Assembly (NCBI GenBank): GCA_024697065.1
Contig: JAILGE010000031.1
Span: 62,001-126,000 of the forward strand
Length of the DNA: 64,000 bases
DNA from: Lachnospiraceae bacterium
GTDB lineage: Bacteria > Bacillota > Clostridia > Lachnospirales > Lachnospiraceae
Direction: 5' to 3'
Shown here: positions 1 through 64,000 of the stretch, piece after piece
How positions within the stretch are numbered: the stretch's first letter is position 1
Layout of the letters: each line of letters begins with the position of its first letter
Notes under the pieces: model-generated
Databases searched by the model: none
What the model saw: the letters and a program-made list of their open reading frames with translations, nothing else
Told to the model about the DNA's origin: nothing
Position numbers and translations under genes: made by a program

Positions 1-30
1 CTTCCTGATAAAATCCATCTGCATATCCAT
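1..30 (-). CDS. 5' fragment of an unidentified minus-strand gene
   Basis: Read on the minus strand, a GGAGG ribosome site (complement of 40-44) lies 9 bases before an ATG at 30-28, and the reading frame stays open to the window edge (M-D-M-Q-M-D-F-I-R-K). Only ten codons are visible, so no function can be given. The Shine-Dalgarno match and spacing are the only support. Its leader resembles the leader of the zinc-ribbon gene that starts at 7657. Confidence 0.45.
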   Translation of the reverse strand, partial: MDMQMDFIRK

Positions 31-126
31 AATAAAAAACCTCCACGAAGAGTATTCTCACCTTACGGCAAACTATTTTATCTGTATACACCTTGCCTTG
101 TCAACAATGCAAAGCCATGTCTTATG

Positions 127-135
127 TGATACAAT
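127..135 (+). promoter_or_regulatory. extended -10 promoter before the polyphosphate kinase gene
   Basis: TGATACAAT (TGn plus a five-of-six -10 box) sits about 50 bases before the chosen start. No good -35 box lies at 17 bases. The upstream spacer also has a TTGTCA at 98-103, which is too far from this -10. Confidence 0.35.
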
Positions 136-183
136 TAGAAAAAAGAAATACGGTGGTTGCACGGTATGGAAAGGGGGTTGCTT

Positions 184-1677
184 ATGCTGAAGGATCATGT
201 GAAGGGAAAGGTTCCCGAGAAGGATGAACTGAAGGCTCTGATAGGGGAAGAGGAAGCCAAATTATCCGGCTCTCTTATGAAGATAAAGGAAGCAAAGCTT
301 CCGGTCATGGTAATATGTGAAGGCTGGGGAGGTGCCGGCAAGGGAAGTACGCTGGGAAAAGTCATCAATGCCATAGATCCCCGCTTTTTCAAGTTAAAGA
401 CTTATGAAGGAACTCCCTCTGATGATGAAAAGAGATATCCGTTCCTTTACAGATATATACTCAGTATTCCCGAGGGCGGCAAGTTTACTTTTTACGACGG
501 ATACTGGATGCATGAGATCACGGATGGCGTGAGGGAGGGGGAGCTTTCTCCCGAAGAATATGCCAAAAGGATAGAGAGCATCAACAGAACGGAACGTTCC
601 CTTCACGATAACGGTTATCTTATCGTAAAGTTCTTCTTTAACATAAGCAGGAAAGAGCAAAAGAAGCGTTTTGAGGAACTGACGGATGATAAGGATACGA
701 AGTGGCGTGTGTCGGAAAGTGATCTGAAGGAAAACAGTCAGTATGACAAATGCCTTGAGATATATGATAAATATCTTACGGATACCAATCGTTCCATTGC
801 ACCATGGTATATAATTGATGCGAAGGAAGCAAAGACTGCCGAATGGCAGATGCTCAGTTTTCTGAATCAGAGCATCGATACGGCATTGAAGAATAAGGCA
901 CTTGCAGTGCCTATACTTCAAAATACATTCCCTCTTGTGCAGATGCCGAAACTTGCGGATATACCTCTTGAGGGAAAAACTCTTACTGACGAAGAGTATA
1001 AGGAAAAACTCGATAAGCTGAAGAAGGAACTCAGAGATCTTCATTACAAGCTCTACAGGAAGAAGATACCTGTTGTCATTGCCTACGAAGGCTGGGATGC
1101 GGCCGGCAAAGGCGGCAATATCAAGAGGATCACAGGGGCCTTGGATCCGAGAGGATATGAGGTTCATCCAATAGCAAGTCCCGAGCCCCATGAGAAATCA
1201 AGACATTTCCTGTGGAGATTCTGGAACAGGGTTCCCAGAACCGGACACATAGCGATCTTTGACCGTACATGGTACGGAAGAGTGATGGTAGAGCGTCTGG
1301 AAGGATTTTGCTCGGAGAATGACTGGCAGAGAGCTTATAATGAGATAAATGAATTTGAAAAGGAACTGAGTGACTGGGGAGCGATAATAATCAAATTCTG
1401 GGTTCAGATTGATAAGGACACTCAGCTCGCGAGATTCACGGACAGACAAAACACTCCCGAAAAGAAGTGGAAGATAACCGATGAAGACTGGCGCAATCGT
1501 GAAAAGTGGGATCTTTACGAAGATGCCGTAAATGAAATGATAGAGAAGACCAGTACCGAATATGCAAGGTGGTATATTCTTGAATCGGTAGATAAAAAAT
1601 ATGCAAGGATCAAGGCTCTGGAGATTGTGATCGATCAGCTGAAGGAAGCTTTGGACGGAAAACGGAAGAATAAATAA
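184..1677 (+). CDS. pap: polyphosphate:AMP phosphotransferase (two fused PPK2 domains)
   Basis: This cytosolic enzyme would use polyphosphate to phosphorylate AMP to ADP. Two PPK2-type P-loop domains are visible in tandem: the first has EGWGGAGKGS near residues 45-55 and the second EGWDAAGKGG near residue 300. The second is followed by the family's FDRTWYGR motif; the first carries the degenerate FYDGYW at that place. Such double-domain proteins of about 490-500 residues are the PAP (class II PPK2) type. The frame is open from a TTG at 157 and has ATGs at 166 and 184; 184 is preferred because AAGGGGG ends 6 bases before it. The stop overlaps the next start by one base (TAATG), so translation is probably coupled. 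Function is well supported, the exact start less so. Confidence 0.88.
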   Translation: MLKDHVKGKVPEKDELKALIGEEEAKLSGSLMKIKEAKLPVMVICEGWGGAGKGSTLGKVINAIDPRFFKLKTYEGTPSDDEKRYPFLYRYILSIPEGGKFTFYDGYWMHEITDGVREGELSPEEYAKRIESINRTERSLHDNGYLIVKFFFNISRKEQKKRFEELTDDKDTKWRVSESDLKENSQYDKCLEIYDKYLTDTNRSIAPWYIIDAKEAKTAEWQMLSFLNQSIDTALKNKALAVPILQNTFPLVQMPKLADIPLEGKTLTDEEYKEKLDKLKKELRDLHYKLYRKKIPVVIAYEGWDAAGKGGNIKRITGALDPRGYEVHPIASPEPHEKSRHFLWRFWNRVPRTGHIAIFDRTWYGRVMVERLEGFCSENDWQRAYNEINEFEKELSDWGAIIIKFWVQIDKDTQLARFTDRQNTPEKKWKITDEDWRNREKWDLYEDAVNEMIEKTSTEYARWYILESVDKKYARIKALEIVIDQLKEALDGKRKNK

Positions 1678-2042
1678 TGCCTGATATTGTTATACACTTA
1701 CCACTTTCGGATTATGTTCAGAAGGTGATCGATGAAAAAGAACTGAAGCTTGCAGATGTAGCAAGAGATTCATCCTTAAGCGAAGGTTATGTGGACCAGA
1801 TAAGCAGAGGACTTAAGTCTAATCCAACACGTGATGAGATAATCTGCCTTGCTTTCGGTCTTAAGATGAATCTTCCGGAACTTCATGCCCTGATGCAGAT
1901 AGCAGGAGTGTCGCCGCTCAGTGCCGGAAGCAGGAAGGACAGCATTGTCTATATGACGGTGACCCGCGGAATGGAATTACAAAGATGTAAAGAACTTCTT
2001 GCGGAATGTGATGAAGAATTTGTGATACTCAGCAATTCCTAA
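1677..2042 (+). CDS. small helix-turn-helix protein (XRE-like)
   Basis: A 121-residue protein with a Cro/XRE-like helix-turn-helix near residues 20-65 (LADVARDSSLSEGYVDQIS, then RGLKSNPTRD and an ALA-type helix). The rest resembles the small regulators that carry HTH plus a short conserved tail (LMQIAGVSPLSAGSRKDSI). No membrane segment or enzymatic motif is seen. It starts inside the stop codon of the polyphosphate kinase gene and is followed 39 bases later by the cellulase, so it may regulate this small operon. That role is inference from position. Confidence 0.7.
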   Translation: MPDIVIHLPLSDYVQKVIDEKELKLADVARDSSLSEGYVDQISRGLKSNPTRDEIICLAFGLKMNLPELHALMQIAGVSPLSAGSRKDSIVYMTVTRGMELQRCKELLAECDEEFVILSNS

Positions 2043-2081
2043 AGAAACATTTGTGAGAAGAGAATGATCGTGGAGGAAGGT

Positions 2082-4019
2082 ATGAATGATTCGAAAAAGA
2101 AACTGATGATCGCCATCGTGTCGACAGTGGCAGCAGGTGTGCTGTTGCTTGCGGTTATCCTTGGCACGAGAGGATCCGCGGGAGGAGCTGTAACAGGTTC
2201 CGGTGATGCGGCTGTTGCACAGGCCGGAGCCGGTGCTGTACAGGGAAGCTCGGGAGAGCTGGTTGCATCACAGACAGATGCCGGTTCCCAGAGCGCGGAT
2301 GCTGCTGTTGTTACGGATGCACAGACCCCTGCGGCAGGCGGGGCCGGTGCAGTCAATACCAACAGTTTCTATGCGGAGATAAGCACTGCAAACAGCTGGG
2401 GCGAGGCACCCATATTCAAGCAGCTTGATATCAGGCTTGTGAATAAATCGGGAATGGATATCAACGGCTGGACTCTTGCCATAAATGTGGGTGATGCAAA
2501 GATCGACAGCGGCTGGAGCGGTAACTACAGCATCTCCGGAGGAGTGCTTACAGTAACGGGAGTTGATTATAACAATACCATAACCTCAGGCAGCAATGCG
2601 GATATAGGTGTCATACTCTCCGGTATAACAGGTGATCTGAGCTATACACTTACTGCAGGAAGCACAACGGTAAGCGGCACCGCAAATAATAATACAAACA
2701 ATAATTCCGGAAATTCACAGACTGCAAATAACAATTCCGGTAACGGCGGCAATCAGGGAAATGCGCAGACCGGTGCAGCGCTTCCTGTTCCGGCACCCAC
2801 AACCGATGACTGGCTTCATACTGACGGTAACGGTATCTATGATAAGAACGGCAAGAGAGTATGGCTTACGGGTTGTAACTGGTTTGGATATAACACAGGA
2901 ACAAATACTTTTGACGGACTTTGGGCATGCGATCTGAATAATTCTATTAAGGGTATCGCAGATCACGGATTTAATCTTCTCCGTGTTCCCATCTCTGCGG
3001 AGCTTATCCTCCAGTGGAAGAGCGGCAAGGCACCCGAAGCAAATTTCAATCAGGCGACCAATGCATATCTGGTAGGCATGGACAGTCTGCAGATATTTGA
3101 TTATGTGGTTGGTCAGTGCAGGGCAAACGGCCTTAAGATCATGCTGGATATTCACAGCGCCGAGACAAATGCTTCCGGACATACGGTAAATCTCTGGTAT
3201 ACGGATAAGATCACCGCGGCACAGTATGAAGAAGCACTTGCATGGATGGCAGACAGATATAAGAACGATGATACGATCATTGCATTCGATTTAAAGAATG
3301 AGCCTCACGGCAAGCCTAATGAAGGTGCATCGGCAGCAGTATGGAACAATTCCACTGCAGCAAATAACTGGAAATATGAGGCTGAGAGAGCTGCATCTGC
3401 AGTTCTCGCAAAGAATCCCAATGTTCTTATCATGGTAGAAGGAACGGAGATCTATCCCAAGAATATTGCGGCAAATGGTGATTTCCATTCGGCCAACAGT
3501 GAGGATTATTACTTCAACTGGTGGGGCGGTAATCTCAGAGGTGTTGCGGATTATCCTGTTGATCTTGGAAAATATAATAACAAGCTGGTTTATTCACCGC
3601 ATGACTACGGCCCTACGGTATTTGAACAGCCCTGGTTTAGCGGAAATTATACTTACGATTCTTTAATGAAGGATTGCTGGCATGACAACTGGTTCTATAT
3701 CCATGAGAACGGAACAGCGCCTCTTCTTATAGGTGAGTGGGGCGGATATATGACAGAGCCCAATATCACATGGATGACATATATGAGGCAGCTTATCTCA
3801 AAGAATCATCTTAATCATACATTCTGGTGCTTTAATGCCAACTCCGGTGATACCGGCGGACTTGTAAAGGATGACTTCATTACATGGGATACTGAAAAAT
3901 ATAATTTCGTAAAGGAAGTTCTCTGGCAGGAAAACGGCAAGTTTGTAGGCCTGGATCACCAGATCCCCCTGGGCACTGCAGGCAACGGCATAACGCTGAC
4001 TGAAGCTAAGGGACTGTAA
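2082..4019 (+). CDS. cell-anchored GH5 endoglucanase with CBM2-like module
   Basis: A probable endo-beta-1,4-glucanase that cuts cellulose outside the cell. Order: an N-terminal hydrophobic segment (about residues 8-29) that is a signal anchor or uncleaved signal, an Ala/Gly-rich spacer, a CBM2-like cellulose-binding module (about 92-195, with NGWTL and W-G-Y-like aromatic positions), an Asn/Gly linker (200-240) and a GH5 catalytic domain (245-620). The acid/base Glu is E407 in KNEPHG and the nucleophile is E552 in GEWGG. The WLTGCNWFG and GLW motifs resemble the GH5_1 group that includes Acidothermus E1. The start is the ATG at 2082, which follows GGAGG by 5 bases, rather than the ATG at 2064. 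No dockerin is seen, so it appears not to be cellulosomal. Confidence 0.9.
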   Translation: MNDSKKKLMIAIVSTVAAGVLLLAVILGTRGSAGGAVTGSGDAAVAQAGAGAVQGSSGELVASQTDAGSQSADAAVVTDAQTPAAGGAGAVNTNSFYAEISTANSWGEAPIFKQLDIRLVNKSGMDINGWTLAINVGDAKIDSGWSGNYSISGGVLTVTGVDYNNTITSGSNADIGVILSGITGDLSYTLTAGSTTVSGTANNNTNNNSGNSQTANNNSGNGGNQGNAQTGAALPVPAPTTDDWLHTDGNGIYDKNGKRVWLTGCNWFGYNTGTNTFDGLWACDLNNSIKGIADHGFNLLRVPISAELILQWKSGKAPEANFNQATNAYLVGMDSLQIFDYVVGQCRANGLKIMLDIHSAETNASGHTVNLWYTDKITAAQYEEALAWMADRYKNDDTIIAFDLKNEPHGKPNEGASAAVWNNSTAANNWKYEAERAASAVLAKNPNVLIMVEGTEIYPKNIAANGDFHSANSEDYYFNWWGGNLRGVADYPVDLGKYNNKLVYSPHDYGPTVFEQPWFSGNYTYDSLMKDCWHDNWFYIHENGTAPLLIGEWGGYMTEPNITWMTYMRQLISKNHLNHTFWCFNANSGDTGGLVKDDFITWDTEKYNFVKEVLWQENGKFVGLDHQIPLGTAGNGITLTEAKGL

Positions 4020-4030
4020 GGGTTTTAGTT

Positions 4031-6160
4031 GTGAAAAAGATCAGAATAGTATTATTGTTGATAACCATCATCGCCGCGTTTGCGGCGGTGATGCTGTTTT
4101 TTAAGCCGGCTAAAAGCATACCGGAGATCATCATCCGTGATCCGAAGACATCATCCGACTGTCTGGTGGCAGCAAGGTATCATGTGGCAACGGGAGAACC
4201 GGATCAGGCGCTTAAAGTTCTCGAGGAGGGAAAAAAGCTTCTGATTTCCGAAAGTGCAAATGAGGCAGTTACCTCTTCTTATTACGACCAGATGGATGAG
4301 TTGTATATCCTATGTGCAAAGTCTTTCGTAAAAGATCAGGATTACGGAAAAGCTCTTATACTTGCATGGCACGTTAAAAGTGACAGGAAGGTAAATGACT
4401 TTGAAACAGACAGTCTGGTTGCATATATAATCACGGAGCACGCCGGACACACAGCCTTTGTGAAAGAGGCAAAAGAGCGATTAAGGAAGATCGAGATAGA
4501 AGATACGTTCCAAAAAGCCGTCGAGGCAATGAATAACGGTGATTATGAGGCGGCATACGGGATGTTTGAAAGCCTGGGTGATTACAGGGACAGTTACGAA
4601 AGACTTGCCGAACTGGCGGATATAACCTCAGCTGCCAATGAAGGGTTTGTATCGGGAAACAATATCCCTCTTGATGTGATGAGTTCCAGAGTAAATAAGG
4701 GAACTGTTGCGGTTATAGCTGTGGGACAGACAGATACGGATGACGGGAAATATCATCTTTATGCGCAGCAACCCTATGAGAGCGGTGCGGAAGGTATTGA
4801 AGTAGCTTCGGTTGATGCAGCCCTAAATGCAACATTTCTGTTCCCTTTGAATAAAAACACAAAAGATTCGGTGCTCTTTAAGAAATTTACAGTTGTGGGA
4901 ACGGTGAGCGGAAATGAGGTCGCTCTCTCTGACAGCATGTACATACTTAATCCCGAAGAATGCGCGGAACATACCTGTGCAAGACACGATGAGGGGCTTA
5001 AAGGGATCTTTCCCGATCCAACATGTTTTCTTAATAACAGTTTGGAGGATCTGGGAGTTGAGAAAGCCTGTTACAATCTGCCTCTCGGTCTGCTGTGCGG
5101 AGGGGATGGATTTGAGTATGAATATAACGGCAGAAAATATACCTTTGATGCGGAGATAATCGCTCAATATGATTATCTTGTTTCAGAGCTCAATAAGAGG
5201 AATATCCAGGTTACGCTGGTGGTGCTCAATAATCTGACTTCGGATAAGACGCTTATCCATCCGGATTCGCTTGACGGAACTGATGCAAATTATTATGCAT
5301 TTAATACAAAGACAGAGGCAGGCGTTGAAAAGCTTGCAGCCATTGCTGCTTTCCTTGGAGAACGTTATTCGGATAAGGGATTCGGAACAGTTGATAACTG
5401 GATAATAGGTAATGAGGTCAATGCCCGCAGAGAGTGGAATTACCTTCCGAATATGCCGGTTGACGAATTTGCGGCTGAATATGAAAAGGCGGTCAGGATC
5501 TTTTATAATGGCATTCGTTCAGAGAATGCGAATGGAAATATATACTTATGTATTGACCAGGAATGGGGAAAGGCAAATTCCGATGCGGTTCATTACGGAG
5601 GCAAGGCATTTATAAACGGCTTCCGCAGATCGGCTGAAAGCTGCGGAGATTATTGCTGGAATGTAACGGTCCATCCCTATAATTATCCTCTTTTCTGCCC
5701 TACGGTATGGTCGCAGCTAAATGAATCCGTATCGGTCACTCATGAAGCCGATTCGCCTTATGTGACCATGAAGAATATAGATGTTCTTACGGATCACTTC
5801 TGCAAAGAAGAGATGCTGGATCCAAAGGGAAATGTAAGAAGCATATTATGTACGGAGTTTGGATATACGTCTCTTGACGGCGAGGAGAAGCAGGCGGCAT
5901 CGGTTGCCTATGCATTCAGACAGGCGGAACTTAATCCTTATATTGACGGTCTGATCTTCGGAAAGCAGACAGACAGTATGAGTGAGATAAAGGAAAGCCA
6001 TATGGCGTGCGGGCTGCTTGATCCGGACGGAAAAGAAAAGCTTGCTTATAGATTCTATAAAGGTATAGACAGGGAAGGCGCCGAAGAGATAAGAAAGCAG
6101 GCTGCCGAGATAATAGGAGTCGATGACCTTGATTCATTAATGACACCCGGATCGGAATGA
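4031..6160 (+). CDS. membrane-anchored protein with probable TIM-barrel glycosidase domain (DUF5722-like)
   Basis: A 709-residue protein starting at a GTG, with one N-terminal membrane segment (about 5-25), a helical repeat region resembling TPR (45-200), and a C-terminal domain (about 215-690) that looks like a clan-A TIM barrel. IIGNEVN places a candidate acid/base at E462 and LCTEFGYTS a candidate nucleophile at E609, the spacing expected for strands 4 and 7. HPYNYP is a third conserved aromatic patch. It recalls the DUF5722 family, whose substrate I do not know. It lies 11 bases after the cellulase stop, so a role in plant polysaccharide use at the cell surface is reasonable but inferred. 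Confidence 0.7.
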   Translation: MKKIRIVLLLITIIAAFAAVMLFFKPAKSIPEIIIRDPKTSSDCLVAARYHVATGEPDQALKVLEEGKKLLISESANEAVTSSYYDQMDELYILCAKSFVKDQDYGKALILAWHVKSDRKVNDFETDSLVAYIITEHAGHTAFVKEAKERLRKIEIEDTFQKAVEAMNNGDYEAAYGMFESLGDYRDSYERLAELADITSAANEGFVSGNNIPLDVMSSRVNKGTVAVIAVGQTDTDDGKYHLYAQQPYESGAEGIEVASVDAALNATFLFPLNKNTKDSVLFKKFTVVGTVSGNEVALSDSMYILNPEECAEHTCARHDEGLKGIFPDPTCFLNNSLEDLGVEKACYNLPLGLLCGGDGFEYEYNGRKYTFDAEIIAQYDYLVSELNKRNIQVTLVVLNNLTSDKTLIHPDSLDGTDANYYAFNTKTEAGVEKLAAIAAFLGERYSDKGFGTVDNWIIGNEVNARREWNYLPNMPVDEFAAEYEKAVRIFYNGIRSENANGNIYLCIDQEWGKANSDAVHYGGKAFINGFRRSAESCGDYCWNVTVHPYNYPLFCPTVWSQLNESVSVTHEADSPYVTMKNIDVLTDHFCKEEMLDPKGNVRSILCTEFGYTSLDGEEKQAASVAYAFRQAELNPYIDGLIFGKQTDSMSEIKESHMACGLLDPDGKEKLAYRFYKGIDREGAEEIRKQAAEIIGVDDLDSLMTPGSE

Positions 6161-6177
6161 TCCGGGTTTGTTTTTTT
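6145..6177 (+). terminator. intrinsic terminator of the cellulase operon
   Basis: A 9-bp GC-rich stem (ACCCGGATC / GATCCGGGT, loop GGAAT) followed by TTGTTTTTTT. The stem includes the stop codon of the upstream gene, and the T tract runs into the 3' end of the convergent gene at 6176. Confidence 0.85.
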
Positions 6178-7657
6178 ACTTTTTGGCTTCGGTAAACCTG
6201 ACGAGTGTCCAGACAGGTTTATTGTTATCATATGTCAGCTCGTAGGTACGCGTTCCGTAAGGCTCATCTTTTGAAACCACCAGTTCGAAATCTTTTACAT
6301 ATCCGGAAGTTCCGATGTTTCTGCTGTCTTCTTCATGAAGCTTTAAAAGAGAATTAACATCAAAACCGAGGGCGGCGGAGGGGGAGGTTCTGCCACTGCT
6401 TGCGACCAGGAATTTTCTGAATCCGGGGAACCATATGATGGCCAGGATCAGCAAAGGAAGACCGAGGAGTGCATTTACCGCCATCGCAATGGCATGCATA
6501 TCCATGATCGTGGAATAGCTTAAATCTGCGACCCGGTTGTTAAGTGATGTGAAGAACAGTATGTTAAAGATGACAAGCGCTGCAACACCGATACCTAATG
6601 TAAGCATCCGTTTGCCACGTTCTTTGGCTTTCATCTCTTCAATAACATACGGAGAGAATTCTATCATTGATTCTCCGGTCTGTCCGTTCATGCAGAACTT
6701 GAAAACGTGTCCTTCCCAGGTGAACCTGCACATCCATACGGGAAGCAGGCAGTAGCCGTAACGCCCCGAATTGATCTGCGGAAAGTCTGCTATGGCCTTG
6801 ATCCTGCCCGAGTTAGTGATGCAGGATCTTAATTGTTTCTTAACGGGGCCTTCCACTGCTTTTTCGATCCGTTCTTTTTCGTCTTCGGGAGAGACATTGT
6901 AAAGACCGACTTTGTATCCTGTAAGAAGAGCCGGGTTAAAATCGACCATCTCGTCGAAGTTATATGGATAGAGTTCCAGGACGGTCTCTTCGCGAAGTCT
7001 GGTCTCGGCACGGGCAGGGATGTTGTCTATATGCATTGTGGCTATACGTGTGAGTGTGGTTTCTTTCTCTTCGCGGATCTGACTGGTAGAGGAATGTGAA
7101 ACACCGAGAACAAAGCCTTTTTCCACATGTTCGGTCTGGGTGAAAACACCTATTCCCGTTACATCGCAATCAAAAAGCCAGCAGGGCATATATACGCCCT
7201 GCATCTGGTCGAGCCATTCTTTCTTAAACATGTTCTGTGGTATGCCTGCTTTTTCCGATACATATCTGCGCATGGTCTGTTCGGCATACTGTTTTGTCAT
7301 TTTGAAGGGGATGATACCCTCAGGCATGGATACACCTTCAAATTTATCGGTAAGTACAAAGTTGCTGCCGCAATAGGGACATTTGGCTGTGGCCTGATCT
7401 CCCTGAGCTATGATCTCTGCTCCGCAGGAATTGCAGCTGTAGATATGCAGATCCGAACGATCGATATCGGGACCTTTTAATTTGTCCCAGGATACTTTTT
7501 CATCTTTATTTTTTTCACGGGAGAGTTTGATGAATTCTTTGAGTTCAAAATCACCGCTGCAGGTAGGGCAATACATTTTACCGCTTTCGGGGTCAAATGA
7601 AATACCACTGCCTCCGCATCCGGGACATTTCAATCCTGTTATATTCTGTGATGCCAT
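6176..7657 (-). CDS. zinc-ribbon membrane protein of unknown function
   Basis: A 493-residue protein with two N-terminal zinc ribbons (CPGCGG...CPTC near 11-34 and CNSCG...CPYCGS near 75-98), a long soluble middle, and two hydrophobic segments near residues 350-375 and 388-412, then a short C-terminal tail. Proteins of this kind are usually called TFIIB-type zinc-ribbon proteins, but the membrane segments make a transcription role unlikely. It starts at an ATG with GGAGG five bases upstream. It is convergent with the cellulase operon. The function is unknown. Confidence 0.75.
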   Translation of the reverse strand: MASQNITGLKCPGCGGSGISFDPESGKMYCPTCSGDFELKEFIKLSREKNKDEKVSWDKLKGPDIDRSDLHIYSCNSCGAEIIAQGDQATAKCPYCGSNFVLTDKFEGVSMPEGIIPFKMTKQYAEQTMRRYVSEKAGIPQNMFKKEWLDQMQGVYMPCWLFDCDVTGIGVFTQTEHVEKGFVLGVSHSSTSQIREEKETTLTRIATMHIDNIPARAETRLREETVLELYPYNFDEMVDFNPALLTGYKVGLYNVSPEDEKERIEKAVEGPVKKQLRSCITNSGRIKAIADFPQINSGRYGYCLLPVWMCRFTWEGHVFKFCMNGQTGESMIEFSPYVIEEMKAKERGKRMLTLGIGVAALVIFNILFFTSLNNRVADLSYSTIMDMHAIAMAVNALLGLPLLILAIIWFPGFRKFLVASSGRTSPSAALGFDVNSLLKLHEEDSRNIGTSGYVKDFELVVSKDEPYGTRTYELTYDNNKPVWTLVRFTEAKK

Positions 7658-7662
7658 TTATA

Positions 7663-7738
7663 CCTCCACAAAGAGAATTCCCGAATGATAATTCGCAAAA
7701 TAATTTCCTCCACGAGGAGAATTTGCGAATGGAAATTC
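7663..7738 (-). repeat. tandem imperfect copy of a 32-bp leader segment with hairpin
   Basis: Positions 7663-7694 and 7707-7738 are imperfect direct copies (about 26 of 32 bases agree by eye), each beginning with CCTCCAC on the + strand, the complement of the GTGGAGG ribosome site. ATTCGCAAA at 7690-7698 and TTTGCGAAT at 7722-7730 are complementary, with CCTC/GAGG nested inside. The piece lies just before the start of the zinc-ribbon gene. A similar CCTCCACGA segment lies at 40-48. Confidence 0.6.
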
Positions 7739-7749
7739 TCTGAGCAAAT

Positions 7750-9450
7750 TTATGATTTTCTGATCAACTCGATGAAGTCTTCTTCGCTGAGTGGCTTTGA
7801 AAAATAGTAACCCTGCAGTTCATCGCATTCAACCGACTTCAGATAACTGAGCTGATCTTTGGTCTCCACACCTTCGGCAATGACTGTCATTCCCAATGCC
7901 TTGGCGAGAGTTGACATGTGCTTGACTATGATGGATGCTTTGTTGGAAGAACCGAGTTCCGCAACAAAATTCATATCTATCTTAACAACGTCTATGGGCA
8001 TATCCTTAAGCACCCTGAGAGAGGAATAGCCTGTTCCGAAATCATCCATTACTATGGTAAAGCCAAGATCTTTCAGCTTTTCAACGGCAGATACAAGCCT
8101 TGTCTGATCGGCAGTACGGGCGCTTTCTGTGATCTCCAGCTTAAGACAATTCCGTTCCAGCCCGTATTTGTCCAAGAGAGAGACTATATCATCTCCGAGA
8201 GACGGGAGGAAGAGATTGACCCTGGATACATTAACGCTTATGGGAACCGGCTCCAGCCCTTCATCTTTGACTCTCTTTAAGAAAGCGCAAACGAGCTCCC
8301 ATACGTGATGATCAAGCTTTGCTATCATGCCGTTACGTTCGAAAAGAGGTATAAAGGAATCCGGCATAAGCATTCCGCGTTTGGAATGATCCCAGCGTAC
8401 CAGTGCTTCGGCGGTGACAACCTTGCCGGTGTGGATATCGTAAATAGGCTGGATATGGATGCAGAATTCGTTATTGTTAAGAGCTGCTTCCATATCACTG
8501 GTAAGTGCCTGTTCCTTAAGCATTGTATCTTTGACCAGACCGTTGTATTTTGCAAAACGGTCAAGGTAATTCCCTTTTATCTGCTGGATCGCAAGACCGG
8601 CTCTGTCCAGCATGAGCTCTATGGAAGTGTCGGGCTCGTTCATGCAGTAGACAGCACTGTATATGGAAGCATTGAATCCGGGAAGCGACTTGGATATGAG
8701 GAGTTCGAGATCCTTAACGATCTTTTCCGCATCCAGTTTGTTGGTAGGCATACATACCGTAAATATATCTGCTCCGAGTCGTCCGCAGATGCCGTCTTTT
8801 CCCACAAGGACTTTTAATCTGTCAGCGATAAGCTTCAGTATAGCAAGGGATTTCTCGGCACCGAAAAGTTCGTTGATGGCTTTGAAATGATTTACGTCAA
8901 AACGAAGGAGCGTATATTCGGTATCTTTATTTTTACGAAGCTCATCGGCGTAATGACAGAATCCCTGCTCGGAGTAGACTCCGGTGAGGGTATCGGTTTC
9001 AGCAAGATGATGGAGCTTTTCCAGAGTCCTTTTTTCTGCCTCTGTATTGATCATCTGCTGCTCCAGTTCCGTTGTGGTTATGACATTGTTTACACGATGC
9101 CTTACTATCTCCACATTGTAGGGCTTGGAAATGAAATCGGAGGCACCTTTTGAAAGTGCTTTTAATTCATTCTCTTCCTGGCCGAACTGTGTATTGATGA
9201 CAACAGGGATATTTTTAAGAGCAGGATCGGAATTGAGCATGTCCAAAAGTTCAAAACCGTCCATATTCGGCATATTTAGATCGAGGATTATAACAGAGAA
9301 ATTCTTCTGTTTAAGAAGCGCGCTTGCTTCAAGACCGTCTGAAGCCTCGGTGACTTCGTAGTCTTTTTCAAAAATAGAATGAAGAATGGCACGGTTAGTC
9401 TTGCTGTCATCGACGATGAGCATGAGTTTCTTTCCGTCGGAACCGTTCAT
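7750..9450 (-). CDS. response regulator with degenerate GGDEF and EAL c-di-GMP phosphodiesterase domains
   Basis: Order: receiver domain (about 8-125, phospho-acceptor D57 in ILDLNMP), a GGDEF-like domain (150-300) whose signature reads RLGADIF and so has probably lost cyclase activity, and an EAL domain (315-560). The EAL domain keeps EALVRW (E348), DDFGTGYSS and IAEGVET, which is what an active c-di-GMP phosphodiesterase needs. The protein should lower c-di-GMP in response to a histidine kinase; no partner kinase lies beside it. The start follows GGGGGG by six bases and an extended -10 box at 9506-9514. A c-di-GMP riboswitch lies 1.5 kb away. Confidence 0.88.
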   Translation of the reverse strand: MNGSDGKKLMLIVDDSKTNRAILHSIFEKDYEVTEASDGLEASALLKQKNFSVIILDLNMPNMDGFELLDMLNSDPALKNIPVVINTQFGQEENELKALSKGASDFISKPYNVEIVRHRVNNVITTTELEQQMINTEAEKRTLEKLHHLAETDTLTGVYSEQGFCHYADELRKNKDTEYTLLRFDVNHFKAINELFGAEKSLAILKLIADRLKVLVGKDGICGRLGADIFTVCMPTNKLDAEKIVKDLELLISKSLPGFNASIYSAVYCMNEPDTSIELMLDRAGLAIQQIKGNYLDRFAKYNGLVKDTMLKEQALTSDMEAALNNNEFCIHIQPIYDIHTGKVVTAEALVRWDHSKRGMLMPDSFIPLFERNGMIAKLDHHVWELVCAFLKRVKDEGLEPVPISVNVSRVNLFLPSLGDDIVSLLDKYGLERNCLKLEITESARTADQTRLVSAVEKLKDLGFTIVMDDFGTGYSSLRVLKDMPIDVVKIDMNFVAELGSSNKASIIVKHMSTLAKALGMTVIAEGVETKDQLSYLKSVECDELQGYYFSKPLSEEDFIELIRKS

Positions 9451-9505
9451 ATATTACCCCCCTGAACTGCAGACTCGAAAACATCAAACTGTAGAACTAC
9501 TATAG

Positions 9506-9514
9506 ATTATACCA
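9506..9514 (-). promoter_or_regulatory. extended -10 promoter of the REC-GGDEF-EAL gene
   Basis: On the minus strand TGGTATAAT gives a perfect -10 with a TGn extension, about 55 bases before the start codon. No convincing -35 box is seen. Confidence 0.5.
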
Positions 9515-9558
9515 TGACCGAAGTCTGTTAGAAAAGGCTGACGGCTGTAAAATTCCAC

Positions 9559-9587
9559 TTGCATTACAAATTGTCGGGTGGTATTAT
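9559..9587 (+). promoter_or_regulatory. promoter of rpsF-ssb-rpsR
   Basis: TTGCAT, a 17-base spacer ending in TGg, and TATTAT form a sigma-A promoter with extended -10. Predicted transcription starts near 9594, giving a leader of about 77 bases before rpsF. Confidence 0.65.
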
Positions 9588-9609
9588 GAAATTCCGTGAA
9601 ATATCCTTG

Positions 9610-9640
9610 CTTGTTTCCAAAACAACAGGACGGAAACAGG
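9610..9640 (+). promoter_or_regulatory. hairpin in the rpsF leader
   Basis: CTTGTTTCC and GGAAACAGG pair over about nine base pairs with a 13-base loop, between the predicted start of transcription and the rpsF ribosome site. Leaders of rpsF mRNAs in many bacteria bind the S6:S18 complex for feedback control. I cannot confirm that motif here by eye. Confidence 0.4.
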
Positions 9641-9670
9641 CCAAAAGTCCAAAAGGAGGTAAAAGACAGC

Positions 9671-9967
9671 ATGAACAAGTACGAATTAGCCGTTGTAGTC
9701 AGCGCTAAGCTCGGAGAGGATGAAAGAGCTGCTGTCATCGACAAGTGTAAGGAATATATCGCCAGATTCGGCGGTAACGTTACCGGTGTCGAGACAGACC
9801 AGAATGCCAGAAAGCTTGCTTATGAGATTCAGAAGCAGACAGAAGCATTCTATAGTTTCATTCAGTTCGAGTCTGACAAGAGCGAGACACCGGTCGAACT
9901 TGAGAACAGACTTGCACTTAGAGAAGATCTTCTCCGTTTCTTATGCGTCAGAGCTGACGAAGCATAA
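9671..9967 (+). CDS. rpsF: 30S ribosomal protein bS6
   Basis: A 98-residue protein with the bS6 pattern: MNKYELAVVV start, central LAYEIQKQTEAFYSFIQFE strand, and RLALREDLLRF near the C-terminus. It binds 16S rRNA together with bS18, whose gene is two downstream. The start is the ATG at 9671, preceded by AGGAGGT with a 10-base spacer; the frame is open further upstream but has no better start. First gene of rpsF-ssb-rpsR. Confidence 0.97.
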   Translation: MNKYELAVVVSAKLGEDERAAVIDKCKEYIARFGGNVTGVETDQNARKLAYEIQKQTEAFYSFIQFESDKSETPVELENRLALREDLLRFLCVRADEA

Positions 9968-9982
9968 AGAAAGGAAGAAAGA

Positions 9983-10432
9983 ATGAACAAAGTTATTTTG
10001 ATGGGACGTCTCACCAGGGATCCCGAAGTAAGATATTCACAGAGGGGCAACGATCCTATGGCGGTTGCAAAGTATACACTTGCAGTAGACCGCAGATTCT
10101 CAAGAGGCAGTAACGGATCCGATCAGCAGAATGCTGATTTCATCAGATGCACCGCTTTCGGAAAAGCAGGTGAGTTTGCGGAGAAGTATTTCCACAAGGG
10201 AACCAAGATCGCTGTTACCGGAAGGATCCAGACCGGACAGTACCAGGATAAGGACGGCAAGACTGTTTATACCACAGATGTTATCGTGGAGGATCAGGAA
10301 TTTGCCGAGAGCAAGAATGCCGGAGGCAGCGGAAATTACCAGGCTTCTGATGCGCTTGCAGCTCCTGCCGGAGATGATGGATTTATGAATATCCCCGGTG
10401 GTATCGAGGAAGAGATTCCGTTCGGTAATTAA
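9983..10432 (+). CDS. ssb: single-stranded DNA-binding protein
   Basis: A 149-residue SSB: OB fold in residues 1-105 (MNKVILMGRLTRDPEVRYS, DFIRCTAFGK, GRIQTGQYQDKDGKTVYTT), a flexible Gly/Ala-rich linker, and the acidic tip EEEIPFGN. The tip ends in GN after PF rather than in bare PF, a small departure from the usual DDDIPF end that binds partner proteins. It coats single-stranded DNA in replication and repair. It sits 15 bases after rpsF and before rpsR, the usual order. Confidence 0.96.
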   Translation: MNKVILMGRLTRDPEVRYSQRGNDPMAVAKYTLAVDRRFSRGSNGSDQQNADFIRCTAFGKAGEFAEKYFHKGTKIAVTGRIQTGQYQDKDGKTVYTTDVIVEDQEFAESKNAGGSGNYQASDALAAPAGDDGFMNIPGGIEEEIPFGN

Positions 10433-10470
10433 GTCCCATACAAGTGTCTGTATGAACAGGAGGCTTTATT

Positions 10471-10791
10471 ATGGCATTTAACAAAGAAGACAGAGGTACA
10501 GCACCCAGACGTCGTTCGGGTGGTATCCATCGTCGCAGAAAGGTTTGCGTATTCTGCGCAAGACCTGTAGCTAAGGAAGTTAAAGAGAATACTGAAGAGG
10601 GAAGCAGTGAAGTTAAGAAGGTTCCCACAATCAGCTACAAGGATACAGCACTTCTTCGTAAGTATGTATCCGAGAGAGGAAAGATCCTTCCCAGACGTGT
10701 GACAGGATGCTGCGCTAAGCATCAGAGAGAGCTTACAACAGCTATCAAGAGAGCACGTCATCTCGCACTTATGCCTTACGTAACAGATTGA
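10471..10791 (+). CDS. rpsR: 30S ribosomal protein bS18
   Basis: A 106-residue bS18. The core is clear: RRKVCVFC near the start, [19 protein letters not shown], and the end motif [19 protein letters not shown]. It is longer than the usual 75-90 residues because of an acidic insert (about residues 31-49) between the CxxC and the ISYKD strand. The CxxC plus downstream Cys suggest the zinc-binding form. It partners bS6 on the 30S platform. A strong terminator follows. Confidence 0.96.
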
Positions 10792-10819
10792 TCAATTTAT
10801 TAAGGGTTTTCACGATCTG

Positions 10820-10855
10820 CCGCTATATTCCTAAATGGGATATAGCGGTTTTTTT
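10820..10855 (+). terminator. intrinsic terminator after rpsR
   Basis: A 12-bp stem (CCGCTATATTCC / GGGATATAGCGG, one G-T pair, loop TAAAT) followed by seven T residues. Confidence 0.92.
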
Positions 10856-10944
10856 GATGGTTTGATCTTCTATAGCTTGACTGTGAATTTATGAATTATT
10901 TAGGTTACTTCTTAATTTTATTATTCTTGGTATATGATATGATA

Positions 10945-11035
10945 AATCGTATTTATCGGCAAAACTGTCTAAAGGCAGTGACGCAAAGCTTATGAGCCTA
11001 CGGATATACTTTACGTCTATGATAGTCAGACTGCA
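10945..11035 (+). promoter_or_regulatory. c-di-GMP-I (GEMM-I) riboswitch
   Basis: The aptamer hallmarks are in order: GGCAAAAC, a short helix ACTGTC-TAAA-GGCAGT (10965-10979), the signature GACGCAAAGC (10980-10989), then AGCCTACGG, a helix ATATAC/GTCTAT and the closing TATGATAGTC. This is the Clostridia form of the GEMM-I aptamer, which binds c-di-GMP. It lies between the rpsR terminator and a secreted-protein gene starting at 11119. The exact 5' end of the first helix is uncertain. Confidence 0.85.
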
Positions 11036-11057
11036 GAAAACAAATGCGTTTCTGCAG
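11031..11057 (+). promoter_or_regulatory. expression-platform hairpin of the riboswitch
   Basis: CTGCAGAAA and TTTCTGCAG pair perfectly over nine bases with a nine-base loop, followed by CTATTTTAT. Its left arm overlaps the 3' edge of the aptamer. ACTGC at 11030-11034 can also pair with GCAGT at 10975-10979 inside the aptamer, so exclusive folds are possible. The T tract is weak, so on/off polarity cannot be read. Confidence 0.55.
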
Positions 11058-11118
11058 CTATTTTATATCCTGCTTAAGATGCAACTTGCGTTTACTACGA
11101 ACGGGGAAGGGAATAGGA

Positions 11119-11505
11119 ATGAAATTCAGAAGAAAAATTCAAGAGATTATAACAGGAGTGTTGCTTATTTCTGTACTAGCTGGACAAATCAGCGAGATTA
11201 AGGTATTTGCTGCAGAAAATGAGGGAAGTTTGTCGGATAATTCAGCAGAAGAGAGTGTGTCAGCGGATAGCTTTGATTCGGAGAATATTGCTGATACTTA
11301 TGAATATAGTACTATAAGTACGTTAATTGATCAAATGTCGGAAAGAAGCGTTGAAATAAACATGATTTCTGTGTCCTATGAAAGCAATAGTATTATGAAT
11401 AAATTAGTTATAAATAACGGCGGAACGGTATTTGATGAAACGCAGGGGCTTGAATATGTTAAGGAGCAAATCAGTGAAGATTTAAAGAAACGACTTGATA
11501 ATTAA
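11119..11505 (+). CDS. small secreted protein under c-di-GMP riboswitch control
   Basis: A 128-residue protein beginning MKFRRKIQEIITG followed by a hydrophobic stretch and VFAAENEG, a standard signal peptide with likely cleavage after VFA. The mature part is acidic, Ser-rich at first (about 38-60) and then helical with no recognised domain and no cysteine. The start at 11119 follows GGGGAAGGG. It lies 84 bases downstream of the c-di-GMP aptamer and is followed 17 bases later by another unknown gene. The DNA here is clearly AT-richer than the flanking ribosomal genes. Candidates such as a surface or matrix component are guesses. Confidence 0.7.
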   Translation: MKFRRKIQEIITGVLLISVLAGQISEIKVFAAENEGSLSDNSAEESVSADSFDSENIADTYEYSTISTLIDQMSERSVEINMISVSYESNSIMNKLVINNGGTVFDETQGLEYVKEQISEDLKKRLDN

Positions 11506-11522
11506 CAGTAAAGGAAATTGAT

Positions 11523-12290
11523 ATGACGCAGGAAAAAAAAGAAAAGAAGCCACGTATATTTTTGATTTTTATACTTATTGCACTGACATGCATCGCGCTA
11601 TATTTTACGGTAAGTATTATTATTAAACGGGTAATTCTCTATAGTGATTGCTCAAAAATAGAGGAATATAGGACTCATGAGATAGTTAAAAATGCTGAGG
11701 ATTATGATTTCGATGTAAGTAAACTTATATTTATGATGGATGTTTCTTTTTATGGAAAGGAAGAAAATTACCATTTGTATATATTTGAAGATGGAAAAAT
11801 ATTTACAGGGGACATACAAACAAGAAATCATCTTTGGGAACATAATCAGGCTCTTGAAAAATTAAACGCTGATGTGGTGATAAAAAATGTGGATATGACC
11901 TATTTTGGAACTATGTCGGGAAAAGAACTATACAAGATAAAGAGCCTAATGGGTGAAATTGATTTTTCAGCTGATTCATATGATTATATTATTGAATATT
12001 ATCGTAAATATGAGGGTGTAGAAGACCCACGGAATCCTTCGGATTTTAAAACATTTGAGGTTGATCCGTGGATAAATGCAGAGTGTTATGAAAATGGAGC
12101 AGTAAACCATTTTTATACTCAAGCGGCTGACGGTATAAGATATTATCTTTACGATAGGCATGCAAATAGAATGATTAATTATATTGAAGACTCATGGTAC
12201 TTTGATCAGTGGATGTCAGACATTTACGGAGATGACTGGAGAAGAGAAGTGACAATATACATATCAGAGGAAGATATTGTATTACCATAA
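11523..12290 (+). CDS. membrane-anchored protein of unknown function
   Basis: A 255-residue protein with a short Lys-rich cytoplasmic start, one membrane segment (about 11-34), and a 220-residue extracytoplasmic part rich in Tyr, Asp and Glu. No enzyme or binding motif is recognised and cysteine is almost absent (one just after the membrane segment, one near residue 187). The gene is AT-rich like its neighbour and 17 bases downstream of it, so both probably share the riboswitch-controlled transcript, which ends at the terminator near 12342. The two proteins may act together at the cell surface; this is inference from the operon only. Confidence 0.7.
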   Translation: MTQEKKEKKPRIFLIFILIALTCIALYFTVSIIIKRVILYSDCSKIEEYRTHEIVKNAEDYDFDVSKLIFMMDVSFYGKEENYHLYIFEDGKIFTGDIQTRNHLWEHNQALEKLNADVVIKNVDMTYFGTMSGKELYKIKSLMGEIDFSADSYDYIIEYYRKYEGVEDPRNPSDFKTFEVDPWINAECYENGAVNHFYTQAADGIRYYLYDRHANRMINYIEDSWYFDQWMSDIYGDDWRREVTIYISEEDIVLP

Positions 12291-12341
12291 GGATAGAAGA
12301 ATTTGCTTGACTATTAGCTTATCAGTACAATTGAATTTGCG

Positions 12342-12372
12342 GCAGAGGGTTTAATTCCTCTGCTGCTTTTTT
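12342..12372 (+). terminator. intrinsic terminator of the riboswitch cassette
   Basis: A 7-bp stem GCAGAGG / CCTCTGC with an eight-base loop, followed by TGCTTTTTT. Confidence 0.75.
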
Positions 12373-12430
12373 GTCGTATGCAAACTTAAAGTATAAGTAC
12401 GGGGATCGACATTTTTGGTGTAGAGGATAT

Positions 12431-12560
12431 TAGCGGCAGGCAGGGGACAGCGTCTTATAGCCGCAGAGCAAACCACCGGCCAAACCGGTGGTAATGATAT
12501 GCCTTTTAGTGCCGGCTCGGAACCCGGATTAGGAATCTGGTTTAGAAAGCAGAGGCGGAA
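12431..12560. other. non-coding stretch with four successive hairpins
   Basis: No gene is seen between 12373 and 12562. Four short inverted repeats follow one another: GCGGC/GCCGC (12433-12464), ACCACCGG/CCGGTGGT with a 5-base loop (12472-12492), AACCCGGATT/AATCTGGTTT (imperfect, 12521-12543) and GCGGAA/TTCCGC (about 12553-12572, reaching the end of the next gene). The density is unusual; it could be a small RNA or a remnant of a mobile element end. Confidence 0.4.
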
Positions 12561-12562
12561 AG

Positions 12563-12841
12563 TCAGTTCCGCTTCATATTGGCAACATCCTCTTCGCCCT
12601 GAACTCTAACAAGCAGGCTGTCGCAGTACGGACATACCCGCAGAGATTCCGTGTTCGGTGCCGTACAGTTGGGGCACACAGCTAATACAACCTCGGGCTT
12701 GGGGGCATTGCGGATCTTGGCGATCTCCTTTTCTTTGTTTATCTCGATGGCAGAAGAGACTGCTCCCGATACTGCTGAACTTACTGCAGAACCGACCGCA
12801 TCAGATACGGCTTCTCCTATTATTTTTCCTATAAAACCCAT
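12563..12841 (-). CDS. small zinc-ribbon protein with an Ala/Val/Ser-repeat helix
   Basis: A 92-residue protein. Residues 1-35 form a low-complexity segment with repeated AV-S and GA spacing (GKIIGEAVSDAVGSAVSSAV...) that would be a small-residue-faced helix. This is followed by a charged linker and a zinc ribbon CPNC...CPYC near residues 58-75. The start at 12841 has GGAGG six bases upstream; the ATG at 12862 lacks one. It is the only minus-strand gene between the rpsR and dnaB clusters. Function unknown; the helix suggests self-association or membrane contact. Confidence 0.7.
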   Translation of the reverse strand: MGFIGKIIGEAVSDAVGSAVSSAVSGAVSSAIEINKEKEIAKIRNAPKPEVVLAVCPNCTAPNTESLRVCPYCDSLLVRVQGEEDVANMKRN

Positions 12842-12981
12842 ATCGATCCTCCGTGGGTACATGATACACCAATAACGGCTGTTCCTTCAACTTGATATAT
12901 TACTTTGAATTCACAAAGCAAAAGAGCTTTTTCAAAAGTTATGGCGCTGTTACGGGCATGGGATATGCCGCTTTGTTTTGG

Positions 12982-13010
12982 TTGAGAAAAGAGGCGGGAT
13001 TTAGTAAAAT
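12982..13010 (+). promoter_or_regulatory. promoter of gdpP-rplI-dnaB
   Basis: TTGAGA, exactly 17 bases, then TAAAAT. Transcription would start near 13017, leaving a leader of about 27 bases before gdpP. Confidence 0.65.
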
Positions 13011-13043
13011 AAGAACCGTAGTGTCGTTTGTTCGGGAACAGAT

Positions 13044-15095
13044 ATGGCTGACAGATTTAAAGTAAAAGGAAAACTCAAAACCTACATACAGATGCCGCTT
13101 TTGCTTGGGATCGCACTGATCATGGTGGATCTTTTGTTATACCTGGTCAATGTGGAAGCGGGAGTGATAATGACAGTGTTTGCGGTTGTTTATATGACTG
13201 CAGTGATAATAGTGATGGTCACCTCCGGGCCTGCGCTTAAGGGAGAGCTGATAAGCTTTGCTACAGAGTACGGACAGATCCAAAAGCAGCTGTTAAAAGA
13301 GTTGGAACTTCCGCATGCACTGTTGGATGAGGGCGGAAGAGTTATATGGATGAACAAAGCCTTTGAAGAACTCGGCAGCCATGAGAAATTCTACAAGAGA
13401 TCCATCACGTCCATAATACCCGAGATCAGCCGTGACAGATTCCCGACTGATGAAGATACGGTAGATATGGATGTGGTATTCGGCGATAAAGATTACGAGA
13501 TCAGGATGAAGCGCATAAGCCTTCAGGATATGGCACTTCTCACTGATGTGAATGCAGGTAAGGAAGAGGATGGCTTCCTGATCGCCATATACCTGTTTGA
13601 CAGGACGGCACTTAAGCTTGCCCTCAAGGAGATAGATGACCAGAGTCTTGTGGCGGGTCTTATATATATAGATAATTATGAAGAGACCATAGAGAATATC
13701 GAAGATGCCGAGAAACGCAGTATGCTGGCTGTATATACCGATACTGCCATTAACAAGAGCTTCGGCAGTCTGGACGGAATAGTAAGGAAGACCGAAAAAG
13801 ACAAGTATCTTGTGATACTCAGAAAGAGTGCGCTGAAGGTGCTTGAAACCGAGAAATTCCAGATACTTGAGGAAGTTAAGAAAGCCAGTGCAGGGAATGT
13901 GACTCCCGTCACGCTGAGTATCGGTATCGGTATGGATGGCCTGTCCTATGCACAGGATTGCGAATTCGCGAGAAATGCGCTGGATCTGGCTTTGGGCAGA
14001 GGCGGAGATCAGGTAGTGGTCAAGAGCAAGCAGGGACTGACTTATTTCGGTGGCAGAAGTCAGCAGAAGGAGACAAGAGCCAGAGTCAAGGCACGTGCCA
14101 AAGCGCAGGCCATGGAAGAGATAATTGCAGCCAGAGACAAAGTATTTGTCATGGGTCACCGAAACGGAGATGCAGACAGCTTCGGAGCAATGGTGGGTAT
14201 CAAGTGTGCCTGCATGAGCTTAAAGAAAGAATGCCATATGGTACTGGATCAGGTAACTCCTTCGCTTCAGCTTTTGGTTGATTATTATCGTAATGATCCG
14301 GATTATGAGGAAGGGACCATAGTGACAGGTGCGGAAGCCCTTGAGAGTGCGGGAGATAACTCCACTCTGGTAATAGTGGATGTTAACAAGCCCAGCATCA
14401 CCGAGTGTCCCGAGTTACTTAAGAAATGTGTTTCGATAATAGTGCTCGACCATCACAGACAGGGCGGAGAATCGGTAGAGAATGCAACCCTTTCCTATGT
14501 TGAACCTGCTGCATCAAGTGCCTGTGAGATGGTCGCAGAGATACTCCAGTATATCAAGGATGGTATCAAGTTCAAAAGCACCATAGCTGATTGTCTCTAC
14601 AGTGGGCTGGTATTGGACACGCAGAATTTCACCACCAGGACCGGAGTTCGAACATTTGAGGCAGCGGCTTTTCTTAAGAGAAACGGAGCGGATTCTACCA
14701 GAGTACGTAAGCTCTTCAGAGACGATCCTTCGGATTACAGGGCCAAGGCAGAGGCTACAAGACATGCTGAGATATACAGGAAAGACTTTGCTATCTCGGT
14801 ATGCCCCAGTGAGGGATTGGGAAGTCCTACGGTAGTTGCGGCACAGGCTGCAAATGAACTTCTGGGTATCAGAGGTATCAAGGCAAGCTTTGTTATGACA
14901 GACTATCAGGGCAAGATATTTATATCTGCCAGATCGATAGATGAACTGAACGTTCAGCTTGTTATGGAAAAGCTGGGGGGTGGCGGCCACATGACGGTTG
15001 CTGGCGCCCAGCTCGAAAATACAACAATAGAAGAAGCAGTGGAGATCATTAAGAAAACATTAGACAACATGCTCGAGGAGGGCGAAATAGGATGA
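13044..15095 (+). CDS. gdpP: c-di-AMP phosphodiesterase GdpP
   Basis: A 683-residue membrane enzyme that hydrolyses c-di-AMP to pApA, so setting potassium and cell-wall homeostasis. Order: two membrane segments (about 12-58), a PAS-like domain (80-160), a degenerate GGDEF domain (170-300), a DHH domain (345-500) and DHHA1 (590-680). The metal ligands are visible in GHRNGDADSFGAM and in L-D469-H470-H471, and GGGGHMTVAGAQL closes the DHHA1 domain. It overlaps rplI by four bases (ATGA), as commonly seen in the gdpP-rplI-dnaB cluster of Firmicutes. Confidence 0.95.
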   Translation: MADRFKVKGKLKTYIQMPLLLGIALIMVDLLLYLVNVEAGVIMTVFAVVYMTAVIIVMVTSGPALKGELISFATEYGQIQKQLLKELELPHALLDEGGRVIWMNKAFEELGSHEKFYKRSITSIIPEISRDRFPTDEDTVDMDVVFGDKDYEIRMKRISLQDMALLTDVNAGKEEDGFLIAIYLFDRTALKLALKEIDDQSLVAGLIYIDNYEETIENIEDAEKRSMLAVYTDTAINKSFGSLDGIVRKTEKDKYLVILRKSALKVLETEKFQILEEVKKASAGNVTPVTLSIGIGMDGLSYAQDCEFARNALDLALGRGGDQVVVKSKQGLTYFGGRSQQKETRARVKARAKAQAMEEIIAARDKVFVMGHRNGDADSFGAMVGIKCACMSLKKECHMVLDQVTPSLQLLVDYYRNDPDYEEGTIVTGAEALESAGDNSTLVIVDVNKPSITECPELLKKCVSIIVLDHHRQGGESVENATLSYVEPAASSACEMVAEILQYIKDGIKFKSTIADCLYSGLVLDTQNFTTRTGVRTFEAAAFLKRNGADSTRVRKLFRDDPSDYRAKAEATRHAEIYRKDFAISVCPSEGLGSPTVVAAQAANELLGIRGIKASFVMTDYQGKIFISARSIDELNVQLVMEKLGGGGHMTVAGAQLENTTIEEAVEIIKKTLDNMLEEGEIG

Positions 15096-15538
15096 AAGTA
15101 ATACTTACTGAAGATGTTAAGAGTCTCGGAAAAAAAGGCGATATCGTTGATGTTAGCGACGGATACGCAAGGAATTTCCTTATTTCACGTAAAAAGGGAC
15201 TTGAGGCTACAGCTACCAATCTCAATAATCTCAAGCTTAAGAATGCCAATGATGAGAAGATAGCAAAGCAGCAGCTTGAAGATGCAAAGACATTTGCGGA
15301 AAAGATAGGAAAGAGTCAGGTGAAGCTTTCCATCCGTGCCGGAGAAGGCGGCAAGACTTTCGGTTCCATCTCTTCCAAGGAGATTGCGGAAGCGGCTGCA
15401 AGCCAGTGCGGATTTGAACTTGATAAGAAGAAGATAGTGCTTAAGGATCCGATCAAAGCAGAAGGTACTTACAAGGTTCCCATTAAGCTTCATCCCCAGG
15501 TTACGGGTGAACTTACTGTTGAAGTGACTATAGCATAA
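15092..15538 (+). CDS. rplI: 50S ribosomal protein bL9
   Basis: A 148-residue bL9 with the N-terminal signature (MKVILTEDVKSLGKKGD, VSDGYARNFLI), a long central helix and a C-terminal domain with GGKTFGSISSKEIAEA. It starts within the last codons of gdpP, so translation is coupled. It binds 23S rRNA at the base of the L1 stalk. Confidence 0.96.
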   Translation: MKVILTEDVKSLGKKGDIVDVSDGYARNFLISRKKGLEATATNLNNLKLKNANDEKIAKQQLEDAKTFAEKIGKSQVKLSIRAGEGGKTFGSISSKEIAEAAASQCGFELDKKKIVLKDPIKAEGTYKVPIKLHPQVTGELTVEVTIA

Positions 15539-15552
15539 GCAGGAAGACGGCT

Positions 15553-16899
15553 ATGGCAGAACAGAATGCATCAGGTGCAGTCAGAGTAAAACCTCACGAC
15601 AGCAATGCCGAACAGGCGGTTATCGGCGGCATCTATCTTGACAATTCGATAATCAAATATGTTGAGGATATCCTTACCGACGGGAAGCCTTTCTACAACA
15701 GGGCTTACGGTGCGGTCTATGATGCTATGCTCGCTCTTTCGCACAAGGGTATGGCTATAGATATCCTTACATTGCAGGACAAGCTTAAGGAAATGGATGT
15801 TCCGCCTGAAGTGGTCAATCCGGAATTTTTAAGGGATGCCCTGATGGCAGTCCCTGCGGTGACCAATGTTCCGGACTATGCAAGGATAGTACAGGAGAAG
15901 GCTACCCTCAGGGAACTCATAAATGTTACATCCAGAATACAGGATGAGTGTTATGAGTCCAAGGAAGATGTGACTGATCTCCTGACCAGGTCCGAGAAAG
16001 AGATAACGGATGTTGTTCAAAGCCGGATGACTGATTCCATAACACCGATCAGTGATATTGTCATGGAGGCGCTTGAGCGTATAAATCTGGCTTACAAGAC
16101 AGCCGGAAATGTAACGGGACTTGCTACCGGATTTACCGATCTCGACAATATGACAGCGGGATTTCAGGAAGGCAACCTTGTTATAATAGCAGCACGTCCT
16201 GCTATGGGAAAGACTTCACTTGTGCTTTCAATGACCAAGAATATCGCTATAAATCAGCATAAGCCGGTGCTCTTCTTTTCGCTGGAAATGAGTGGGACGG
16301 AGCTTTCCAACAGACTGCTGGCTATGGATTCACATGTTGATTCAAAGAAGTTTAAGACAGGTGAATTAAGCGATGCCGAATGGGAAGTCCTGGTGCAGAG
16401 CAGCGGAAGTGTCGCAAATGCAAATCTTATCCTTGCGGATAATGTATCGGGACTGGGAGATATCAGATCCATCGCCAGAAGGATGAAGACCGAGCGCGAT
16501 ATACAGCTGATCATCATTGACTACCTGCAGCTTGTGAGAGCAGAGGGAAAGCGTATCGCATCCAAGGAGCAGGAAGTATCGGAAATATCAAGAAGCCTAA
16601 AGCTCCTTGCCAAGGAGCTCCGCATTCCTATCATCGCTCTTTCACAGCTGTCCCGTGCCGTTGAAGGGCGAAGCAAGAATGACAGACGACCGGTTCTTTC
16701 CGACCTGCGTGAGTCCGGAGCCATCGAGCAGGATGCCGATACGGTAATGTTTATTTACAGGGATGAAGTATATAACGAGGATACGGATCAGAAGAACAAG
16801 GCTGAGATAATCATAGCCAAGCAACGAAGCGGACCCATAGGTACTGTTAATCTTGCATGGCTGCCGAATTATACACAGTTTGCAAATCTTCAGCGCTGA
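15553..16899 (+). CDS. dnaB: replicative DNA helicase DnaB
   Basis: A 448-residue hexameric helicase (DnaC in Bacillus naming). The N-terminal domain (about 10-115; HDSNAEQAVIGGIYLD) is followed by a RecA-like motor: Walker A in ARPAMGKTS (about 217-225), Walker B in IIIDYLQL, and the conserved SRSLKLLAKEL and LSDLRESGAIEQDAD motifs. It unwinds DNA ahead of the replisome and binds primase. It follows rplI by 14 bases in the common gdpP-rplI-dnaB order. No intein is present. Confidence 0.97.
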   Translation: MAEQNASGAVRVKPHDSNAEQAVIGGIYLDNSIIKYVEDILTDGKPFYNRAYGAVYDAMLALSHKGMAIDILTLQDKLKEMDVPPEVVNPEFLRDALMAVPAVTNVPDYARIVQEKATLRELINVTSRIQDECYESKEDVTDLLTRSEKEITDVVQSRMTDSITPISDIVMEALERINLAYKTAGNVTGLATGFTDLDNMTAGFQEGNLVIIAARPAMGKTSLVLSMTKNIAINQHKPVLFFSLEMSGTELSNRLLAMDSHVDSKKFKTGELSDAEWEVLVQSSGSVANANLILADNVSGLGDIRSIARRMKTERDIQLIIIDYLQLVRAEGKRIASKEQEVSEISRSLKLLAKELRIPIIALSQLSRAVEGRSKNDRRPVLSDLRESGAIEQDADTVMFIYRDEVYNEDTDQKNKAEIIIAKQRSGPIGTVNLAWLPNYTQFANLQR

Positions 16900-16916
16900 T
16901 CTTAAGGTGACGGATA

Positions 16917-17678
16917 ATGGAAATGGAAGAGAAACTTATAGAACCGGTGGAGATACGCGGAAGGATACATTCCACCGAGAGTTTCGGGTCGGTAGACGGA
17001 CCCGGAGTCAGATATATAATTTTTCTTAAAGGCTGCAACCTGCGTTGCAGATATTGCCACAATCCCGACACATGGGATCCCGAAACAGCGGATCTGAGGA
17101 CCGCGGGAGAGATACTGGATGTGGCCGAACGTTACCACAGCTATTGGCGAAACGGCGGAGGGATAACCGTAAGCGGAGGAGAACCGCTTTTACAGATAGA
17201 CTTTCTCCTTGAACTCTTCAGGCAGGCGAAGGAGCGGGGGATCAATACCTGTATAGATACTGCACTTCAGCCTTTTACCAGAGAAGAACCCTTCTTTTCA
17301 AAGTTTGCCGTGTTGATGCAGCTTACGGATCTCCTGCTGGTGGATATAAAGCATATCGACCCCGAAGCGCAAAAGAAGCTGACGGGATATACCAACGAGA
17401 ATATGCTGGACGGTATGCGCTATCTCTCAGAGATCAAAAAGCCGATATGGATCAGGCATGTGCTTGTTCCCGGATATACGGATGATGATGATGCGCTGAA
17501 ACGGACCAGGGCATTTATCGAGACTCTTGATAATGTGGAAAAGATAGAGGTGCTTCCTTATCATACTCTCGGTGCATACAAGTGGAAAGAGCTTGGAAGG
17601 GAATATCCCCTTGAAGGAGTGGAACCTCCGACTAAGGAGCGTGTCGCAAATGCAGAACGCATTTTGAGGGGAGAATAA
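16917..17678 (+). CDS. pflA: pyruvate formate-lyase activating enzyme
   Basis: A 253-residue radical SAM enzyme that installs the glycyl radical on pyruvate formate-lyase. The iron-sulfur ligands are C40, C44 and C47 in CNLRCRYCHNP, followed by SGGEPLLQ and DIKHIDPE. It lies 17 bases after dnaB and 210 bases before its target pflB, which has its own promoter. The pairing with pflB makes the assignment secure. Confidence 0.95.
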   Translation: MEMEEKLIEPVEIRGRIHSTESFGSVDGPGVRYIIFLKGCNLRCRYCHNPDTWDPETADLRTAGEILDVAERYHSYWRNGGGITVSGGEPLLQIDFLLELFRQAKERGINTCIDTALQPFTREEPFFSKFAVLMQLTDLLLVDIKHIDPEAQKKLTGYTNENMLDGMRYLSEIKKPIWIRHVLVPGYTDDDDALKRTRAFIETLDNVEKIEVLPYHTLGAYKWKELGREYPLEGVEPPTKERVANAERILRGE

Positions 17679-17777
17679 ACGAAGCATTTTGAGGATAATT
17701 GTATATTATCACGAGATAGTTGCAACAAACCGCTGTTCAATATGTGCAGAATGGGAACATGATATTTGGACAAAGTG

Positions 17778-17786
17778 TGTTATAAT
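17778..17786 (+). promoter_or_regulatory. extended -10 promoter of pflB
   Basis: TGTTATAAT is a perfect -10 box with TGn. No -35 box is found at 16-18 bases. Transcription would start near 17793, which falls at the base of the hairpin described next. Confidence 0.5.
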
Positions 17787-17790
17787 TTTT

Positions 17791-17824
17791 TGACGGCAGG
17801 GCAGACTGCCGTCATTCTTTTTTT
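17791..17824 (+). terminator. hairpin with T tract between pflA and pflB
   Basis: TGACGGCAG and CTGCCGTCA pair over nine bases with loop GGCAGA, followed by TTCTTTTTTT. It is either the terminator of dnaB-pflA or a 5' hairpin of the pflB transcript, because the pflB -10 box ends five bases before it. Confidence 0.7.
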
Positions 17825-17888
17825 GTAAATGAGCTGTTTTACAGTTTTCATAAAGTAACTAACAAAGCACAACAGAAAGGAAAAAAAC

Positions 17889-20153
17889 ATGCGAAATGAA
17901 TGGAGAGGTTTCAAGGGAACACATTGGACAAATGACATAAATGTCAGGGATTTCATTCAGTCAAACTATACACCTTATGATGGTGGAGAAGAATTCCTTG
18001 CCGGTCCTACGGAAGCTACAGACAAGCTCTGGGGCAGACTTCAGGAACTTCAGAAAGAGGAACGTGCTAAGGGCGGCGTGCTTGAGTGTGAGACCGAAGT
18101 TGTATCTTCGCTTACTGCTTACGGACCCGGATATATCGATGAGTCCATGAAGGATCTTGAACAGGTTGTAGGTATTCAGACAGATAAGCCCTTAAAGAGA
18201 GCTTTCATGCCCTACGGTGGCATCAAGATGGCACAGCAGGCTGCTGAGACTTACGGATACAATGTAAACAAGAAATATGATCAGATCTTCAATGAGTATC
18301 ACAAGACTCACAATCAGGCTGTATTCGATGCATATACAGATGAGATGAAGGTTGCAAGACATACACATATCATCACAGGTCTTCCCGATACCTACGGAAG
18401 AGGCCGAATCGTAGGTGACTACAGAAGAGTAGCTCTCTACGGTGTTGATTACCTCATCGAGAAGAAGAAGGATGATCTTCAGGTTCTCGGCCATGGTGAC
18501 ATGACAGAGAATATCATCAGACAGAGAGAGGAAGTAGCCGATCAGATCAAGGCTCTTAAGGGGCTTAAGGAGATGGCACAGATCTACGGATATGATATCT
18601 CCGGTCCCGCTAAAAATGCAAAGGAAGCAGTTCAGTGGCTGTACTTCGGTTACCTTTCCGCTGTTAAGACACAGAACGGTGCGGCAATGAGCGTAGGCCG
18701 TATCTCTACTTTCCTGGATATCTATATCAACAGAGATCTTACAGAGGGAACCATCACAGAGTCTGAGGCTCAGGAACTTATCGATCATCTTGTATTGAAG
18801 TTCAGGATGGTTAAGTTTGCACGTATTCCTTCCTACAATCAGCTTTTCTCCGGAGATCCCGTATGGGCAACTCTCGAGATGGCAGGTATCGGCATGGACG
18901 GAAGACATATGGTAACAAAGAACGATTACCGTTTCCTTCATACTCTTGAGAATATGGGACCTTCTCCGGAGCCTAACCTTACAGTACTTTACTCCAGCGC
19001 TCTTCCTGAGAATTTCAAGAAGTATGCTGCAAAGATATCTGTAACAACAAGCTCCATCCAGTATGAGAACGATGATGTTATGAAGCCTATCTGGGGCGAT
19101 GATTACAGCATCTGCTGCTGTGTATCTGCTACAGAGACCGGTAAGGAGATCCAGTTCTTCGGAGCAAGAGCGAACCTTGCAAAAGCACTCCTTTATGCTA
19201 TCAACGGCGGTAAGGATGAGAAGCATCTTGATAAGGCAGGAAAGCATATGCAGTGCGGACCTGAGATAGCTCCCATAACATCAGAGTACCTTGATTATGA
19301 TGAGGTTATCAAGAAGTATGATCTTATGCTTGACTGGCTTGCAGGATTATACGTAAATATCCTGAATCTCATTCACTATATGCATGACAAGTATTATTAC
19401 GAAGCATCCGAGATGGCTCTTATCGATACTGATGTCAGAAGAACATTTGCAACAGGTATTGCAGGTTTTTCACATGTTATCGATTCTTTATGTGCTATCA
19501 AATATGCAAAGGTTAAGTGCATCCGTGACGATCAGGGAGTCGTAACGGGCTTCGAGACAACAGGTGACTTCCCCAGATACGGTAATGATGATGACAGAGC
19601 GGATGAGATCGGTGTATGGCTGCTCAAGACATTCCTTACAAAGATCCGTAAGTATGATACATACAGAAATTCCGAGCCTACGACATCTATCCTTACCATC
19701 ACATCCAATGTGGTATATGGTAAAGCAACAGGTGCAACTCCCGATGGAAGAGAAGCTTACAAGCCTTTCGCACCCGGTGCATCACCTTCATACGGAGCAG
19801 AGAAGAACGGATTGCTTGCTTCCCTCAACTCGGTTGCAAAGATCCCTTACGAGTTTGCTCTTGATGGTATCTCAAATACACAGACCATCAATCCTACAGC
19901 ACTTGGTCATGATCTCGATGAACAGAAGACAAATCTCGTAAACGTAATGGATGGATATTTTGACAGAGGAGCACATCATCTCAATGTTAATATCTTCGGC
20001 ATCGAGAAGCTTAAGGATGCTATGGAACATCCCGAGAAGCCTGAGTATGCAAACTTCACCATCCGTGTATCGGGATATGCGGTTAAGTTTATCGATCTGA
20101 CACGTGAACAGCAGGAAGATGTAATAAGCAGAACCTGCCACGAGACAATGTGA
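17889..20153 (+). CDS. pflB: pyruvate formate-lyase (formate C-acetyltransferase)
   Basis: A 754-residue glycyl radical enzyme converting pyruvate and CoA into acetyl-CoA and formate in anaerobic fermentation. Active-site cysteines lie in the run C409-C411 ([10 protein letters not shown]), and the radical glycine is G729 in RVSGYAV near the C-terminus, matching the usual arrangement. AGAAAGGA precedes the ATG. The codon use is strikingly uniform, as expected of a highly expressed gene. It has its own promoter and a strong terminator, so it is monocistronic and is activated by the adjacent pflA product. Confidence 0.98.
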
Positions 20154-20189
20154 TAAAACATCCGATAAGGATACAGATAAACAAAAGAA

Positions 20190-20220
20190 AGCCCGGGCAT
20201 TACTGCCCGGGCTTTTCCTT
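20190..20220 (+). terminator. intrinsic terminator of pflB
   Basis: A ten-base stem AGCCCGGGCA / TGCCCGGGCT with a four-base loop, followed by TTTCCTT. Confidence 0.88.
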
Positions 20221-20298
20221 ATATCGGGATGTATTTTGTGTCGGGATCAATACGAATGGCATTTTAGGGATTTTGATGATATATGACGGGAAAGATCA

Positions 20299-20328
20299 TT
20301 GCGGACAGGCTTTTTTTAACAGTATAAT
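20299..20328 (+). promoter_or_regulatory. possible promoter of the NhaC gene
   Basis: TATAAT at 20323-20328 with TTGCGG 18 bases upstream. The -35 match is poor. The remaining 80-base leader shows no clear structure. Confidence 0.4.
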
Positions 20329-20411
20329 TAAGATATTGATCATACCGTACAGAAGGGATTGTCGGAAAAAGACGGTCAATTACTGACAGAAGATCTCGGG
20401 AGGCAGGATTC

Positions 20412-22001
20412 ATGAATAAAGATAAGAAAAAATTATCAACATGCGTGGTACTGGCTTTTATAGGATTATTGCTTTTAGTGGCATTTAAAACAACGGATGC
20501 GGACAGTGTTAAGAATACTTACTGGGCGCTTGTACCACCGGTTGTGGCTATATCTCTTGCGCTTGTTACCAAGGAAGTATACAGTTCGCTTTTTACGGGA
20601 GTTGTAGTAGGCGGACTGCTGTATTCCGGTTTTTCATTCACCGGGACCATGGAGCATGTTTTCGTTGAAGGCCTCATCGCACAGCTGACAGACCCCGACA
20701 AGGCAGGTATCATCATATTTCTGGTCATGCTGGGTATTCTTGTTGCACTTATGAATAAAGGCGGCGGGTCGGAAGCTTTCGGAGTGTGGGCCTCAAAACA
20801 TATCAAAACACGGACGGGAGCGTGTCTTGCGACCATACTCCTTGGCGTGCTGATATTCGTAGATGATTATTTTAACTGTCTTACTGTAGGCTCGGTAATG
20901 CGTCCGGTTACGGATAAGCATCGTATATCACGCGCAAAGCTGGCTTATCTTATAGATTCCACGGCAGCACCTATATGTATCATCGCTCCGGTATCCTCCT
21001 GGGCGGCCGCAGTTTCCGGATTTGTGGAGGGTGAAAACGGAATAGCTCTTTTTATCAGAACCATCCCGTTCAATTTCTATGCGGTCTTTACCATTGTAAT
21101 GATGATCTCTCTCTCAATAATGAATGTCGATTACGGGCCTATGCTTATGCACGAGAATAAAGCAGGAAAAGCAGAACTGTCAGAAACAGATAATAAAGGT
21201 AAGTCCGGTGAAAGAAACTCAAATGGTAATGGCAAGGTAACAGACCTGATCCTTCCCGTGGTTATCCTTGTTGTTTCCTGTGTTTTGGGAATGCTATATA
21301 CCGGAGGCTTTTTTGACGGTGAAAATTTCGTGGATGCCATCGCGGGATGTGATGCTTCAAAGGGACTGATATTCGGATCTTTCTTCGGAATAATGTTTAC
21401 ATTGATCTTTTACATTTTAAGAAAGGTCTTAACGTTTGATGAGTGTATGGAATGCATACCCGGCGGATTCAAGGCAATGGTTGCACCAATACTGATCCTT
21501 TCCCTTGCATGGTCTCTTAAAGGAATGATCGATTCTCTGGGAGCAAAGGAATATGTTGCGGCTCTCGTCAGCGGATCTGCAGCAGGCCTGCTGAATTACC
21601 TCCCCGCTATGATCTTCCTCACAGGATGTCTTCTTTCATTTGCCACGGGAACATCATGGGGAACCTTCGGGATATTGATCCCTATAGTAGTAAATGTATT
21701 CAGTGGCAGTGATACTACCATGATGATCATAGCAATGTCTGCCTGCATGGCCGGTGCTGTATGCGGAGACCACTGTTCGCCTATTTCGGATACGACCATA
21801 ATGTCAAGTGCGGGAGCGCAGTGTAACCATCTGGATCATGTTACAACTCAGATACCCTATGCGGTGACCTGCGCGGCTGTATCATTCATCACTTATGTTA
21901 TAGCGGGATTCTCAAAGAGTGCGGTGGTGTCTTTGCCGTGCGGAATAGCGATGATAATTGCGGTTGTGTATCTGGTCAAAAAGATACAAAAGACGGAATA
22001 A
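20412..22001 (+). CDS. Na+/H+ antiporter, NhaC family
   Basis: A 529-residue integral membrane protein with roughly a dozen hydrophobic segments. Family landmarks are VDDYFNCLTVGSVMRP near 150-170, STAAPICIIAPVSSWAA near 185-200, GTSWGTFG near 410 and GDHCSPISDTTIMSSAGA near 450-468, all typical of the NhaC branch of ion antiporters. A charged, Asn/Gly-rich loop separates the two halves (about 240-275). It probably exchanges sodium for protons. Dicarboxylate or amino-acid exchange occurs in relatives, so the substrate is not certain. Confidence 0.85.
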   Translation: MNKDKKKLSTCVVLAFIGLLLLVAFKTTDADSVKNTYWALVPPVVAISLALVTKEVYSSLFTGVVVGGLLYSGFSFTGTMEHVFVEGLIAQLTDPDKAGIIIFLVMLGILVALMNKGGGSEAFGVWASKHIKTRTGACLATILLGVLIFVDDYFNCLTVGSVMRPVTDKHRISRAKLAYLIDSTAAPICIIAPVSSWAAAVSGFVEGENGIALFIRTIPFNFYAVFTIVMMISLSIMNVDYGPMLMHENKAGKAELSETDNKGKSGERNSNGNGKVTDLILPVVILVVSCVLGMLYTGGFFDGENFVDAIAGCDASKGLIFGSFFGIMFTLIFYILRKVLTFDECMECIPGGFKAMVAPILILSLAWSLKGMIDSLGAKEYVAALVSGSAAGLLNYLPAMIFLTGCLLSFATGTSWGTFGILIPIVVNVFSGSDTTMMIIAMSACMAGAVCGDHCSPISDTTIMSSAGAQCNHLDHVTTQIPYAVTCAAVSFITYVIAGFSKSAVVSLPCGIAMIIAVVYLVKKIQKTE

Positions 22002-22056
22002 ATGATATAAAATACGATATGGATATATATCTGAAGATAAAAGACAGGAAGAGAAA

Positions 22057-22896
22057 ATGGCTTACCAGAGAATACTTACAATACAGGATATTTCATGTGT
22101 GGGACAGTGCTCGCTTACCGTAGCGCTTCCGATACTTTCCGCATGCGGGCTTGAGACAGCGATACTTCCGAGTGCGGTACTTTCAACTCATACTGCAGGT
22201 TTTCACGGATTTACTTTTACGGATCTTACGGATGAAATGCCCCGTATAAATGAACACTGGCAGAGAGAGAATCTTAAATTTGCGGCGGTATATACAGGAT
22301 ATCTGGGAAGCAGCAAACAGATAGATCATGTTAAGGATATCGTAAAGACAAGTATGCTGCCCGACGGCAAGCTTATCGTTGATCCGGCGATGGCGGATTT
22401 TGGGAAGCTGTATCCGCCGTTTACATCAGAGCATGTGAAGGCCATGAAGAAACTTTGCTTTGAGTCGGATGCGGATATCATACTTCCAAATATCACGGAA
22501 GCTTCGCTTTTGTGTGATATGGAATTTAAAGAGACATACGATGAGGTTTATATCCATGCTCTGATCGAAGGACTGGAAAAGCAGGGAGCACGGACCATCG
22601 TGCTTACGGGAGTGGGCTATACACAGGATTCAACAGGTGTAGTGGTATATGAGAATAAGGAACTCAGATACTACAGGCATTACAGGTATAACCAGGGGTG
22701 CCATGGTACGGGAGATGTATATGCGTCATCTTTTGTAGGGGCATATCTAAACGGAAAGAGTGCTTTTGAAGCAGCTAAGATAGCGGCAGATTATACATTA
22801 AAATGTATCGAGAAAACTCATGAGGATGCGGGGCACTGGTACGGCGTAAAGTTTGAGATGGTACTTCCCGAATTGGAGAAAGCGATATTTAAATGA
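22057..22896 (+). CDS. pdxY: pyridoxal/pyridoxamine kinase
   Basis: A 279-residue ribokinase-fold kinase of the B6 salvage pathway. It begins with the family signature ILTIQDISCVGQCSL, contains STHTAGFHGFTFTDL and the product-site DPAMADFGKLY, and ends with the anion-hole motif GCHGTGDVYAS (about 216-226). It phosphorylates pyridoxal or pyridoxamine with ATP. The stop overlaps the mnmA start by four bases. The choice between PdxK and PdxY naming cannot be made from sequence alone. Confidence 0.85.
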   Translation: MAYQRILTIQDISCVGQCSLTVALPILSACGLETAILPSAVLSTHTAGFHGFTFTDLTDEMPRINEHWQRENLKFAAVYTGYLGSSKQIDHVKDIVKTSMLPDGKLIVDPAMADFGKLYPPFTSEHVKAMKKLCFESDADIILPNITEASLLCDMEFKETYDEVYIHALIEGLEKQGARTIVLTGVGYTQDSTGVVVYENKELRYYRHYRYNQGCHGTGDVYASSFVGAYLNGKSAFEAAKIAADYTLKCIEKTHEDAGHWYGVKFEMVLPELEKAIFK

Positions 22897-24026
22897 AGAC
22901 AGCACTTATAGCAATGAGCGGAGGCGTTGATTCGTCTGTTGCCGCATATCTGATGATAGAGAAGGGATATACCTGCGAAGGTGTTACCATGAGACTCTAT
23001 CATAATGAAGAACTGACATGTAATTTCAAAACCTGCTGTTCCGATCAGGATGTTGCTGATGCAAGACGTGTCGCAGCAAGACTGGGAATGCCTTTTTCGG
23101 TGCTTGATTACAAGGAAGATTTTGAAGATAAGATCATTTCCAAGTTTGTAAGGACTTATGAACATGGCGGAACACCCAATCCGTGCATCGACTGCAACAG
23201 ATATATGAAGTTTGATAAGCTCATGCAGGCGGCTCTTTCCAGAGGGCGCGACAAGGTCGTTACGGGACATTATGTAAGGACTGAGTTTGATGATGCTTCG
23301 GGTAGATATATCTTAAGAAAAGGTGTTGATGCCGGTAAGGATCAGTCTTACGTTCTGTATCAGCTTACCCAGGAGCAGCTGGAGCATACCATGTTCCCTT
23401 TGGGGGCGTTGGAAAAGAGCGAAGTCAGAGAGATCGCTGCAGCGCAGGATTTTGTAAATGCTGCAAAGCATGAATCTCAGGATATATGTTTTGTTCCGGA
23501 TGGTGATTATGCTTCGTTCATAGAAAGATATACGGGAAGAAAGTATGCCGAAGGTGACTTTGTGGATACGGAAGGCAATGTCCTGGGAAGGCATAAAGGT
23601 GTGATCCGTTATACTATCGGACAAAGAAAAGGTCTTGGGATCGCATCCGAATATCCATACTATGTGGTAAGACTTGATATGGAGGGCAACAGAGTTATCC
23701 TTTCACATGATGCCCGTGATATTAAGGAAGATCAGACAAAAATCGCGGGAAAGCATTTTGAGAATTCCGATAAAGTATGCGGACTGTATTCAGATACGCT
23801 GACTGCAAGGGATATAAATCTTATCTCTGTTCCGGAGATAAAGGGTGAATATAAATGTAAGGCTAAAGTGCGCTACAGACAAAAAGAACAGCCATGTACG
23901 GTCATACAGACTGAAGAGGACTGCTTAAAAGTAATATTTGATGAACCGCAGCGAGCCATCACCAAAGGACAGGCTGTGGTGCTCTACGATGATGATGTGG
24001 TCATCGGAGGCGGAACGATCCAATAA
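22893..24026 (+). CDS. mnmA: tRNA-specific 2-thiouridylase MnmA
   Basis: A 377-residue PP-loop enzyme that thiolates U34 of Lys, Glu and Gln tRNAs. The P-loop is AMSGGVDSS (residues 7-15), the first catalytic Cys lies in NPCIDCNR (near 100), the second in ESQDICFVPDG (near 200), and the target-binding YTIGQRKGLGI motif follows. The clostridial form with FKTCCSDQD after the P-loop is also typical. It is translationally coupled to the B6 kinase. A cysteine desulfurase partner is not in the window. Confidence 0.95.
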   Translation: MKTALIAMSGGVDSSVAAYLMIEKGYTCEGVTMRLYHNEELTCNFKTCCSDQDVADARRVAARLGMPFSVLDYKEDFEDKIISKFVRTYEHGGTPNPCIDCNRYMKFDKLMQAALSRGRDKVVTGHYVRTEFDDASGRYILRKGVDAGKDQSYVLYQLTQEQLEHTMFPLGALEKSEVREIAAAQDFVNAAKHESQDICFVPDGDYASFIERYTGRKYAEGDFVDTEGNVLGRHKGVIRYTIGQRKGLGIASEYPYYVVRLDMEGNRVILSHDARDIKEDQTKIAGKHFENSDKVCGLYSDTLTARDINLISVPEIKGEYKCKAKVRYRQKEQPCTVIQTEEDCLKVIFDEPQRAITKGQAVVLYDDDVVIGGGTIQ

Positions 24027-24092
24027 AAAGTCACATCGGTTGATATATAACTATATATACTGATCGCACAGCTTTTTGAGGAGGCAGATATC

Positions 24093-25013
24093 ATGATCGC
24101 AGAGTTAAAGAAGCAGATGACTGATTATTTTGTGGGTAAGGAAGAGGTTGTAGATGATCTTTTGGTATGTATGCTCGCAGGCGGACATGTATTATTAGAA
24201 GATGTTCCCGGAGTTGGAAAAACAACGCTTGCCAAAACTCTTGCCGGCTCTGTTGACTGCGATTTCGGCAGGATCCAGTTTACTCCCGATACACTTCCGG
24301 GAGATGTGACCGGTACTGCGGTATATAACATGAAGACCGGTGATTTCTCCTACCGTGAAGGCGCTATAATGCATCAGATCATCCTTGCAGATGAGATCAA
24401 CAGGACATCACCCAGGACACAGGCTGCACTTTTAGAGGCAATGGCGGAAGGGCAGGTTACCGTAGATGGCAATGTCTATAAGCTGCCACAGCCGTTTATG
24501 GTCATAGCTACACAGAATCCCGTGGAATTCTTAGGGACATATCCGCTTCCCGAAGCTCAGATGGACAGGTTCATGATGAGATTATCCATAGGATATCCCT
24601 CTGAAGAAGAGGAGCTCAGAATGGCTTCCGGCTTCATTGAAGGCAGATATTCCAAAGAAGCCGGCAAGGTTTGCTCTTCATCCGATGTTTTGGAGATGCA
24701 AAGGAAAGTTAAAAAGGTTCATGTAAGTGAGGGACTCCTTAAGTATATCCGTAATATAACGGATCTTACGCGAAGAGAACCGCAATTTGTTCTCGGTGCA
24801 AGTCCGAGAGCTACGCTTTTTCTTATCGAGGCGGCACAGGCAAAAGCATTTCTTGACGGAAGGGATTACGTCAAGCCTGATGATGTAAAGTCCGTTGCCG
24901 TTAATACTCTTCATCACAGAATTGTTCTTACAGCCGAAGCAAAGATGCATAAGACAGATGCGGACAAGGTTCTTATGAGTCTCGTTCTGAAGGCAAAAGT
25001 ACCGGTAGAGTGA
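24093..25013 (+). CDS. MoxR family AAA+ ATPase
   Basis: A 306-residue AAA+ chaperone-like ATPase. Walker A is PGVGKTTLA (about 40-48), Walker B is ADEINR (about 99-104), and ATQNPVEFLGTYPLPEAQ is the family sensor-1 region. GAGGAGG precedes the start. It is followed by a DUF58 protein and a transglutaminase-like protein, the standard trio in which MoxR acts on a membrane or metal-binding partner. The actual target in Lachnospiraceae is unknown. Confidence 0.92.
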   Translation: MIAELKKQMTDYFVGKEEVVDDLLVCMLAGGHVLLEDVPGVGKTTLAKTLAGSVDCDFGRIQFTPDTLPGDVTGTAVYNMKTGDFSYREGAIMHQIILADEINRTSPRTQAALLEAMAEGQVTVDGNVYKLPQPFMVIATQNPVEFLGTYPLPEAQMDRFMMRLSIGYPSEEEELRMASGFIEGRYSKEAGKVCSSSDVLEMQRKVKKVHVSEGLLKYIRNITDLTRREPQFVLGASPRATLFLIEAAQAKAFLDGRDYVKPDDVKSVAVNTLHHRIVLTAEAKMHKTDADKVLMSLVLKAKVPVE

Positions 25014-25020
25014 TATTGAC

Positions 25021-26184
25021 GTGAAAAGAAATCGCATCATCTGGAGTGTATTATGGATACTCTCGCTGGTGGGGATCAGTTTTTTCGGAGGCTCCATCAG
25101 TTATGGTTTCTTTGCGGTCATGACACTGATACCGGTGATCTCAGGATTATATCTCTTACTCGTTTCTGTTTTTTTCAGGATTTATCAGGATACCGACGGT
25201 AGAAATATGACGGTCGGTGAAACGGTTCCATTCTATTTCAGACTTATGAATGAATTTCATTTCGCATTTGTAAGTTTGAAGATTATTTTCTTTTCCTCTT
25301 TTTCAGCCATACGGGGCCTGGACGAAACGATGGAGTATGAATTATTTCCGGGAACAGGTATCAAAAAAGAGACGGAGCTTTTATGCAGATACAGGGGGGA
25401 TTATGAGATCGGCATCAAAGAGGTGATAATTGAAGATTATTTCAGACTTTTCAGGATCAGGATCAAAAACCGTGAGACCATGCGTGTTATGGTCAGACCT
25501 GCACTTACGGATCTGGGACTTCTAAGAGATGTTGATACTTCCAATATGATGAGAAGAGAGAGCAGTATCGATCCTTCGGAGCCTGATGTACTGACAAGGG
25601 AGTATGCGGCAGGTGATGATATCAGGCAGATAAGCTGGAAAGTAAGCGCACGCAGCGGAAAACTTATGGTGCGTAAGATGATAGGTGAAGAGAAGGAAGG
25701 CATTGCCATCCTTATGGGGACCGAAAGATTCAGCGAAAGAATAGAAGATTATCTTCCACTGGAAAATAAGATGCTTGAATGTGCCATAGCTTTGGCTCTT
25801 TACTGTCATAAAAAGAATATCCCCATAGCGGGATATTATATGGAAAAAGAGCTTATGAGTGTTATGTCCGACGGAAGGGATCAATTTGACACTCTGTATG
25901 ATAAATTCTCCGATATCAGATTTGATAAGGCATTCGGTGAAGATATGCTTATGGCTGAGGTGGCAGGGAATCATGAATTATATGATTGCAGAACAGTCTT
26001 TATAGTGATCCATAAATGGTCGGAATATGTGACGGAACTCCTGACATTACTTGGGAATAATAATATTTTCACGATCATTTATCTTATCGGAAATGAAGAA
26101 AAAATAGAGCTCCCAAGAGAGCAGTTCCCCAGAGCATTGCTTATCCAGTTTTCTGCCGATGCGGAATTAAAAGAGGTGATGTGA
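25021..26184 (+). CDS. DUF58 family membrane protein
   Basis: A 387-residue protein with two N-terminal hydrophobic segments (about 7-50) and the DUF58 signature EYAAGDDIRQISWKVSARSG near 195-215, followed by a von Willebrand A-like fold. It uses a GTG start 7 bases after the MoxR gene; the ribosome site is weak. Its stop overlaps the next start (ATGA). It works with the upstream MoxR ATPase in known operons, role undefined. Confidence 0.88.
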   Translation: MKRNRIIWSVLWILSLVGISFFGGSISYGFFAVMTLIPVISGLYLLLVSVFFRIYQDTDGRNMTVGETVPFYFRLMNEFHFAFVSLKIIFFSSFSAIRGLDETMEYELFPGTGIKKETELLCRYRGDYEIGIKEVIIEDYFRLFRIRIKNRETMRVMVRPALTDLGLLRDVDTSNMMRRESSIDPSEPDVLTREYAAGDDIRQISWKVSARSGKLMVRKMIGEEKEGIAILMGTERFSERIEDYLPLENKMLECAIALALYCHKKNIPIAGYYMEKELMSVMSDGRDQFDTLYDKFSDIRFDKAFGEDMLMAEVAGNHELYDCRTVFIVIHKWSEYVTELLTLLGNNNIFTIIYLIGNEEKIELPREQFPRALLIQFSADAELKEVM

Positions 26185-28439
26185 TGATCGCCGTACTGTA
26201 TGACATTATATATATATTTCCGGTCAGCCTTGCAACAGTGCTTGCAGCGGGAACATATCTGTATGCCCCGAAAAGTCCGGTTATTTCGCTTTTCCTGATA
26301 GCTGTTGTGTTTGCTATATGTATTTGCATAGTCCATTGGAAGAGCAGATTGAGATTCTTAACGCCGTTCATTCTTCTTTTATCTGCATTGACTGCGATCT
26401 TTGTCCACAAGGGGGATGACAGGATAAGCTTTATTTATGAAAACAGGTGGATGCTGTGGTCATGTTTGACTGTTGCAGGAAGCTTTGTCGCAGGCAGGAT
26501 CATATTGATCCACAGATGGGGAAAGCGTGTACTGGCAGCGTTGATACCTGCGGCATTGGCAGTCTGCATGTGGGAGGATATAAGTGTTGATAAAGCAGTG
26601 ATCGCACTTGCATTTCTGCCGGTATTGCTGGTGCTTACTGAGGAAGTCCAGTATAAATGGAAGAAAAGCGGTTATACCGATCTGAAAAGTCATCTGGTGG
26701 GAGTTTCGCCTTTTCCTATACTTATATGTTTTCTGGTTTTTCTTGCTCCGGCTTCTAAAGAACCCTACGATTGGCAAATGTTTATTAAGATCTGGGAGAA
26801 GGCTTCCGAAGGTATTGAGCTTACTTCAAGATTATTTCACTCAGGAGATGAAGACTATCATGCAAAGACCGGCTTTGATACAGGCGACAGTATATTTGGA
26901 GATATCAGTGAAGATCACAAAGCCGTGATCAAAATGACTTCGGATAATTCTGTGGGGAATGCGGTATATCTCGTGGGTGGTGTGTGTGACACATTTGACG
27001 GAAGGACGTGGAGTGCAACACATACTCCTGACAGCAGGGAGCATATGCTTGATATCCTGGAGACAGTATCTGAGGTTTCTCAAACAGATCCCGATAATAT
27101 CGGAAATTATATTAGAAAAACAGAGACTGAAATCTGTTATCTGGATTTTAATACGAGTCATGTATTCATGCCGGAAAAGAGTCTATTTTCGGGAAATGCT
27201 ATAGATGATATCAGCCTCATACCTGAAAAAGGATGTTTTAAAAGTGTTAAACCTTTGGGATACAGCTCATCCTATTCGGTAAGCTTTTACAGAATGAATA
27301 TGGGGAATGAGGAATGTATCGATATGCTTAAACATCCCGTGATACCGGATGAAAAAGTATGGAATGAAGTGAGACTGAATCGTGTTCCCGAGTGCGGTTA
27401 TATGAGAGGTGACAGAGAAATCTATGATACTTCATACGGATCCTATCTGGAATATCAGGATGAAATATATAAGATCTATCTTCCTGAAACTGAAGTGTCG
27501 GATAAGACAGAAGAGTATCTTGATGGGATTTTAGAAGGCGCTGACAGCGATTATGAAAAACTCTTACGTATAGAGGATATGCTTGCTGAAATGGATTATG
27601 ATCTGAATCCCGGAAAAATACCCGGAGACGTAGTTACTCCTTCGGACTATCTGGATCATCTTCTGTTTAATACTCAAAAGGGGTTCTGCACACACTATGC
27701 TACGGCGTTTATTCTCCTTGCCAGATCCCGGGGAATACCGGCACGTCTGGTTCAGGGATTTTATGTAAGTGGGATAAACGGTAAGGAAACGGTGGTTACA
27801 GCATCCATGGCGCACTCATGGCCGGAAGCCTATATCAGGGGAGCAGGCTGGATCGCATTTGAACCGACTCCGGGTAAAAAAACAGTTGATTCATGGAGTA
27901 TTAACGCGGCTTCAGGAAGCACAGCTTATGTCGGGGCTGTAAGGGATCAGTCGTATAAACCTGAGATCGATGAGGAAGGGGAGGATGAAACAGAAGAGGG
28001 GAAAGCTTTATTTACTCCGGAACATTTCGAAGTGATAATCGTTCCTGTATTAACATTTATACTGTTGATCATACTATTTGTTCTATTTGAAAACCGCCTT
28101 GAAAGGCAATGGTACGGAAAGCTGAACGAAACAGATAAATTTAAGATCACAGGCAGAAGAAATCTCAAGATACTCGAATATCTGGGATATGTCAGAGGCG
28201 AGGGAGAGACTCTGTCGGAGCTGGCAGAGAGAGCAGGTAAAACAGTGGATCCTGAGATCCTTCGATTTATAGCAGCATATGAGCGGATGCTGTATGGTGA
28301 AAAAGATCCCATATCCGACCAGATAAGAAGTGCCGAACTGGTGAATTGGGATCTGTTGGAGCATCTCAAAGAAGAGAAGGGAAAGCTTTACTTTATCTAT
28401 CGTATGCGTATCATGCATCCTGAGAAGATAAAGAAATAA
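26184..28439 (+). CDS. transglutaminase-like membrane protein (TgpA type)
   Basis: A 751-residue protein with an N-terminal block of membrane helices (about 1-190), an extracytoplasmic region containing a transglutaminase core, one further membrane helix near 620-645, and a cytoplasmic DUF4129-like tail. The catalytic triad is plausible: Cys in KGFCTHYATAF (near 495), His in ASMAHSWPEAYI (near 535), then Asp/Glu in AFEPTPG. The ATG at 26184 overlaps the DUF58 stop and follows GAGGTGA. It completes the MoxR/DUF58/TgpA operon, thought to act at the cell envelope. Confidence 0.88.
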   Translation: MIAVLYDIIYIFPVSLATVLAAGTYLYAPKSPVISLFLIAVVFAICICIVHWKSRLRFLTPFILLLSALTAIFVHKGDDRISFIYENRWMLWSCLTVAGSFVAGRIILIHRWGKRVLAALIPAALAVCMWEDISVDKAVIALAFLPVLLVLTEEVQYKWKKSGYTDLKSHLVGVSPFPILICFLVFLAPASKEPYDWQMFIKIWEKASEGIELTSRLFHSGDEDYHAKTGFDTGDSIFGDISEDHKAVIKMTSDNSVGNAVYLVGGVCDTFDGRTWSATHTPDSREHMLDILETVSEVSQTDPDNIGNYIRKTETEICYLDFNTSHVFMPEKSLFSGNAIDDISLIPEKGCFKSVKPLGYSSSYSVSFYRMNMGNEECIDMLKHPVIPDEKVWNEVRLNRVPECGYMRGDREIYDTSYGSYLEYQDEIYKIYLPETEVSDKTEEYLDGILEGADSDYEKLLRIEDMLAEMDYDLNPGKIPGDVVTPSDYLDHLLFNTQKGFCTHYATAFILLARSRGIPARLVQGFYVSGINGKETVVTASMAHSWPEAYIRGAGWIAFEPTPGKKTVDSWSINAASGSTAYVGAVRDQSYKPEIDEEGEDETEEGKALFTPEHFEVIIVPVLTFILLIILFVLFENRLERQWYGKLNETDKFKITGRRNLKILEYLGYVRGEGETLSELAERAGKTVDPEILRFIAAYERMLYGEKDPISDQIRSAELVNWDLLEHLKEEKGKLYFIYRMRIMHPEKIKK

Positions 28440-28444
28440 GTATA

Positions 28445-31400
28445 TTATTGGAATGTAATGCGTACGTTGTCAGCTCCGAAGAGTTCACTCATTCTCTCAA
28501 CTGTTTGAGGAGATGCATCAACGTGAATATCAAAAGGAATTACTTTTTTCGAATCAGATATATATATTTTAACGTTATGCGTCCCCGAAAATTCCGATAA
28601 AGCGGAAAAGATCTCTGATGATGCATTTTCATAGGATGTCTGGTCATCGAATTGAAGCCAGAGGGTTCTGGGGATATTTTCCATCTCTACTATGCGTTCT
28701 GCGATAAGCTTACCATCTTTGCCGTCTTCCGCACTTACCCTTCCGTAGATCACTACCTTTCTGTCTTCGGTGAGGATATTACGGTATTGCGTATAGGTCT
28801 TTGGAAATATGATGACCTCGGATTGTCCCACAAGATCTTCCAGGACAGCAAAGGCCATGGCATCCCCCTTCTTGGTATATTTGATATTTACATCTGATAT
28901 CATTCCGCCGAGAGAGATCCTGTCTCCGTCAGATACGTTCATTGGACCTGAAGCGTCAATGTTACCGGACTCATCCCCATCTTCTTCAAGATAGAGATCG
29001 GTAGTTTTATTGGATATGACCTTCTTCCAGAGTCCGGAATAAGCTTCCAGGGGATGACCGCTGATATAAATACCAAGTATTTCTTTTTCGTATGAAAGGA
29101 GTTCTTCCTTGGGATATTCACCGATGTCCTTGGGAATCTTCACTTCAAAATTCTTCTTTTCTTCTTCGCCGAAGAAATCCATCAGACTCATCTGACCGCT
29201 CATGGCATTTTTGCGCTCCGCATTGACGGAGTCGATTATGCGGGGATAGATGAACATCATTTCCTTACGTTTTGCTCCGAAACTGTCGAAGGCGCCTGAT
29301 TTTATCAGACTTTCTATTACTTTCTTGTTGATCTTTTCATCGGAAAGTCTCGAGATGAAATCCTGAAGATTTTTGTAAGGACCGTGTTTTTCGCGTTCGT
29401 TTACGATCACGGCAACTATATTATCGCCAACACCGCGTACTGCATTGAGAGCGTAGTGAATGCTTTCATTTTCAACAGTAAAGCCGTTGCCGCCTGCATT
29501 GATATCAGGGGGCAGCAGTTCTATACCGAGCTGTCTGATATAGAATAAATATTCTGCAAGCTTGGGTGAATTATCAATGACAGAAGTCATTATGGCTGCC
29601 ATGAATTCCGCAGGGTAGTAGTACTTGAGCCATGCTGTCTGATAGCCTACTACGGCATAGCATGCAGCATGTGATTTATTGAAAGCATATTTTGCAAAGT
29701 CGATCATGGTATCATAAATGCTTTCTGCGGCTTCTCTTGAGATCCCGTTTTTAATGCAGCCGGGAACAGGCCTCGGCCATTCATTTTCGGGAAGCCCCTT
29801 TGCCTTTGCTTCTTCGATCTCTTCCTCATTACCTTCTATGAAGATCTTACGCTCATGCTCCATGACATATTGCTTTTTCTTACTCATGGCGCGACGTACA
29901 TTATCGGATCTGCCCATGGAGAAACCTGCCAGATCACGAACGATCTGCATTACCTGTTCCTGATAAACGATACATCCGTAGGTGGGCTTGAGGATATGTT
30001 CGAGCTCCGGACAGACGTATCTTATACCGGCGGGATCGTTTTTTCCTTCCAGATATTTGGGGATAAAGTCCATGGGACCGGGACGATAAAGAGAGATCCC
30101 GGCTATGACATCTTCGAGACATGAAGGCTTGAGAGTCTTCATGAAGTTTGTCATACCCGCACTTTCAAGCTGGAAGACACCTTCACAGTCACCGGACCAG
30201 AGAGATTTATATACGGCTTTATCGTCGTAGTCGATATTGCTGATATCGATCAGTTTACCGGTGCTCTTTTGTATATTGAGAAGTGCGTCCTTGATAACAG
30301 TAAGGGTCCTGAGTCCCAGAAAGTCCATCTTAAGGAGTCCCAGGGGTTCCAGTGTGGTCATTGTAAACTGTGCAGTAACAGCATTATCTCCGCCGAGGGA
30401 AAGGGGGATCATCTCATCTGCTTCTCTGGGACAGATGACAACGCCTGCTGCATGCATTCCGGTCTGTCTGGGGAGTCCTTCAAGCCGCAGAGCATAATCA
30501 ATAAGATCCTTTACGTCAGGATCGTTTTCATATGATGCTTTAAGATCCGGATTCATGGAAAGAGCTTTTGTAAGTGTCATGCCCAGTTCACCGGGGATCA
30601 TTTTTGCCAATGAATCGCATTTGCTGTAGGGGAGGTCCATGGCTCTTCCCACATCTCTTATGACACCTTTTGCCTGAAGGGTTCCGAAGGTGACGATCTG
30701 AACCACTTTCTCTTTTCCGTATTTGCGGCGGACATAATCGATGACTTCTTCACGCCTGTTGTAGCAGAAGTCCACGTCTATATCGGGCATGGATACACGT
30801 TCCGGATTAAGGAAACGTTCAAAGAGAAGCTGGTATCTTATAGGATCTATATCAGTGATCTTTATTGCATATGAGACGATACTTCCTGCGGCACTGCCTC
30901 GGCCGGGACCAACGGGTATGCCGTTTTCTTTAGCGTAGTTGATATAGTCCCATACGATGAGGAAGTAGTTGACGAAGTCCATGGTGCGGATAACATCAAG
31001 CTCATATTCCAGGCGTTTGCAAAGTGCATTCCACGACCAGACAGGAGAAGTGCCGCCGTCTCCGGTATCATCGCCGTCAGGGACTTCGTTACCTTTTCCT
31101 TCCGTAAAGAGCTTATACTGTTTCGGATATCTTTCCTGCATTCCTTTATCACAAAGGTCATTGAGGTAAAGCCAGGAGCGGATGTATTCCTCGGGGGTGG
31201 TGACAGAAGGGTCGACTGTATTATCTGCGGAATTATAGAAGTCCACACCTTCCAGGATCTTCTCTTTTCTGTAGGCTCTTCCCAGGTATTCTTCGTTACT
31301 GAAATCTTCCGGGATCTCATATTTGGGAAGCTGTGGCTTGCTGTAGTGGATCTCTGCATGACATCTGTCAGCGATCTTCTGGGTATTCTCGATGGCTTCC

Positions 31401-32176
31401 AAAGCATAAGGGAAGAGCGCGCGCATTTCATCTTCGCTTTTTACATAGAACTGACCGCCTTCATAGCGCATGCGGTTCTCGTCAGCAAGCTTGGCAGCCG
31501 TCTGGATACATAAGAGAACATCATGAGCATCTGCATCGCTTGCCAGAGTGTAATGACAGTCATTGGTTGCTACAAGAGGAATATCATATTTGCGTGAGAT
31601 CCTGATAAGCTCTGCGTTTACGATCTGCTGCATGGGAATGCCGTGATCCTGGAGCTCTAAGAAATAATTACCGTCGCCAAAGGTTTCCTTGAACCAGAGG
31701 ACTGTTTTCTCAGCTTCATCGATCATCTTCTTCTCAATGAGTCTGGGAACCTCTCCGGCAAGACAGGCGGACAGGCAGATGAGTCCTTCGTGGTATTCTT
31801 TCAGAACTTCATGATCCACACGGGGCTTGTAATAAAATCCTTCCGTGAAACCCTTTGAAACGATCTTAACGAGATTGTGATATCCCGTATCATTTTCCGC
31901 AAGCAGTATCAGATGATTGTATCTTTCGTCACCGCCGGACAGCTCCTTGTCGAAACGTGAGCCGGGAGCAACATATACTTCACATCCCAGTATGGGCTTG
32001 ATGCCTTCGGCCTTTGCAGCTTCATAAAAATCAACCACGCCGTACATTACGCCGTGATCGGTGATGGCAGCCGCTGTCTGACCCAGTTCCTTAACACGCT
32101 TTACGTAGTCCTTAATCTTATTTGACCCGTCTAACAGACTGTATTCGGTATGTGTATGAAGGTGAACAAATGACAT
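28445..32176 (-). CDS. dnaE: DNA polymerase III alpha subunit DnaE
   Basis: A 1243-residue replicative polymerase of the DnaE type. The N-terminal PHP domain starts FVHLHTHTEYSLLDG, the palm carries GPGRGSAAGS and the catalytic PDIDVDF near 455-465, the third Asp lies in MDFLGLRTL, and a helix-hairpin-helix and OB fold follow. It is longer than the roughly 1160 residues of E. coli DnaE, partly because of extra sequence near residues 310-380 before EYELDVIRTMDF, rich in Asp and Gly. Its 3' end lies only 5 bases from the convergent TgpA gene. Confidence 0.95.
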   Translation of the reverse strand: MSFVHLHTHTEYSLLDGSNKIKDYVKRVKELGQTAAAITDHGVMYGVVDFYEAAKAEGIKPILGCEVYVAPGSRFDKELSGGDERYNHLILLAENDTGYHNLVKIVSKGFTEGFYYKPRVDHEVLKEYHEGLICLSACLAGEVPRLIEKKMIDEAEKTVLWFKETFGDGNYFLELQDHGIPMQQIVNAELIRISRKYDIPLVATNDCHYTLASDADAHDVLLCIQTAAKLADENRMRYEGGQFYVKSEDEMRALFPYALEAIENTQKIADRCHAEIHYSKPQLPKYEIPEDFSNEEYLGRAYRKEKILEGVDFYNSADNTVDPSVTTPEEYIRSWLYLNDLCDKGMQERYPKQYKLFTEGKGNEVPDGDDTGDGGTSPVWSWNALCKRLEYELDVIRTMDFVNYFLIVWDYINYAKENGIPVGPGRGSAAGSIVSYAIKITDIDPIRYQLLFERFLNPERVSMPDIDVDFCYNRREEVIDYVRRKYGKEKVVQIVTFGTLQAKGVIRDVGRAMDLPYSKCDSLAKMIPGELGMTLTKALSMNPDLKASYENDPDVKDLIDYALRLEGLPRQTGMHAAGVVICPREADEMIPLSLGGDNAVTAQFTMTTLEPLGLLKMDFLGLRTLTVIKDALLNIQKSTGKLIDISNIDYDDKAVYKSLWSGDCEGVFQLESAGMTNFMKTLKPSCLEDVIAGISLYRPGPMDFIPKYLEGKNDPAGIRYVCPELEHILKPTYGCIVYQEQVMQIVRDLAGFSMGRSDNVRRAMSKKKQYVMEHERKIFIEGNEEEIEEAKAKGLPENEWPRPVPGCIKNGISREAAESIYDTMIDFAKYAFNKSHAACYAVVGYQTAWLKYYYPAEFMAAIMTSVIDNSPKLAEYLFYIRQLGIELLPPDINAGGNGFTVENESIHYALNAVRGVGDNIVAVIVNEREKHGPYKNLQDFISRLSDEKINKKVIESLIKSGAFDSFGAKRKEMMFIYPRIIDSVNAERKNAMSGQMSLMDFFGEEEKKNFEVKIPKDIGEYPKEELLSYEKEILGIYISGHPLEAYSGLWKKVISNKTTDLYLEEDGDESGNIDASGPMNVSDGDRISLGGMISDVNIKYTKKGDAMAFAVLEDLVGQSEVIIFPKTYTQYRNILTEDRKVVIYGRVSAEDGKDGKLIAERIVEMENIPRTLWLQFDDQTSYENASSEIFSALSEFSGTHNVKIYISDSKKVIPFDIHVDASPQTVERMSELFGADNVRITFQ

Positions 32177-32213
32177 CTGATCTCTCCGTGAAGATATTTC
32201 TTTGGACGTGAAT

Positions 32214-32222
32214 ATTTTAGCA
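32214..32222 (-). promoter_or_regulatory. extended -10 promoter of dnaE
   Basis: On the minus strand TGCTAAAAT lies about 40 bases before the dnaE start codon. The -35 region is not convincing. Confidence 0.4.
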
Positions 32223-32391
32223 CAAATGTTCGAAAAGAGATAGATTACATAACTGAGAGTTTATAAAAGCCTTTCGTTGTTATATTATTAAAAGCTGAGT
32301 AAGAATCCGGATTATATGATCGTTTCCTGATATTATGAGATATCGGGATAATATGGTTAAACAGAAAACATGTAAAGAGGTGACACCGTAA

Positions 32392-32841
32392 ATGAGATTT
32401 GTGATACAGGTAGTCAGTGAAGCTGCGGTCAGGGTAGACAACGAAGTAAAGGGTGAGATCGGTAAAGGTTTTATGACGCTTATCGGGATCGCTCCGGAAG
32501 ATACAGAAGAGATCGCGGATAAAATGGTAAAGAAGATGCTGGGGCTAAGGATCTTTGCTGATGAAAACGGTAAGACCAATCTTGCACTTAAGGATGTGGG
32601 AGGAAGCCTTCTGCTGATATCCCAGTTTACGCTCTATGCAGACTGCAGGCATGGCAATCGTCCGAGCTTTATCAAAGCGGCAGGGCCGGAACCGGCCAAT
32701 AAACTATATGAATATATCATAGCCCGATGCAAAGAGCATGGGTATCCGGTGGAAAAAGGTGTTTTTGGAGCAGATATGAAAGTAAGTCTTGTAAATGAAG
32801 GCCCATTTACTATCGTACTGGATTCGGATGAGCTTGTATGA
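32392..32841 (+). CDS. dtd: D-aminoacyl-tRNA deacylase
   Basis: A 149-residue DTD: it begins [15 protein letters not shown], holds the catalytic [17 protein letters not shown] motif (near 79-95) and the cross-subunit Gly-cisPro motif NEGPFT near residue 137. It frees tRNA from D-amino acids and mischarged glycine. AAGAGGTG precedes the ATG. It is divergent from dnaE. Confidence 0.95.
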
Positions 32842-32854
32842 TTGTTTCAAAAAT

Positions 32855-32883
32855 TTGAACTTTTTTCCTGTATACTGTAAAAT
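32855..32883 (+). promoter_or_regulatory. promoter of the DUF4190 gene
   Basis: TTGAAC, exactly 17 bases, then TAAAAT. The -35 lies in a weak AT-rich inverted repeat (TTCAAA AA TTTGAA) followed by six T residues, so the dtd terminator and this promoter may overlap. Confidence 0.6.
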
Positions 32884-32930
32884 CATGAGTGTTTTGTACA
32901 GACTATACAGGATCATAAAAAGGAGAAAAC

Positions 32931-33362
32931 ATGGACAACAATAATATGAATTACAATAACCAGAACGGTAACGATTATTACTCCGGTCAGTACACTGACA
33001 GCAATAATATGAATGTTAATTTTGATCAGGGAAATAATTACAATAATGTTAACTACGACAGTAATAAGCCCAACGGACTTCAGATAGCGGCACTTGTACT
33101 GGGTATCATTTCAATTGTATGCTGCTGCTGCGGATTACTGGATTCGGTTTTCGCTGTCATAGGTCTTATCCTTGCCATTGTGGGCAACCAGAAGAATAAA
33201 GCCGGCCTCGGAAAGGCAGCGCTTATAATAAGTATCATAGGTCTTGTTCTTTCGGTTGGAAATTTCGTAGTGAATATCGCCAGCGGTGCAGGTTCTGCAT
33301 ATATGTCGAATCCCGATGAGTTCATGGAAATGTATGAGAGTATTATCGAAGGATTAAATTGA
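32931..33362 (+). CDS. DUF4190-type small membrane protein with Asn-rich N-terminus
   Basis: A 143-residue protein. Residues 1-45 are dominated by Asn, Tyr, Asp and Gln with no charge clusters. Two hydrophobic helices follow (about 48-78 with a CCCC run, and 95-120), separated by a short GNQKNKAGLGKA loop; the tail is acidic. The pair of helices with a GxGKAALIIS loop is the DUF4190 pattern. AAAGGAG precedes the start. Function unknown. Confidence 0.75.
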   Translation: MDNNNMNYNNQNGNDYYSGQYTDSNNMNVNFDQGNNYNNVNYDSNKPNGLQIAALVLGIISIVCCCCGLLDSVFAVIGLILAIVGNQKNKAGLGKAALIISIIGLVLSVGNFVVNIASGAGSAYMSNPDEFMEMYESIIEGLN

Positions 33363-33373
33363 TCTGATCATCA

Positions 33374-33847
33374 ATGGTTGATAAAGAAATAAAAACCGAA
33401 ATTGATAAAGACATCAAAAAGCCATCCCGTTTAAAGGGGTGGCTTTATGGTTCTGTGACCGACAGGGATATTTTCTGGGTAGCGGTGATCATGGCTGTCG
33501 TGGCAGCTTTCGCCATGGCCATACTTCCGGTCCTTGAAAAGATGGGAATACATAATCATTGCGTGTTTTATGAAACAACGGGGTATTTCTGTCCGGGATG
33601 CGGGGGAACCAGAGCCGCATATGCTTTCATAAAGGGAAAGTTCCTCTTGTCATTTATCTATCATCCCATAGTACCCTACGGATTTATCCTGGGAGGACTA
33701 TATATCCTGAGTCATATTTTGGAGATGATACATGTTCCTCATATAAAGGGAATGAAATTCAGAGAGGTCTATGTCTGGATCGGGCTTGCGATCATATTGA
33801 TAAACTGGATAGTCAAAAATGTGATACTGCTGTTGTATTTCAGATAA
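33374..33847 (+). CDS. DUF2752 family membrane protein
   Basis: A 157-residue protein with a membrane helix near 34-56, the DUF2752 signature FCPGCGGTRAAYAF (about 72-85), and two more helices near 95-118 and 130-155. It starts 11 bases after the DUF4190 gene without a visible ribosome site, so it may depend on coupling. A strong inverted repeat (33418-33446) lies within its first 25 codons. Function unknown. Confidence 0.75.
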   Translation: MVDKEIKTEIDKDIKKPSRLKGWLYGSVTDRDIFWVAVIMAVVAAFAMAILPVLEKMGIHNHCVFYETTGYFCPGCGGTRAAYAFIKGKFLLSFIYHPIVPYGFILGGLYILSHILEMIHVPHIKGMKFREVYVWIGLAIILINWIVKNVILLLYFR

Positions 33848-33849
33848 TA

Positions 33850-34200
33850 AGCATTTATGCTCTGATGATTTTCCGATCTGGAGAACGGAAAAGAAACAAT
33901 TGAGCCGGGGAAGAAAATATACCTCGCTTATCTTCTTGGCATTGATGTAGAGCTAAAGGAAAGAGGATGCAGAAAACGGTTGTGGTGGATTTTGGGATGA
34001 AAGCTTTTTGGTGCAAAAATGCTTTTGCGCCCAATCCGTAAGAAAGGGCTTGTCATGATAGTCAGAAGGAAAGTCAGAGAGATCGTAACAGGTGTAAGGA
34101 AAGTAATAAGGGTAGGGTGACAACTATCCTAAATAATTCCGACATCCGACTGTCGCATATAAAAGTAAACAAAAATGCGATACTTACCCATCGATTCACA
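33850..34200 (+). other. stretch without intact gene; decayed coding fragments
   Basis: No intact gene is seen here. A + strand frame from about 33863 to 33999 could encode a plausible fragment (LENGKETIEPGKKIYL...) but lacks a start. A 9-bp hairpin (GGTGCAAAA/TTTTGCGCC) lies at 34010-34031. At 34057-34122 an ATG opens MIVRRKVREIVTG..., which stops after 21 residues and resembles the start of the secreted protein at 11119. Confidence 0.4.
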
Positions 34201-34202
34201 TT

Positions 34203-34231
34203 TTGACAGTACCATGTAAATTTGATAAAAT
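34203..34231 (+). promoter_or_regulatory. consensus promoter of leuS
   Basis: TTGACA, exactly 17 bases ending in TGa, then TAAAAT: the best sigma-A promoter in the window. Transcription would start near 34238, only about 62 bases before the start codon. Confidence 0.8.
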
Positions 34232-34253
34232 GTGGACGTTTTCAAGGACACAC

Positions 34254-34284
34254 AAGCTTCCGGGGCGTCCCGGGAGCTTTTTTT
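34254..34284 (+). terminator. terminator-like hairpin in the leuS leader
   Basis: An 11-bp stem AAGCTTCCGGG / CCCGGGAGCTT (one G-T pair, loop GCGT) followed by seven T residues, ending directly at the AAGGAGG ribosome site. It lies downstream of the leuS promoter, so it is either an attenuator or blocks read-through. Confidence 0.75.
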
Positions 34285-34299
34285 AAGGAGGATCAAAAG

Positions 34300-36717
34300 A
34301 TGGATTACAATCCCAAAGAGATAGAGTCAAAATGGCAGAAATATTGGGAGGAGAATCAGACATTTAAGACAGATGTATGGGATTTTTCCAAGCCCAAATA
34401 TTATGTGCTTGATATGTTCCCTTATCCTTCGGGAGTAGGTCTTCATGCAGGTCATCCCGAGGGCTATACGGCAACGGATATCGTATCACGTATGAAGAGG
34501 ATGCAGGGGTACAACGTCCTTCATCCCATGGGATATGATTCATTTGGTCTTCCTGCGGAGCAGTATGCCGTTTCAACGGGAAACCATCCCGACGGTTTCA
34601 CAGAGAAGAATATCGAGACCTTTACAAAGCAGTTAAAAGAACTGGGCTTCGACTATGACTGGTCAAAGATGGTGAAGACTTCGGATCCTTCCTATTATCA
34701 TTGGACACAGTGGATCTTCAAGCAGCTTTATCTTGACGGATATGCAAAGTATGTTGATATGCCCGTAAACTGGTGCGAGGAGCTGGGAACTGTTCTTTCC
34801 AATGATGAAGTAATAGACGGTAAATCAGAGCGCGGCGGATATCCTGTTATCCGTAAAAATATGAAGCAGTGGGTCATCGACCAGCAGGCATTTGCAGAGG
34901 AACTCTTATCAGGGCTCGACGAGATCGACTGGCCTCAGTCCACCAAGGAGATCCAGAAGAACTGGATCGGAAGATCTGAAGGTGTAGAGGTTGATTTTCA
35001 GATAGTCGGCGGTGGACAGTTCTCCATTTACACCACATGTATTGAGACCATCTACGGTATCACATTTATGGTACTTGCTCCGGACGGAGATATCGTTAAG
35101 GAACTTATGCCCAGGATACAGAACAAGGAAGCTGTCCAGGACTATATCAATGAGACGTTGAAGAAGACTGATATGGACAGGACCGAGCTCAATAAGGGTA
35201 AATCCGGATGTCCTCTTGAAGGCATCATGGCCATCAATCCCGTTAACGGTAAGGAAGTTCCGGTATATATCGGTGATTTCGTTCTCGGCGGATACGGAAC
35301 CGGTGCCGTTATGGCGGTTCCCAGTCATGACCAGCGTGACTTTGAATATGCACAGTTCCACAACCTGCCCATGATCCAGGTTATCTCGGGAGCTGATGTA
35401 AGTGAGAAGGCTTTTGAGAAGCAGGATTATCTTGGTAAAGATGAGCCCAGGCTTATGAACTCTGCTGAATTTGACGGTATCACAGTTGCAGAGGCGAAGG
35501 TCGCCATCACTGACAAACTTGTTAAGATGGGCGTAGCCAGAAAGACCGTAAATTACAGATTCAGAGAGTGGATCTTTGCAAGACAGAGATACTGGGGAGA
35601 GCCCATGCCCATCGTTTATCTTGAGGATGGTTCCATCCATGTACTTGATGATGATGAGCTGCCTCTTGTTCTTCCCGTACTTGAGGATTATAAGGGAAAG
35701 AACGGCAAGGCTCCTCTCGATAATGCAACAGAGTGGAAACAGTATGAGCATAACGGCAGGAAGGGAGTCAGAGAGACCTCTACTATGCCCGGTTCTGCAG
35801 GATCCAGCTGGTACTATTTCAGATATATAGATCCGGATAATGATAAGGAATTTGCAGATCAGGAGCTCCTTAAGCACTGGCTGCCCGTAGATCTCTATGT
35901 GGGCGGACCCGAGCATGCGGTAGGACATCTCATGTATTCCAGGATCTGGAACAGATATCTCTATAACAAGGGACTTTCACCTGTTAAGGAGCCTTTTGCA
36001 AAGCTTGTTCATCAGGGAATGATACTCGGATCCAACGGCATCAAGATGGGAAAGAGATTCCCCGAATATGTTGTTAATCCCAGTGATATCGTTGAAAAAT
36101 ACGGCGCGGATACACTCCGTCTCTACGAGATGTTCATGGGTGCACTGGAGGCAAGCAAGCCCTGGAGCAATCAGGGTGTCGAAGGTGCCAGAAGATTCAT
36201 CAACAAGGTATGGAATTACTTCTCCAATACAGAGAATATCAGCGAGGAGAATGCTGACAGGCTTACAAGACTCTACCATCAGTCAGTCAGAAAGATCACA
36301 CACGACTATGAGACCCTTGGCTTCAATACTGCCATCGCTCAGATGATGATCTTCATGAATGAGGCTGTAAAGGGTACATGTCCCAGGGCTTATGCCGAAG
36401 GATTTATCAAGATGTTCGCATGCGTATGCCCGCACAGCGGTGAAGAGCTGTGGTCAATCCTCGGACACGACAAGACTCTTGCTTATGAGAAGTGGCCCGA
36501 ATTCGATGAGGCTCTTTGCAAGGAAGATGTCATTGAGATCGGTGTTCAGGTAAACGGTAAGGTAAGGGGTGTTGTAGGTCTTACCGATGATGATACACAG
36601 GATACAGCCGTTGAGAAGGCAAAAGAGATCGCGAGCGTTGCCAAGGCTATGGAAGGCAAAAATATCGCAAAGGTAATTTTTGTGAAGGGCAAGATCCTGA
36701 ATATCATTGTGAAGTAA
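34300..36717 (+). CDS. leuS: leucyl-tRNA synthetase
   Basis: An 805-residue class I synthetase charging tRNA-Leu. The ATP-site motif is PYPSGVGLHAGHPEGY (HAGH in place of HIGH, residues 43-58), the editing domain runs about 225-400 with GTGAVMAVPSHDQRD, and the second motif is KMGKRFPE (KMSKS equivalent with G for S). The C-terminal anticodon and tail domains are complete. AAGGAGG lies 8 bases before the ATG at 34300. The leader has a terminator-like hairpin but no T-box. Confidence 0.95.
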   Translation: MDYNPKEIESKWQKYWEENQTFKTDVWDFSKPKYYVLDMFPYPSGVGLHAGHPEGYTATDIVSRMKRMQGYNVLHPMGYDSFGLPAEQYAVSTGNHPDGFTEKNIETFTKQLKELGFDYDWSKMVKTSDPSYYHWTQWIFKQLYLDGYAKYVDMPVNWCEELGTVLSNDEVIDGKSERGGYPVIRKNMKQWVIDQQAFAEELLSGLDEIDWPQSTKEIQKNWIGRSEGVEVDFQIVGGGQFSIYTTCIETIYGITFMVLAPDGDIVKELMPRIQNKEAVQDYINETLKKTDMDRTELNKGKSGCPLEGIMAINPVNGKEVPVYIGDFVLGGYGTGAVMAVPSHDQRDFEYAQFHNLPMIQVISGADVSEKAFEKQDYLGKDEPRLMNSAEFDGITVAEAKVAITDKLVKMGVARKTVNYRFREWIFARQRYWGEPMPIVYLEDGSIHVLDDDELPLVLPVLEDYKGKNGKAPLDNATEWKQYEHNGRKGVRETSTMPGSAGSSWYYFRYIDPDNDKEFADQELLKHWLPVDLYVGGPEHAVGHLMYSRIWNRYLYNKGLSPVKEPFAKLVHQGMILGSNGIKMGKRFPEYVVNPSDIVEKYGADTLRLYEMFMGALEASKPWSNQGVEGARRFINKVWNYFSNTENISEENADRLTRLYHQSVRKITHDYETLGFNTAIAQMMIFMNEAVKGTCPRAYAEGFIKMFACVCPHSGEELWSILGHDKTLAYEKWPEFDEALCKEDVIEIGVQVNGKVRGVVGLTDDDTQDTAVEKAKEIASVAKAMEGKNIAKVIFVKGKILNIIVK

Positions 36718-36784
36718 ACTGAAAATGATGTAAAATTATTTCGAAGGCTTTAAAAATCTCCAAATGGAAAGTGAGGCGGACCTT

Positions 36785-37759
36785 ATGCCAAAGACCAAAG
36801 AAGTAAAGACGATAGGTGTACTTACAAGCGGCGGAGACTCTCCGGGAATGAATGCGGCTATACGTGCGGTTGTACGTAAGGCGATCTCCAACGGAATGAA
36901 AGTCAAAGGCATCAAGAAGGGATATCAGGGACTTCTCAATGAGGAGATAGTGGATATGGAGAGACACTCCGTATCCGAGATAATCGGCCTTGGCGGTACC
37001 ATACTGGGTACTGCGAGATGTGAAGAGTTCAAGACCGAGGAAGGCGTGAAAAAAGGCGCTGAGATCTGCAGAAAGCATGGTATCGACGGTATTGTTGTTA
37101 TCGGCGGCGACGGATCTTACAGAGGAGCCCAGAAGCTTTCTCATGAAGGAATAAATACGATAGGACTTCCGGGAACCATCGACCTTGATATTGCCTGCAC
37201 GGATTATACCATCGGATTTGATACAGCCATCAATACAGCGATGGAAGCTATCGATAAGGTACGTGATACATCTTCGTCCCATGAGAGATGTTCCATCATC
37301 GAAGTAATGGGTAGAAATGCAGGATTCATCGCCCTCTGGTGTGGTGTTGCCAACGGAGCAGAGGATATACTGCTTCCCGAGAAGTATGATTATAATGAGC
37401 AGACGCTTATCAACCATATCATCGAGAACCGTAAGAACGGCAAGAAGCATCATATAATCATCAATGCCGAAGGTATCGGTCATTCAACTTCCATGGCTCG
37501 AAGGATCGAAGCGGCCACGGGTGTGGAGACCAGAGCTACCATTCTGGGATACATGCAGCGAGGCGGATCCCCTACCTGTAAGGACAGATATTATGCATCC
37601 ATCATGGGAGCACGTGCTGCAGATCTTTTGAATGAAGGCAAGACAAACCGTGTGGTTGCGCAGAAGAACGGAGATTTCGTTGATTTTGATATTGATGAGG
37701 CGCTTGCCATGACCAAGTCAATACCTGAGTACGAATACGAGATGTCGAAGATCCTGTGA
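36785..37759 (+). CDS. pfkA: 6-phosphofructokinase
   Basis: A 324-residue glycolytic enzyme. Motifs: LTSGGDSPGMNAAIR at the start, IGGDGSYRGA (GDGS form typical of ATP users), PGTIDLDIACTDYTIGF with the catalytic Asp of TID, and MGRNAGFIA. The Asn usual after TID is Leu here. The length matches bacterial PfkA. The ATG at 36785 is chosen over that at 36764 because GAGGCGG precedes it and the protein then matches the family start. Confidence 0.92.
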   Translation: MPKTKEVKTIGVLTSGGDSPGMNAAIRAVVRKAISNGMKVKGIKKGYQGLLNEEIVDMERHSVSEIIGLGGTILGTARCEEFKTEEGVKKGAEICRKHGIDGIVVIGGDGSYRGAQKLSHEGINTIGLPGTIDLDIACTDYTIGFDTAINTAMEAIDKVRDTSSSHERCSIIEVMGRNAGFIALWCGVANGAEDILLPEKYDYNEQTLINHIIENRKNGKKHHIIINAEGIGHSTSMARRIEAATGVETRATILGYMQRGGSPTCKDRYYASIMGARAADLLNEGKTNRVVAQKNGDFVDFDIDEALAMTKSIPEYEYEMSKIL

Positions 37760-37793
37760 TCATATATATCTATAATACGGAGAGACGATAAGA

Positions 37794-38570
37794 ATGCTTA
37801 CTTCTATATCCAATAGCAGAATTAAACATCTTATATCCCTTAGAGATAAAGCAAAGGTCCGCCGTGAGGAGGGCCTTTTTATTGCTGAGGGTATCAGGAT
37901 AGTAAGAGAGGTTCCGACAGAAGATCTACAGGAGCTTTATTATTCCGAAGATTTTAGCGATGACCGCATTGGGAGCAGATATGAGATCCTGAGTACGGAT
38001 GTATTTAAAAAAGTAAGTGATGTGGGAACACCCCAGGGGGTGCTCGCTGTTGTAAGGCAGAAGAAATACAGCTTTACAGATCTCATTAAAGGTAAGGATA
38101 CCATGCTGCTTATCCTGGAGAATATTCAGGATCCCGGAAATATGGGGACAATGTTCAGAACGGCTGAAGCGGCGGGCTGTACGGGGATCATCATGACGGA
38201 TGATTGTGTTGATGTATATTCACCCAAGGTCGTCAGAGCCACCATGGGTGCTGTATTCCGTGTGCCTTTTATCATTTTGGAAAAGGATGGTATGCAGCAT
38301 TGCCTGGAGAAACTGAAAGATTCCAATGTGGCAGTAAATGCTGCAGCGCTTCAGGGGTCGGTTCCTTATACGGAGCCGGATTACAACGGAGGCTGCGCTT
38401 TTATTATCGGCAATGAAGGTAACGGACTTAAGGAACAGACGATAAGTGCAGTGGAGGATAAGGGTGGCAGAGCAGTGAGGATACCGATGGCCGGTAAAAC
38501 CGAATCTCTTAATGCTGCCGTAAGCGCCGCAGTTCTCATGTATGAGGCGGCAAGGCAGAGGAATAAATGA
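37794..38570 (+). CDS. TrmH/SpoU family RNA 2'-O-methyltransferase
   Basis: A 258-residue SPOUT methyltransferase. An N-terminal substrate-binding domain (SNSRIKHLISLRDKAK, then FIAEGIR) precedes the knotted domain: ENIQDPGNMGTMFRTAEA, IIGNEGNGL and IPMAGKTESLNAAVSAA, the three SpoU motifs that form the SAM-binding knot. The target is probably 23S rRNA or tRNA; which nucleotide cannot be told. It ends 16 bases before the ABC-F gene. Confidence 0.9.
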   Translation: MLTSISNSRIKHLISLRDKAKVRREEGLFIAEGIRIVREVPTEDLQELYYSEDFSDDRIGSRYEILSTDVFKKVSDVGTPQGVLAVVRQKKYSFTDLIKGKDTMLLILENIQDPGNMGTMFRTAEAAGCTGIIMTDDCVDVYSPKVVRATMGAVFRVPFIILEKDGMQHCLEKLKDSNVAVNAAALQGSVPYTEPDYNGGCAFIIGNEGNGLKEQTISAVEDKGGRAVRIPMAGKTESLNAAVSAAVLMYEAARQRNK

Positions 38571-38586
38571 ACAGACAGAGGACGAA

Positions 38587-39261
38587 ATGAATTTACTGTC
38601 AATGAAGGGTGTTTCAAAAGTTTATACGGAGCGGGTGCTGCTTGATGATGTTACCTTTGGCATAGATTCGGATGACAGAGTGGGAGTGATCGGTATCAAC
38701 GGTACAGGAAAATCCACTCTTCTCAAGATCATTGCGGGTATGGTTGAAGCGGATTCCGGAGAGATAGTCAAAGGCAAGAATGTTGTGATCACATATCTTC
38801 CTCAAATGCCCGAGTTTGACCGGGATTATACCCTCTATGAATATGTTGTTTCGGAGAATATCAAGAGACGTTCTCCCGCAGATGAATATGAAGCAAAGCA
38901 ACTTGAATCAGAGATAGAGGGTGAAGCCAGGAAGATACTTGGAAAGCTTGGCTTTGCAGATATTAATGCAAAGATAGGAAACTTTTCCGGGGGACAAAAG
39001 AAGAAAGCTGCTCTGGCGGCCTGCCTTCTTGCCAGGACGGATATCCTGCTTTTGGACGAACCGACAAACCATCTGGATAATGCCATGACGGAGTGGCTTC
39101 AGCTTTATCTTGAAAGCTACAGAGGCGCCATTGTCATGGTCACACATGACAGATATTTTCTTGACCTCGTCTGCAACAGGATAGTGGAAGTCGATAAGGG
39201 GAGTCTCTACAGCTATGAAACCAACTATGAAGGCTTTCTTGAAAAAAGGCAGAGAGGATAG
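38587..39261 (+). CDS. ABC-F ATPase, N-terminal part (gene split by frameshift)
   Basis: The first 225 residues of an ABC-F translation factor or ribosome-protection ATPase: Walker A GINGTGKST, signature NFSGGQKKK, Walker B ILLLDEPTNHLD and the H-loop VTHDRYFLD are all intact, and no membrane segment is present. The frame then ends after FLEKRQRG. At a run of six A (39242-39247) the other frame continues as KKAERIASALS..., the normal linker sequence, into the second half at 39321. One added A would fuse both halves. Confidence 0.8.
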   Translation: MNLLSMKGVSKVYTERVLLDDVTFGIDSDDRVGVIGINGTGKSTLLKIIAGMVEADSGEIVKGKNVVITYLPQMPEFDRDYTLYEYVVSENIKRRSPADEYEAKQLESEIEGEARKILGKLGFADINAKIGNFSGGQKKKAALAACLLARTDILLLDEPTNHLDNAMTEWLQLYLESYRGAIVMVTHDRYFLDLVCNRIVEVDKGSLYSYETNYEGFLEKRQRG

Positions 39262-39320
39262 CTTCAGCGCTTTCGACTCAGGATAAGCATGCCAATATCC
39301 TGCGTAAAGAGATAGCATGG

Positions 39321-40478
39321 ATGAGACGAGGCGCAAGAGCAAGATCTACCAAGCAGAAGGCACATATAGCCAGATATGAGGCACTGCGGGACGAGAAGCA
39401 GGTGGAGCTTGACCGTGATATCGAGATCAAAGCGATATCTTCCAGACTCGGAAAGAAGACAATAGAGCTTAAAGATATTTCCAAAGCTTATGACGGCAGG
39501 CAGCTGATAAAGGATTTTACATATACATTTTTAAGGGACGATCGGGTGGGGATCCTGGGACCTAACGGATGCGGAAAATCCACTCTTGTGAAAATGATAA
39601 TGGGATGTGTTGCTCCTGACTCGGGATGCATTGAGATCGGGGACACTGTGGTACCCGGATATTATGCACAGGAAGCTGAGTCCATGGATGATAATGAGAG
39701 AGTCATCGATTATATCAGGGATACTGCGGAATATATCAAAACCGAGGACGGATATGTTTCGGCATCCCAGATGTGCGAGATGTTTCTCTTTGATAAGACC
39801 ATGCAATATCAGCCTGTGGGAAAGCTTTCCGGAGGTGAGAAGAGGCGCCTTTATCTTTGCAAGGTACTGATGGAAGCACCGAATGTATTGATACTCGATG
39901 AGCCTACCAATGATCTGGATATATCCACTCTTCAGATCCTTGAAGACTATCTGGATACTTTTCCGGGGATAGTTGTGGCGGTTTCCCATGACAGGTATTT
40001 CCTGGACAGGATAGGAAGACGGATGCTTACCTTTGACGGTAAAGGAGGCATACATCTTTACAATGGAAATTATACGGAATTCTTTCTGGAATACAGCGAA
40101 GGTATAGATGGAAGCATAAATAAAAGCGGAGAAGAAGAAAATCCGCAGAAATCCCGGACATATAAGGCATCTTCAGATAAAGATATATCCGACCTGGCAT
40201 CTTCGGATAAAGGATCTGCAGGCCGTAAGGCAAGACCTCAGGTTCTAAAATTCACATATAAAGAACAGAAAGAATACGAGACCATAGAAGATGATATAAG
40301 CAGGATGGAAGATAAGAAGGCCGCACTTGAAAAGGAAATGGCGGACAACCCTACGGATTTTGTGAAGCTCGCAGAGCTGACTAAGGAAAAGGAAGAATGC
40401 GAGCAGGAGATCGACAGACTTATGGACAGGTATATATATCTGGAAGACAAGGCTGAGAAGATAAGATCCGGTTCATAA
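39321..40478 (+). CDS. ABC-F ATPase, C-terminal part (gene split by frameshift)
   Basis: The second half of the ABC-F protein: end of the linker (MRRGARARSTKQKAHIARYE), second ATPase domain with GPNGCGKST, KLSGGEKRRL, LILDEPTNDLD and VSHDRYFLD, then a coiled-coil C-terminal extension (about 270-385) as in the Uup type. The homologous frame already opens at 39243, and the ATG at 39321 is internal with no ribosome site, so it is unlikely to be a separate gene. Without frameshifting or slippage the product is probably not made. Confidence 0.75.
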   Translation: MRRGARARSTKQKAHIARYEALRDEKQVELDRDIEIKAISSRLGKKTIELKDISKAYDGRQLIKDFTYTFLRDDRVGILGPNGCGKSTLVKMIMGCVAPDSGCIEIGDTVVPGYYAQEAESMDDNERVIDYIRDTAEYIKTEDGYVSASQMCEMFLFDKTMQYQPVGKLSGGEKRRLYLCKVLMEAPNVLILDEPTNDLDISTLQILEDYLDTFPGIVVAVSHDRYFLDRIGRRMLTFDGKGGIHLYNGNYTEFFLEYSEGIDGSINKSGEEENPQKSRTYKASSDKDISDLASSDKGSAGRKARPQVLKFTYKEQKEYETIEDDISRMEDKKAALEKEMADNPTDFVKLAELTKEKEECEQEIDRLMDRYIYLEDKAEKIRSGS

Positions 40479-40608
40479 GGGCATGGGATAAGATCTTTCT
40501 GTTTCAAATGCAGGAATAAAATCCATCAGAATTCGATTGAAACCTGGCCGGAATTTAATTGGAATCCGAATTGAAATAAAGAGACAGTATGGAATTATAG
40601 CGGGCAAG

Positions 40609-40617
40609 TGATATAAT
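40609..40617 (+). promoter_or_regulatory. extended -10 promoter of proC
   Basis: TGATATAAT is a perfect -10 box with TGn, about 65 bases before the start codon. The -35 match (ATGGAA) is weak. Confidence 0.5.
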
Positions 40618-40681
40618 GAGTCCGCCGGAAGATTGGAAAAAGAATGAAATTAATAAAGCCTGATTTTAGGAGGATATGATC

Positions 40682-41476
40682 ATGAAAATCGGATTTATAG
40701 GTTTGGGAAACATGGCAGGAGCTATGATAGGCGGTCTCGTAAAAAGCGGCCTTGTTAAGCCCGCGGACATATGCGGATCTGACGTAAGTGAGGCTATGGT
40801 CCAAAAGCGTGCGGCAGAGTTTGGTATAAAGACAACAACGGATAATGCCGTTACCGTTGAATTTGCGGATTATCTTGTAATGGCCGTAAAGCCGCAGTTT
40901 GCAGGTGCTGTGATAAAGGATATCAGGGGTAAGATCCGCCCTGAGCAGGTTGTGGTTTCTATAGTTGCGGGAAAGTCACTGGCCTGGTATGAGGAACAGT
41001 TTGGAAAGGTTCAAAAGTGTGTACGCTGCATGCCGAACACTGCTGCTCTTGTGGGCGCAGCGATCACGGGTGTTACACCCAATGAGGCTGTAAGTGATGA
41101 GGAGCTTAAGAATGCGATCTCTATCATAGAGTCCTTCGGTAAGGCGTCTGTAGTACCCGAACATCTTATGGATGCGGTATGTGCTGTCAGCGGAAGCGCT
41201 CCCGCATATGTATTTATGTTTATTGAAGCAATGGCAGATGCTGCTGTTGAGGAAGGTATGCCCCGTGCGCAGGCTTATGAATTTGCCGCAAATGCGGTAT
41301 ACGGAAGCGCAAAGCTTATGATAGATACGGGAAAGCATCCCGGCGAACTTAAGGATATGGTTTGCTCCCCTGCGGGAACTACCATTGCTGCGGTAAGAGT
41401 TCTTGAAGAAGCAGGTTTCCGCGGAACTGTTATTGATGCGGTTGAGGCTGCTGCCGAGAGATCAAAGGAACTGTAA
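40682..41476 (+). CDS. proC: pyrroline-5-carboxylate reductase
   Basis: A 264-residue NADPH-dependent enzyme for the last step of proline synthesis. It begins with the dinucleotide motif MKIGFIGLGNMAGAMIGG, has VKPQ near residue 72, RCMPNTAALVG near 118, and the C-terminal signature SGSAPAYVF and DMVCSPAGTTIAAV. AGGAGG lies 8 bases before the ATG at 40682 but only 2 before the ATG at 40676, so the second is preferred. It lies 7 bases before the permease gene. Confidence 0.94.
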   Translation: MKIGFIGLGNMAGAMIGGLVKSGLVKPADICGSDVSEAMVQKRAAEFGIKTTTDNAVTVEFADYLVMAVKPQFAGAVIKDIRGKIRPEQVVVSIVAGKSLAWYEEQFGKVQKCVRCMPNTAALVGAAITGVTPNEAVSDEELKNAISIIESFGKASVVPEHLMDAVCAVSGSAPAYVFMFIEAMADAAVEEGMPRAQAYEFAANAVYGSAKLMIDTGKHPGELKDMVCSPAGTTIAAVRVLEEAGFRGTVIDAVEAAAERSKEL

Positions 41477-41483
41477 GAATAAA

Positions 41484-42665
41484 ATGTTTAAAGTAATAAA
41501 AGATTTTATAAAAAAAGAAACAGTTTTGAGCGCGGCAGCAGTACTTGCCGTGCTCTCTGCTTTTATTGTGCATCCTGATAGTCAGTATGTTTCCTATATC
41601 AATTTCAGGGTACTTGCCATACTGACCGGCCTGATGATCGTAATGGAGGGATTCAAGAAGCTGGGAGTGTTTGCAAGGATCGCATCCACGCTGCTTTTCC
41701 ATGTTAAAACCGATACAGGCATAGGCCTTATACTCATAGGTTTATGCTTTATCTTTTCAATGTTCATCACAAATGATGTTGCGCTTATCACATTTGTACC
41801 TCTTACTATAGAGACACTCAAAAGATCGGGGCGCATGAAGCATCTGATACATATCGTTGTAATGCAGACAGCCGCGGCCAATCTGGGAAGTATGATGACA
41901 CCGGTGGGCAATCCCCAGAATCTGTATCTCTACGATCTGATGCAGATGGAGGTTACTGATTTTGTGCTTTTAATGTTACCTTTAACCGCGATATCGGCCG
42001 GACTTATATTTTTGATATTCGGATGCTGGAATAAGGCGTCCGCCATCAAGGCGGCAAAGATCGGACGCAGGGATCCTTCTGATAAGAATGATGTCTGCCG
42101 GGTCGATCCCGATAACGAAAGCACAGAAAATAACACAGGTCATATCTCCGGGAGATATATCCTCCTTTATACGATATTGTTTGTGTTTAATCTTCTTACG
42201 GTATTTGATGTTGTTAAGTACTGGATCCCGCTTGCCGTGACGGTCATTGCAATATTTATAACAGACAGAAAGACACTTATAAAAGTCGATTATTCACTGA
42301 TCTTTATATTTATCGCATTCTTTATCTTTGTTGGTAATATGGGACGTATTCCTGAATTTTCTTCACTGCTGGCATCTGCAGTGAAGGGAAGAGAGATGGG
42401 GATAGCTATCCTTTCCAGTCAGGTGATAAGCAATGTGCCTGCGGCTTTGCTGCTGTCCGGTTTTACAGACGATTACAGGGCTTTGCTTTATGGCGTGGAT
42501 ATAGGAGGCCTTGGCACGCTCATCGCATCCATGGCCAGTCTTATCTCCTATAAGTATGTTGCGGTGGAGAACAAGGATCTCAGATTGAAATATCTGTTGA
42601 GATTTACCGTAGTAAATATAATGCTTTTGATCCCGCTCTATATCCTCGGAAGATTCCTTTTATAG
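41484..42665 (+). CDS. SLC13/ArsB-type anion permease
   Basis: A 393-residue polytopic protein with about 10-11 membrane segments of the citrate transporter (IT superfamily) type. Landmarks are FIVHPDSQYVSYINFRVL near the start, FITNDVALITFVPLT (about 94-108) and MMTPVGNPQNLYLY (about 137-150), which are the two conserved SLC13/NhaD/ArsB pore motifs. A polar loop of about 40 residues separates the halves. Substrate cannot be determined; dicarboxylates or arsenite are possible. It is probably cotranscribed with proC. Confidence 0.82.
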   Translation: MFKVIKDFIKKETVLSAAAVLAVLSAFIVHPDSQYVSYINFRVLAILTGLMIVMEGFKKLGVFARIASTLLFHVKTDTGIGLILIGLCFIFSMFITNDVALITFVPLTIETLKRSGRMKHLIHIVVMQTAAANLGSMMTPVGNPQNLYLYDLMQMEVTDFVLLMLPLTAISAGLIFLIFGCWNKASAIKAAKIGRRDPSDKNDVCRVDPDNESTENNTGHISGRYILLYTILFVFNLLTVFDVVKYWIPLAVTVIAIFITDRKTLIKVDYSLIFIFIAFFIFVGNMGRIPEFSSLLASAVKGREMGIAILSSQVISNVPAALLLSGFTDDYRALLYGVDIGGLGTLIASMASLISYKYVAVENKDLRLKYLLRFTVVNIMLLIPLYILGRFLL

Positions 42666-42677
42666 GACTTCCGGGGC

Positions 42678-43472
42678 TTATTTTTTCTTGCGGCTCGATG
42701 AATAAAGGGATTCGCGGACGCGTTCTTTTTCGAAGAACTGATCAACGGAATCGTGTATGGCATCAGGGCTGAGAGATTTGAGCAGGTAACCGTTGGGTTT
42801 GAGGCTCATGATACGGCTTACGGTATCCTTGTCATTCTTTCCTGTAAGGAAGATGATGGGGATATTTTCTGTTGTAGGCTCAGATCTGATCATTGAGAAG
42901 AAGTCACTGCCGTCAGCGATGGGCATGGCATAATCAAGTAAGATCAGATCGGTCTTATTCTTGGCAAGATAAGTGATGCCGCTTGCTGCGGAGTTCATCA
43001 TAGTCACGCTGTAACGGTCTGAAAGCCAGGCGTGGATGGATCTTAGATACATGACATCATCATCGATAACAAGAATATTCTTGCGTCTTGTTCCGTTTTC
43101 GCGTTCGGCAAGGTAGTCATCCAAAGCAAAGAGCAGGTCTTTGATATTGATGGGACGCTCGAATTTCTTGCTGATCACCTTGTCTGATATGGTTTTCGAG
43201 AGAGTATTGAATTCATCAAAGGAACCGATGACGAAAAGTTCTTTTTCATCCTCGATGCAGAAGTCTCTCAAATAGACTAAGAAGTCTCCGGCATCTTCAA
43301 GATAGTTTCCCAGGTAGAATATAACGATATCAGAGATGCTCCTTACTCTTTCGACATCTTTCATAACCGGAGCCGTATTGAATACGTCGTAGCCCGCCTT
43401 TGTGAGATTTTCACGTATGGCGCCTACTAGAAAGGCGCTGCCATAACTTATGAGAATTACTTTTTTGTCCAT
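42678..43472 (-). CDS. stand-alone response regulator with two receiver-like domains
   Basis: A 264-residue protein. The C-terminal half is a normal receiver (NILVIDDDVMYLRS, phospho-acceptor D180 in LLDYAMP, Thr in FLTGK). The N-terminal half (about 1-120) looks like a receiver that has lost its acidic pocket. No DNA-binding or enzymatic output domain exists. It lies 33 bases downstream of the hybrid kinase and is the last gene of that operon, so it probably accepts phosphate from the kinase's Hpt domain and acts through protein contacts. Confidence 0.82.
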   Translation of the reverse strand: MDKKVILISYGSAFLVGAIRENLTKAGYDVFNTAPVMKDVERVRSISDIVIFYLGNYLEDAGDFLVYLRDFCIEDEKELFVIGSFDEFNTLSKTISDKVISKKFERPINIKDLLFALDDYLAERENGTRRKNILVIDDDVMYLRSIHAWLSDRYSVTMMNSAASGITYLAKNKTDLILLDYAMPIADGSDFFSMIRSEPTTENIPIIFLTGKNDKDTVSRIMSLKPNGYLLKSLSPDAIHDSVDQFFEKERVRESLYSSSRKKK

Positions 43473-43505
43473 ACCAGGTCCTCTCGGTAGTTTTATCGGG
43501 AAAAC

Positions 43506-46500
43506 TTATTGTATTACTTTTTCAAGATAGTTTAATATATCTTCGTATTTTACTTCGCGTATGAGCATCCGTAACTTTTTGTAATGAAGAGCTTCGGACT
43601 TGGGAATGCGATAAGTGGAGAGCTTTCGCATTATCTGATCCGCACTGTCCAGGTCGTATGTACTTACATATTCATAGATCGCATGATATGCATCATTCAG
43701 CTCTTCCAATGATATCTCGGGACTGTTCATAAGAGCGATATCCTGTCTTGCGCCCAGTACTTCTCTCAGTGCATCCTGCAATTGATTGCATTTGTTGATA
43801 AGAGGAAGTGTTTTTGCCTTGACTGCAGTGATATCTCCTTCGTCACTGAATTTCTCCAGCATTGCGGAATCTGCGGATATGGATTCGGCACCGAGCAGTT
43901 TTGCGGAATTCTTAAGACCGTGAACGATGATATTATAATTTTTCAGATCACCGTCTTTCAGGAATTCGCGTAATGCATTTGCTTTGGATGTCCAGGAGTC
44001 TGTGAATTCTCCGAGCACGGTCAGGTAAGTGTCCCAGCTGCCACAAAGATCAAGACCCGAAATATAATCAAGTGAATCGATCTTTCGGAGGCTGTCCTTT
44101 ATCATTTCGTCGGATTCATTCTCGGGAGGATTATCCAATACGGCATTATCTTCATCGTCGGCAGGCTTGACCAGACCGGATGGAAGATTGCTGCTTATCA
44201 CATCTTCAAGCTGGATCGCATTTACGGGTTTTGAAAGATAATCGGTAAATCCGCTTTGAAGGAATTTTTCTCTCATACCGACTATGGCATTTGCGGTAAG
44301 TACTACTACGGGAGTGTGTTTGTTCAGAACTTCCGCACCGTCTTCCCTGAGAAGACGAAGCGTCTCTGTTCCGTCCAGGCCGGGCATAAGATGATCCATA
44401 AGTATAAGATCATATTTTTTCTTCTTGCATATATCAAGACAGTCTTTGCCGGAAAAGACAAAATCGAGTTGTACCTTGGTTCTCTTTAACAGACCTTTGA
44501 GAACGGTATGGTTGATGGCTATATCATCGACTACCAGGATATGTGCATCCGGTGCGATGAATGTTGCGCCTTTTTTCTCTGCGTTCTGTTTGTCATGTTC
44601 TATTTTTCTTGCATGTTCTGTAAAGTCTCCAACAGGTGTCCAGTCAGAGACATTCTGAACAAGAGTAAAGGAAAAGTCGCTTCCTTTGCCGTATTCGCTG
44701 CTGACATTTAAGTCACTTCCCATAAGATTGAGAAGCTTTCGTGAAATAGTAAGTCCAAGGCCTGTGCCTTCTATGGTGCGGTTTTGTTTTTCTTTTGCAC
44801 GTTCGAAGGGGTGGAAGAGTCGGGTAAGGTCTTCATTCCTGATACCGATACCTGTATCGATGATATGGATCTCCAAAGCGACGCTGTAAGCGCCTGCAGG
44901 CCTGGAGGAGACCACAAGCTCCACTTTACCCGAACCGGTATATTTGATGGCATTGCCAAGCAGGTTCAGTACAACCTGTCTTATTCGAAGCTCATCACCG
45001 ATAAGATTTTCGGGGATGGAAGGATCTATGGTGAATTTAAGTTCCAGATTCTTTTCCTGAGCTTTTTCATAGGACATGACCATAAGGTCGTTTAATGCGG
45101 CGGAAAGGCTGTATTCCTCACCGATGATCTCCATCTTTCCGGATTCGATACGGGAGAAGTCCAATACTGCATTGACCAGTCCCAGAAGCATATCCTGGGC
45201 GTGTTTTACATTTCTGGCGTATTCGATTATCTTCTGATCTCTGCTTTCACGCAGTATCATCTCATTCATTCCGATAGCCGCATGGATAGGGGTTCTGATC
45301 TCATGGGACATATTGGAAAGAAATTGTGTTTTTGCATCATTTGCCGCCTTTTGAACTTCCACCTCATTCTTAAGATCGTGGGCGAGTATCTCGGCATATT
45401 CTTCGGATGTGACACGTAAAAGTGTGTATATCCTGTCTGCTAACGGGATAGTCCCGTTTGGAGAGGTAAGGGACATAAAGCGGTTATATTTTCCGGCAGC
45501 AGGTTCTTTCTCACCGTTTTCTCTAAGTGCCAGGGCTACAAGGCCGTTATTGGTCTGGACCACATGAGAGTTGATGGATGTTATCTGTGCATGACAGCAG
45601 CAACCCGCAACATCACCCGGCATTTTGCGGAAGAAATCTATTTCCGTTTGTTCATCGTAGCCAAGATATTTTGCACGGATCCCGGAGATCGCAAGAAAGA
45701 TGCTCTGCGGTTTGAAGGAGTCTAACTGACGGATCGCTTTTGAAGATGCCTGCAGTATCCCGCCTTTGCTGCCGTAGGATAAACGTATATTCTCATCGGG
45801 ATGCACATCACCTCCAAGGGTGATGGCGCCGCTTTCATCAATATCTATAACGGATCGGGCAACGAATTTTCCGTATTTGCTGACTATAAGAGGGAATTCT
45901 GCCGTGTTGGAAAGAAAGTATTTATCTCTGGGTACACTCAGATATTTCAGATATATATCAGCTGCCGGTTTACCGTCGATGGTAAGCACTTTTCTTGAAT
46001 CTTCGATGGAGGTTATATGATGTGAGCTTCCGAGCGGAGACCAGCCTATGGTATATGATGAGAATGCGCACAGTTCTTTGCCGCAGTACATGATGGCTAT
46101 TACACCTGTCTTTAATGCTTTGTCACCGATGACGAACTGATCGTCTCTTGTATAGCCGGAATTGGCACGTACTCCCGCACATGCGCCTATCACTTCGATA
46201 CTCTTATCAGCCGGACGGATCTGATCAAGCATAGTGCTCAGACCGCTAATTACGCCGTTTATAAAGATCTGTATCGCACGAAGGTTATCCGTTCTGTCTG
46301 CAAGAGCAGTGATATCACTGCCTATATCAGGCATGGAAACACGTGAAGTGTCATATGTTAGTACTCTTACAGAGCTTTTTTCAAAAAGGAGAAATGTTAC
46401 TGTGATATTGTGATCGGAAAGAACTCCGTCGCAGATCTCGGACGTAGTTGTAAGACCTGCTATCTTGGTATCAGGCAGGATCTCATAGAAAAGACGCGCC

Positions 46501-46649
46501 AGTGCGGAAGCCTCATCGACTTCCGCATGTTCCATACAGATTATTGCCAGTCTGTCGGAAGCGTCTTTATATTCTTTTTTTCCTTTCATTTCATTCAGGA
46601 TGTTTTTTAGGTCATCCTGACCCCCCACATCAAAGGAAAATTGTATCAT
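43506..46649 (-). CDS. FIST-domain hybrid histidine kinase with REC and Hpt
   Basis: A 1047-residue soluble sensor kinase. Order: FIST N and C sensor domains (about 20-390, binding small ligands such as amino acids in relatives), HisKA with H449 in SNMSHEIRTP, HATPase (about 555-670; NLLGNAIKY, DTGIGI, GTGLGL), a receiver with D752 in LMDHLMPGLDG, and an Hpt-like helix bundle with H910 in IVHGLKNSAK. No membrane segment is seen, so sensing is cytosolic. It starts 9 bases after the chemoreceptor gene and is followed by a response regulator. The ribosome site is weak, suggesting coupling. Confidence 0.9.
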   Translation of the reverse strand: MIQFSFDVGGQDDLKNILNEMKGKKEYKDASDRLAIICMEHAEVDEASALARLFYEILPDTKIAGLTTTSEICDGVLSDHNITVTFLLFEKSSVRVLTYDTSRVSMPDIGSDITALADRTDNLRAIQIFINGVISGLSTMLDQIRPADKSIEVIGACAGVRANSGYTRDDQFVIGDKALKTGVIAIMYCGKELCAFSSYTIGWSPLGSSHHITSIEDSRKVLTIDGKPAADIYLKYLSVPRDKYFLSNTAEFPLIVSKYGKFVARSVIDIDESGAITLGGDVHPDENIRLSYGSKGGILQASSKAIRQLDSFKPQSIFLAISGIRAKYLGYDEQTEIDFFRKMPGDVAGCCCHAQITSINSHVVQTNNGLVALALRENGEKEPAAGKYNRFMSLTSPNGTIPLADRIYTLLRVTSEEYAEILAHDLKNEVEVQKAANDAKTQFLSNMSHEIRTPIHAAIGMNEMILRESRDQKIIEYARNVKHAQDMLLGLVNAVLDFSRIESGKMEIIGEEYSLSAALNDLMVMSYEKAQEKNLELKFTIDPSIPENLIGDELRIRQVVLNLLGNAIKYTGSGKVELVVSSRPAGAYSVALEIHIIDTGIGIRNEDLTRLFHPFERAKEKQNRTIEGTGLGLTISRKLLNLMGSDLNVSSEYGKGSDFSFTLVQNVSDWTPVGDFTEHARKIEHDKQNAEKKGATFIAPDAHILVVDDIAINHTVLKGLLKRTKVQLDFVFSGKDCLDICKKKKYDLILMDHLMPGLDGTETLRLLREDGAEVLNKHTPVVVLTANAIVGMREKFLQSGFTDYLSKPVNAIQLEDVISSNLPSGLVKPADDEDNAVLDNPPENESDEMIKDSLRKIDSLDYISGLDLCGSWDTYLTVLGEFTDSWTSKANALREFLKDGDLKNYNIIVHGLKNSAKLLGAESISADSAMLEKFSDEGDITAVKAKTLPLINKCNQLQDALREVLGARQDIALMNSPEISLEELNDAYHAIYEYVSTYDLDSADQIMRKLSTYRIPKSEALHYKKLRMLIREVKYEDILNYLEKVIQ

Positions 46650-46658
46650 GTCGTTTTA

Positions 46659-48380
46659 TCAAACCTTAAAATAGCTGATAGTCTCATTAAGAGTTACGGC
46701 AAGTTTTCTGAGTTCGTCTGCTGAGTTGCTTATAAGCGTAAATGTTGCATTAAGCTCTTCCATGGAAGCGTTCGTTTCCTCGGCGGATGCTGCATTTTCC
46801 TCGGAAATAGCTGACAGATCGGCAATGATCGAAAGAAGATCTTCTTTAGCCTTATCAAGCTCGGCAACACGTTTGCTGATAAGTGATGAACTGTCGGAAA
46901 CATTATTAACATTATTCATCATATCGACCATATCATTTTTTGTATTGTCGAGGTGAGAACTCTGCTCATGGAAGTTTTCATTAAGTTTCTGCATTACGGA
47001 AACCGAAGCTTCAGAATCACTGAGAAGCTTATCAACGATATCCTTTATCTTGTCGGCACTGCCTTTGGACTGGTCGGCAAGTGCTCTTATCTCGTCGGCT
47101 ACAACTGCAAAGCCGCGACCGGCCTCACCGGCTCTGGCTGCCTCGATAGAAGCATTGAGTGATAAGAGGTTGGTCTGAGTGGCGATGTCCGTAATAGCCT
47201 GTGAGAAGGAGTCGATGGACTTGGCGGATTCGTTGGTGGAATCAATAGTCCTGCTGATCTCCTTAACGGATTCGGTTACGTTATTATTCTGAACGATGAG
47301 TTTTTCCATAGCCTGCATTGCATTGTCGCAGGATTTCTTCATTCCCTCGGCTGCGGAATCAAGTTCTTTCACGCGTTCACTGATCTCATCGATATTGTCA
47401 CCGATCTTTGATGTATCTGTTGTTGCCGTCTCGATACTCTCAGCCTGAGAGACGGCACCCTTGGAGATATCATCGATGGCATTTGTTACCTGACCGGAAG
47501 CTGTTGAAGCCTGTTCCGCAGAGGAATTCAGATCCTCACTTGACTGATGAAGGTCTGTTGCCATCTTCATCGTGTCGGTGATTATGTCGGAAAGTTTTTC
47601 TTTCAGAGTCTCACAGCTTTCCGCAATGGCACCGAGTTCGTCGGAACGCTTGATAAGTGAGGGATCAAGCGCTGCATTGAGATTGCCGGTGGCAAGCTCA
47701 TGAAGTGTGTCCGCAAGCGAAGACATTTTTCTGGAAGTCTTGTTGGCGATCATGATTCCGAATATGCAAATAGTACCTGCTACGATGACTGCAAGTATTA
47801 CCATTATGGATACATTGGCTGTTACAGCTTTGGTAGCATCGGAACTGGGACGGCCGGCAAATACCATTCCGGCAATATCGCCGTTACCCTGGTAAAGAGG
47901 AACGTAGTATGCGCCATAGCTTAAGTTGTTTATGGTAAGCTTATCGGCGTAAAATTCTTCGCCGCCTTCAAGACATTGTTTGATAACTTTTTCGGAAGCA
48001 TCTGTACCGACGATCCTTTCACCTGTCTTGGCGTCGACCAGCGTGGTGACAGCGCGTGTCTTGCCGATAAACAAAGTGTACTCGAGTCCTGTCTGTCCAT
48101 GAAGATAATCAAGCATTTCCTGGAGTTCGGCGCTTATATCGGTACCGCCCTTGGAAACAGGAAAATATCTTGCTGTGGTCCAGTCACCCTTGTGAGCGTC
48201 ATCAAGCTCGTCACGCAGCTGGATACAGGATATCCTCAATTCTTCTTCGTACATTGTGTGGTAACTTTTTTTGATCTGGATCCCGGAGAATACCGTAAGG
48301 ATCGTGCACACCAGAGCAAGGGCGGCAAGAGCAATGAAAATGACTTTTAAGATAAGCTTCTGTTTTCTTTTTTTCCCCAT
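46659..48380 (-). CDS. methyl-accepting chemotaxis protein with Cache sensor
   Basis: A 573-residue chemoreceptor. Membrane helices at about 10-32 and 188-212 flank an extracellular single Cache-type sensor (with [15 protein letters not shown]-like end, GMVFAGRPS). A HAMP domain (212-265) and the signalling coiled coil follow; the conserved tip reads [17 protein letters not shown] near 405-420. It should control CheA in response to a small extracellular ligand. It is the first gene of an operon with a FIST hybrid kinase. A minus-strand promoter lies at 48434-48462. Confidence 0.93.
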
Positions 48381-48433
48381 ATCACATTACCCCTTTACTG
48401 AAGTCTTGAAAAAAATATGTACTTTTGTGTTTT

Positions 48434-48462
48434 ATTATACTATCAAAGTGTAGGTGCAACAA
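48434..48462 (-). promoter_or_regulatory. promoter of the MCP/FIST-kinase/regulator operon
   Basis: On the minus strand TTGTTG, exactly 17 bases, then a perfect TATAAT, about 55 bases before the chemoreceptor start. It is of sigma-A type, not the sigma-28 form usual for chemotaxis genes. Confidence 0.55.
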
Positions 48463-48545
48463 GAAAAATACATGTGAATCTTTGGTGAAAAAAAGCTGGA
48501 ATCGTGGCGCTTTAAGAGTTAAAATTATTAAGTTAGAGTTGTTTT

Positions 48546-48618
48546 GGGGACGTGGCTCAGTTGGGAGAGCGCAGCGTTCGCAACGCTGAGGCCGGGAGTT
48601 CGATCCTCCTCGTCTCCA
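48546..48618 (+). tRNA. tRNA-Ala (anticodon CGC)
   Basis: A 73-base cloverleaf: acceptor GGGGACG/CGTCTCC with the G3:U70 pair that marks alanine tRNAs, D stem GCTC/GAGC, anticodon stem CAGCG/CGCTG with loop TTCGCAA (anticodon CGC), T stem and TTCGATC loop, discriminator A. CCA is not encoded. Confidence 0.95.
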
Positions 48619-48632
48619 TTACTTTAAGAAAG

Positions 48633-48685
48633 CCGGGGGACTGTTTTCATGGACTGTGATAAAGAACATGAGGACAGTCCCCCGG
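48633..48685 (+). terminator. long 12-bp hairpin after tRNA-Ala
   Basis: CCGGGGGACTGT and ACAGTCCCCCGG pair perfectly; CATG/CATG can pair inside, leaving a 15-base loop. Seven T residues follow only 12 bases after the stem (48698-48704), so termination is possible but not classical. Confidence 0.55.
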
Positions 48686-48731
48686 AGCATTAGAGCGTTT
48701 TTTTACGAATCGGGAAAGGATGATAAGGATC

Positions 48732-49895
48732 ATGTCCGAAACAGGATCTGCAGAGATAACGATAGAAGAACTTGCCGATATGCCGAGGGGGACTTATGTT
48801 CTTTATGACGTGAGGGACAGGATTTCATTCGAATACGATACCATCCCCGATGCAGAGAGCTGCCCGGAGGATGAGTTATACGAAAAGGCTGCGGGAGGAT
48901 CCCTTCCCAATGAAAAGCTGGTACTTTTCTGTATGCACGGGACCGTGAGTTATTCGGCGGCTGTGGCACTGAGGGAGAGGGGGATAGATGCCGTAAGTCT
49001 TAAAGGCGGAATGGGAGCGTGGCTTAAGAAAAATACCATGCCGGAAGACAGGTCAAAAGAGATTGAACGGAATCTCATGACCAACAAGCGGTTTCATAAG
49101 AATCTGTTTTCCAGATTTGCCAAAGCCATAAGAGACTATGAACTTCTGCAACCGGGAGATAAAGTTGCCGTATGCATTTCCGGAGGCAAGGATTCCATGC
49201 TGATGGCAAAACTGTTTCAGGAGCTTAAGAGGCATGACAGATTTCCTTTCGAACTTGAATTTATAGTTATGGATCCGGGTTACAATGACCTGAACAGGAC
49301 ATTGATCGAGAATAATGCAGCATCTCTGGGGGTGCCCATAACCGTGTTTGAGTCTACGATTTTTGATGTGGTGGATACGGTGACCGATTCGCCCTGTTAT
49401 CTGTGTGCGCGTATGAGACGCGGACACCTTTACAAAAAGGCTCAGGAAATGGGATGCAACAAGATCGCATTGGGACATCACTATGATGATGTGATCGAGA
49501 CTATCCTTATGGGAATGCTCTGGGGCGGACAGGTTCAGACCATGATGCCCAAGCTTCACAGCACGAACTTTGAAGGTATGGAACTCATAAGACCTATGTA
49601 TCTCATCAGAGAGGATGATATCAAGGCATGGAGAGATGCGAACGATCTGCATTTCATACAATGTGCATGTCATTTTACAGACACATGCAGTTCCTGTCGT
49701 GATGACGGTTCTCCCGTCTCAAAAAGAATGGAAACAAAGCAGCTCATAAAGAAGCTCAGGGAAACCAATCCTTTCGTGGAGAGCAATATCTTCCGCAGTG
49801 TGGAAAATGTTAATCTGTCCACAGTGATAGCATATAAGCAAAACGGCAGGAAATATTCATTTCTGGATGGATACGATAAAGATAAAAATGCATGA
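48732..49895 (+). CDS. rhodanese-TtcA-type tRNA thiolation ATPase fusion
   Basis: An N-terminal rhodanese domain (about 5-105) with its Cys in LFCMHGTVS is fused to a PP-loop ATPase of the TtcA family (about 115-387). The PP-loop is CISGGKDS. The paired cysteine motifs are PCYLCARMRRG and CSSC, the usual iron-sulfur ligands of 2-thiocytidine synthases. The rhodanese would hand sulfur to the tRNA-modifying domain. The frame has ATGs at 48720 and 48732. The second is chosen by family-like start and spacing from GAAAGGA, but the first is possible. It lies next to a tRNA gene, perhaps by chance. Confidence 0.82.
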   Translation: MSETGSAEITIEELADMPRGTYVLYDVRDRISFEYDTIPDAESCPEDELYEKAAGGSLPNEKLVLFCMHGTVSYSAAVALRERGIDAVSLKGGMGAWLKKNTMPEDRSKEIERNLMTNKRFHKNLFSRFAKAIRDYELLQPGDKVAVCISGGKDSMLMAKLFQELKRHDRFPFELEFIVMDPGYNDLNRTLIENNAASLGVPITVFESTIFDVVDTVTDSPCYLCARMRRGHLYKKAQEMGCNKIALGHHYDDVIETILMGMLWGGQVQTMMPKLHSTNFEGMELIRPMYLIREDDIKAWRDANDLHFIQCACHFTDTCSSCRDDGSPVSKRMETKQLIKKLRETNPFVESNIFRSVENVNLSTVIAYKQNGRKYSFLDGYDKDKNA

Positions 49896-50009
49896 CCGAA
49901 AAGTCAATTTTGTCAATGGATTGAATTGAACCGAAATTCGTATTAAAGTAGTCTATATATAATAAATGGGGTGAGCGGGGCGCTCTGTATTTAGGAAAGG
50001 GGTAGAAAA

Positions 50010-52058
50010 ATGAAGAAACAAAAGCTTTCGTTTAAGATTTCTGCTGTGATCATTGTTCTCCTGATCGTATGCATGACGATTCTTACCATTCTGGTATCCA
50101 GATCAGCATCTAAATCCATGGAACAGGCTGCAAGGAATCGAATGTTTGAAGGTGCTGCTGCAAGAAGTGCAGTTATCGATTCGTATGTATTTGCTGCTTC
50201 ATCTTATATCAGAGGATATGTTACATCTCCTGTGATAGTGGATTTCGCTGCCGATCAGACCAATCCGGCAAAAAGAGCTGCTGCTCAGAGATTTACAGCT
50301 GAGTATTCAAAGAGCTTCCAGGGCGTTGAAAATATCTTTGTTGCAAGCCTGGATGATTTCATAGTTCAGGTTGCTTCGAATGAAGCCGGAATAGGAACGC
50401 TGGCTGCAGGAAATGAAGAACAGCTTAAAGCAACAAAGGCAGGCATTGCCGTGATGGAGCAGACAAAGGATGTTTATTTCAGATCCATCAAGGTGAGTCC
50501 CGTGACGGGAGAGCTGGTTCTGGTTCTTTATGCACCTATCTATGATGAATCGGGTAAGATGACTGCCTACAGTACGCTCGGCCTTTCCGCAAGCAATCTC
50601 ACTCATGTTCTTCAGATCCTTTCATTTAAGGATTGGGAAAATGCCAAGGTAGAGATAATCGATACAAATCAGAAAACTTTCGTTTATTCAACTGATGAGG
50701 CAATGGTAGGACAGCCTATTTCCGCAGATGCCGAGGGACTTATCAATTTGGTACAGACTGCAGATGAAGGTGTCAGTGATTATGTTGAAAACGGTGAAAA
50801 ACGGCTTTCTGCATTTAAGTACATGAAAGATTATAATCTGATAGTTGTTATAAGCGATTCGACTAAAGAGATCTTTGCCGATGCTTCGGTTCTTACAAGA
50901 AATATCATTATCCTTTCGGTATTTATAATCATAGCTATCGCAGTACTTACTATGGTTGTTGTAAATGTTCTGGTTAAGGATCTGTCCGCATCCAGTGCGA
51001 TAGTCGGGGGCATTGCAGCTAATCTTGATTTCACTAAGGTTGGAGATCTTGATAAATTTACATCCAGAGGTGATGAAGTCGGTGAAGTCAGCAAGGCAAC
51101 AAAGAAGCTCGCGGATGCTGTATCGGTTGCTATAGATCTTATTCAGAGTAAGTCTGCAAGAGTAAGCGATTCTGCGGTTGAACTTAATAAGTCTGCCGGA
51201 GATACAATGGAGAATTCCACAAATATCACAAGAGCGGTAGGTGAGATCGCAAACGGTGCGGTTTCGCAGGCCAATACCATTCAGGATGGTGTTACGGCAG
51301 TTGCTGCGATCCTTGACAGTGTGGGAACTCTTGATAAGGAAGTTAATGAGGCCGGTGATCAGACAGATTCCATGAAGATCTCCTCCAATAATATGAGAAA
51401 GAGCTTCTCGGATCTTTCGGATGCGATGGAAGAGACCAAGACGGCACTCGGAAGCGTATCCGAGACTATGGGATCGGTAAGTGATTTCGTTGCGGAAGTT
51501 CAGGGCGCTGTTGATGCCATCAATGCCATAGCAAGACAGACAAATCTGCTCTCCCTCAATGCTTCTATCGAGGCGGCAAGAGCCGGTGATGCAGGACGCG
51601 GATTTGCGGTTGTTGCCGAAGAGATCGGCGGGCTTTCTGAGGAATCTGCTACATCTTCCAAGTCCATCGGAGAGATAATGTTAAGACTTGAAGATAAGAC
51701 TAAGGATGCCGTAGCAACGGTTAAGTCACTTGAGCAGGTTATAGAGAAGCAGAAGGGAATAACTACAGAAACCGAAGGAACGATCGGTGAAGTTATCGAT
51801 ATGATAGATGTAGTCGAGAAGGCCTTCAAGGGGATCAAGCAGGCTTGCGGAACCATCAAGGAGCAGTGCGCACATGTTAATGATACCATGTCTGAACTGT
51901 CCGCTATCTCGGAAGAAAATGCGGCTTCGTCTGAAGAAACTTCCGCATCCATGGAGCAGGTTAATGCAACTGTTCAGAGCATCAATGAACTTGCGGGAGA
52001 TCTGTCGGGAATTGCCGATGATCTGAATCTTGAGCTTTCCAAGTTCAGAACCAAATGA
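50010..52058 (+). CDS. methyl-accepting chemotaxis protein with double Cache sensor
   Basis: A 682-residue chemoreceptor. A membrane helix at about 9-31 leads into a large extracellular dCache-type sensor (about 35-285; [20 protein letters not shown] and [16 protein letters not shown]), then a second helix (292-318), a HAMP-like linker and the signalling coiled coil with [18 protein letters not shown] at about 510-527. AAAGGGG precedes the ATG. It is monocistronic, ending in a strong terminator. The ligand is unknown; many dCache receptors bind amino acids. Confidence 0.94.
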
Positions 52059-52072
52059 TCTGTTAAATGATA

Positions 52073-52109
52073 AGCGGCTGTCGCAGGATTGCGGCAGCCG
52101 CTTTTTTTC
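52073..52109 (+). terminator. intrinsic terminator of the second chemoreceptor
   Basis: A 12-bp stem AGCGGCTGTCGC / GCGGCAGCCGCT with a six-base loop, followed by seven T residues. Confidence 0.92.
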
Positions 52110-52134
52110 AATATTGCTGTTATCGGGGAACAGA

Positions 52135-53028
52135 TCAATTGCCTACAGTGTTCTTACGGTATTCCCTTGGAGAGACGCTGTAGTATCGTTTGAAGATCTC
52201 CGACATATAGCTTGCACCTTTAAAGCCTGTTTTTATGGCAATCTCTGACATGGAGAGAGTGGAATGTGTAAGGTATTCCGCTGCACGTTCGGATCTGTAT
52301 CTCATCAGGTTGTCCATGGGAGACCTGCTGGTATATTTATGGAAAAGCCGGTTACAGTACGTTTTGCTGACACCGCCTTCCTTTGCTATATCATCGAGAG
52401 TAATGGATTTATCGAAGTTGGCGCGGGAGAAATTCAGCATTTTTCTTATGCTTAACAATGCGGGATCCGCCTCGTTTTTTTCATCTATGTTATGAGCTTT
52501 TTTACAGTATTCTATAACAATCTTCCACATATCGAAAAACTCTGCGTTGATCGCAAAGTTATCTTCCATGCATCCGATAAGGGCATATGATTCTCGATAC
52601 ATTTCCTTTCCTTCATCACTGTCAGCGTCCATAAGGATGTAGGGAAGAGACTTATTATCTACGATCGGCCTTACATAACGATCTGCAATGGAGAAACATC
52701 CGCACAGGAGAGAGGGGTGTATTATGCAGAGATTGTAATGATCTTTTCGATCATTGACGGGAATGCTGAAGTGAAGCTGCTTTGAATTGACTATAAGAGT
52801 ATCACCTTTATGCAGCAGTATATTGTCACCGTTTACGTTATATCCGATCTCGCCGCATGTTACGGTGACGATCTCGAGCTCATCATGCCAATGTGCAACT
52901 CTTGACCATGTGACATTAGGGAGAAGCCACCCCTGATACAGATAAACGGGAAAGGTTTCATCGTTATAGTTTAAGATCTCGGATCCATCGTTCTTTTGAT
53001 GGATGATGCCTCTCCAGTCTTCGCGCAT
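52135..53028 (-). CDS. AraC family transcription regulator with cupin domain
   Basis: A 297-residue regulator. The N-terminal cupin (about 25-105; AHWHDELEIVTVTCGE, LHKGDTLIVNS) is a likely sugar or small-ligand pocket. The C-terminal double helix-turn-helix (about 195-295) has ITLDDIAKEGGVSKTYCNRLF and MSEIAIKTGFKGASYMSEIFK. GAAAGGGG precedes the start. It is divergent from an ABC-2 exporter operon, with palindromes in between, so it may control that operon and itself. Confidence 0.9.
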   Translation of the reverse strand: MREDWRGIIHQKNDGSEILNYNDETFPVYLYQGWLLPNVTWSRVAHWHDELEIVTVTCGEIGYNVNGDNILLHKGDTLIVNSKQLHFSIPVNDRKDHYNLCIIHPSLLCGCFSIADRYVRPIVDNKSLPYILMDADSDEGKEMYRESYALIGCMEDNFAINAEFFDMWKIVIEYCKKAHNIDEKNEADPALLSIRKMLNFSRANFDKSITLDDIAKEGGVSKTYCNRLFHKYTSRSPMDNLMRYRSERAAEYLTHSTLSMSEIAIKTGFKGASYMSEIFKRYYSVSPREYRKNTVGN

Positions 53029-53078
53029 GATATGTCCCCTTTCAATATGACATCAGATGTTTGTGAAATAATGTTATG

Positions 53079-53107
53079 ATTTTAAAATATTATAAGGGTT
53101 GTTTCAA
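53079..53107 (-). promoter_or_regulatory. promoter of the AraC regulator
   Basis: On the minus strand TTGAAA, exactly 17 bases, then TAAAAT. The start codon lies about 50 bases downstream. A near-perfect palindrome abuts the -35 box. Confidence 0.65.
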
Positions 53108-53112
53108 TCCTC

Positions 53113-53132
53113 AGGTTAATATATATTAGCCT
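53113..53132. promoter_or_regulatory. 20-bp palindrome, candidate operator
   Basis: AGGTTAATATATATTAGCCT is a near-perfect dyad, centred about 19 bases upstream of the centre of the -35 box of the AraC regulator gene, on the side facing the ABC operon. Confidence 0.45.
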
Positions 53133-53153
53133 AAAAGTGCACGGCTTTTTGAA

Positions 53154-53183
53154 CATGATTGTACAAAAATTCAGGCAATCATG
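53154..53183. promoter_or_regulatory. 8-bp inverted repeat, candidate operator
   Basis: CATGATTG (53154-53161) and CAATCATG (53176-53183) are perfect complements separated by 14 bases, between the AraC promoter and the ABC exporter operon. Confidence 0.4.
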
Positions 53184-53244
53184 ATTTCAGTGAACCCGTT
53201 TCGAGACAGGATGGAGCAGTTTTGACAAAGAGGGAGGGATAATA

Positions 53245-54249
53245 ATGGATAACGTGATTGAGATCAAAAATCTTACCAAAGAGTTTAAGGTGCTTAACCG
53301 GCATGAGGGGATCAAAGGCAGTATCAGGGATCTCTTTTCCAGGGACTATAAGACTGTTTATGCGGTTAAGGACGTGTCATTAAATATTAAACAGGGAGAG
53401 ATCGTAGGTTACCTCGGACCCAACGGGGCCGGCAAGTCAACTACGATCAAGATGATGACAGGCGTTCTTAAGCCTTCTTCGGGAAGCATACTGGTAAACG
53501 GCAGGATCCCTTACAGGGAAAGAACAAAGAATTCTCAGGAGATAGGCGTTGTATTCGGACAAAGATCCCAGTTATGGTGGTCTCTGCCGCTCATAGAATC
53601 TTTTAAACTCTTAAAGGAAATCTATGGGATTGATTCAAAGCATTATGATGAGATGATGGAGTTCTACGGGACTTTGGTCGATCTTGAACCGATATTGCAT
53701 AAACCTGTCAGACAGATGTCTCTGGGACAGAGAACCTTAAGCGATATACTGGCGTCTTTCCTGCATAATCCCAGGATATGTTTTCTTGATGAACCTACGA
53801 TAGGTCTTGATGTTGCGATGAAGAGCAATATAAGAACTCTCATACATGCCATCAACGAGAAAATGAATACTACTGTCATACTTACGACTCATGACATGGG
53901 AGACGTGGATGCGCTTTGCAGGAGAATAGTGATAATCGATAAGGGACAGATGCTTTACGATAATGATATCGATCATTTGAGGAAATTCTTCGGCGCATAC
54001 AGAACACTTAAGGTCAGACTGAAGGGGGACATAAGTGAGAATGTCAAAGAAATAGGAGCGGTTTTGAGTGACCGTGATGTCACTGTCAGTTCGGATGACG
54101 AGTGGATATCGGTACTGGTAAATGAGGATAAGTGCAGGGTGCTTGATGTGCTTTCGATCATCCAGAAGGATCATAAAGTGAAAGATATGCAGCTTCAGGA
54201 GATCTCTACTGAAGATGTTATCAAGAAGATCTATACGGAGGGTGTGTGA
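53245..54249 (+). CDS. ABC-2 exporter ATP-binding protein
   Basis: A 334-residue ATPase of the ABC-2/daunorubicin-type exporters. Walker A is GPNGAGKST, Walker B is CFLDEPTIGLD, the H-loop is LTTHDMGDV. The signature reads MSLGQR instead of LSGGQ, common in this subgroup. A C-terminal extension follows (about 235-334). GAGGGAGG precedes the ATG. The stop overlaps the start of the first permease. Confidence 0.93.
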   Translation: MDNVIEIKNLTKEFKVLNRHEGIKGSIRDLFSRDYKTVYAVKDVSLNIKQGEIVGYLGPNGAGKSTTIKMMTGVLKPSSGSILVNGRIPYRERTKNSQEIGVVFGQRSQLWWSLPLIESFKLLKEIYGIDSKHYDEMMEFYGTLVDLEPILHKPVRQMSLGQRTLSDILASFLHNPRICFLDEPTIGLDVAMKSNIRTLIHAINEKMNTTVILTTHDMGDVDALCRRIVIIDKGQMLYDNDIDHLRKFFGAYRTLKVRLKGDISENVKEIGAVLSDRDVTVSSDDEWISVLVNEDKCRVLDVLSIIQKDHKVKDMQLQEISTEDVIKKIYTEGV

Positions 54250-55049
54250 TGATAAAAAAATATACGACCCTGTTAAAAGCGGGGGTTATGGAAATGCTTC
54301 ATTTCCGGCTGTCCGTTCTGGTTTTGGTAGCAGGAAACATGCTCTATCTTGCCGTGATCTATTTTCTGTGGAAAGCGATATTTGATTCGGCAGGAACGGA
54401 ATCCGTAAACGGGATGACATTTGAAAGTACGCTTATTTATCTGGTACTTGCTACGGCTTTGTTCAATTTTATGGAAATGTATATAGTCTGGGATATGGGC
54501 AGAACCATACAGTCCGGCAAGATAGTGCTTGATCTGATCAAACCCATGGACTACAAGAATTACATGTTCTGGGCATTCTCGGGAAATGTGGCGGCACAGT
54601 TTTTCACAACATTCCTTCCGACCTTTATAGTGGTGGCACTTGTGACCAAAGGTGCGATACCCTTAGGGACAAATCTCATTGCTTTTGCTGTTTCGGTGAT
54701 ACTCGGTATAGTGATCAATTTCAATGTTGATTTTATCGTCGGTACCATCTGCCTCTATACCGAGTCCATATGGGGAATAAATATCATGAAGCAGGTGATA
54801 GTGCTTTTGTTCTCGGGAGCAACCATACCTCTTGCCTTCTTTCCGGAAGGATTAAGAAGAGTTGTGGATCTCCTGCCCTTCAGAGCAATATATGATGCGC
54901 CCCTTACAATACTGTTGAGCATAAACGGAATAACGGATGATGTGCTGTATACTATTGCGATCCAGATCGTGTGGGTGATCATCCTAGAGATCTTAAGCAG
55001 AGGTTTCTGGAAGATATCCCTCAGACAGATCACTGTAAACGGAGGTTGA
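54249..55049 (+). CDS. ABC-2 family permease, first subunit
   Basis: A 266-residue membrane protein with six hydrophobic segments, of the DUF990/ABC-2 type that follows such ATPases (motifs VWDMGRTIQSGKIVLDLIKP near 83-101 and FPEGLRRVVDLLPFRAIYDAP near 200-220). The ATG at 54249 overlaps the ATPase stop, in place of the GTG at 54246. It forms the channel with the next subunit. Confidence 0.88.
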   Translation: MIKKYTTLLKAGVMEMLHFRLSVLVLVAGNMLYLAVIYFLWKAIFDSAGTESVNGMTFESTLIYLVLATALFNFMEMYIVWDMGRTIQSGKIVLDLIKPMDYKNYMFWAFSGNVAAQFFTTFLPTFIVVALVTKGAIPLGTNLIAFAVSVILGIVINFNVDFIVGTICLYTESIWGINIMKQVIVLLFSGATIPLAFFPEGLRRVVDLLPFRAIYDAPLTILLSINGITDDVLYTIAIQIVWVIILEILSRGFWKISLRQITVNGG

Positions 55050-55054
55050 GCTTT

Positions 55055-55858
55055 ATGAATAATAAAGGACTTGCTTTCTATATAAAAATATACGGACGGA
55101 TACTTGCTCAGGATCTGAAGAGCAAGATGAGTTATCGTGCGGACTTTATAATTTCAATGCTTGGAATGATCTTTACGGATGCGGCAGGCTTCATTACATT
55201 CTGGATCATGTTTCGTAATTTCTCATCCATTCAGGAGTGGGAATATTATGAGATGCTGTTCCTGTACGGATTTTCGCTTATCGCGATAACGCCGGTTCAG
55301 TGTCTGCTGGATAACAACTGGAGCCTCAGGATAAATGTGCGTGAAGGTGATTTCATCAAGTATTGTTTCAGACCAATAAATCTGTTCTTTTATTATGAAT
55401 CGGAAGTGTTTGATGTAAAAGGTCTCGGGCAGCTGGGAGTGGGAGTGTTCACGCTTGTGTATGCATGGATAAAGCTGGGACTCGGATGCAACGTGATGAT
55501 GGTGCTTAAGGTTATTGTGTTTCTCATATCCGCATCTTTATTCATGATGGCTATGCAAAATGCTGCTGCCGCAACATGCTTTTGGATAGAAAATTCATTT
55601 TATGTTCTCGATCTTGCATTCAAGCTCAAAGATTATGCGAAATATCCCGTAACGATTTTCGGACCGGTATTCAGATTTGTCTTTACCTTTGTATTTCCGA
55701 TCGCATTTATCGCTTATTACCCGAGTCTGGTGATACTGAGACCCGATAATGTGCCGCTTCTCACATGGCTCGCGCCGCCATTGGGGATATTGTTCTTTTA
55801 CTTAAGCTACAGATTCTGGATGCTGGGAGCCATGAAGTATAACGGGACAGGATCATAA
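55055..55858 (+). CDS. ABC-2 family permease, second subunit
   Basis: A 267-residue membrane protein with six hydrophobic segments and the matching motif NVREGDFIKYCFRPINLFFY near 98-118, homologous in pattern to its neighbour. GGAGG ends 9 bases before the ATG at 55055; the frame is open further upstream but that part overlaps the first permease and is not used. The substrate of the exporter is unknown. Confidence 0.88.
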   Translation: MNNKGLAFYIKIYGRILAQDLKSKMSYRADFIISMLGMIFTDAAGFITFWIMFRNFSSIQEWEYYEMLFLYGFSLIAITPVQCLLDNNWSLRINVREGDFIKYCFRPINLFFYYESEVFDVKGLGQLGVGVFTLVYAWIKLGLGCNVMMVLKVIVFLISASLFMMAMQNAAAATCFWIENSFYVLDLAFKLKDYAKYPVTIFGPVFRFVFTFVFPIAFIAYYPSLVILRPDNVPLLTWLAPPLGILFFYLSYRFWMLGAMKYNGTGS

Positions 55859-55870
55859 CCAAGTGATATG

Positions 55871-55905
55871 AAAAGCGCCTTTTCGGTTCTGAAAGGCGCT
55901 TTTGT
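55871..55905 (+). terminator. intrinsic terminator of the ABC exporter operon
   Basis: A 12-bp stem AAAAGCGCCTTT / AAAGGCGCTTTT with a 9-base loop. The T tract is the right arm, and the dyad also has an A tract on the left, so it can stop transcription from both sides. Confidence 0.8.
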
Positions 55906-56076
55906 GTGATAAAACATCCGTGTCCGGATACTTTTAAAGATAACCGGGCAGCAGCATGCAGACAGAGGGGAATAATACATATTATGTTATAATACCGGAT
56001 GAACACTCCGATATCGTAAGTACCGGAATGTAAAGACGGATTATTTTGATATAGGCACGAATATGAGGAGGAAAAA

Positions 56077-59000
56077 GTGTTAAATATCAGATTGTATATG
56101 CCATCCGATATCAGAGGAATGGTATTTCTATGGAACCGGGCTGTTTCGGACGGAGATTCCTTTATTCAGGATGAGTGCCTTCCTTATGTTCAGGCAGGAA
56201 GATTCTTTGCAAATCAGAATGCTGCCGTGGTGGCAACGGATGAGACCGGCATGGTGAGAGGAATGTATACCCTGCGGTCAAAATACAGCGGAAGATGCAA
56301 ACATATCTGCAGCGCTGTAATAGTTGTTGATAATGAATTCAGAAGACACCATATAGGCGAATCGCTTTTACAGGACTGTATAAAAAGAGCAGCTGCCCTG
56401 GGGTTTAAAGTGCTGGAACTGTATCCTGTTTCAAGCTCCAATAAAGCAGCTGCCGCTTTGTTTGAAAAGGCCGGACTTGAAAAAACAGGAAGTATACCAA
56501 AGGGATTTATCAGAGGGGACGGGATCCTTACCGATGCTGAAACATACTGTCTCGTTTTACCCGATCATGTAAATGAATCTGTAAATGCACCGGAGATGCA
56601 GCCGCAAAGACCTGTGATGCAACCGGTAAATAACGGTGACGGAGTCGTATCTGGACAGGCCGCTTTTTCGGGACAAAACGCCCCTGTGGCCGGACCGCTC
56701 TCCAGAGCAGGCTCTGCGCCGGAAGGTGTTGCAGTATCTGCGGCTCAGGGAATGCCGGCGCCGGGACAGACATCGGGAACAGTGGGATATACGTGGAGCA
56801 ATGCTCCTGTGGGGCAGCAGGGTTTCGGACAGCCTGACCCCGGACAGCAAAATCCTTATCAGAATGCTTACAGACCGAAGAAAACGGATAAGAGTATCAG
56901 CAGTATAAATGTTGTATTCGGAGCCGGAGTATTGCTTTTGACAATAGCAGCTGCTGTATTCCTTTCGGTTTCGTGGCAGATGATGAGTGATGTTGTCAGA
57001 GCTGTAACTCTGATCGCAGTACTGGCTGTAGTATTTGCATTGTCATATCTTGCAGGCGGTGTGCTTAAGCTTAAGCAGACCGGTTTCGCTTTTTTTACTC
57101 TTGGAAGTTTGTTGACACCTATAATAATTGTCGGGATGGGGGCATTGAATCTGCTTGGCAGTGCCCTGTCATTTGAATCCGGCAACGGATTTCTGGTGAC
57201 AGCTCTGGGAATGCTTGCCTTTTCCGTTGTGACATATTTAGGATCCAGAATATACAATTCTTCAGCTTATTTCGGAATGACGTATTTTGGCGTTACCTGG
57301 ATGATATTTTTCATGGGAGTTCAGCTGGGCAAGTCTTTTGAAGACAGCAATGTATTTATATCTGCAACTTTTACATCCGATATCCTGGCACTCCTTGTTA
57401 TGACTGCGGCTCTTTATGAATTTTCAAAGAATCTAAAATTCTTTGATATATACTCAAAGATCATCTCGATAGCAGCTTCGGTAATGACATTCTTTGCCTC
57501 CGGGGCAATGCTGTTACTTACGGTGTTTAAGGATGAATTAAGCTTAAACGCTTTGATTATGGCTGTCGGATTGTTACTCTGCATCATAACCTTATTTGAA
57601 GGATACAGGGCTCATAAGAAGGATATTTATGCTGTGACTGCATATTTTATCTTAACATTCTTTACGGTTTACGTTGCTATTATGATAAGAACGGCTATCG
57701 GTGATGATCACATACTTAGCGGAGGAAGAGCTGTTGTGGTTGCGGTTTCTTTCCTTGCGCTGATATTGTCTCTCTTATCAAAGATAAAAAAGGCCGGGAA
57801 TCTGAAGTATTTTATCAATTATGCGTTTGTTCTTACGCTGTTATCCGTTATTATCTCGCTGCCCGTAGTGAGGCAGTATAGCAGAGGAAACAGTGGTATT
57901 TCGTCACTGATCCTGCTTGTGGGTGAATTGGCATCCTTTGCGGCAGTACTTATTTTTTCCAAATCTTCACGTACAGGTTTGGCCGGTACCGCAAAACACT
58001 TTGCGCCTTTCTCGGCATCTTTATCAATGATCGTATTTCTTGATATCTGCGAAGGGATTTTTGATATGGAACCGAATGGGCGTGTCCTTGCTGCTGCGAT
58101 CATATTACTTTTATTCAGGATACTGTTTTCGTCATTAAAACTGGATACGGTATTATCCGATATAGTATTCGCGCTGACCTCGGTTGTCTTTGCTATAGGC
58201 GGTGCCGTCATCGGTTCCGATATAATGTTCATTACCATGCTCCCTGCCGTGACCGCGTTATGCTCGGGCTTTACGGCTGTAAGTCCGTGGGGAGAAAGAA
58301 GCGATGGTGAGAAGCTCTGTAACAGTGTGATCGGCGGAATATTTACCACGGGCACATTTATGCTCTTTCCCTGGGTATTTACCGATGAGATATCGGGAGT
58401 AAGGGCAGGAATGCTGTCTGTTGTAATTGTGACGGTTGCTCTTTTGATCGTCAGGATCAAAAAGAAGTCAAAGATTCTTATCACATATATGAACAGTACA
58501 TTGATATCTTCCATTGTCGTTTCATTTTTCCTGATCCTCCTGGCAGGTGAAGTCGGGGAGAATGAAGTGGATATTTTTTCTCTAAATGCCTTGTTTACCG
58601 TGATGATGTGGCTGCTGGTAACAGGCACTGTCATGGGTGCCCGTGAAAAGAAACGGTTTGGTGTTGCTTTTAAGAGTGCGGTTATCGTAGCTTTAAACAG
58701 CATGATATTCCTGTTTTATTCAATAGATCAGGCATTTATACAGTCTTCGGACCCTGATATCAATGCGACTGTTGTTATGATGCTGAGCTTCCTTATTGTC
58801 TCAACCGTGATACTCAGACTTTTACCGGCTTGTTCTTCTCAATTCGGTTTTATCATGGGGATCGTGGACAGTATATGGCTCCTTATCGCGGCGGGATATC
58901 TTGGCGGTGAGCACCGGCTTGTTCTGGCGTTATTTGCAGTGATCTTTGCCATAATGATATTCCTTGCGGCCAACAGATTCTTTACGGTTGTGCCTGTCGT

Positions 59001-59793
59001 TTTAGCGATCTTTGCATTGGGGCATCAGATCAATGAGACAGGTCTTTCTCCGGGTGAGATAAATATATTGATACTTATAGCGGCTGTTGCATGTGCTGCT
59101 GCGGGAAGGATCATATTCAGAGGGAAACTTGTTGATAAAAACGGTATAGATTACCTGGCATTTTCTCCCGCTCTTATCATTTGTTTTATGGATGGGGGAG
59201 AACCGTATGTGAAGATGCTTGCCTTTGCGGTATTGGCGGCGATGTTCTTCAATCTCATTGGAAGAACCGCAAACAAAGATAAGATATTTATGACGGTGGG
59301 ACTTTGCTTTGTGGCACTTTCTCTGGCATCAACTACATCTATCATAGATTATCCGGAGACGATGCTTACCGAATTCTATATATGTATAGTTCTTGTATTG
59401 GTTCTTTCCGTAAGATACATGGTTAAGCCATGGTCAGAAGAGGTCATGCGGCTTGTATGGTTTATAACAGTTGCACTGACCCTTGTTGTAGAGGGATTTT
59501 CCGCAGCAGAAACCGGATATATCACGGATCTTCTGGTGACGGGACTGGCATCATTCGGTATATTCATATATGCCTTCATAGTGAAATCAAAAAAATGGTT
59601 TATTCTGGGACTTGCAGCTATACTTATGATCGCTGTTTATCTGTCCACTACTTTCTGGGCAAGCATTGCATGGATGCTCTATCTCCTGATCGCAGGTGTT
59701 GTTCTTATAGCCATTGCTGCCGTTAATGAGTGGGGCAGGAGGCATGCATCCGACGGGGAAAGAAAGAGGCTTTTTGAAGAGTGGAAATGGTAA
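56077..59793 (+). CDS. GNAT acetyltransferase fused to a large polytopic membrane domain
   Basis: A 1238-residue protein. Residues 1-165 are a GNAT fold: VIVVDNEFRRHHIGESLLQD is the acetyl-CoA loop, then a second strand ELYPVSSSNKAAAALFEKAG. A low-complexity Gln/Pro/Gly linker follows (about 175-268). The remaining 950 residues hold about 28 hydrophobic helices with few charges, starting like DUF2157/SCO7613-type membrane proteins. It has a GTG start with GAGGAGGA. The MATE gene overlaps its end. The reaction is unknown; acetyl transfer to an envelope sugar or lipid is a guess. Confidence 0.8.
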   Translation: MLNIRLYMPSDIRGMVFLWNRAVSDGDSFIQDECLPYVQAGRFFANQNAAVVATDETGMVRGMYTLRSKYSGRCKHICSAVIVVDNEFRRHHIGESLLQDCIKRAAALGFKVLELYPVSSSNKAAAALFEKAGLEKTGSIPKGFIRGDGILTDAETYCLVLPDHVNESVNAPEMQPQRPVMQPVNNGDGVVSGQAAFSGQNAPVAGPLSRAGSAPEGVAVSAAQGMPAPGQTSGTVGYTWSNAPVGQQGFGQPDPGQQNPYQNAYRPKKTDKSISSINVVFGAGVLLLTIAAAVFLSVSWQMMSDVVRAVTLIAVLAVVFALSYLAGGVLKLKQTGFAFFTLGSLLTPIIIVGMGALNLLGSALSFESGNGFLVTALGMLAFSVVTYLGSRIYNSSAYFGMTYFGVTWMIFFMGVQLGKSFEDSNVFISATFTSDILALLVMTAALYEFSKNLKFFDIYSKIISIAASVMTFFASGAMLLLTVFKDELSLNALIMAVGLLLCIITLFEGYRAHKKDIYAVTAYFILTFFTVYVAIMIRTAIGDDHILSGGRAVVVAVSFLALILSLLSKIKKAGNLKYFINYAFVLTLLSVIISLPVVRQYSRGNSGISSLILLVGELASFAAVLIFSKSSRTGLAGTAKHFAPFSASLSMIVFLDICEGIFDMEPNGRVLAAAIILLLFRILFSSLKLDTVLSDIVFALTSVVFAIGGAVIGSDIMFITMLPAVTALCSGFTAVSPWGERSDGEKLCNSVIGGIFTTGTFMLFPWVFTDEISGVRAGMLSVVIVTVALLIVRIKKKSKILITYMNSTLISSIVVSFFLILLAGEVGENEVDIFSLNALFTVMMWLLVTGTVMGAREKKRFGVAFKSAVIVALNSMIFLFYSIDQAFIQSSDPDINATVVMMLSFLIVSTVILRLLPACSSQFGFIMGIVDSIWLLIAAGYLGGEHRLVLALFAVIFAIMIFLAANRFFTVVPVVLAIFALGHQINETGLSPGEINILILIAAVACAAAGRIIFRGKLVDKNGIDYLAFSPALIICFMDGGEPYVKMLAFAVLAAMFFNLIGRTANKDKIFMTVGLCFVALSLASTTSIIDYPETMLTEFYICIVLVLVLSVRYMVKPWSEEVMRLVWFITVALTLVVEGFSAAETGYITDLLVTGLASFGIFIYAFIVKSKKWFILGLAAILMIAVYLSTTFWASIAWMLYLLIAGVVLIAIAAVNEWGRRHASDGERKRLFEEWKW

Positions 59794-61139
59794 AGGATAA
59801 TTTTCGTGCAAAACTGATAAAGCTTGTGATCCCTCTTACGGTTCAGTTCTTTCTTCTTTGTCTGGTTCCCGTTGCCGATGCGGTAATGCTGGTATCGCTG
59901 GATCAGGATGCCATGTCGGCAGTATCATTGGCGACGCAGGTAGCATTCGTATTGCAGCTGTTTAATTTTGCCATCACTTCGGGTACCAGCATGTTTGCTG
60001 CACAATTCTGGGGAAAGGGCGACATAGATTCGATAGAGGAACTCTATGCTTACTGTATACGTCTTACACTTCCGATAGCAGCTGTCTTTTTCGGGGTGAC
60101 TTTTTTGGCTCCCGCATGGGTGATGCATCTGTTTACATCGGAAGAAGCTATCATAGAATATGGCGCGGGCTACCTCAGGATAGCAGGCTTTTCCTACCTG
60201 TTAACGGGGGTGATGATGGTTGTTGAGACTGTTATGAAGAATACGGATCTTATTAAACCTGTAACGGTGTTAAGCTCTGCAACAGTATTCATCAATATCG
60301 GATTAAATGCTGTTTTCATTTACGGACTGTTGGGTGCTCCGAAGATGGGACCCGCAGGAGCAGCGCTTGCCACCACTATATCATATGCGGTATCACTTGT
60401 CGGTTCGGTGATAGTTCAACGTAAGGCTGACCGTGTTCATTTCAGACTGAGATACTTTCTTAAAGTATCGGAAGATCTGCGCAGAGATTATATTAAATAT
60501 ACATCACCGGTATTGGCGAATCAGTTAAGCTGGGGTATAGGTTTTACCATGATAAGTGTGATCATGGGACATCTGGGATCTGATGCTGTGGCGGCAAATT
60601 CCATAGTTGCGGTAGTAAAGGATCTGATATCCTGCTTTTGTTTCGCTCTTTCATCAGGCGGAGCCATACTTGTGGGCAATGAACTTGGAGCCGGAGAATC
60701 CGGGAGAGCGAAGCAGTACGGATCAAGGCTCTGTCGTCTGGCATTGTACAGCGGTATGATCGCAGGTGTTCTGATAGCTTTAGCTTCACCTGTCATAGTA
60801 AGGCTCGTAAATATCACTCCAGAGGCAGCACATTACCTTCAGATCATGCTTTTGATGTGTATCTATTACATGGTGGGCAGATCAATGAACAGCGTAGTCA
60901 TTTCTGGGATCTTCTGCGCGGGAGGAGATACGCGTTTCGGATTCATCTGCGATACCGTTACCATGTGGGCATTTATCGTTCCGGTGGGGGCTTTGGCGGC
61001 TTTTGTCATAAAGCTTCCGGTTCTTTGGGTATTTTTTATCCTTAATCTCGACGAGATCGTTAAGCTTCCCGTGGTTTACAGGCATTATAAGAAATATCTG
61101 TGGGTGAAAAATCTTACGGTTAAAGACTCTGAGGTATAA
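59787..61139 (+). CDS. MATE family efflux transporter
   Basis: A 450-residue transporter with about 12 hydrophobic segments and MATE landmarks: VIPLTVQFFLLCLVPVADAV at the start, TSGTSMFAAQFWGKGD near 64-79, GAPKMGPAGAALATTIS near 183-199 and SSGGAILVGNELGAG near 287-301. The ATG at 59787 overlaps the previous gene by seven bases. Cation-coupled export of drugs or metabolites is expected; the substrate is unknown. Confidence 0.92.
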   Translation: MVKDNFRAKLIKLVIPLTVQFFLLCLVPVADAVMLVSLDQDAMSAVSLATQVAFVLQLFNFAITSGTSMFAAQFWGKGDIDSIEELYAYCIRLTLPIAAVFFGVTFLAPAWVMHLFTSEEAIIEYGAGYLRIAGFSYLLTGVMMVVETVMKNTDLIKPVTVLSSATVFINIGLNAVFIYGLLGAPKMGPAGAALATTISYAVSLVGSVIVQRKADRVHFRLRYFLKVSEDLRRDYIKYTSPVLANQLSWGIGFTMISVIMGHLGSDAVAANSIVAVVKDLISCFCFALSSGGAILVGNELGAGESGRAKQYGSRLCRLALYSGMIAGVLIALASPVIVRLVNITPEAAHYLQIMLLMCIYYMVGRSMNSVVISGIFCAGGDTRFGFICDTVTMWAFIVPVGALAAFVIKLPVLWVFFILNLDEIVKLPVVYRHYKKYLWVKNLTVKDSEV

Positions 61140-61189
61140 AAAAAGACAGGGATCTTAACAGAAAACTTAGAGAAAAATCGCTTTGTTTT

Positions 61190-61198
61190 TGATAAAAT
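61190..61198 (+). promoter_or_regulatory. extended -10 promoter of the PocR-type receptor
   Basis: TGATAAAAT (TGn plus a five-of-six -10) about 60 bases before the chosen start. No good -35 box. Confidence 0.45.
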
Positions 61199-61258
61199 AG
61201 ATGCAAGAGGTCACTTGTGGTGTTTTACACAGCAAATGAAAGGGGCAGGGGGTACGAT

Positions 61259-62056
61259 ATGCATATCAAAGAATTTGTCAACATGGATCAGTTTGAAGCG
61301 ATCATGAGCAATTGGGCTACTGCTACAGGGCTTGCTACCGTGGCGGTCGATGCCGATGGGGAGTATATCTCCAAGTGCTACAATTTCACGGACTTTTGTA
61401 TCAAATACACACGTGGAAGCAAAGAAGGCTTAAAGAGATGCGTCAAGTGTGATCAGGAAGGACACGGCGTTTACAGTTGTCACGCCGGACTCATCGATTT
61501 CAGTATAGATCTGATCGTGAAGGGTGAGAAGCTGGGAGCCGTAATAGGAGGACAGGTACTCCCCGAGCAACCCGATGAAGCTGCTTTCCGTAAGGTGGCG
61601 AGAGAGATCGGTGTTGATGAAGAGACTTATATTTCTGCTCTCAATAAGGTAAACGTTAAGACTGAAGAATCTATCAATGCGGCGGCAAATCTGCTGGGTC
61701 AGGTCTTGAATGAATTTATCAATGCGGAATTTGAACGCACATATGTAAGAGATATCGTGGTCGGTTTAAAGGATGGCGTTGAAAGGACTTCCGCAATAGT
61801 GACCGATATCATGAATTCCACCAAAGAACTTAAAAAGATCCAGAACAGTCAGAAGATCTTATCTCTCAATGCCAATATAGAGGCGGCTCGTGCGGGTGAG
61901 CACGGAAGAGGTTTCTCTATAGTTGCCAGTGAAGTAGGAAAGCTTTCGGACAATAGTTCGGTAGTAAATGAGCGTATCGAAAAGCTTGTAAACGAGATTT
62001 CCGAAGTAGTAGGAAAGCTCCATGATAAAGAAAAATTCGAGATGCTGATGAAATAA
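61259..62056 (+). CDS. PocR-domain soluble chemoreceptor, probably truncated
   Basis: A 265-residue soluble protein. Residues 1-160 match a PocR ligand-binding domain with the Cys/His pattern KRCVKCDQEGHGVYSCHAGL. Residues 165-265 are a short chemoreceptor coiled coil with the tip [20 protein letters not shown] (about 200-220). It stops about 45 residues after the tip, so the descending arm of the coiled coil is short. A chemoreceptor-like tail lies 120 bases downstream. The start at 61259 has AGGGGCAGGGGG six bases before it. Confidence 0.82.
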   Translation: MHIKEFVNMDQFEAIMSNWATATGLATVAVDADGEYISKCYNFTDFCIKYTRGSKEGLKRCVKCDQEGHGVYSCHAGLIDFSIDLIVKGEKLGAVIGGQVLPEQPDEAAFRKVAREIGVDEETYISALNKVNVKTEESINAAANLLGQVLNEFINAEFERTYVRDIVVGLKDGVERTSAIVTDIMNSTKELKKIQNSQKILSLNANIEAARAGEHGRGFSIVASEVGKLSDNSSVVNERIEKLVNEISEVVGKLHDKEKFEMLMK

Positions 62057-62177
62057 ATATATGATCAAGGCTTACCGGTATTCAGGTCTTTACCGCCAGA
62101 CCCTGTGGAGGTCGGTCCGGATCGGTATGATGTGGAAAAAGAGGGTTTTTATTCTTACTGACACAGAGGTTACATGA

Positions 62178-62438
62178 AATGAAGGCTTAAAGAGAATCAC
62201 TGAAAAAACTGCTGCTCAGCAGGATAATGATATCCGTCTTTATTATTATAGTGATGATCACGGAATTACGGAAGAGCAGGCTGCAACGGTTAATCAGATC
62301 CTTGAACTGTCAGGTACTATTGTAAGAGACAGCGAAAAGATCTCAGAGGAAACCGAAAACCTTGCAAGTGTTTCCGAAAAACTTAACGGTTATTCCGCTA
62401 TCATCAGCGATGATCTGAAGAATTTTAAATTGAATTAG
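62178..62438 (+). pseudogene. remnant of a chemoreceptor C-terminus
   Basis: An 86-codon open frame with no start codon, ending ...TENLASVSEKLNGYSAI, then ISDDLKNFKLN and a stop. The end is like the last helix of chemoreceptor signalling domains. It is in another frame than the PocR gene and preceded by a stop codon at 62175, so it is not translated as it stands. The part before (YYYSDDHGITEEQAATVNQI) is not recognised. Confidence 0.5.
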
Positions 62439-62478
62439 TTTCAGCGATACAGGATCCGATATCCTGTGTGGATGAAAA

Positions 62479-62518
62479 ATACCCTCTATACCGCATAAAC
62501 GGCATAGGGGGTATTTTT
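62479..62518 (+). terminator. intrinsic terminator before clpB
   Basis: ATACCCTCTAT and ATAGGGGGTAT pair (one G-T), with an inner CCG/CGG pair closing a six-base loop, followed by five T residues. Confidence 0.8.
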
Positions 62519-62533
62519 ATGACTTCAAACACT

Positions 62534-62560
62534 TTAGCACTCACCTCTTGACAGTGCTAA
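62534..62560 (+). promoter_or_regulatory. CIRCE operator (HrcA binding site)
   Basis: TTAGCACTC, nine bases, then CAGTGCTAA: the CIRCE inverted repeat with one mismatch from TTAGCACTC-N9-GAGTGCTAA. It overlaps the -35 box of clpB, as a repressor site should. Confidence 0.92.
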
Positions 62561-62576
62561 CAATTCGTACTAAAGT
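62548..62576 (+). promoter_or_regulatory. promoter of clpB
   Basis: TTGACA, exactly 17 bases, then TAAAGT. The -35 lies inside CIRCE. Transcription would start near 62583. Confidence 0.7.
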
Positions 62577-62649
62577 GTGATATAGAGATTAGAACATAAA
62601 TGATCCTTTAGCATTGCGGCAGCTGCATAAATGCTGCAGGGGAGGCGTT

Positions 62650-64000
62650 ATGAATATACAAAAATTCACACAGAATTCCGTAATGGCACTTCAGAATACG
62701 GAAAAGCTCGCATATGAGTATGGCAATCAGGAGATAGAGGAAGAGCACCTTTTATATGCTCTTTTGGAGCTTGGTGACAGTCTGATACTGAAGCTTATCG
62801 AGAAGATGGAGATCAATAAGGAACACTTCGTCGACAGGGTTAAGCAGGGACTGGAAAAGAGAGTCAAAGTTCAGGGCGGACAGGTATTTTTCGGACGCGA
62901 TCTGAATATGGCTTTAAACGGCGCGGAAGATGAAGCAAAGGCCATGGGCGATGACTATGTTTCCGTGGAGCATCTTTTTCTCGCTATGATAAAGCATCCC
63001 AATAAAGAGATAAAAGCCATATTTACGGAGTATGGAATCACCAGAGACCGATTTCTGGGTGTGCTTGCAACTGTAAGAGGAAACCAGAGAGTGACCAGCG
63101 ATAATCCTGAAGCTACCTATGACACGCTTGAAAAGTATGGACAGGATCTGGTGGAAAAAGCAAGGAATCAGAAACTGGATCCGGTTATCGGCAGAGATGC
63201 GGAGATCAGGAACGTGATACGTATCCTTTCCAGAAAGACCAAGAACAATCCTGTTCTCATAGGTGAACCGGGAGTGGGCAAGACCGCAGTGGTTGAGGGA
63301 CTGGCCCAGAGAATAGTTCAGGGGGATGTTCCCGGCGGCCTTAAGGATAAGAAGCTCTTTTCTCTGGATATGGGAGCACTTGTTGCGGGAGCAAAATACA
63401 GAGGTGAGTTTGAGGAGAGATTAAAAGCTGTTTTGGAGGAGGTAAAGAAATCCGAAGGGCAGATAATCCTCTTTATAGATGAGCTGCATACCATAGTAGG
63501 TGCAGGCAAGACCGATGGCGCAATGGATGCTGGAAATATGTTAAAGCCAATGCTCGCAAGAGGCGAGCTTCACTGTATCGGTGCTACGACTCTTGATGAA
63601 TACAGGAAATATATAGAAAAGGATCCCGCTCTCGAGAGACGTTTTCAACCGGTTTTGGTTGATGAACCTACAGTGGAGGATACCATATCGATACTCAGAG
63701 GACTTAAGGAAAGATATGAAGTCTATCATGGTGTCAGGATAATGGATAATGCGCTGGTTGCGGCGGCAACTCTTTCTGACAGGTATATCACAGACAGATT
63801 CCTTCCCGACAAGGCTATCGACCTTGTAGATGAAGCCTGTGCCATGATCAAGACTGAGCTTGATACTTTGCCTACCGAGCTTGATGAGGAACAGCGCAGG
63901 ATCATCCAGATGGAGATTGAGGTTGCTGCTCTTAAAAAAGAAGATGACAACTTAAGTAAAGAACGTCTCGAAGATCTCTCCAGAGAACTTGCCGAGGCAA
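62650..64000 (+). CDS. clpB: ATP-dependent chaperone ClpB (5' part, cut by window end)
   Basis: The first 450 residues of the disaggregase ClpB. The Clp-N repeat domain (about 1-150; [20 protein letters not shown]) is followed by the first AAA+ domain: Walker A GEPGVGKT (about 204-211), Walker [33 protein letters not shown] and [19 protein letters not shown]. The frame then enters the middle coiled coil and runs off the window. GGGGAGG precedes the ATG. CIRCE marks it as an HrcA-controlled heat-shock gene. Confidence 0.96.

What the first reader, a model, noticed from the sequence alone, without database searches (positions are those of the whole stretch)
10945..12372. c-di-GMP riboswitch cassette inserted into a conserved ribosomal/replication cluster
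Directly visible: an aptamer with GACGCAAAGC and flanking GEMM-I elements, a platform hairpin, a signal-peptide protein and a membrane-anchored protein, then a terminator. The piece is AT-richer than its flanks and splits the common order rpsF-ssb-rpsR / gdpP-rplI-dnaB. Neither protein has a domain I recognise. It is self-contained (own terminator on each side), so it may be a transferable c-di-GMP output module controlling an unknown surface function.
Basis: partly seen in the sequence, partly recalled or inferred. Interest (0 to 1): 0.72.

Follow-up and report, generated by a model that had tools for sequence, protein, structure and literature searches.

The report
Riboswitch operon with gutted protease gene
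A real c-di-GMP-sensing RNA switch sits in front of what is left of a large secreted protease gene and an intact gene for its likely membrane-anchored partner, inserted where related gut bacteria have nothing; the switch is of a known kind, and the gene pair is the interesting part.

Summary
A class-I c-di-GMP (GEMM-I) aptamer lies at 10948-11038 (51.4 bits, cut-off 35) before two small genes, inside a ~2.1-kb insert between rpsR and gdpP. The closest relative held (Lachnospiraceae XPB1003) has an empty site there. The interpretation needs correcting. The first gene is not an unknown small protein: it is the two ends of a ~1,360-residue secreted protein (signal peptide, 3 CBM2, subtilase, VWA) whose middle, ~1,240 residues, is gone in frame. 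XPB1003 has the whole gene, also behind a GEMM-I leader and followed by a homologue of the second gene, at another site. The second gene (255 aa, one membrane helix) belongs to a fast-evolving family of which several members lie directly behind such subtilases. The leader's terminator shares its 5' arm with the aptamer, so c-di-GMP should switch the operon ON (inferred). An IS200/IS605-type remnant lies directly downstream. Best reading: a decayed, relocated copy of a c-di-GMP-controlled secreted-protease/membrane-partner operon, the partner gene intact. What the partner does (tether/assembly, or self-protection) is inferred only. Novelty lies in the gene pair, not in the switch.

The parts
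10856..12957 (.). insert absent from the closest relative
   Evidence: flanks align to L082 (G027) up to ~10855 and again from 12958
10819..10849 (+). rpsR terminator hairpin (flank; a hairpin also stands at the empty site)
10835..10843 (+). 9-bp direct repeat ATGGGATAT, left copy (inside the terminator)
12958..12966 (+). 9-bp direct repeat ATGGGATAT, right copy
10948..11038 (+). class-I c-di-GMP riboswitch aptamer (GEMM-I)
   Evidence: RF01051, 51.4 bits
10948..10954 (+). P1 helix, 5' strand (CGUAUUU)
   Evidence: complementary to 11042-11048; appears in the fold of the leader without the terminator's 3' arm; inferred
11042..11048 (+). P1 helix, 3' strand (AAAUGCG), in the loop of the terminator
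   Evidence: as above
11031..11057 (+). expression-platform terminator hairpin, 5' arm overlapping the aptamer's 3' end, tail CTATTTTATA
11119..11505 (+). ORF1 (P0001, 128 aa): internally deleted remnant of a secreted CBM2-subtilase-VWA protein
11119..11286 (+). part of ORF1 matching residues 1-56 of the full-length homologue (45% identity)
11299..11499 (+). part of ORF1 matching residues 1296-1362 of the full-length homologue (66% identity), the end of its VWA-like domain
11523..12290 (+). ORF2 (P0002, 255 aa): single-pass membrane protein, likely companion of the secreted subtilase
12339..12366 (+). operon terminator
12378..12431 (+). fragment of an IS200/IS605-type tnpA (Y1 transposase) gene
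   Evidence: 85% to L139 12-65, a stretch that matches PF01797
12430..12498 (+). end of the same IS with its hairpin (ACCACCGG/CCGGTGGT)
   Evidence: 88-91% to copies in G027 and G025
12563..12862 (-). zinc-ribbon-like 99-aa ORF (by eye), inside the insert but probably not part of the operon

Best explanation
The segment is a relocated and partly decayed copy of an operon that lies whole in Lachnospiraceae XPB1003: a GEMM-I leader, a ~1,360-aa secreted protein (signal peptide, three CBM2 domains, subtilase, C-terminal VWA), and a membrane-anchored partner. Shown: the aptamer, a leader homologous to the one in XPB1003, the homology of both ends of ORF1 to one long protein, the intact partner gene, and the empty site. 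Inferred: at low c-di-GMP the hairpin 11031-11057 forms and ends transcription. C-di-GMP bound to the aptamer stabilises P1 and holds the ligand-pairing C (about 11034), which is also part of the terminator's 5' arm, so transcription runs on (ON switch). Inferred: the in-frame deletion removed all catalytic and carbohydrate-binding parts, so today the switch mainly drives the partner P0002. In the whole system P0002-type proteins would bind the subtilase outside the membrane, as a tether or assembly factor or as an inhibitor that protects the producer.
For: RF01051 at 51.4 bits. XPB1003 (G027:C35) has GEMM-I at L032 6070-6161 (54.6 bits), then the 1363-aa ORF with Pfam CBM_2 (three stretches, 1.2e-36) and Peptidase_S8 (1.8e-35), then a P0002 homologue at 55%. 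The two leaders are 85% identical over 113 bp; the aptamer is 89% identical to G027:C35 (74 of 83) and 93% to G027:C16 (79 of 85). ORF1 matches residues 1-56 (45%) and 1296-1362 (66%) of that one protein. No match in the window's genome covers the subtilase part: its 4 matches are C41 (residues 235-497), the two ORF1 pieces and C38 (1162-1361). The C-terminal domain looks like VWA by fold: 42 Foldseek hits at E <= 0.001, led by Sec23/COPII chains and followed by VWF A1, CLCA1 VWA and integrin I domains (E 1e-4 to 2.4e-4, TM-score about 0.4-0.5), from a low-confidence model (pLDDT 43, pTM 0.51). Of 11 P0003-like subtilase loci with room downstream, 10 have a small membrane or lipoprotein gene (by eye) directly behind, 3 of the 10 in tandem copies; in 5 of these 10 it matches P0002 by sequence or profile (G027:C35; L152-L155), and the profile of nine such proteins matches P0002's at 98.1%, E 9.5e-14. 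ON logic: the terminator overlaps the aptamer; unliganded fold -28.2 kcal/mol with the terminator against -20.5 with P1 forced. P1 is complementary with different letters in the window (CGUAUUU/AAAUGCG) and in XPB1003 (ACUAAU/AUUAGU). The pilM riboswitch works this way, with the ligand-pairing C sequestered by the terminator (PMC9262584, passages). dN/dS 0.14-0.22 for ORF1's ends and for P0002 against homologues.
Against: The window terminator's U tract (CTATTTTATA) is weaker than XPB1003's, so switching may be leaky or lost. Class-I c-di-GMP riboswitches tested in C. difficile were OFF switches (PMC6200980, passages), and in this genus 28 of 43 leaders have a separate, non-overlapping terminator, against 6 overlapping. 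dS is near saturation (1.2-2.0), so the dN/dS values cannot show selection after the deletion. Companions in L162, L163 and L164 gave no significant profile match to P0002, L161 only 24.6%, and the L166 pair none directly; one locus of 11 (L165) has no such companion. The AlphaFold model of P0002 was poor (pLDDT 42.6), so its fold is unknown. Its partner role rests on gene order only.
Confidence: 0.75

Rival explanations
1. ORF1 is a real, selected miniature protein: a signal peptide with a short acidic linker and a VWA tail that works with P0002 as a small two-protein surface module under c-di-GMP control.
For: The junction keeps the reading frame with no stop; dN/dS of both ends is 0.14-0.21; ORF2 follows closely (17 nt between stop and start).
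Against: The tail lacks the first strand with the DxSxS motif (motif read by eye on P0003) and much of the domain. In one search, 6 of 98 genomes matched ORF1; no other match is a short signal-peptide-plus-tail ORF (the others lie in frames of 838-1934 aa, apart from a 35-aa fragment in G027:C15). In-frame fusion has a one-in-three chance. dS is near saturation, so dN/dS reflects mostly time before the deletion.
Confidence: 0.15
2. P0002 is a self-protection (immunity-like) protein. It outlives the deleted protease as an orphan, as immunity genes do, and the riboswitch now drives an orphan protector.
For: Tandem copies behind subtilases: three in G015:C12, two in G015:C23, two in G010:C93. Three copies in G011:C115 with no subtilase on that 6-kb contig. 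Two copies in the window's genome without a matching subtilase. Fast divergence (21-31% between groups by BLASTP). Recombination inside the gene. G027:C15 keeps a 32-residue VWA tail (81%) in front of an intact P0002 homologue behind a different secreted protein.
Against: No interaction or toxicity data. G011:C115 is cut by contig ends. PrcB, a lipoprotein partner of the subtilisin-family PrtP of dentilisin, is required for PrtP expression (PMC8167434, passages), so the same kind of operon fits an assembly role. The window genome's second copy has lost its proper start, which does not suggest strong need.
Confidence: 0.35
3. The insert is a dead relic: neither gene nor switch works any more.
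For: Weak U tract; deleted ORF1; IS remnant; the sister copy at G000:C2 has lost its aptamer and its proper start.
Against: The aptamer scores well above cut-off, P0002 is a full-length open frame aligned over its length to its homologues, and purine-rich, ribosome-binding-site-like runs precede both ORFs (read by eye).
Confidence: 0.2
4. The leader is an OFF switch.
For: Class-I riboswitches tested in C. difficile are OFF switches (PMC6200980, passages).
Against: The terminator's 5' arm overlaps the aptamer's 3' end here, so bound aptamer and terminator exclude each other.
Confidence: 0.12

Closest known systems
Class-I c-di-GMP riboswitch (GEMM-I, RF01051)
   Same: Aptamer sequence and structure reach the curated cut-off over the full model.
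   Different: Nothing in the aptamer; the controlled gene pair did not turn up in the paper searches made.
pilM (Geobacter metallireducens) GEMM-I ON riboswitch
   Same: Terminator and ligand-binding aptamer are mutually exclusive, the ligand-pairing C lying in the terminator (PMC9262584, passages; here).
   Different: pilM senses cGAMP. The window has G at the position that is A in cGAMP-preferring relatives (recalled, from no call), and controls another gene.
ZmpI secreted protease behind a class-I c-di-GMP riboswitch in C. difficile
   Same: A protease gene under a class-I c-di-GMP riboswitch (PMC6200980, passages).
   Different: Zinc metalloprotease, lowered by c-di-GMP; no paired membrane partner known to me (recalled).
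Dentilisin (PrcB-PrcA-PrtP) of Treponema denticola
   Same: Subtilisin-family surface protease with anchored partner lipoproteins from the same operon (PMC8167434, passages); P0003 matches the PrtP model weakly (67.5 bits, cut-off 300).
   Different: Different organism and gene order (prcB-prcA-prtP); far below the PrtP cut-off; partner sequences were not compared.
Polymorphic effector/immunity systems (recalled kind)
   Same: Shared N-terminal part (signal peptide, CBM2), exchanged C-terminal parts, small downstream membrane genes in tandem and orphan copies.
   Different: No known toxin domain found, no test of toxicity or protection.

Membership tests
Class-I c-di-GMP riboswitch (RF01051) | Covariance-model score above the gathering score | tested here: met
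   51.4 against 35 bits, full length
Class-I c-di-GMP riboswitch (RF01051) | P1 helix closing the aptamer | tested here: inconclusive
   7-bp P1 possible (10948-10954/11042-11048) and a different 6-bp P1 in XPB1003; the G027:C16 leader shows only a weak P1 by eye
Class-I c-di-GMP riboswitch (RF01051) | Binding of c-di-GMP rather than cGAMP | not testable with these tools
   The discriminating base is G in the window (position recalled); needs in-line probing or ITC
ON-type transcriptional GEMM-I switch | Terminator that excludes the bound aptamer (anatomy) | tested here: met
   5' arm of the terminator starts 8 nt before the end of the aptamer match
ON-type transcriptional GEMM-I switch | More read-through with ligand | not testable with these tools
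   needs in-vitro transcription
Secreted S8 subtilase with CBM2 and VWA | Peptidase_S8 domain present in the window gene | tested here: not met
   ORF1 has only the ends; no match to the subtilase part in the window's genome
P0002-type companion family | Profile similarity to companions behind subtilases | tested here: met
   98.1% probability, E 9.5e-14 against a profile of 9 proteins, of which 6 (L152-L155) lie behind a subtilase
P0002-type companion family | Intact subtilase gene directly upstream | tested here: not met
   Upstream gene is the deletion remnant
Dentilisin-like protease/partner complex | Physical association of partner and protease | not testable with these tools
   No structure of useful confidence
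IS200/IS605 transposon carrying the cassette as passenger | Element ends on both sides of the cassette | tested here: inconclusive
   A tnpA fragment and one end at 12378-12498; no match on the left side to the IS copies compared, but the left end of the same IS was not available for comparison
Polymorphic effector/immunity system | Effector harms kin and partner protects | not testable with these tools
   Only gene order and sequence pattern

The most novel reading that the evidence does not exclude
The window holds an orphan from an undescribed polymorphic secreted system of Lachnospiraceae: large proteins with a common signal-peptide/CBM2 front and exchangeable rear parts (subtilase-VWA, TSP3-lectin with a C39-like end, others), each followed by a membrane-anchored partner matched to its rear part, often in tandem and orphan copies. 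It would be an effector/protector system, and in one lineage a whole unit has come under direct c-di-GMP control through a GEMM-I ON riboswitch, linking attachment to fibre with attack on neighbours or on proteins at the surface.
Probability: 0.2. Interest if true: 0.62.

Novelty: new member of a known kind. Interest (0 to 1): 0.36.

Why it matters
It gives an origin to two proteins that the domain libraries searched do not recognise, and points to a secreted CBM2-subtilase-VWA protein with its membrane partner as an output of c-di-GMP in a Lachnospiraceae. Small membrane-anchored genes stand directly behind 10 of 11 such subtilases with room to look, which makes a testable question: do these partners assemble, tether or restrain secreted subtilases? 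The pair of genomes, one with the whole operon and an empty site here, one with the deleted copy and an empty site there, is a clean natural comparison.

Tried and rejected
A self-contained transposable unit: not proven. The right side has an IS200/IS605-type remnant, but no IS match was found on the left, and the left end of that same IS was not available to compare. The 9-bp direct repeat ATGGGATAT lies in the rpsR terminator, and the right flank resembles the empty site's terminator half too, so it may be target duplication or terminator recombination.

A cassette present in all relatives: rejected. Of the 35 genus genomes, 34 had an RpsR match and 30 loci were fetched; 4 of these (L089, L090, L091, L105) gave no RpsR by the script's motif and were dropped; 0 of the remaining 25 that are not the window's own carry the cassette in the stretch seen (at most 1.5 kb).

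A phage or plasmid gene: no match to P0002 in the plasmids or phages collections at E 0.001.

VWA by sequence: Pfam and the PDB sequence search gave nothing relevant for the C-terminal domain or its relatives; only the fold search supports it, from a low-confidence model.

Structure of P0002: pLDDT 42.6, not used for a fold search.

A promoter before the aptamer: the scan gave none on the + strand between 10860 and 10948; an extended -10 pattern at 10935-10943 occurs in the window as often as chance (4 against 4.1).

Literature: c-di-GMP riboswitch with Lachnospiraceae (1 paper), GEMM-I with riboswitch and subtilisin (1 paper), XPB1003 (1 paper), subtilase/CBM2/rumen/Butyrivibrio with at least three terms (39 papers, 10 listed, none of the 10 holding 'subtilase'), orphan immunity with polymorphic toxin and subtilisin (0 papers): no title or abstract listed concerns this gene pair. 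Two more searches served the riboswitch comparison (12 of 19 listed; 15 of 17 listed) and one dentilisin (6 of 10 listed). Only passages of three papers were read.

Full report
What is there. The window lies in a 2.69-Mb, 44-contig genome (G000; window = C44:62001-126000). The covariance model RF01051 finds a full-length class-I c-di-GMP aptamer at 10948-11038 (+), 51.4 bits against a cut-off of 35. The genome has four such matches. Behind this one lie ORF1 (11119-11505, 128 aa) and ORF2 (11523-12290, 255 aa), then a terminator at 12339-12366. The cassette (10930-12372) has 0.338 GC, its flanks 0.446 and 0.468; the homologous genes in G027 are AT-rich as well (0.376 and 0.324). Pfam, PHROGs and NCBIfam name neither protein.

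Insertion. Between rpsR and gdpP the closest relative held (G027; RpsR 96% identical) has 129 bp and no extra gene. Its sequence aligns with the window up to about 10855 and again from 12958, so about 2.1 kb is extra. Of 35 genus genomes 34 had an RpsR match and 30 loci were fetched; 26 could be parsed; of the 25 that are not the window's own, 10 have gdpP (by eye) directly behind rpsR at 41-237 bp, 15 have other genes, and none has this cassette in the stretch seen, at most 1.5 kb. That scan of one genome for each of 84,980 species confirmed only these two XPB1003 loci as relatives of P0002 (it reads short conserved peptides, and may leave out the window's own genome and miss distant forms).

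ORF1 is a remnant. In XPB1003 (G027:C35) a 1363-aa protein has three CBM2 stretches and a subtilase domain. Its C-terminal 223 residues look like a VWA domain by Foldseek (from a model of pLDDT 43; Pfam did not see it). ORF1 matches residues 1-56 of it at 45% and residues 1296-1362 at 66% (alignments). The middle ~1,240 residues are missing in frame, and no match elsewhere in the window's genome covers the subtilase. So ORF1 keeps the signal peptide and the last part of the VWA domain. The XPB1003 gene also has a GEMM-I leader (54.6 bits), 85% identical to the window's over 113 bp, and it too is followed by a P0002 homologue (55%). At that XPB1003 site the window's genome has a different gene, CPBP-like by eye, and no cassette. 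So each genome has the unit at one site where the other lacks it.

More copies, more decay. Beside feoB the window's genome has a second P0002 paralogue (59%). It keeps the leader terminator and a scrap of the large gene's start, but has lost the aptamer and its own proper start. The same place in XPB1003 has an intact homologue, a 32-residue VWA tail, two other small membrane genes and a different large secreted protein. From inside this paralogue onward the two genomes are about 99% identical for 2.5 kb (100-bp windows 96-100%), against 79-90% in the longer orthologous stretches compared. Its first 80 codons resemble the other XPB1003 copy (dS 0.37), the rest the local one (dS 0.02): recent exchange with a breakpoint inside the gene.

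The companion family. P0002 matched 9 of 98 relatives at E <= 0.01. Several of the weak matches turned out to lie directly behind P0003-like subtilases (G010:C56, G015:C12, C23 and C73); others (G011:C115, G018:C102, G018:C105, G022:C20) show no subtilase in the stretch read, and those in G014 and G062 were not followed. Of 15 subtilase loci examined (G027:C35 and 14 of the 18 loci), 4 are cut by contig ends. Of the 11 with room, 10 have a small membrane or lipoprotein gene (by eye; about 245-340 aa as called) next on the same strand, three of the 10 in two or three tandem copies; one (L165) does not. Three further subtilase matches were left out of this count (G025:C9 and G006:C50, partial; G015:C109, not fetched). 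In 5 of the 10 the companion matches P0002 by sequence or profile (L032, L152-L155), and a profile of nine such proteins matches P0002's at 98.1%, E 9.5e-14. The G010:C93 pair aligns to that group (93%) but not to P0002. L161 is weak (24.6%); L162, L163 and L164 are not significant. Four large CBM2 proteins without a subtilase match are also followed by small membrane proteins of other kinds. The large proteins share the CBM2 part and differ behind it.

The switch. In the unliganded fold the terminator wins (-28.2 against -20.5 kcal/mol with P1 forced). The terminator 11031-11057 begins 8 nt before the end of the aptamer match, and its 5' arm holds the C that should pair with the ligand (about 11034; mapped from recalled Vc2 numbering). 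P1 can form in both genomes with different letters. This is the ON arrangement described for pilM (PMC9262584, passages read). Of the 45 genus leaders, 43 were scanned with loops up to 12 nt: 6 overlap like this, 28 have a separate terminator and 9 gave none; two (G019:C32, first; G005:C180) were not scanned. At least two of the 'none' group (G000:C23b, G027:C24b) look like overlap types with longer loops by eye. The U tract in the window is weaker than in XPB1003. In C. difficile the class-I switches tested were OFF switches, one of them before a protease gene (PMC6200980, passages), so ON is inferred from anatomy alone. Across the genus at least 17 of 35 genomes have RF01051 (only part of the first-look candidates was scored in most genomes). 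Of 39 leaders put through a reading of downstream ORFs, 11 are followed by a prepilin-like gene (by eye); four of the 39 could not be read (three at contig ends, one mislocated by the script). Control of surface functions by GEMM-I is therefore ordinary here.

IS remnant. Window 12378-12498 is collinear with two pieces of an IS200/IS605-type element in XPB1003: the end of a Y1 transposase gene and the element's end with its hairpin. The Y1 transposase family PF01797 found no match in the window's genome. Another XPB1003 GEMM-I leader (C16), 93% identical in the aptamer to the window's, is followed by what reads by eye as the start of such a transposase gene. These elements lie near the leaders, but no result shows that they moved them.

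Verdict. The riboswitch and the insertion are real. The module is a decayed copy of a c-di-GMP-controlled secreted-protease operon with an intact membrane-partner gene. The switch is a new member of a known kind. The protease/partner pair and its swapped relatives are the part worth following.

Noticed in passing
window 7750-9450 (-); G001:C63, G005:C180, G006:C41, G009:C84, G017:C123, G021:C205, G031:C2, G032:C319: In 8 of 35 genus genomes a GEMM-I aptamer lies within about 1.4 kb of rpsR, pointing away from it on the rpsF side, in 6 of the 8 before a prepilin-like gene (by eye); in the window that side has a gene that reads as response-regulator/GGDEF/EAL. C-di-GMP genes seem to gather beside rpsF-ssb-rpsR.
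   Followed up: partly
L031 11200-13700 (G000:C2) and L033 (G027:C15): A 2.5-kb stretch with the P0002 paralogue's rear and part of feoB is about 99% identical between two species that are 79-90% identical in other longer stretches compared: recent exchange.
   Followed up: partly
L032, L033, L036, L127, L128, L129, L130: A modular set of large secreted proteins (CBM2, TSP3, C-type lectin, VWA-like, subtilase, weak C39-like ends), each followed by small membrane or lipoproteins that differ with the rear part.
   Followed up: partly
L035 560-6504 (G000:C43): Three large proteins that read as membrane GGDEF/EAL type, two on the minus and one on the plus strand, stand next to a GEMM-I aptamer that precedes a transglutaminase-like secreted protein (by eye).
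   Followed up: no
window 12563-12862 (-): Zinc-ribbon-like 99-aa ORF inside the insert, with DNA relatives (72-73%) elsewhere in G003 and G034.
   Followed up: no
G027:C16:135256-135347: GEMM-I leader very like the window's, followed by a possible IS200/IS605 transposase start and the contig end.
   Followed up: partly
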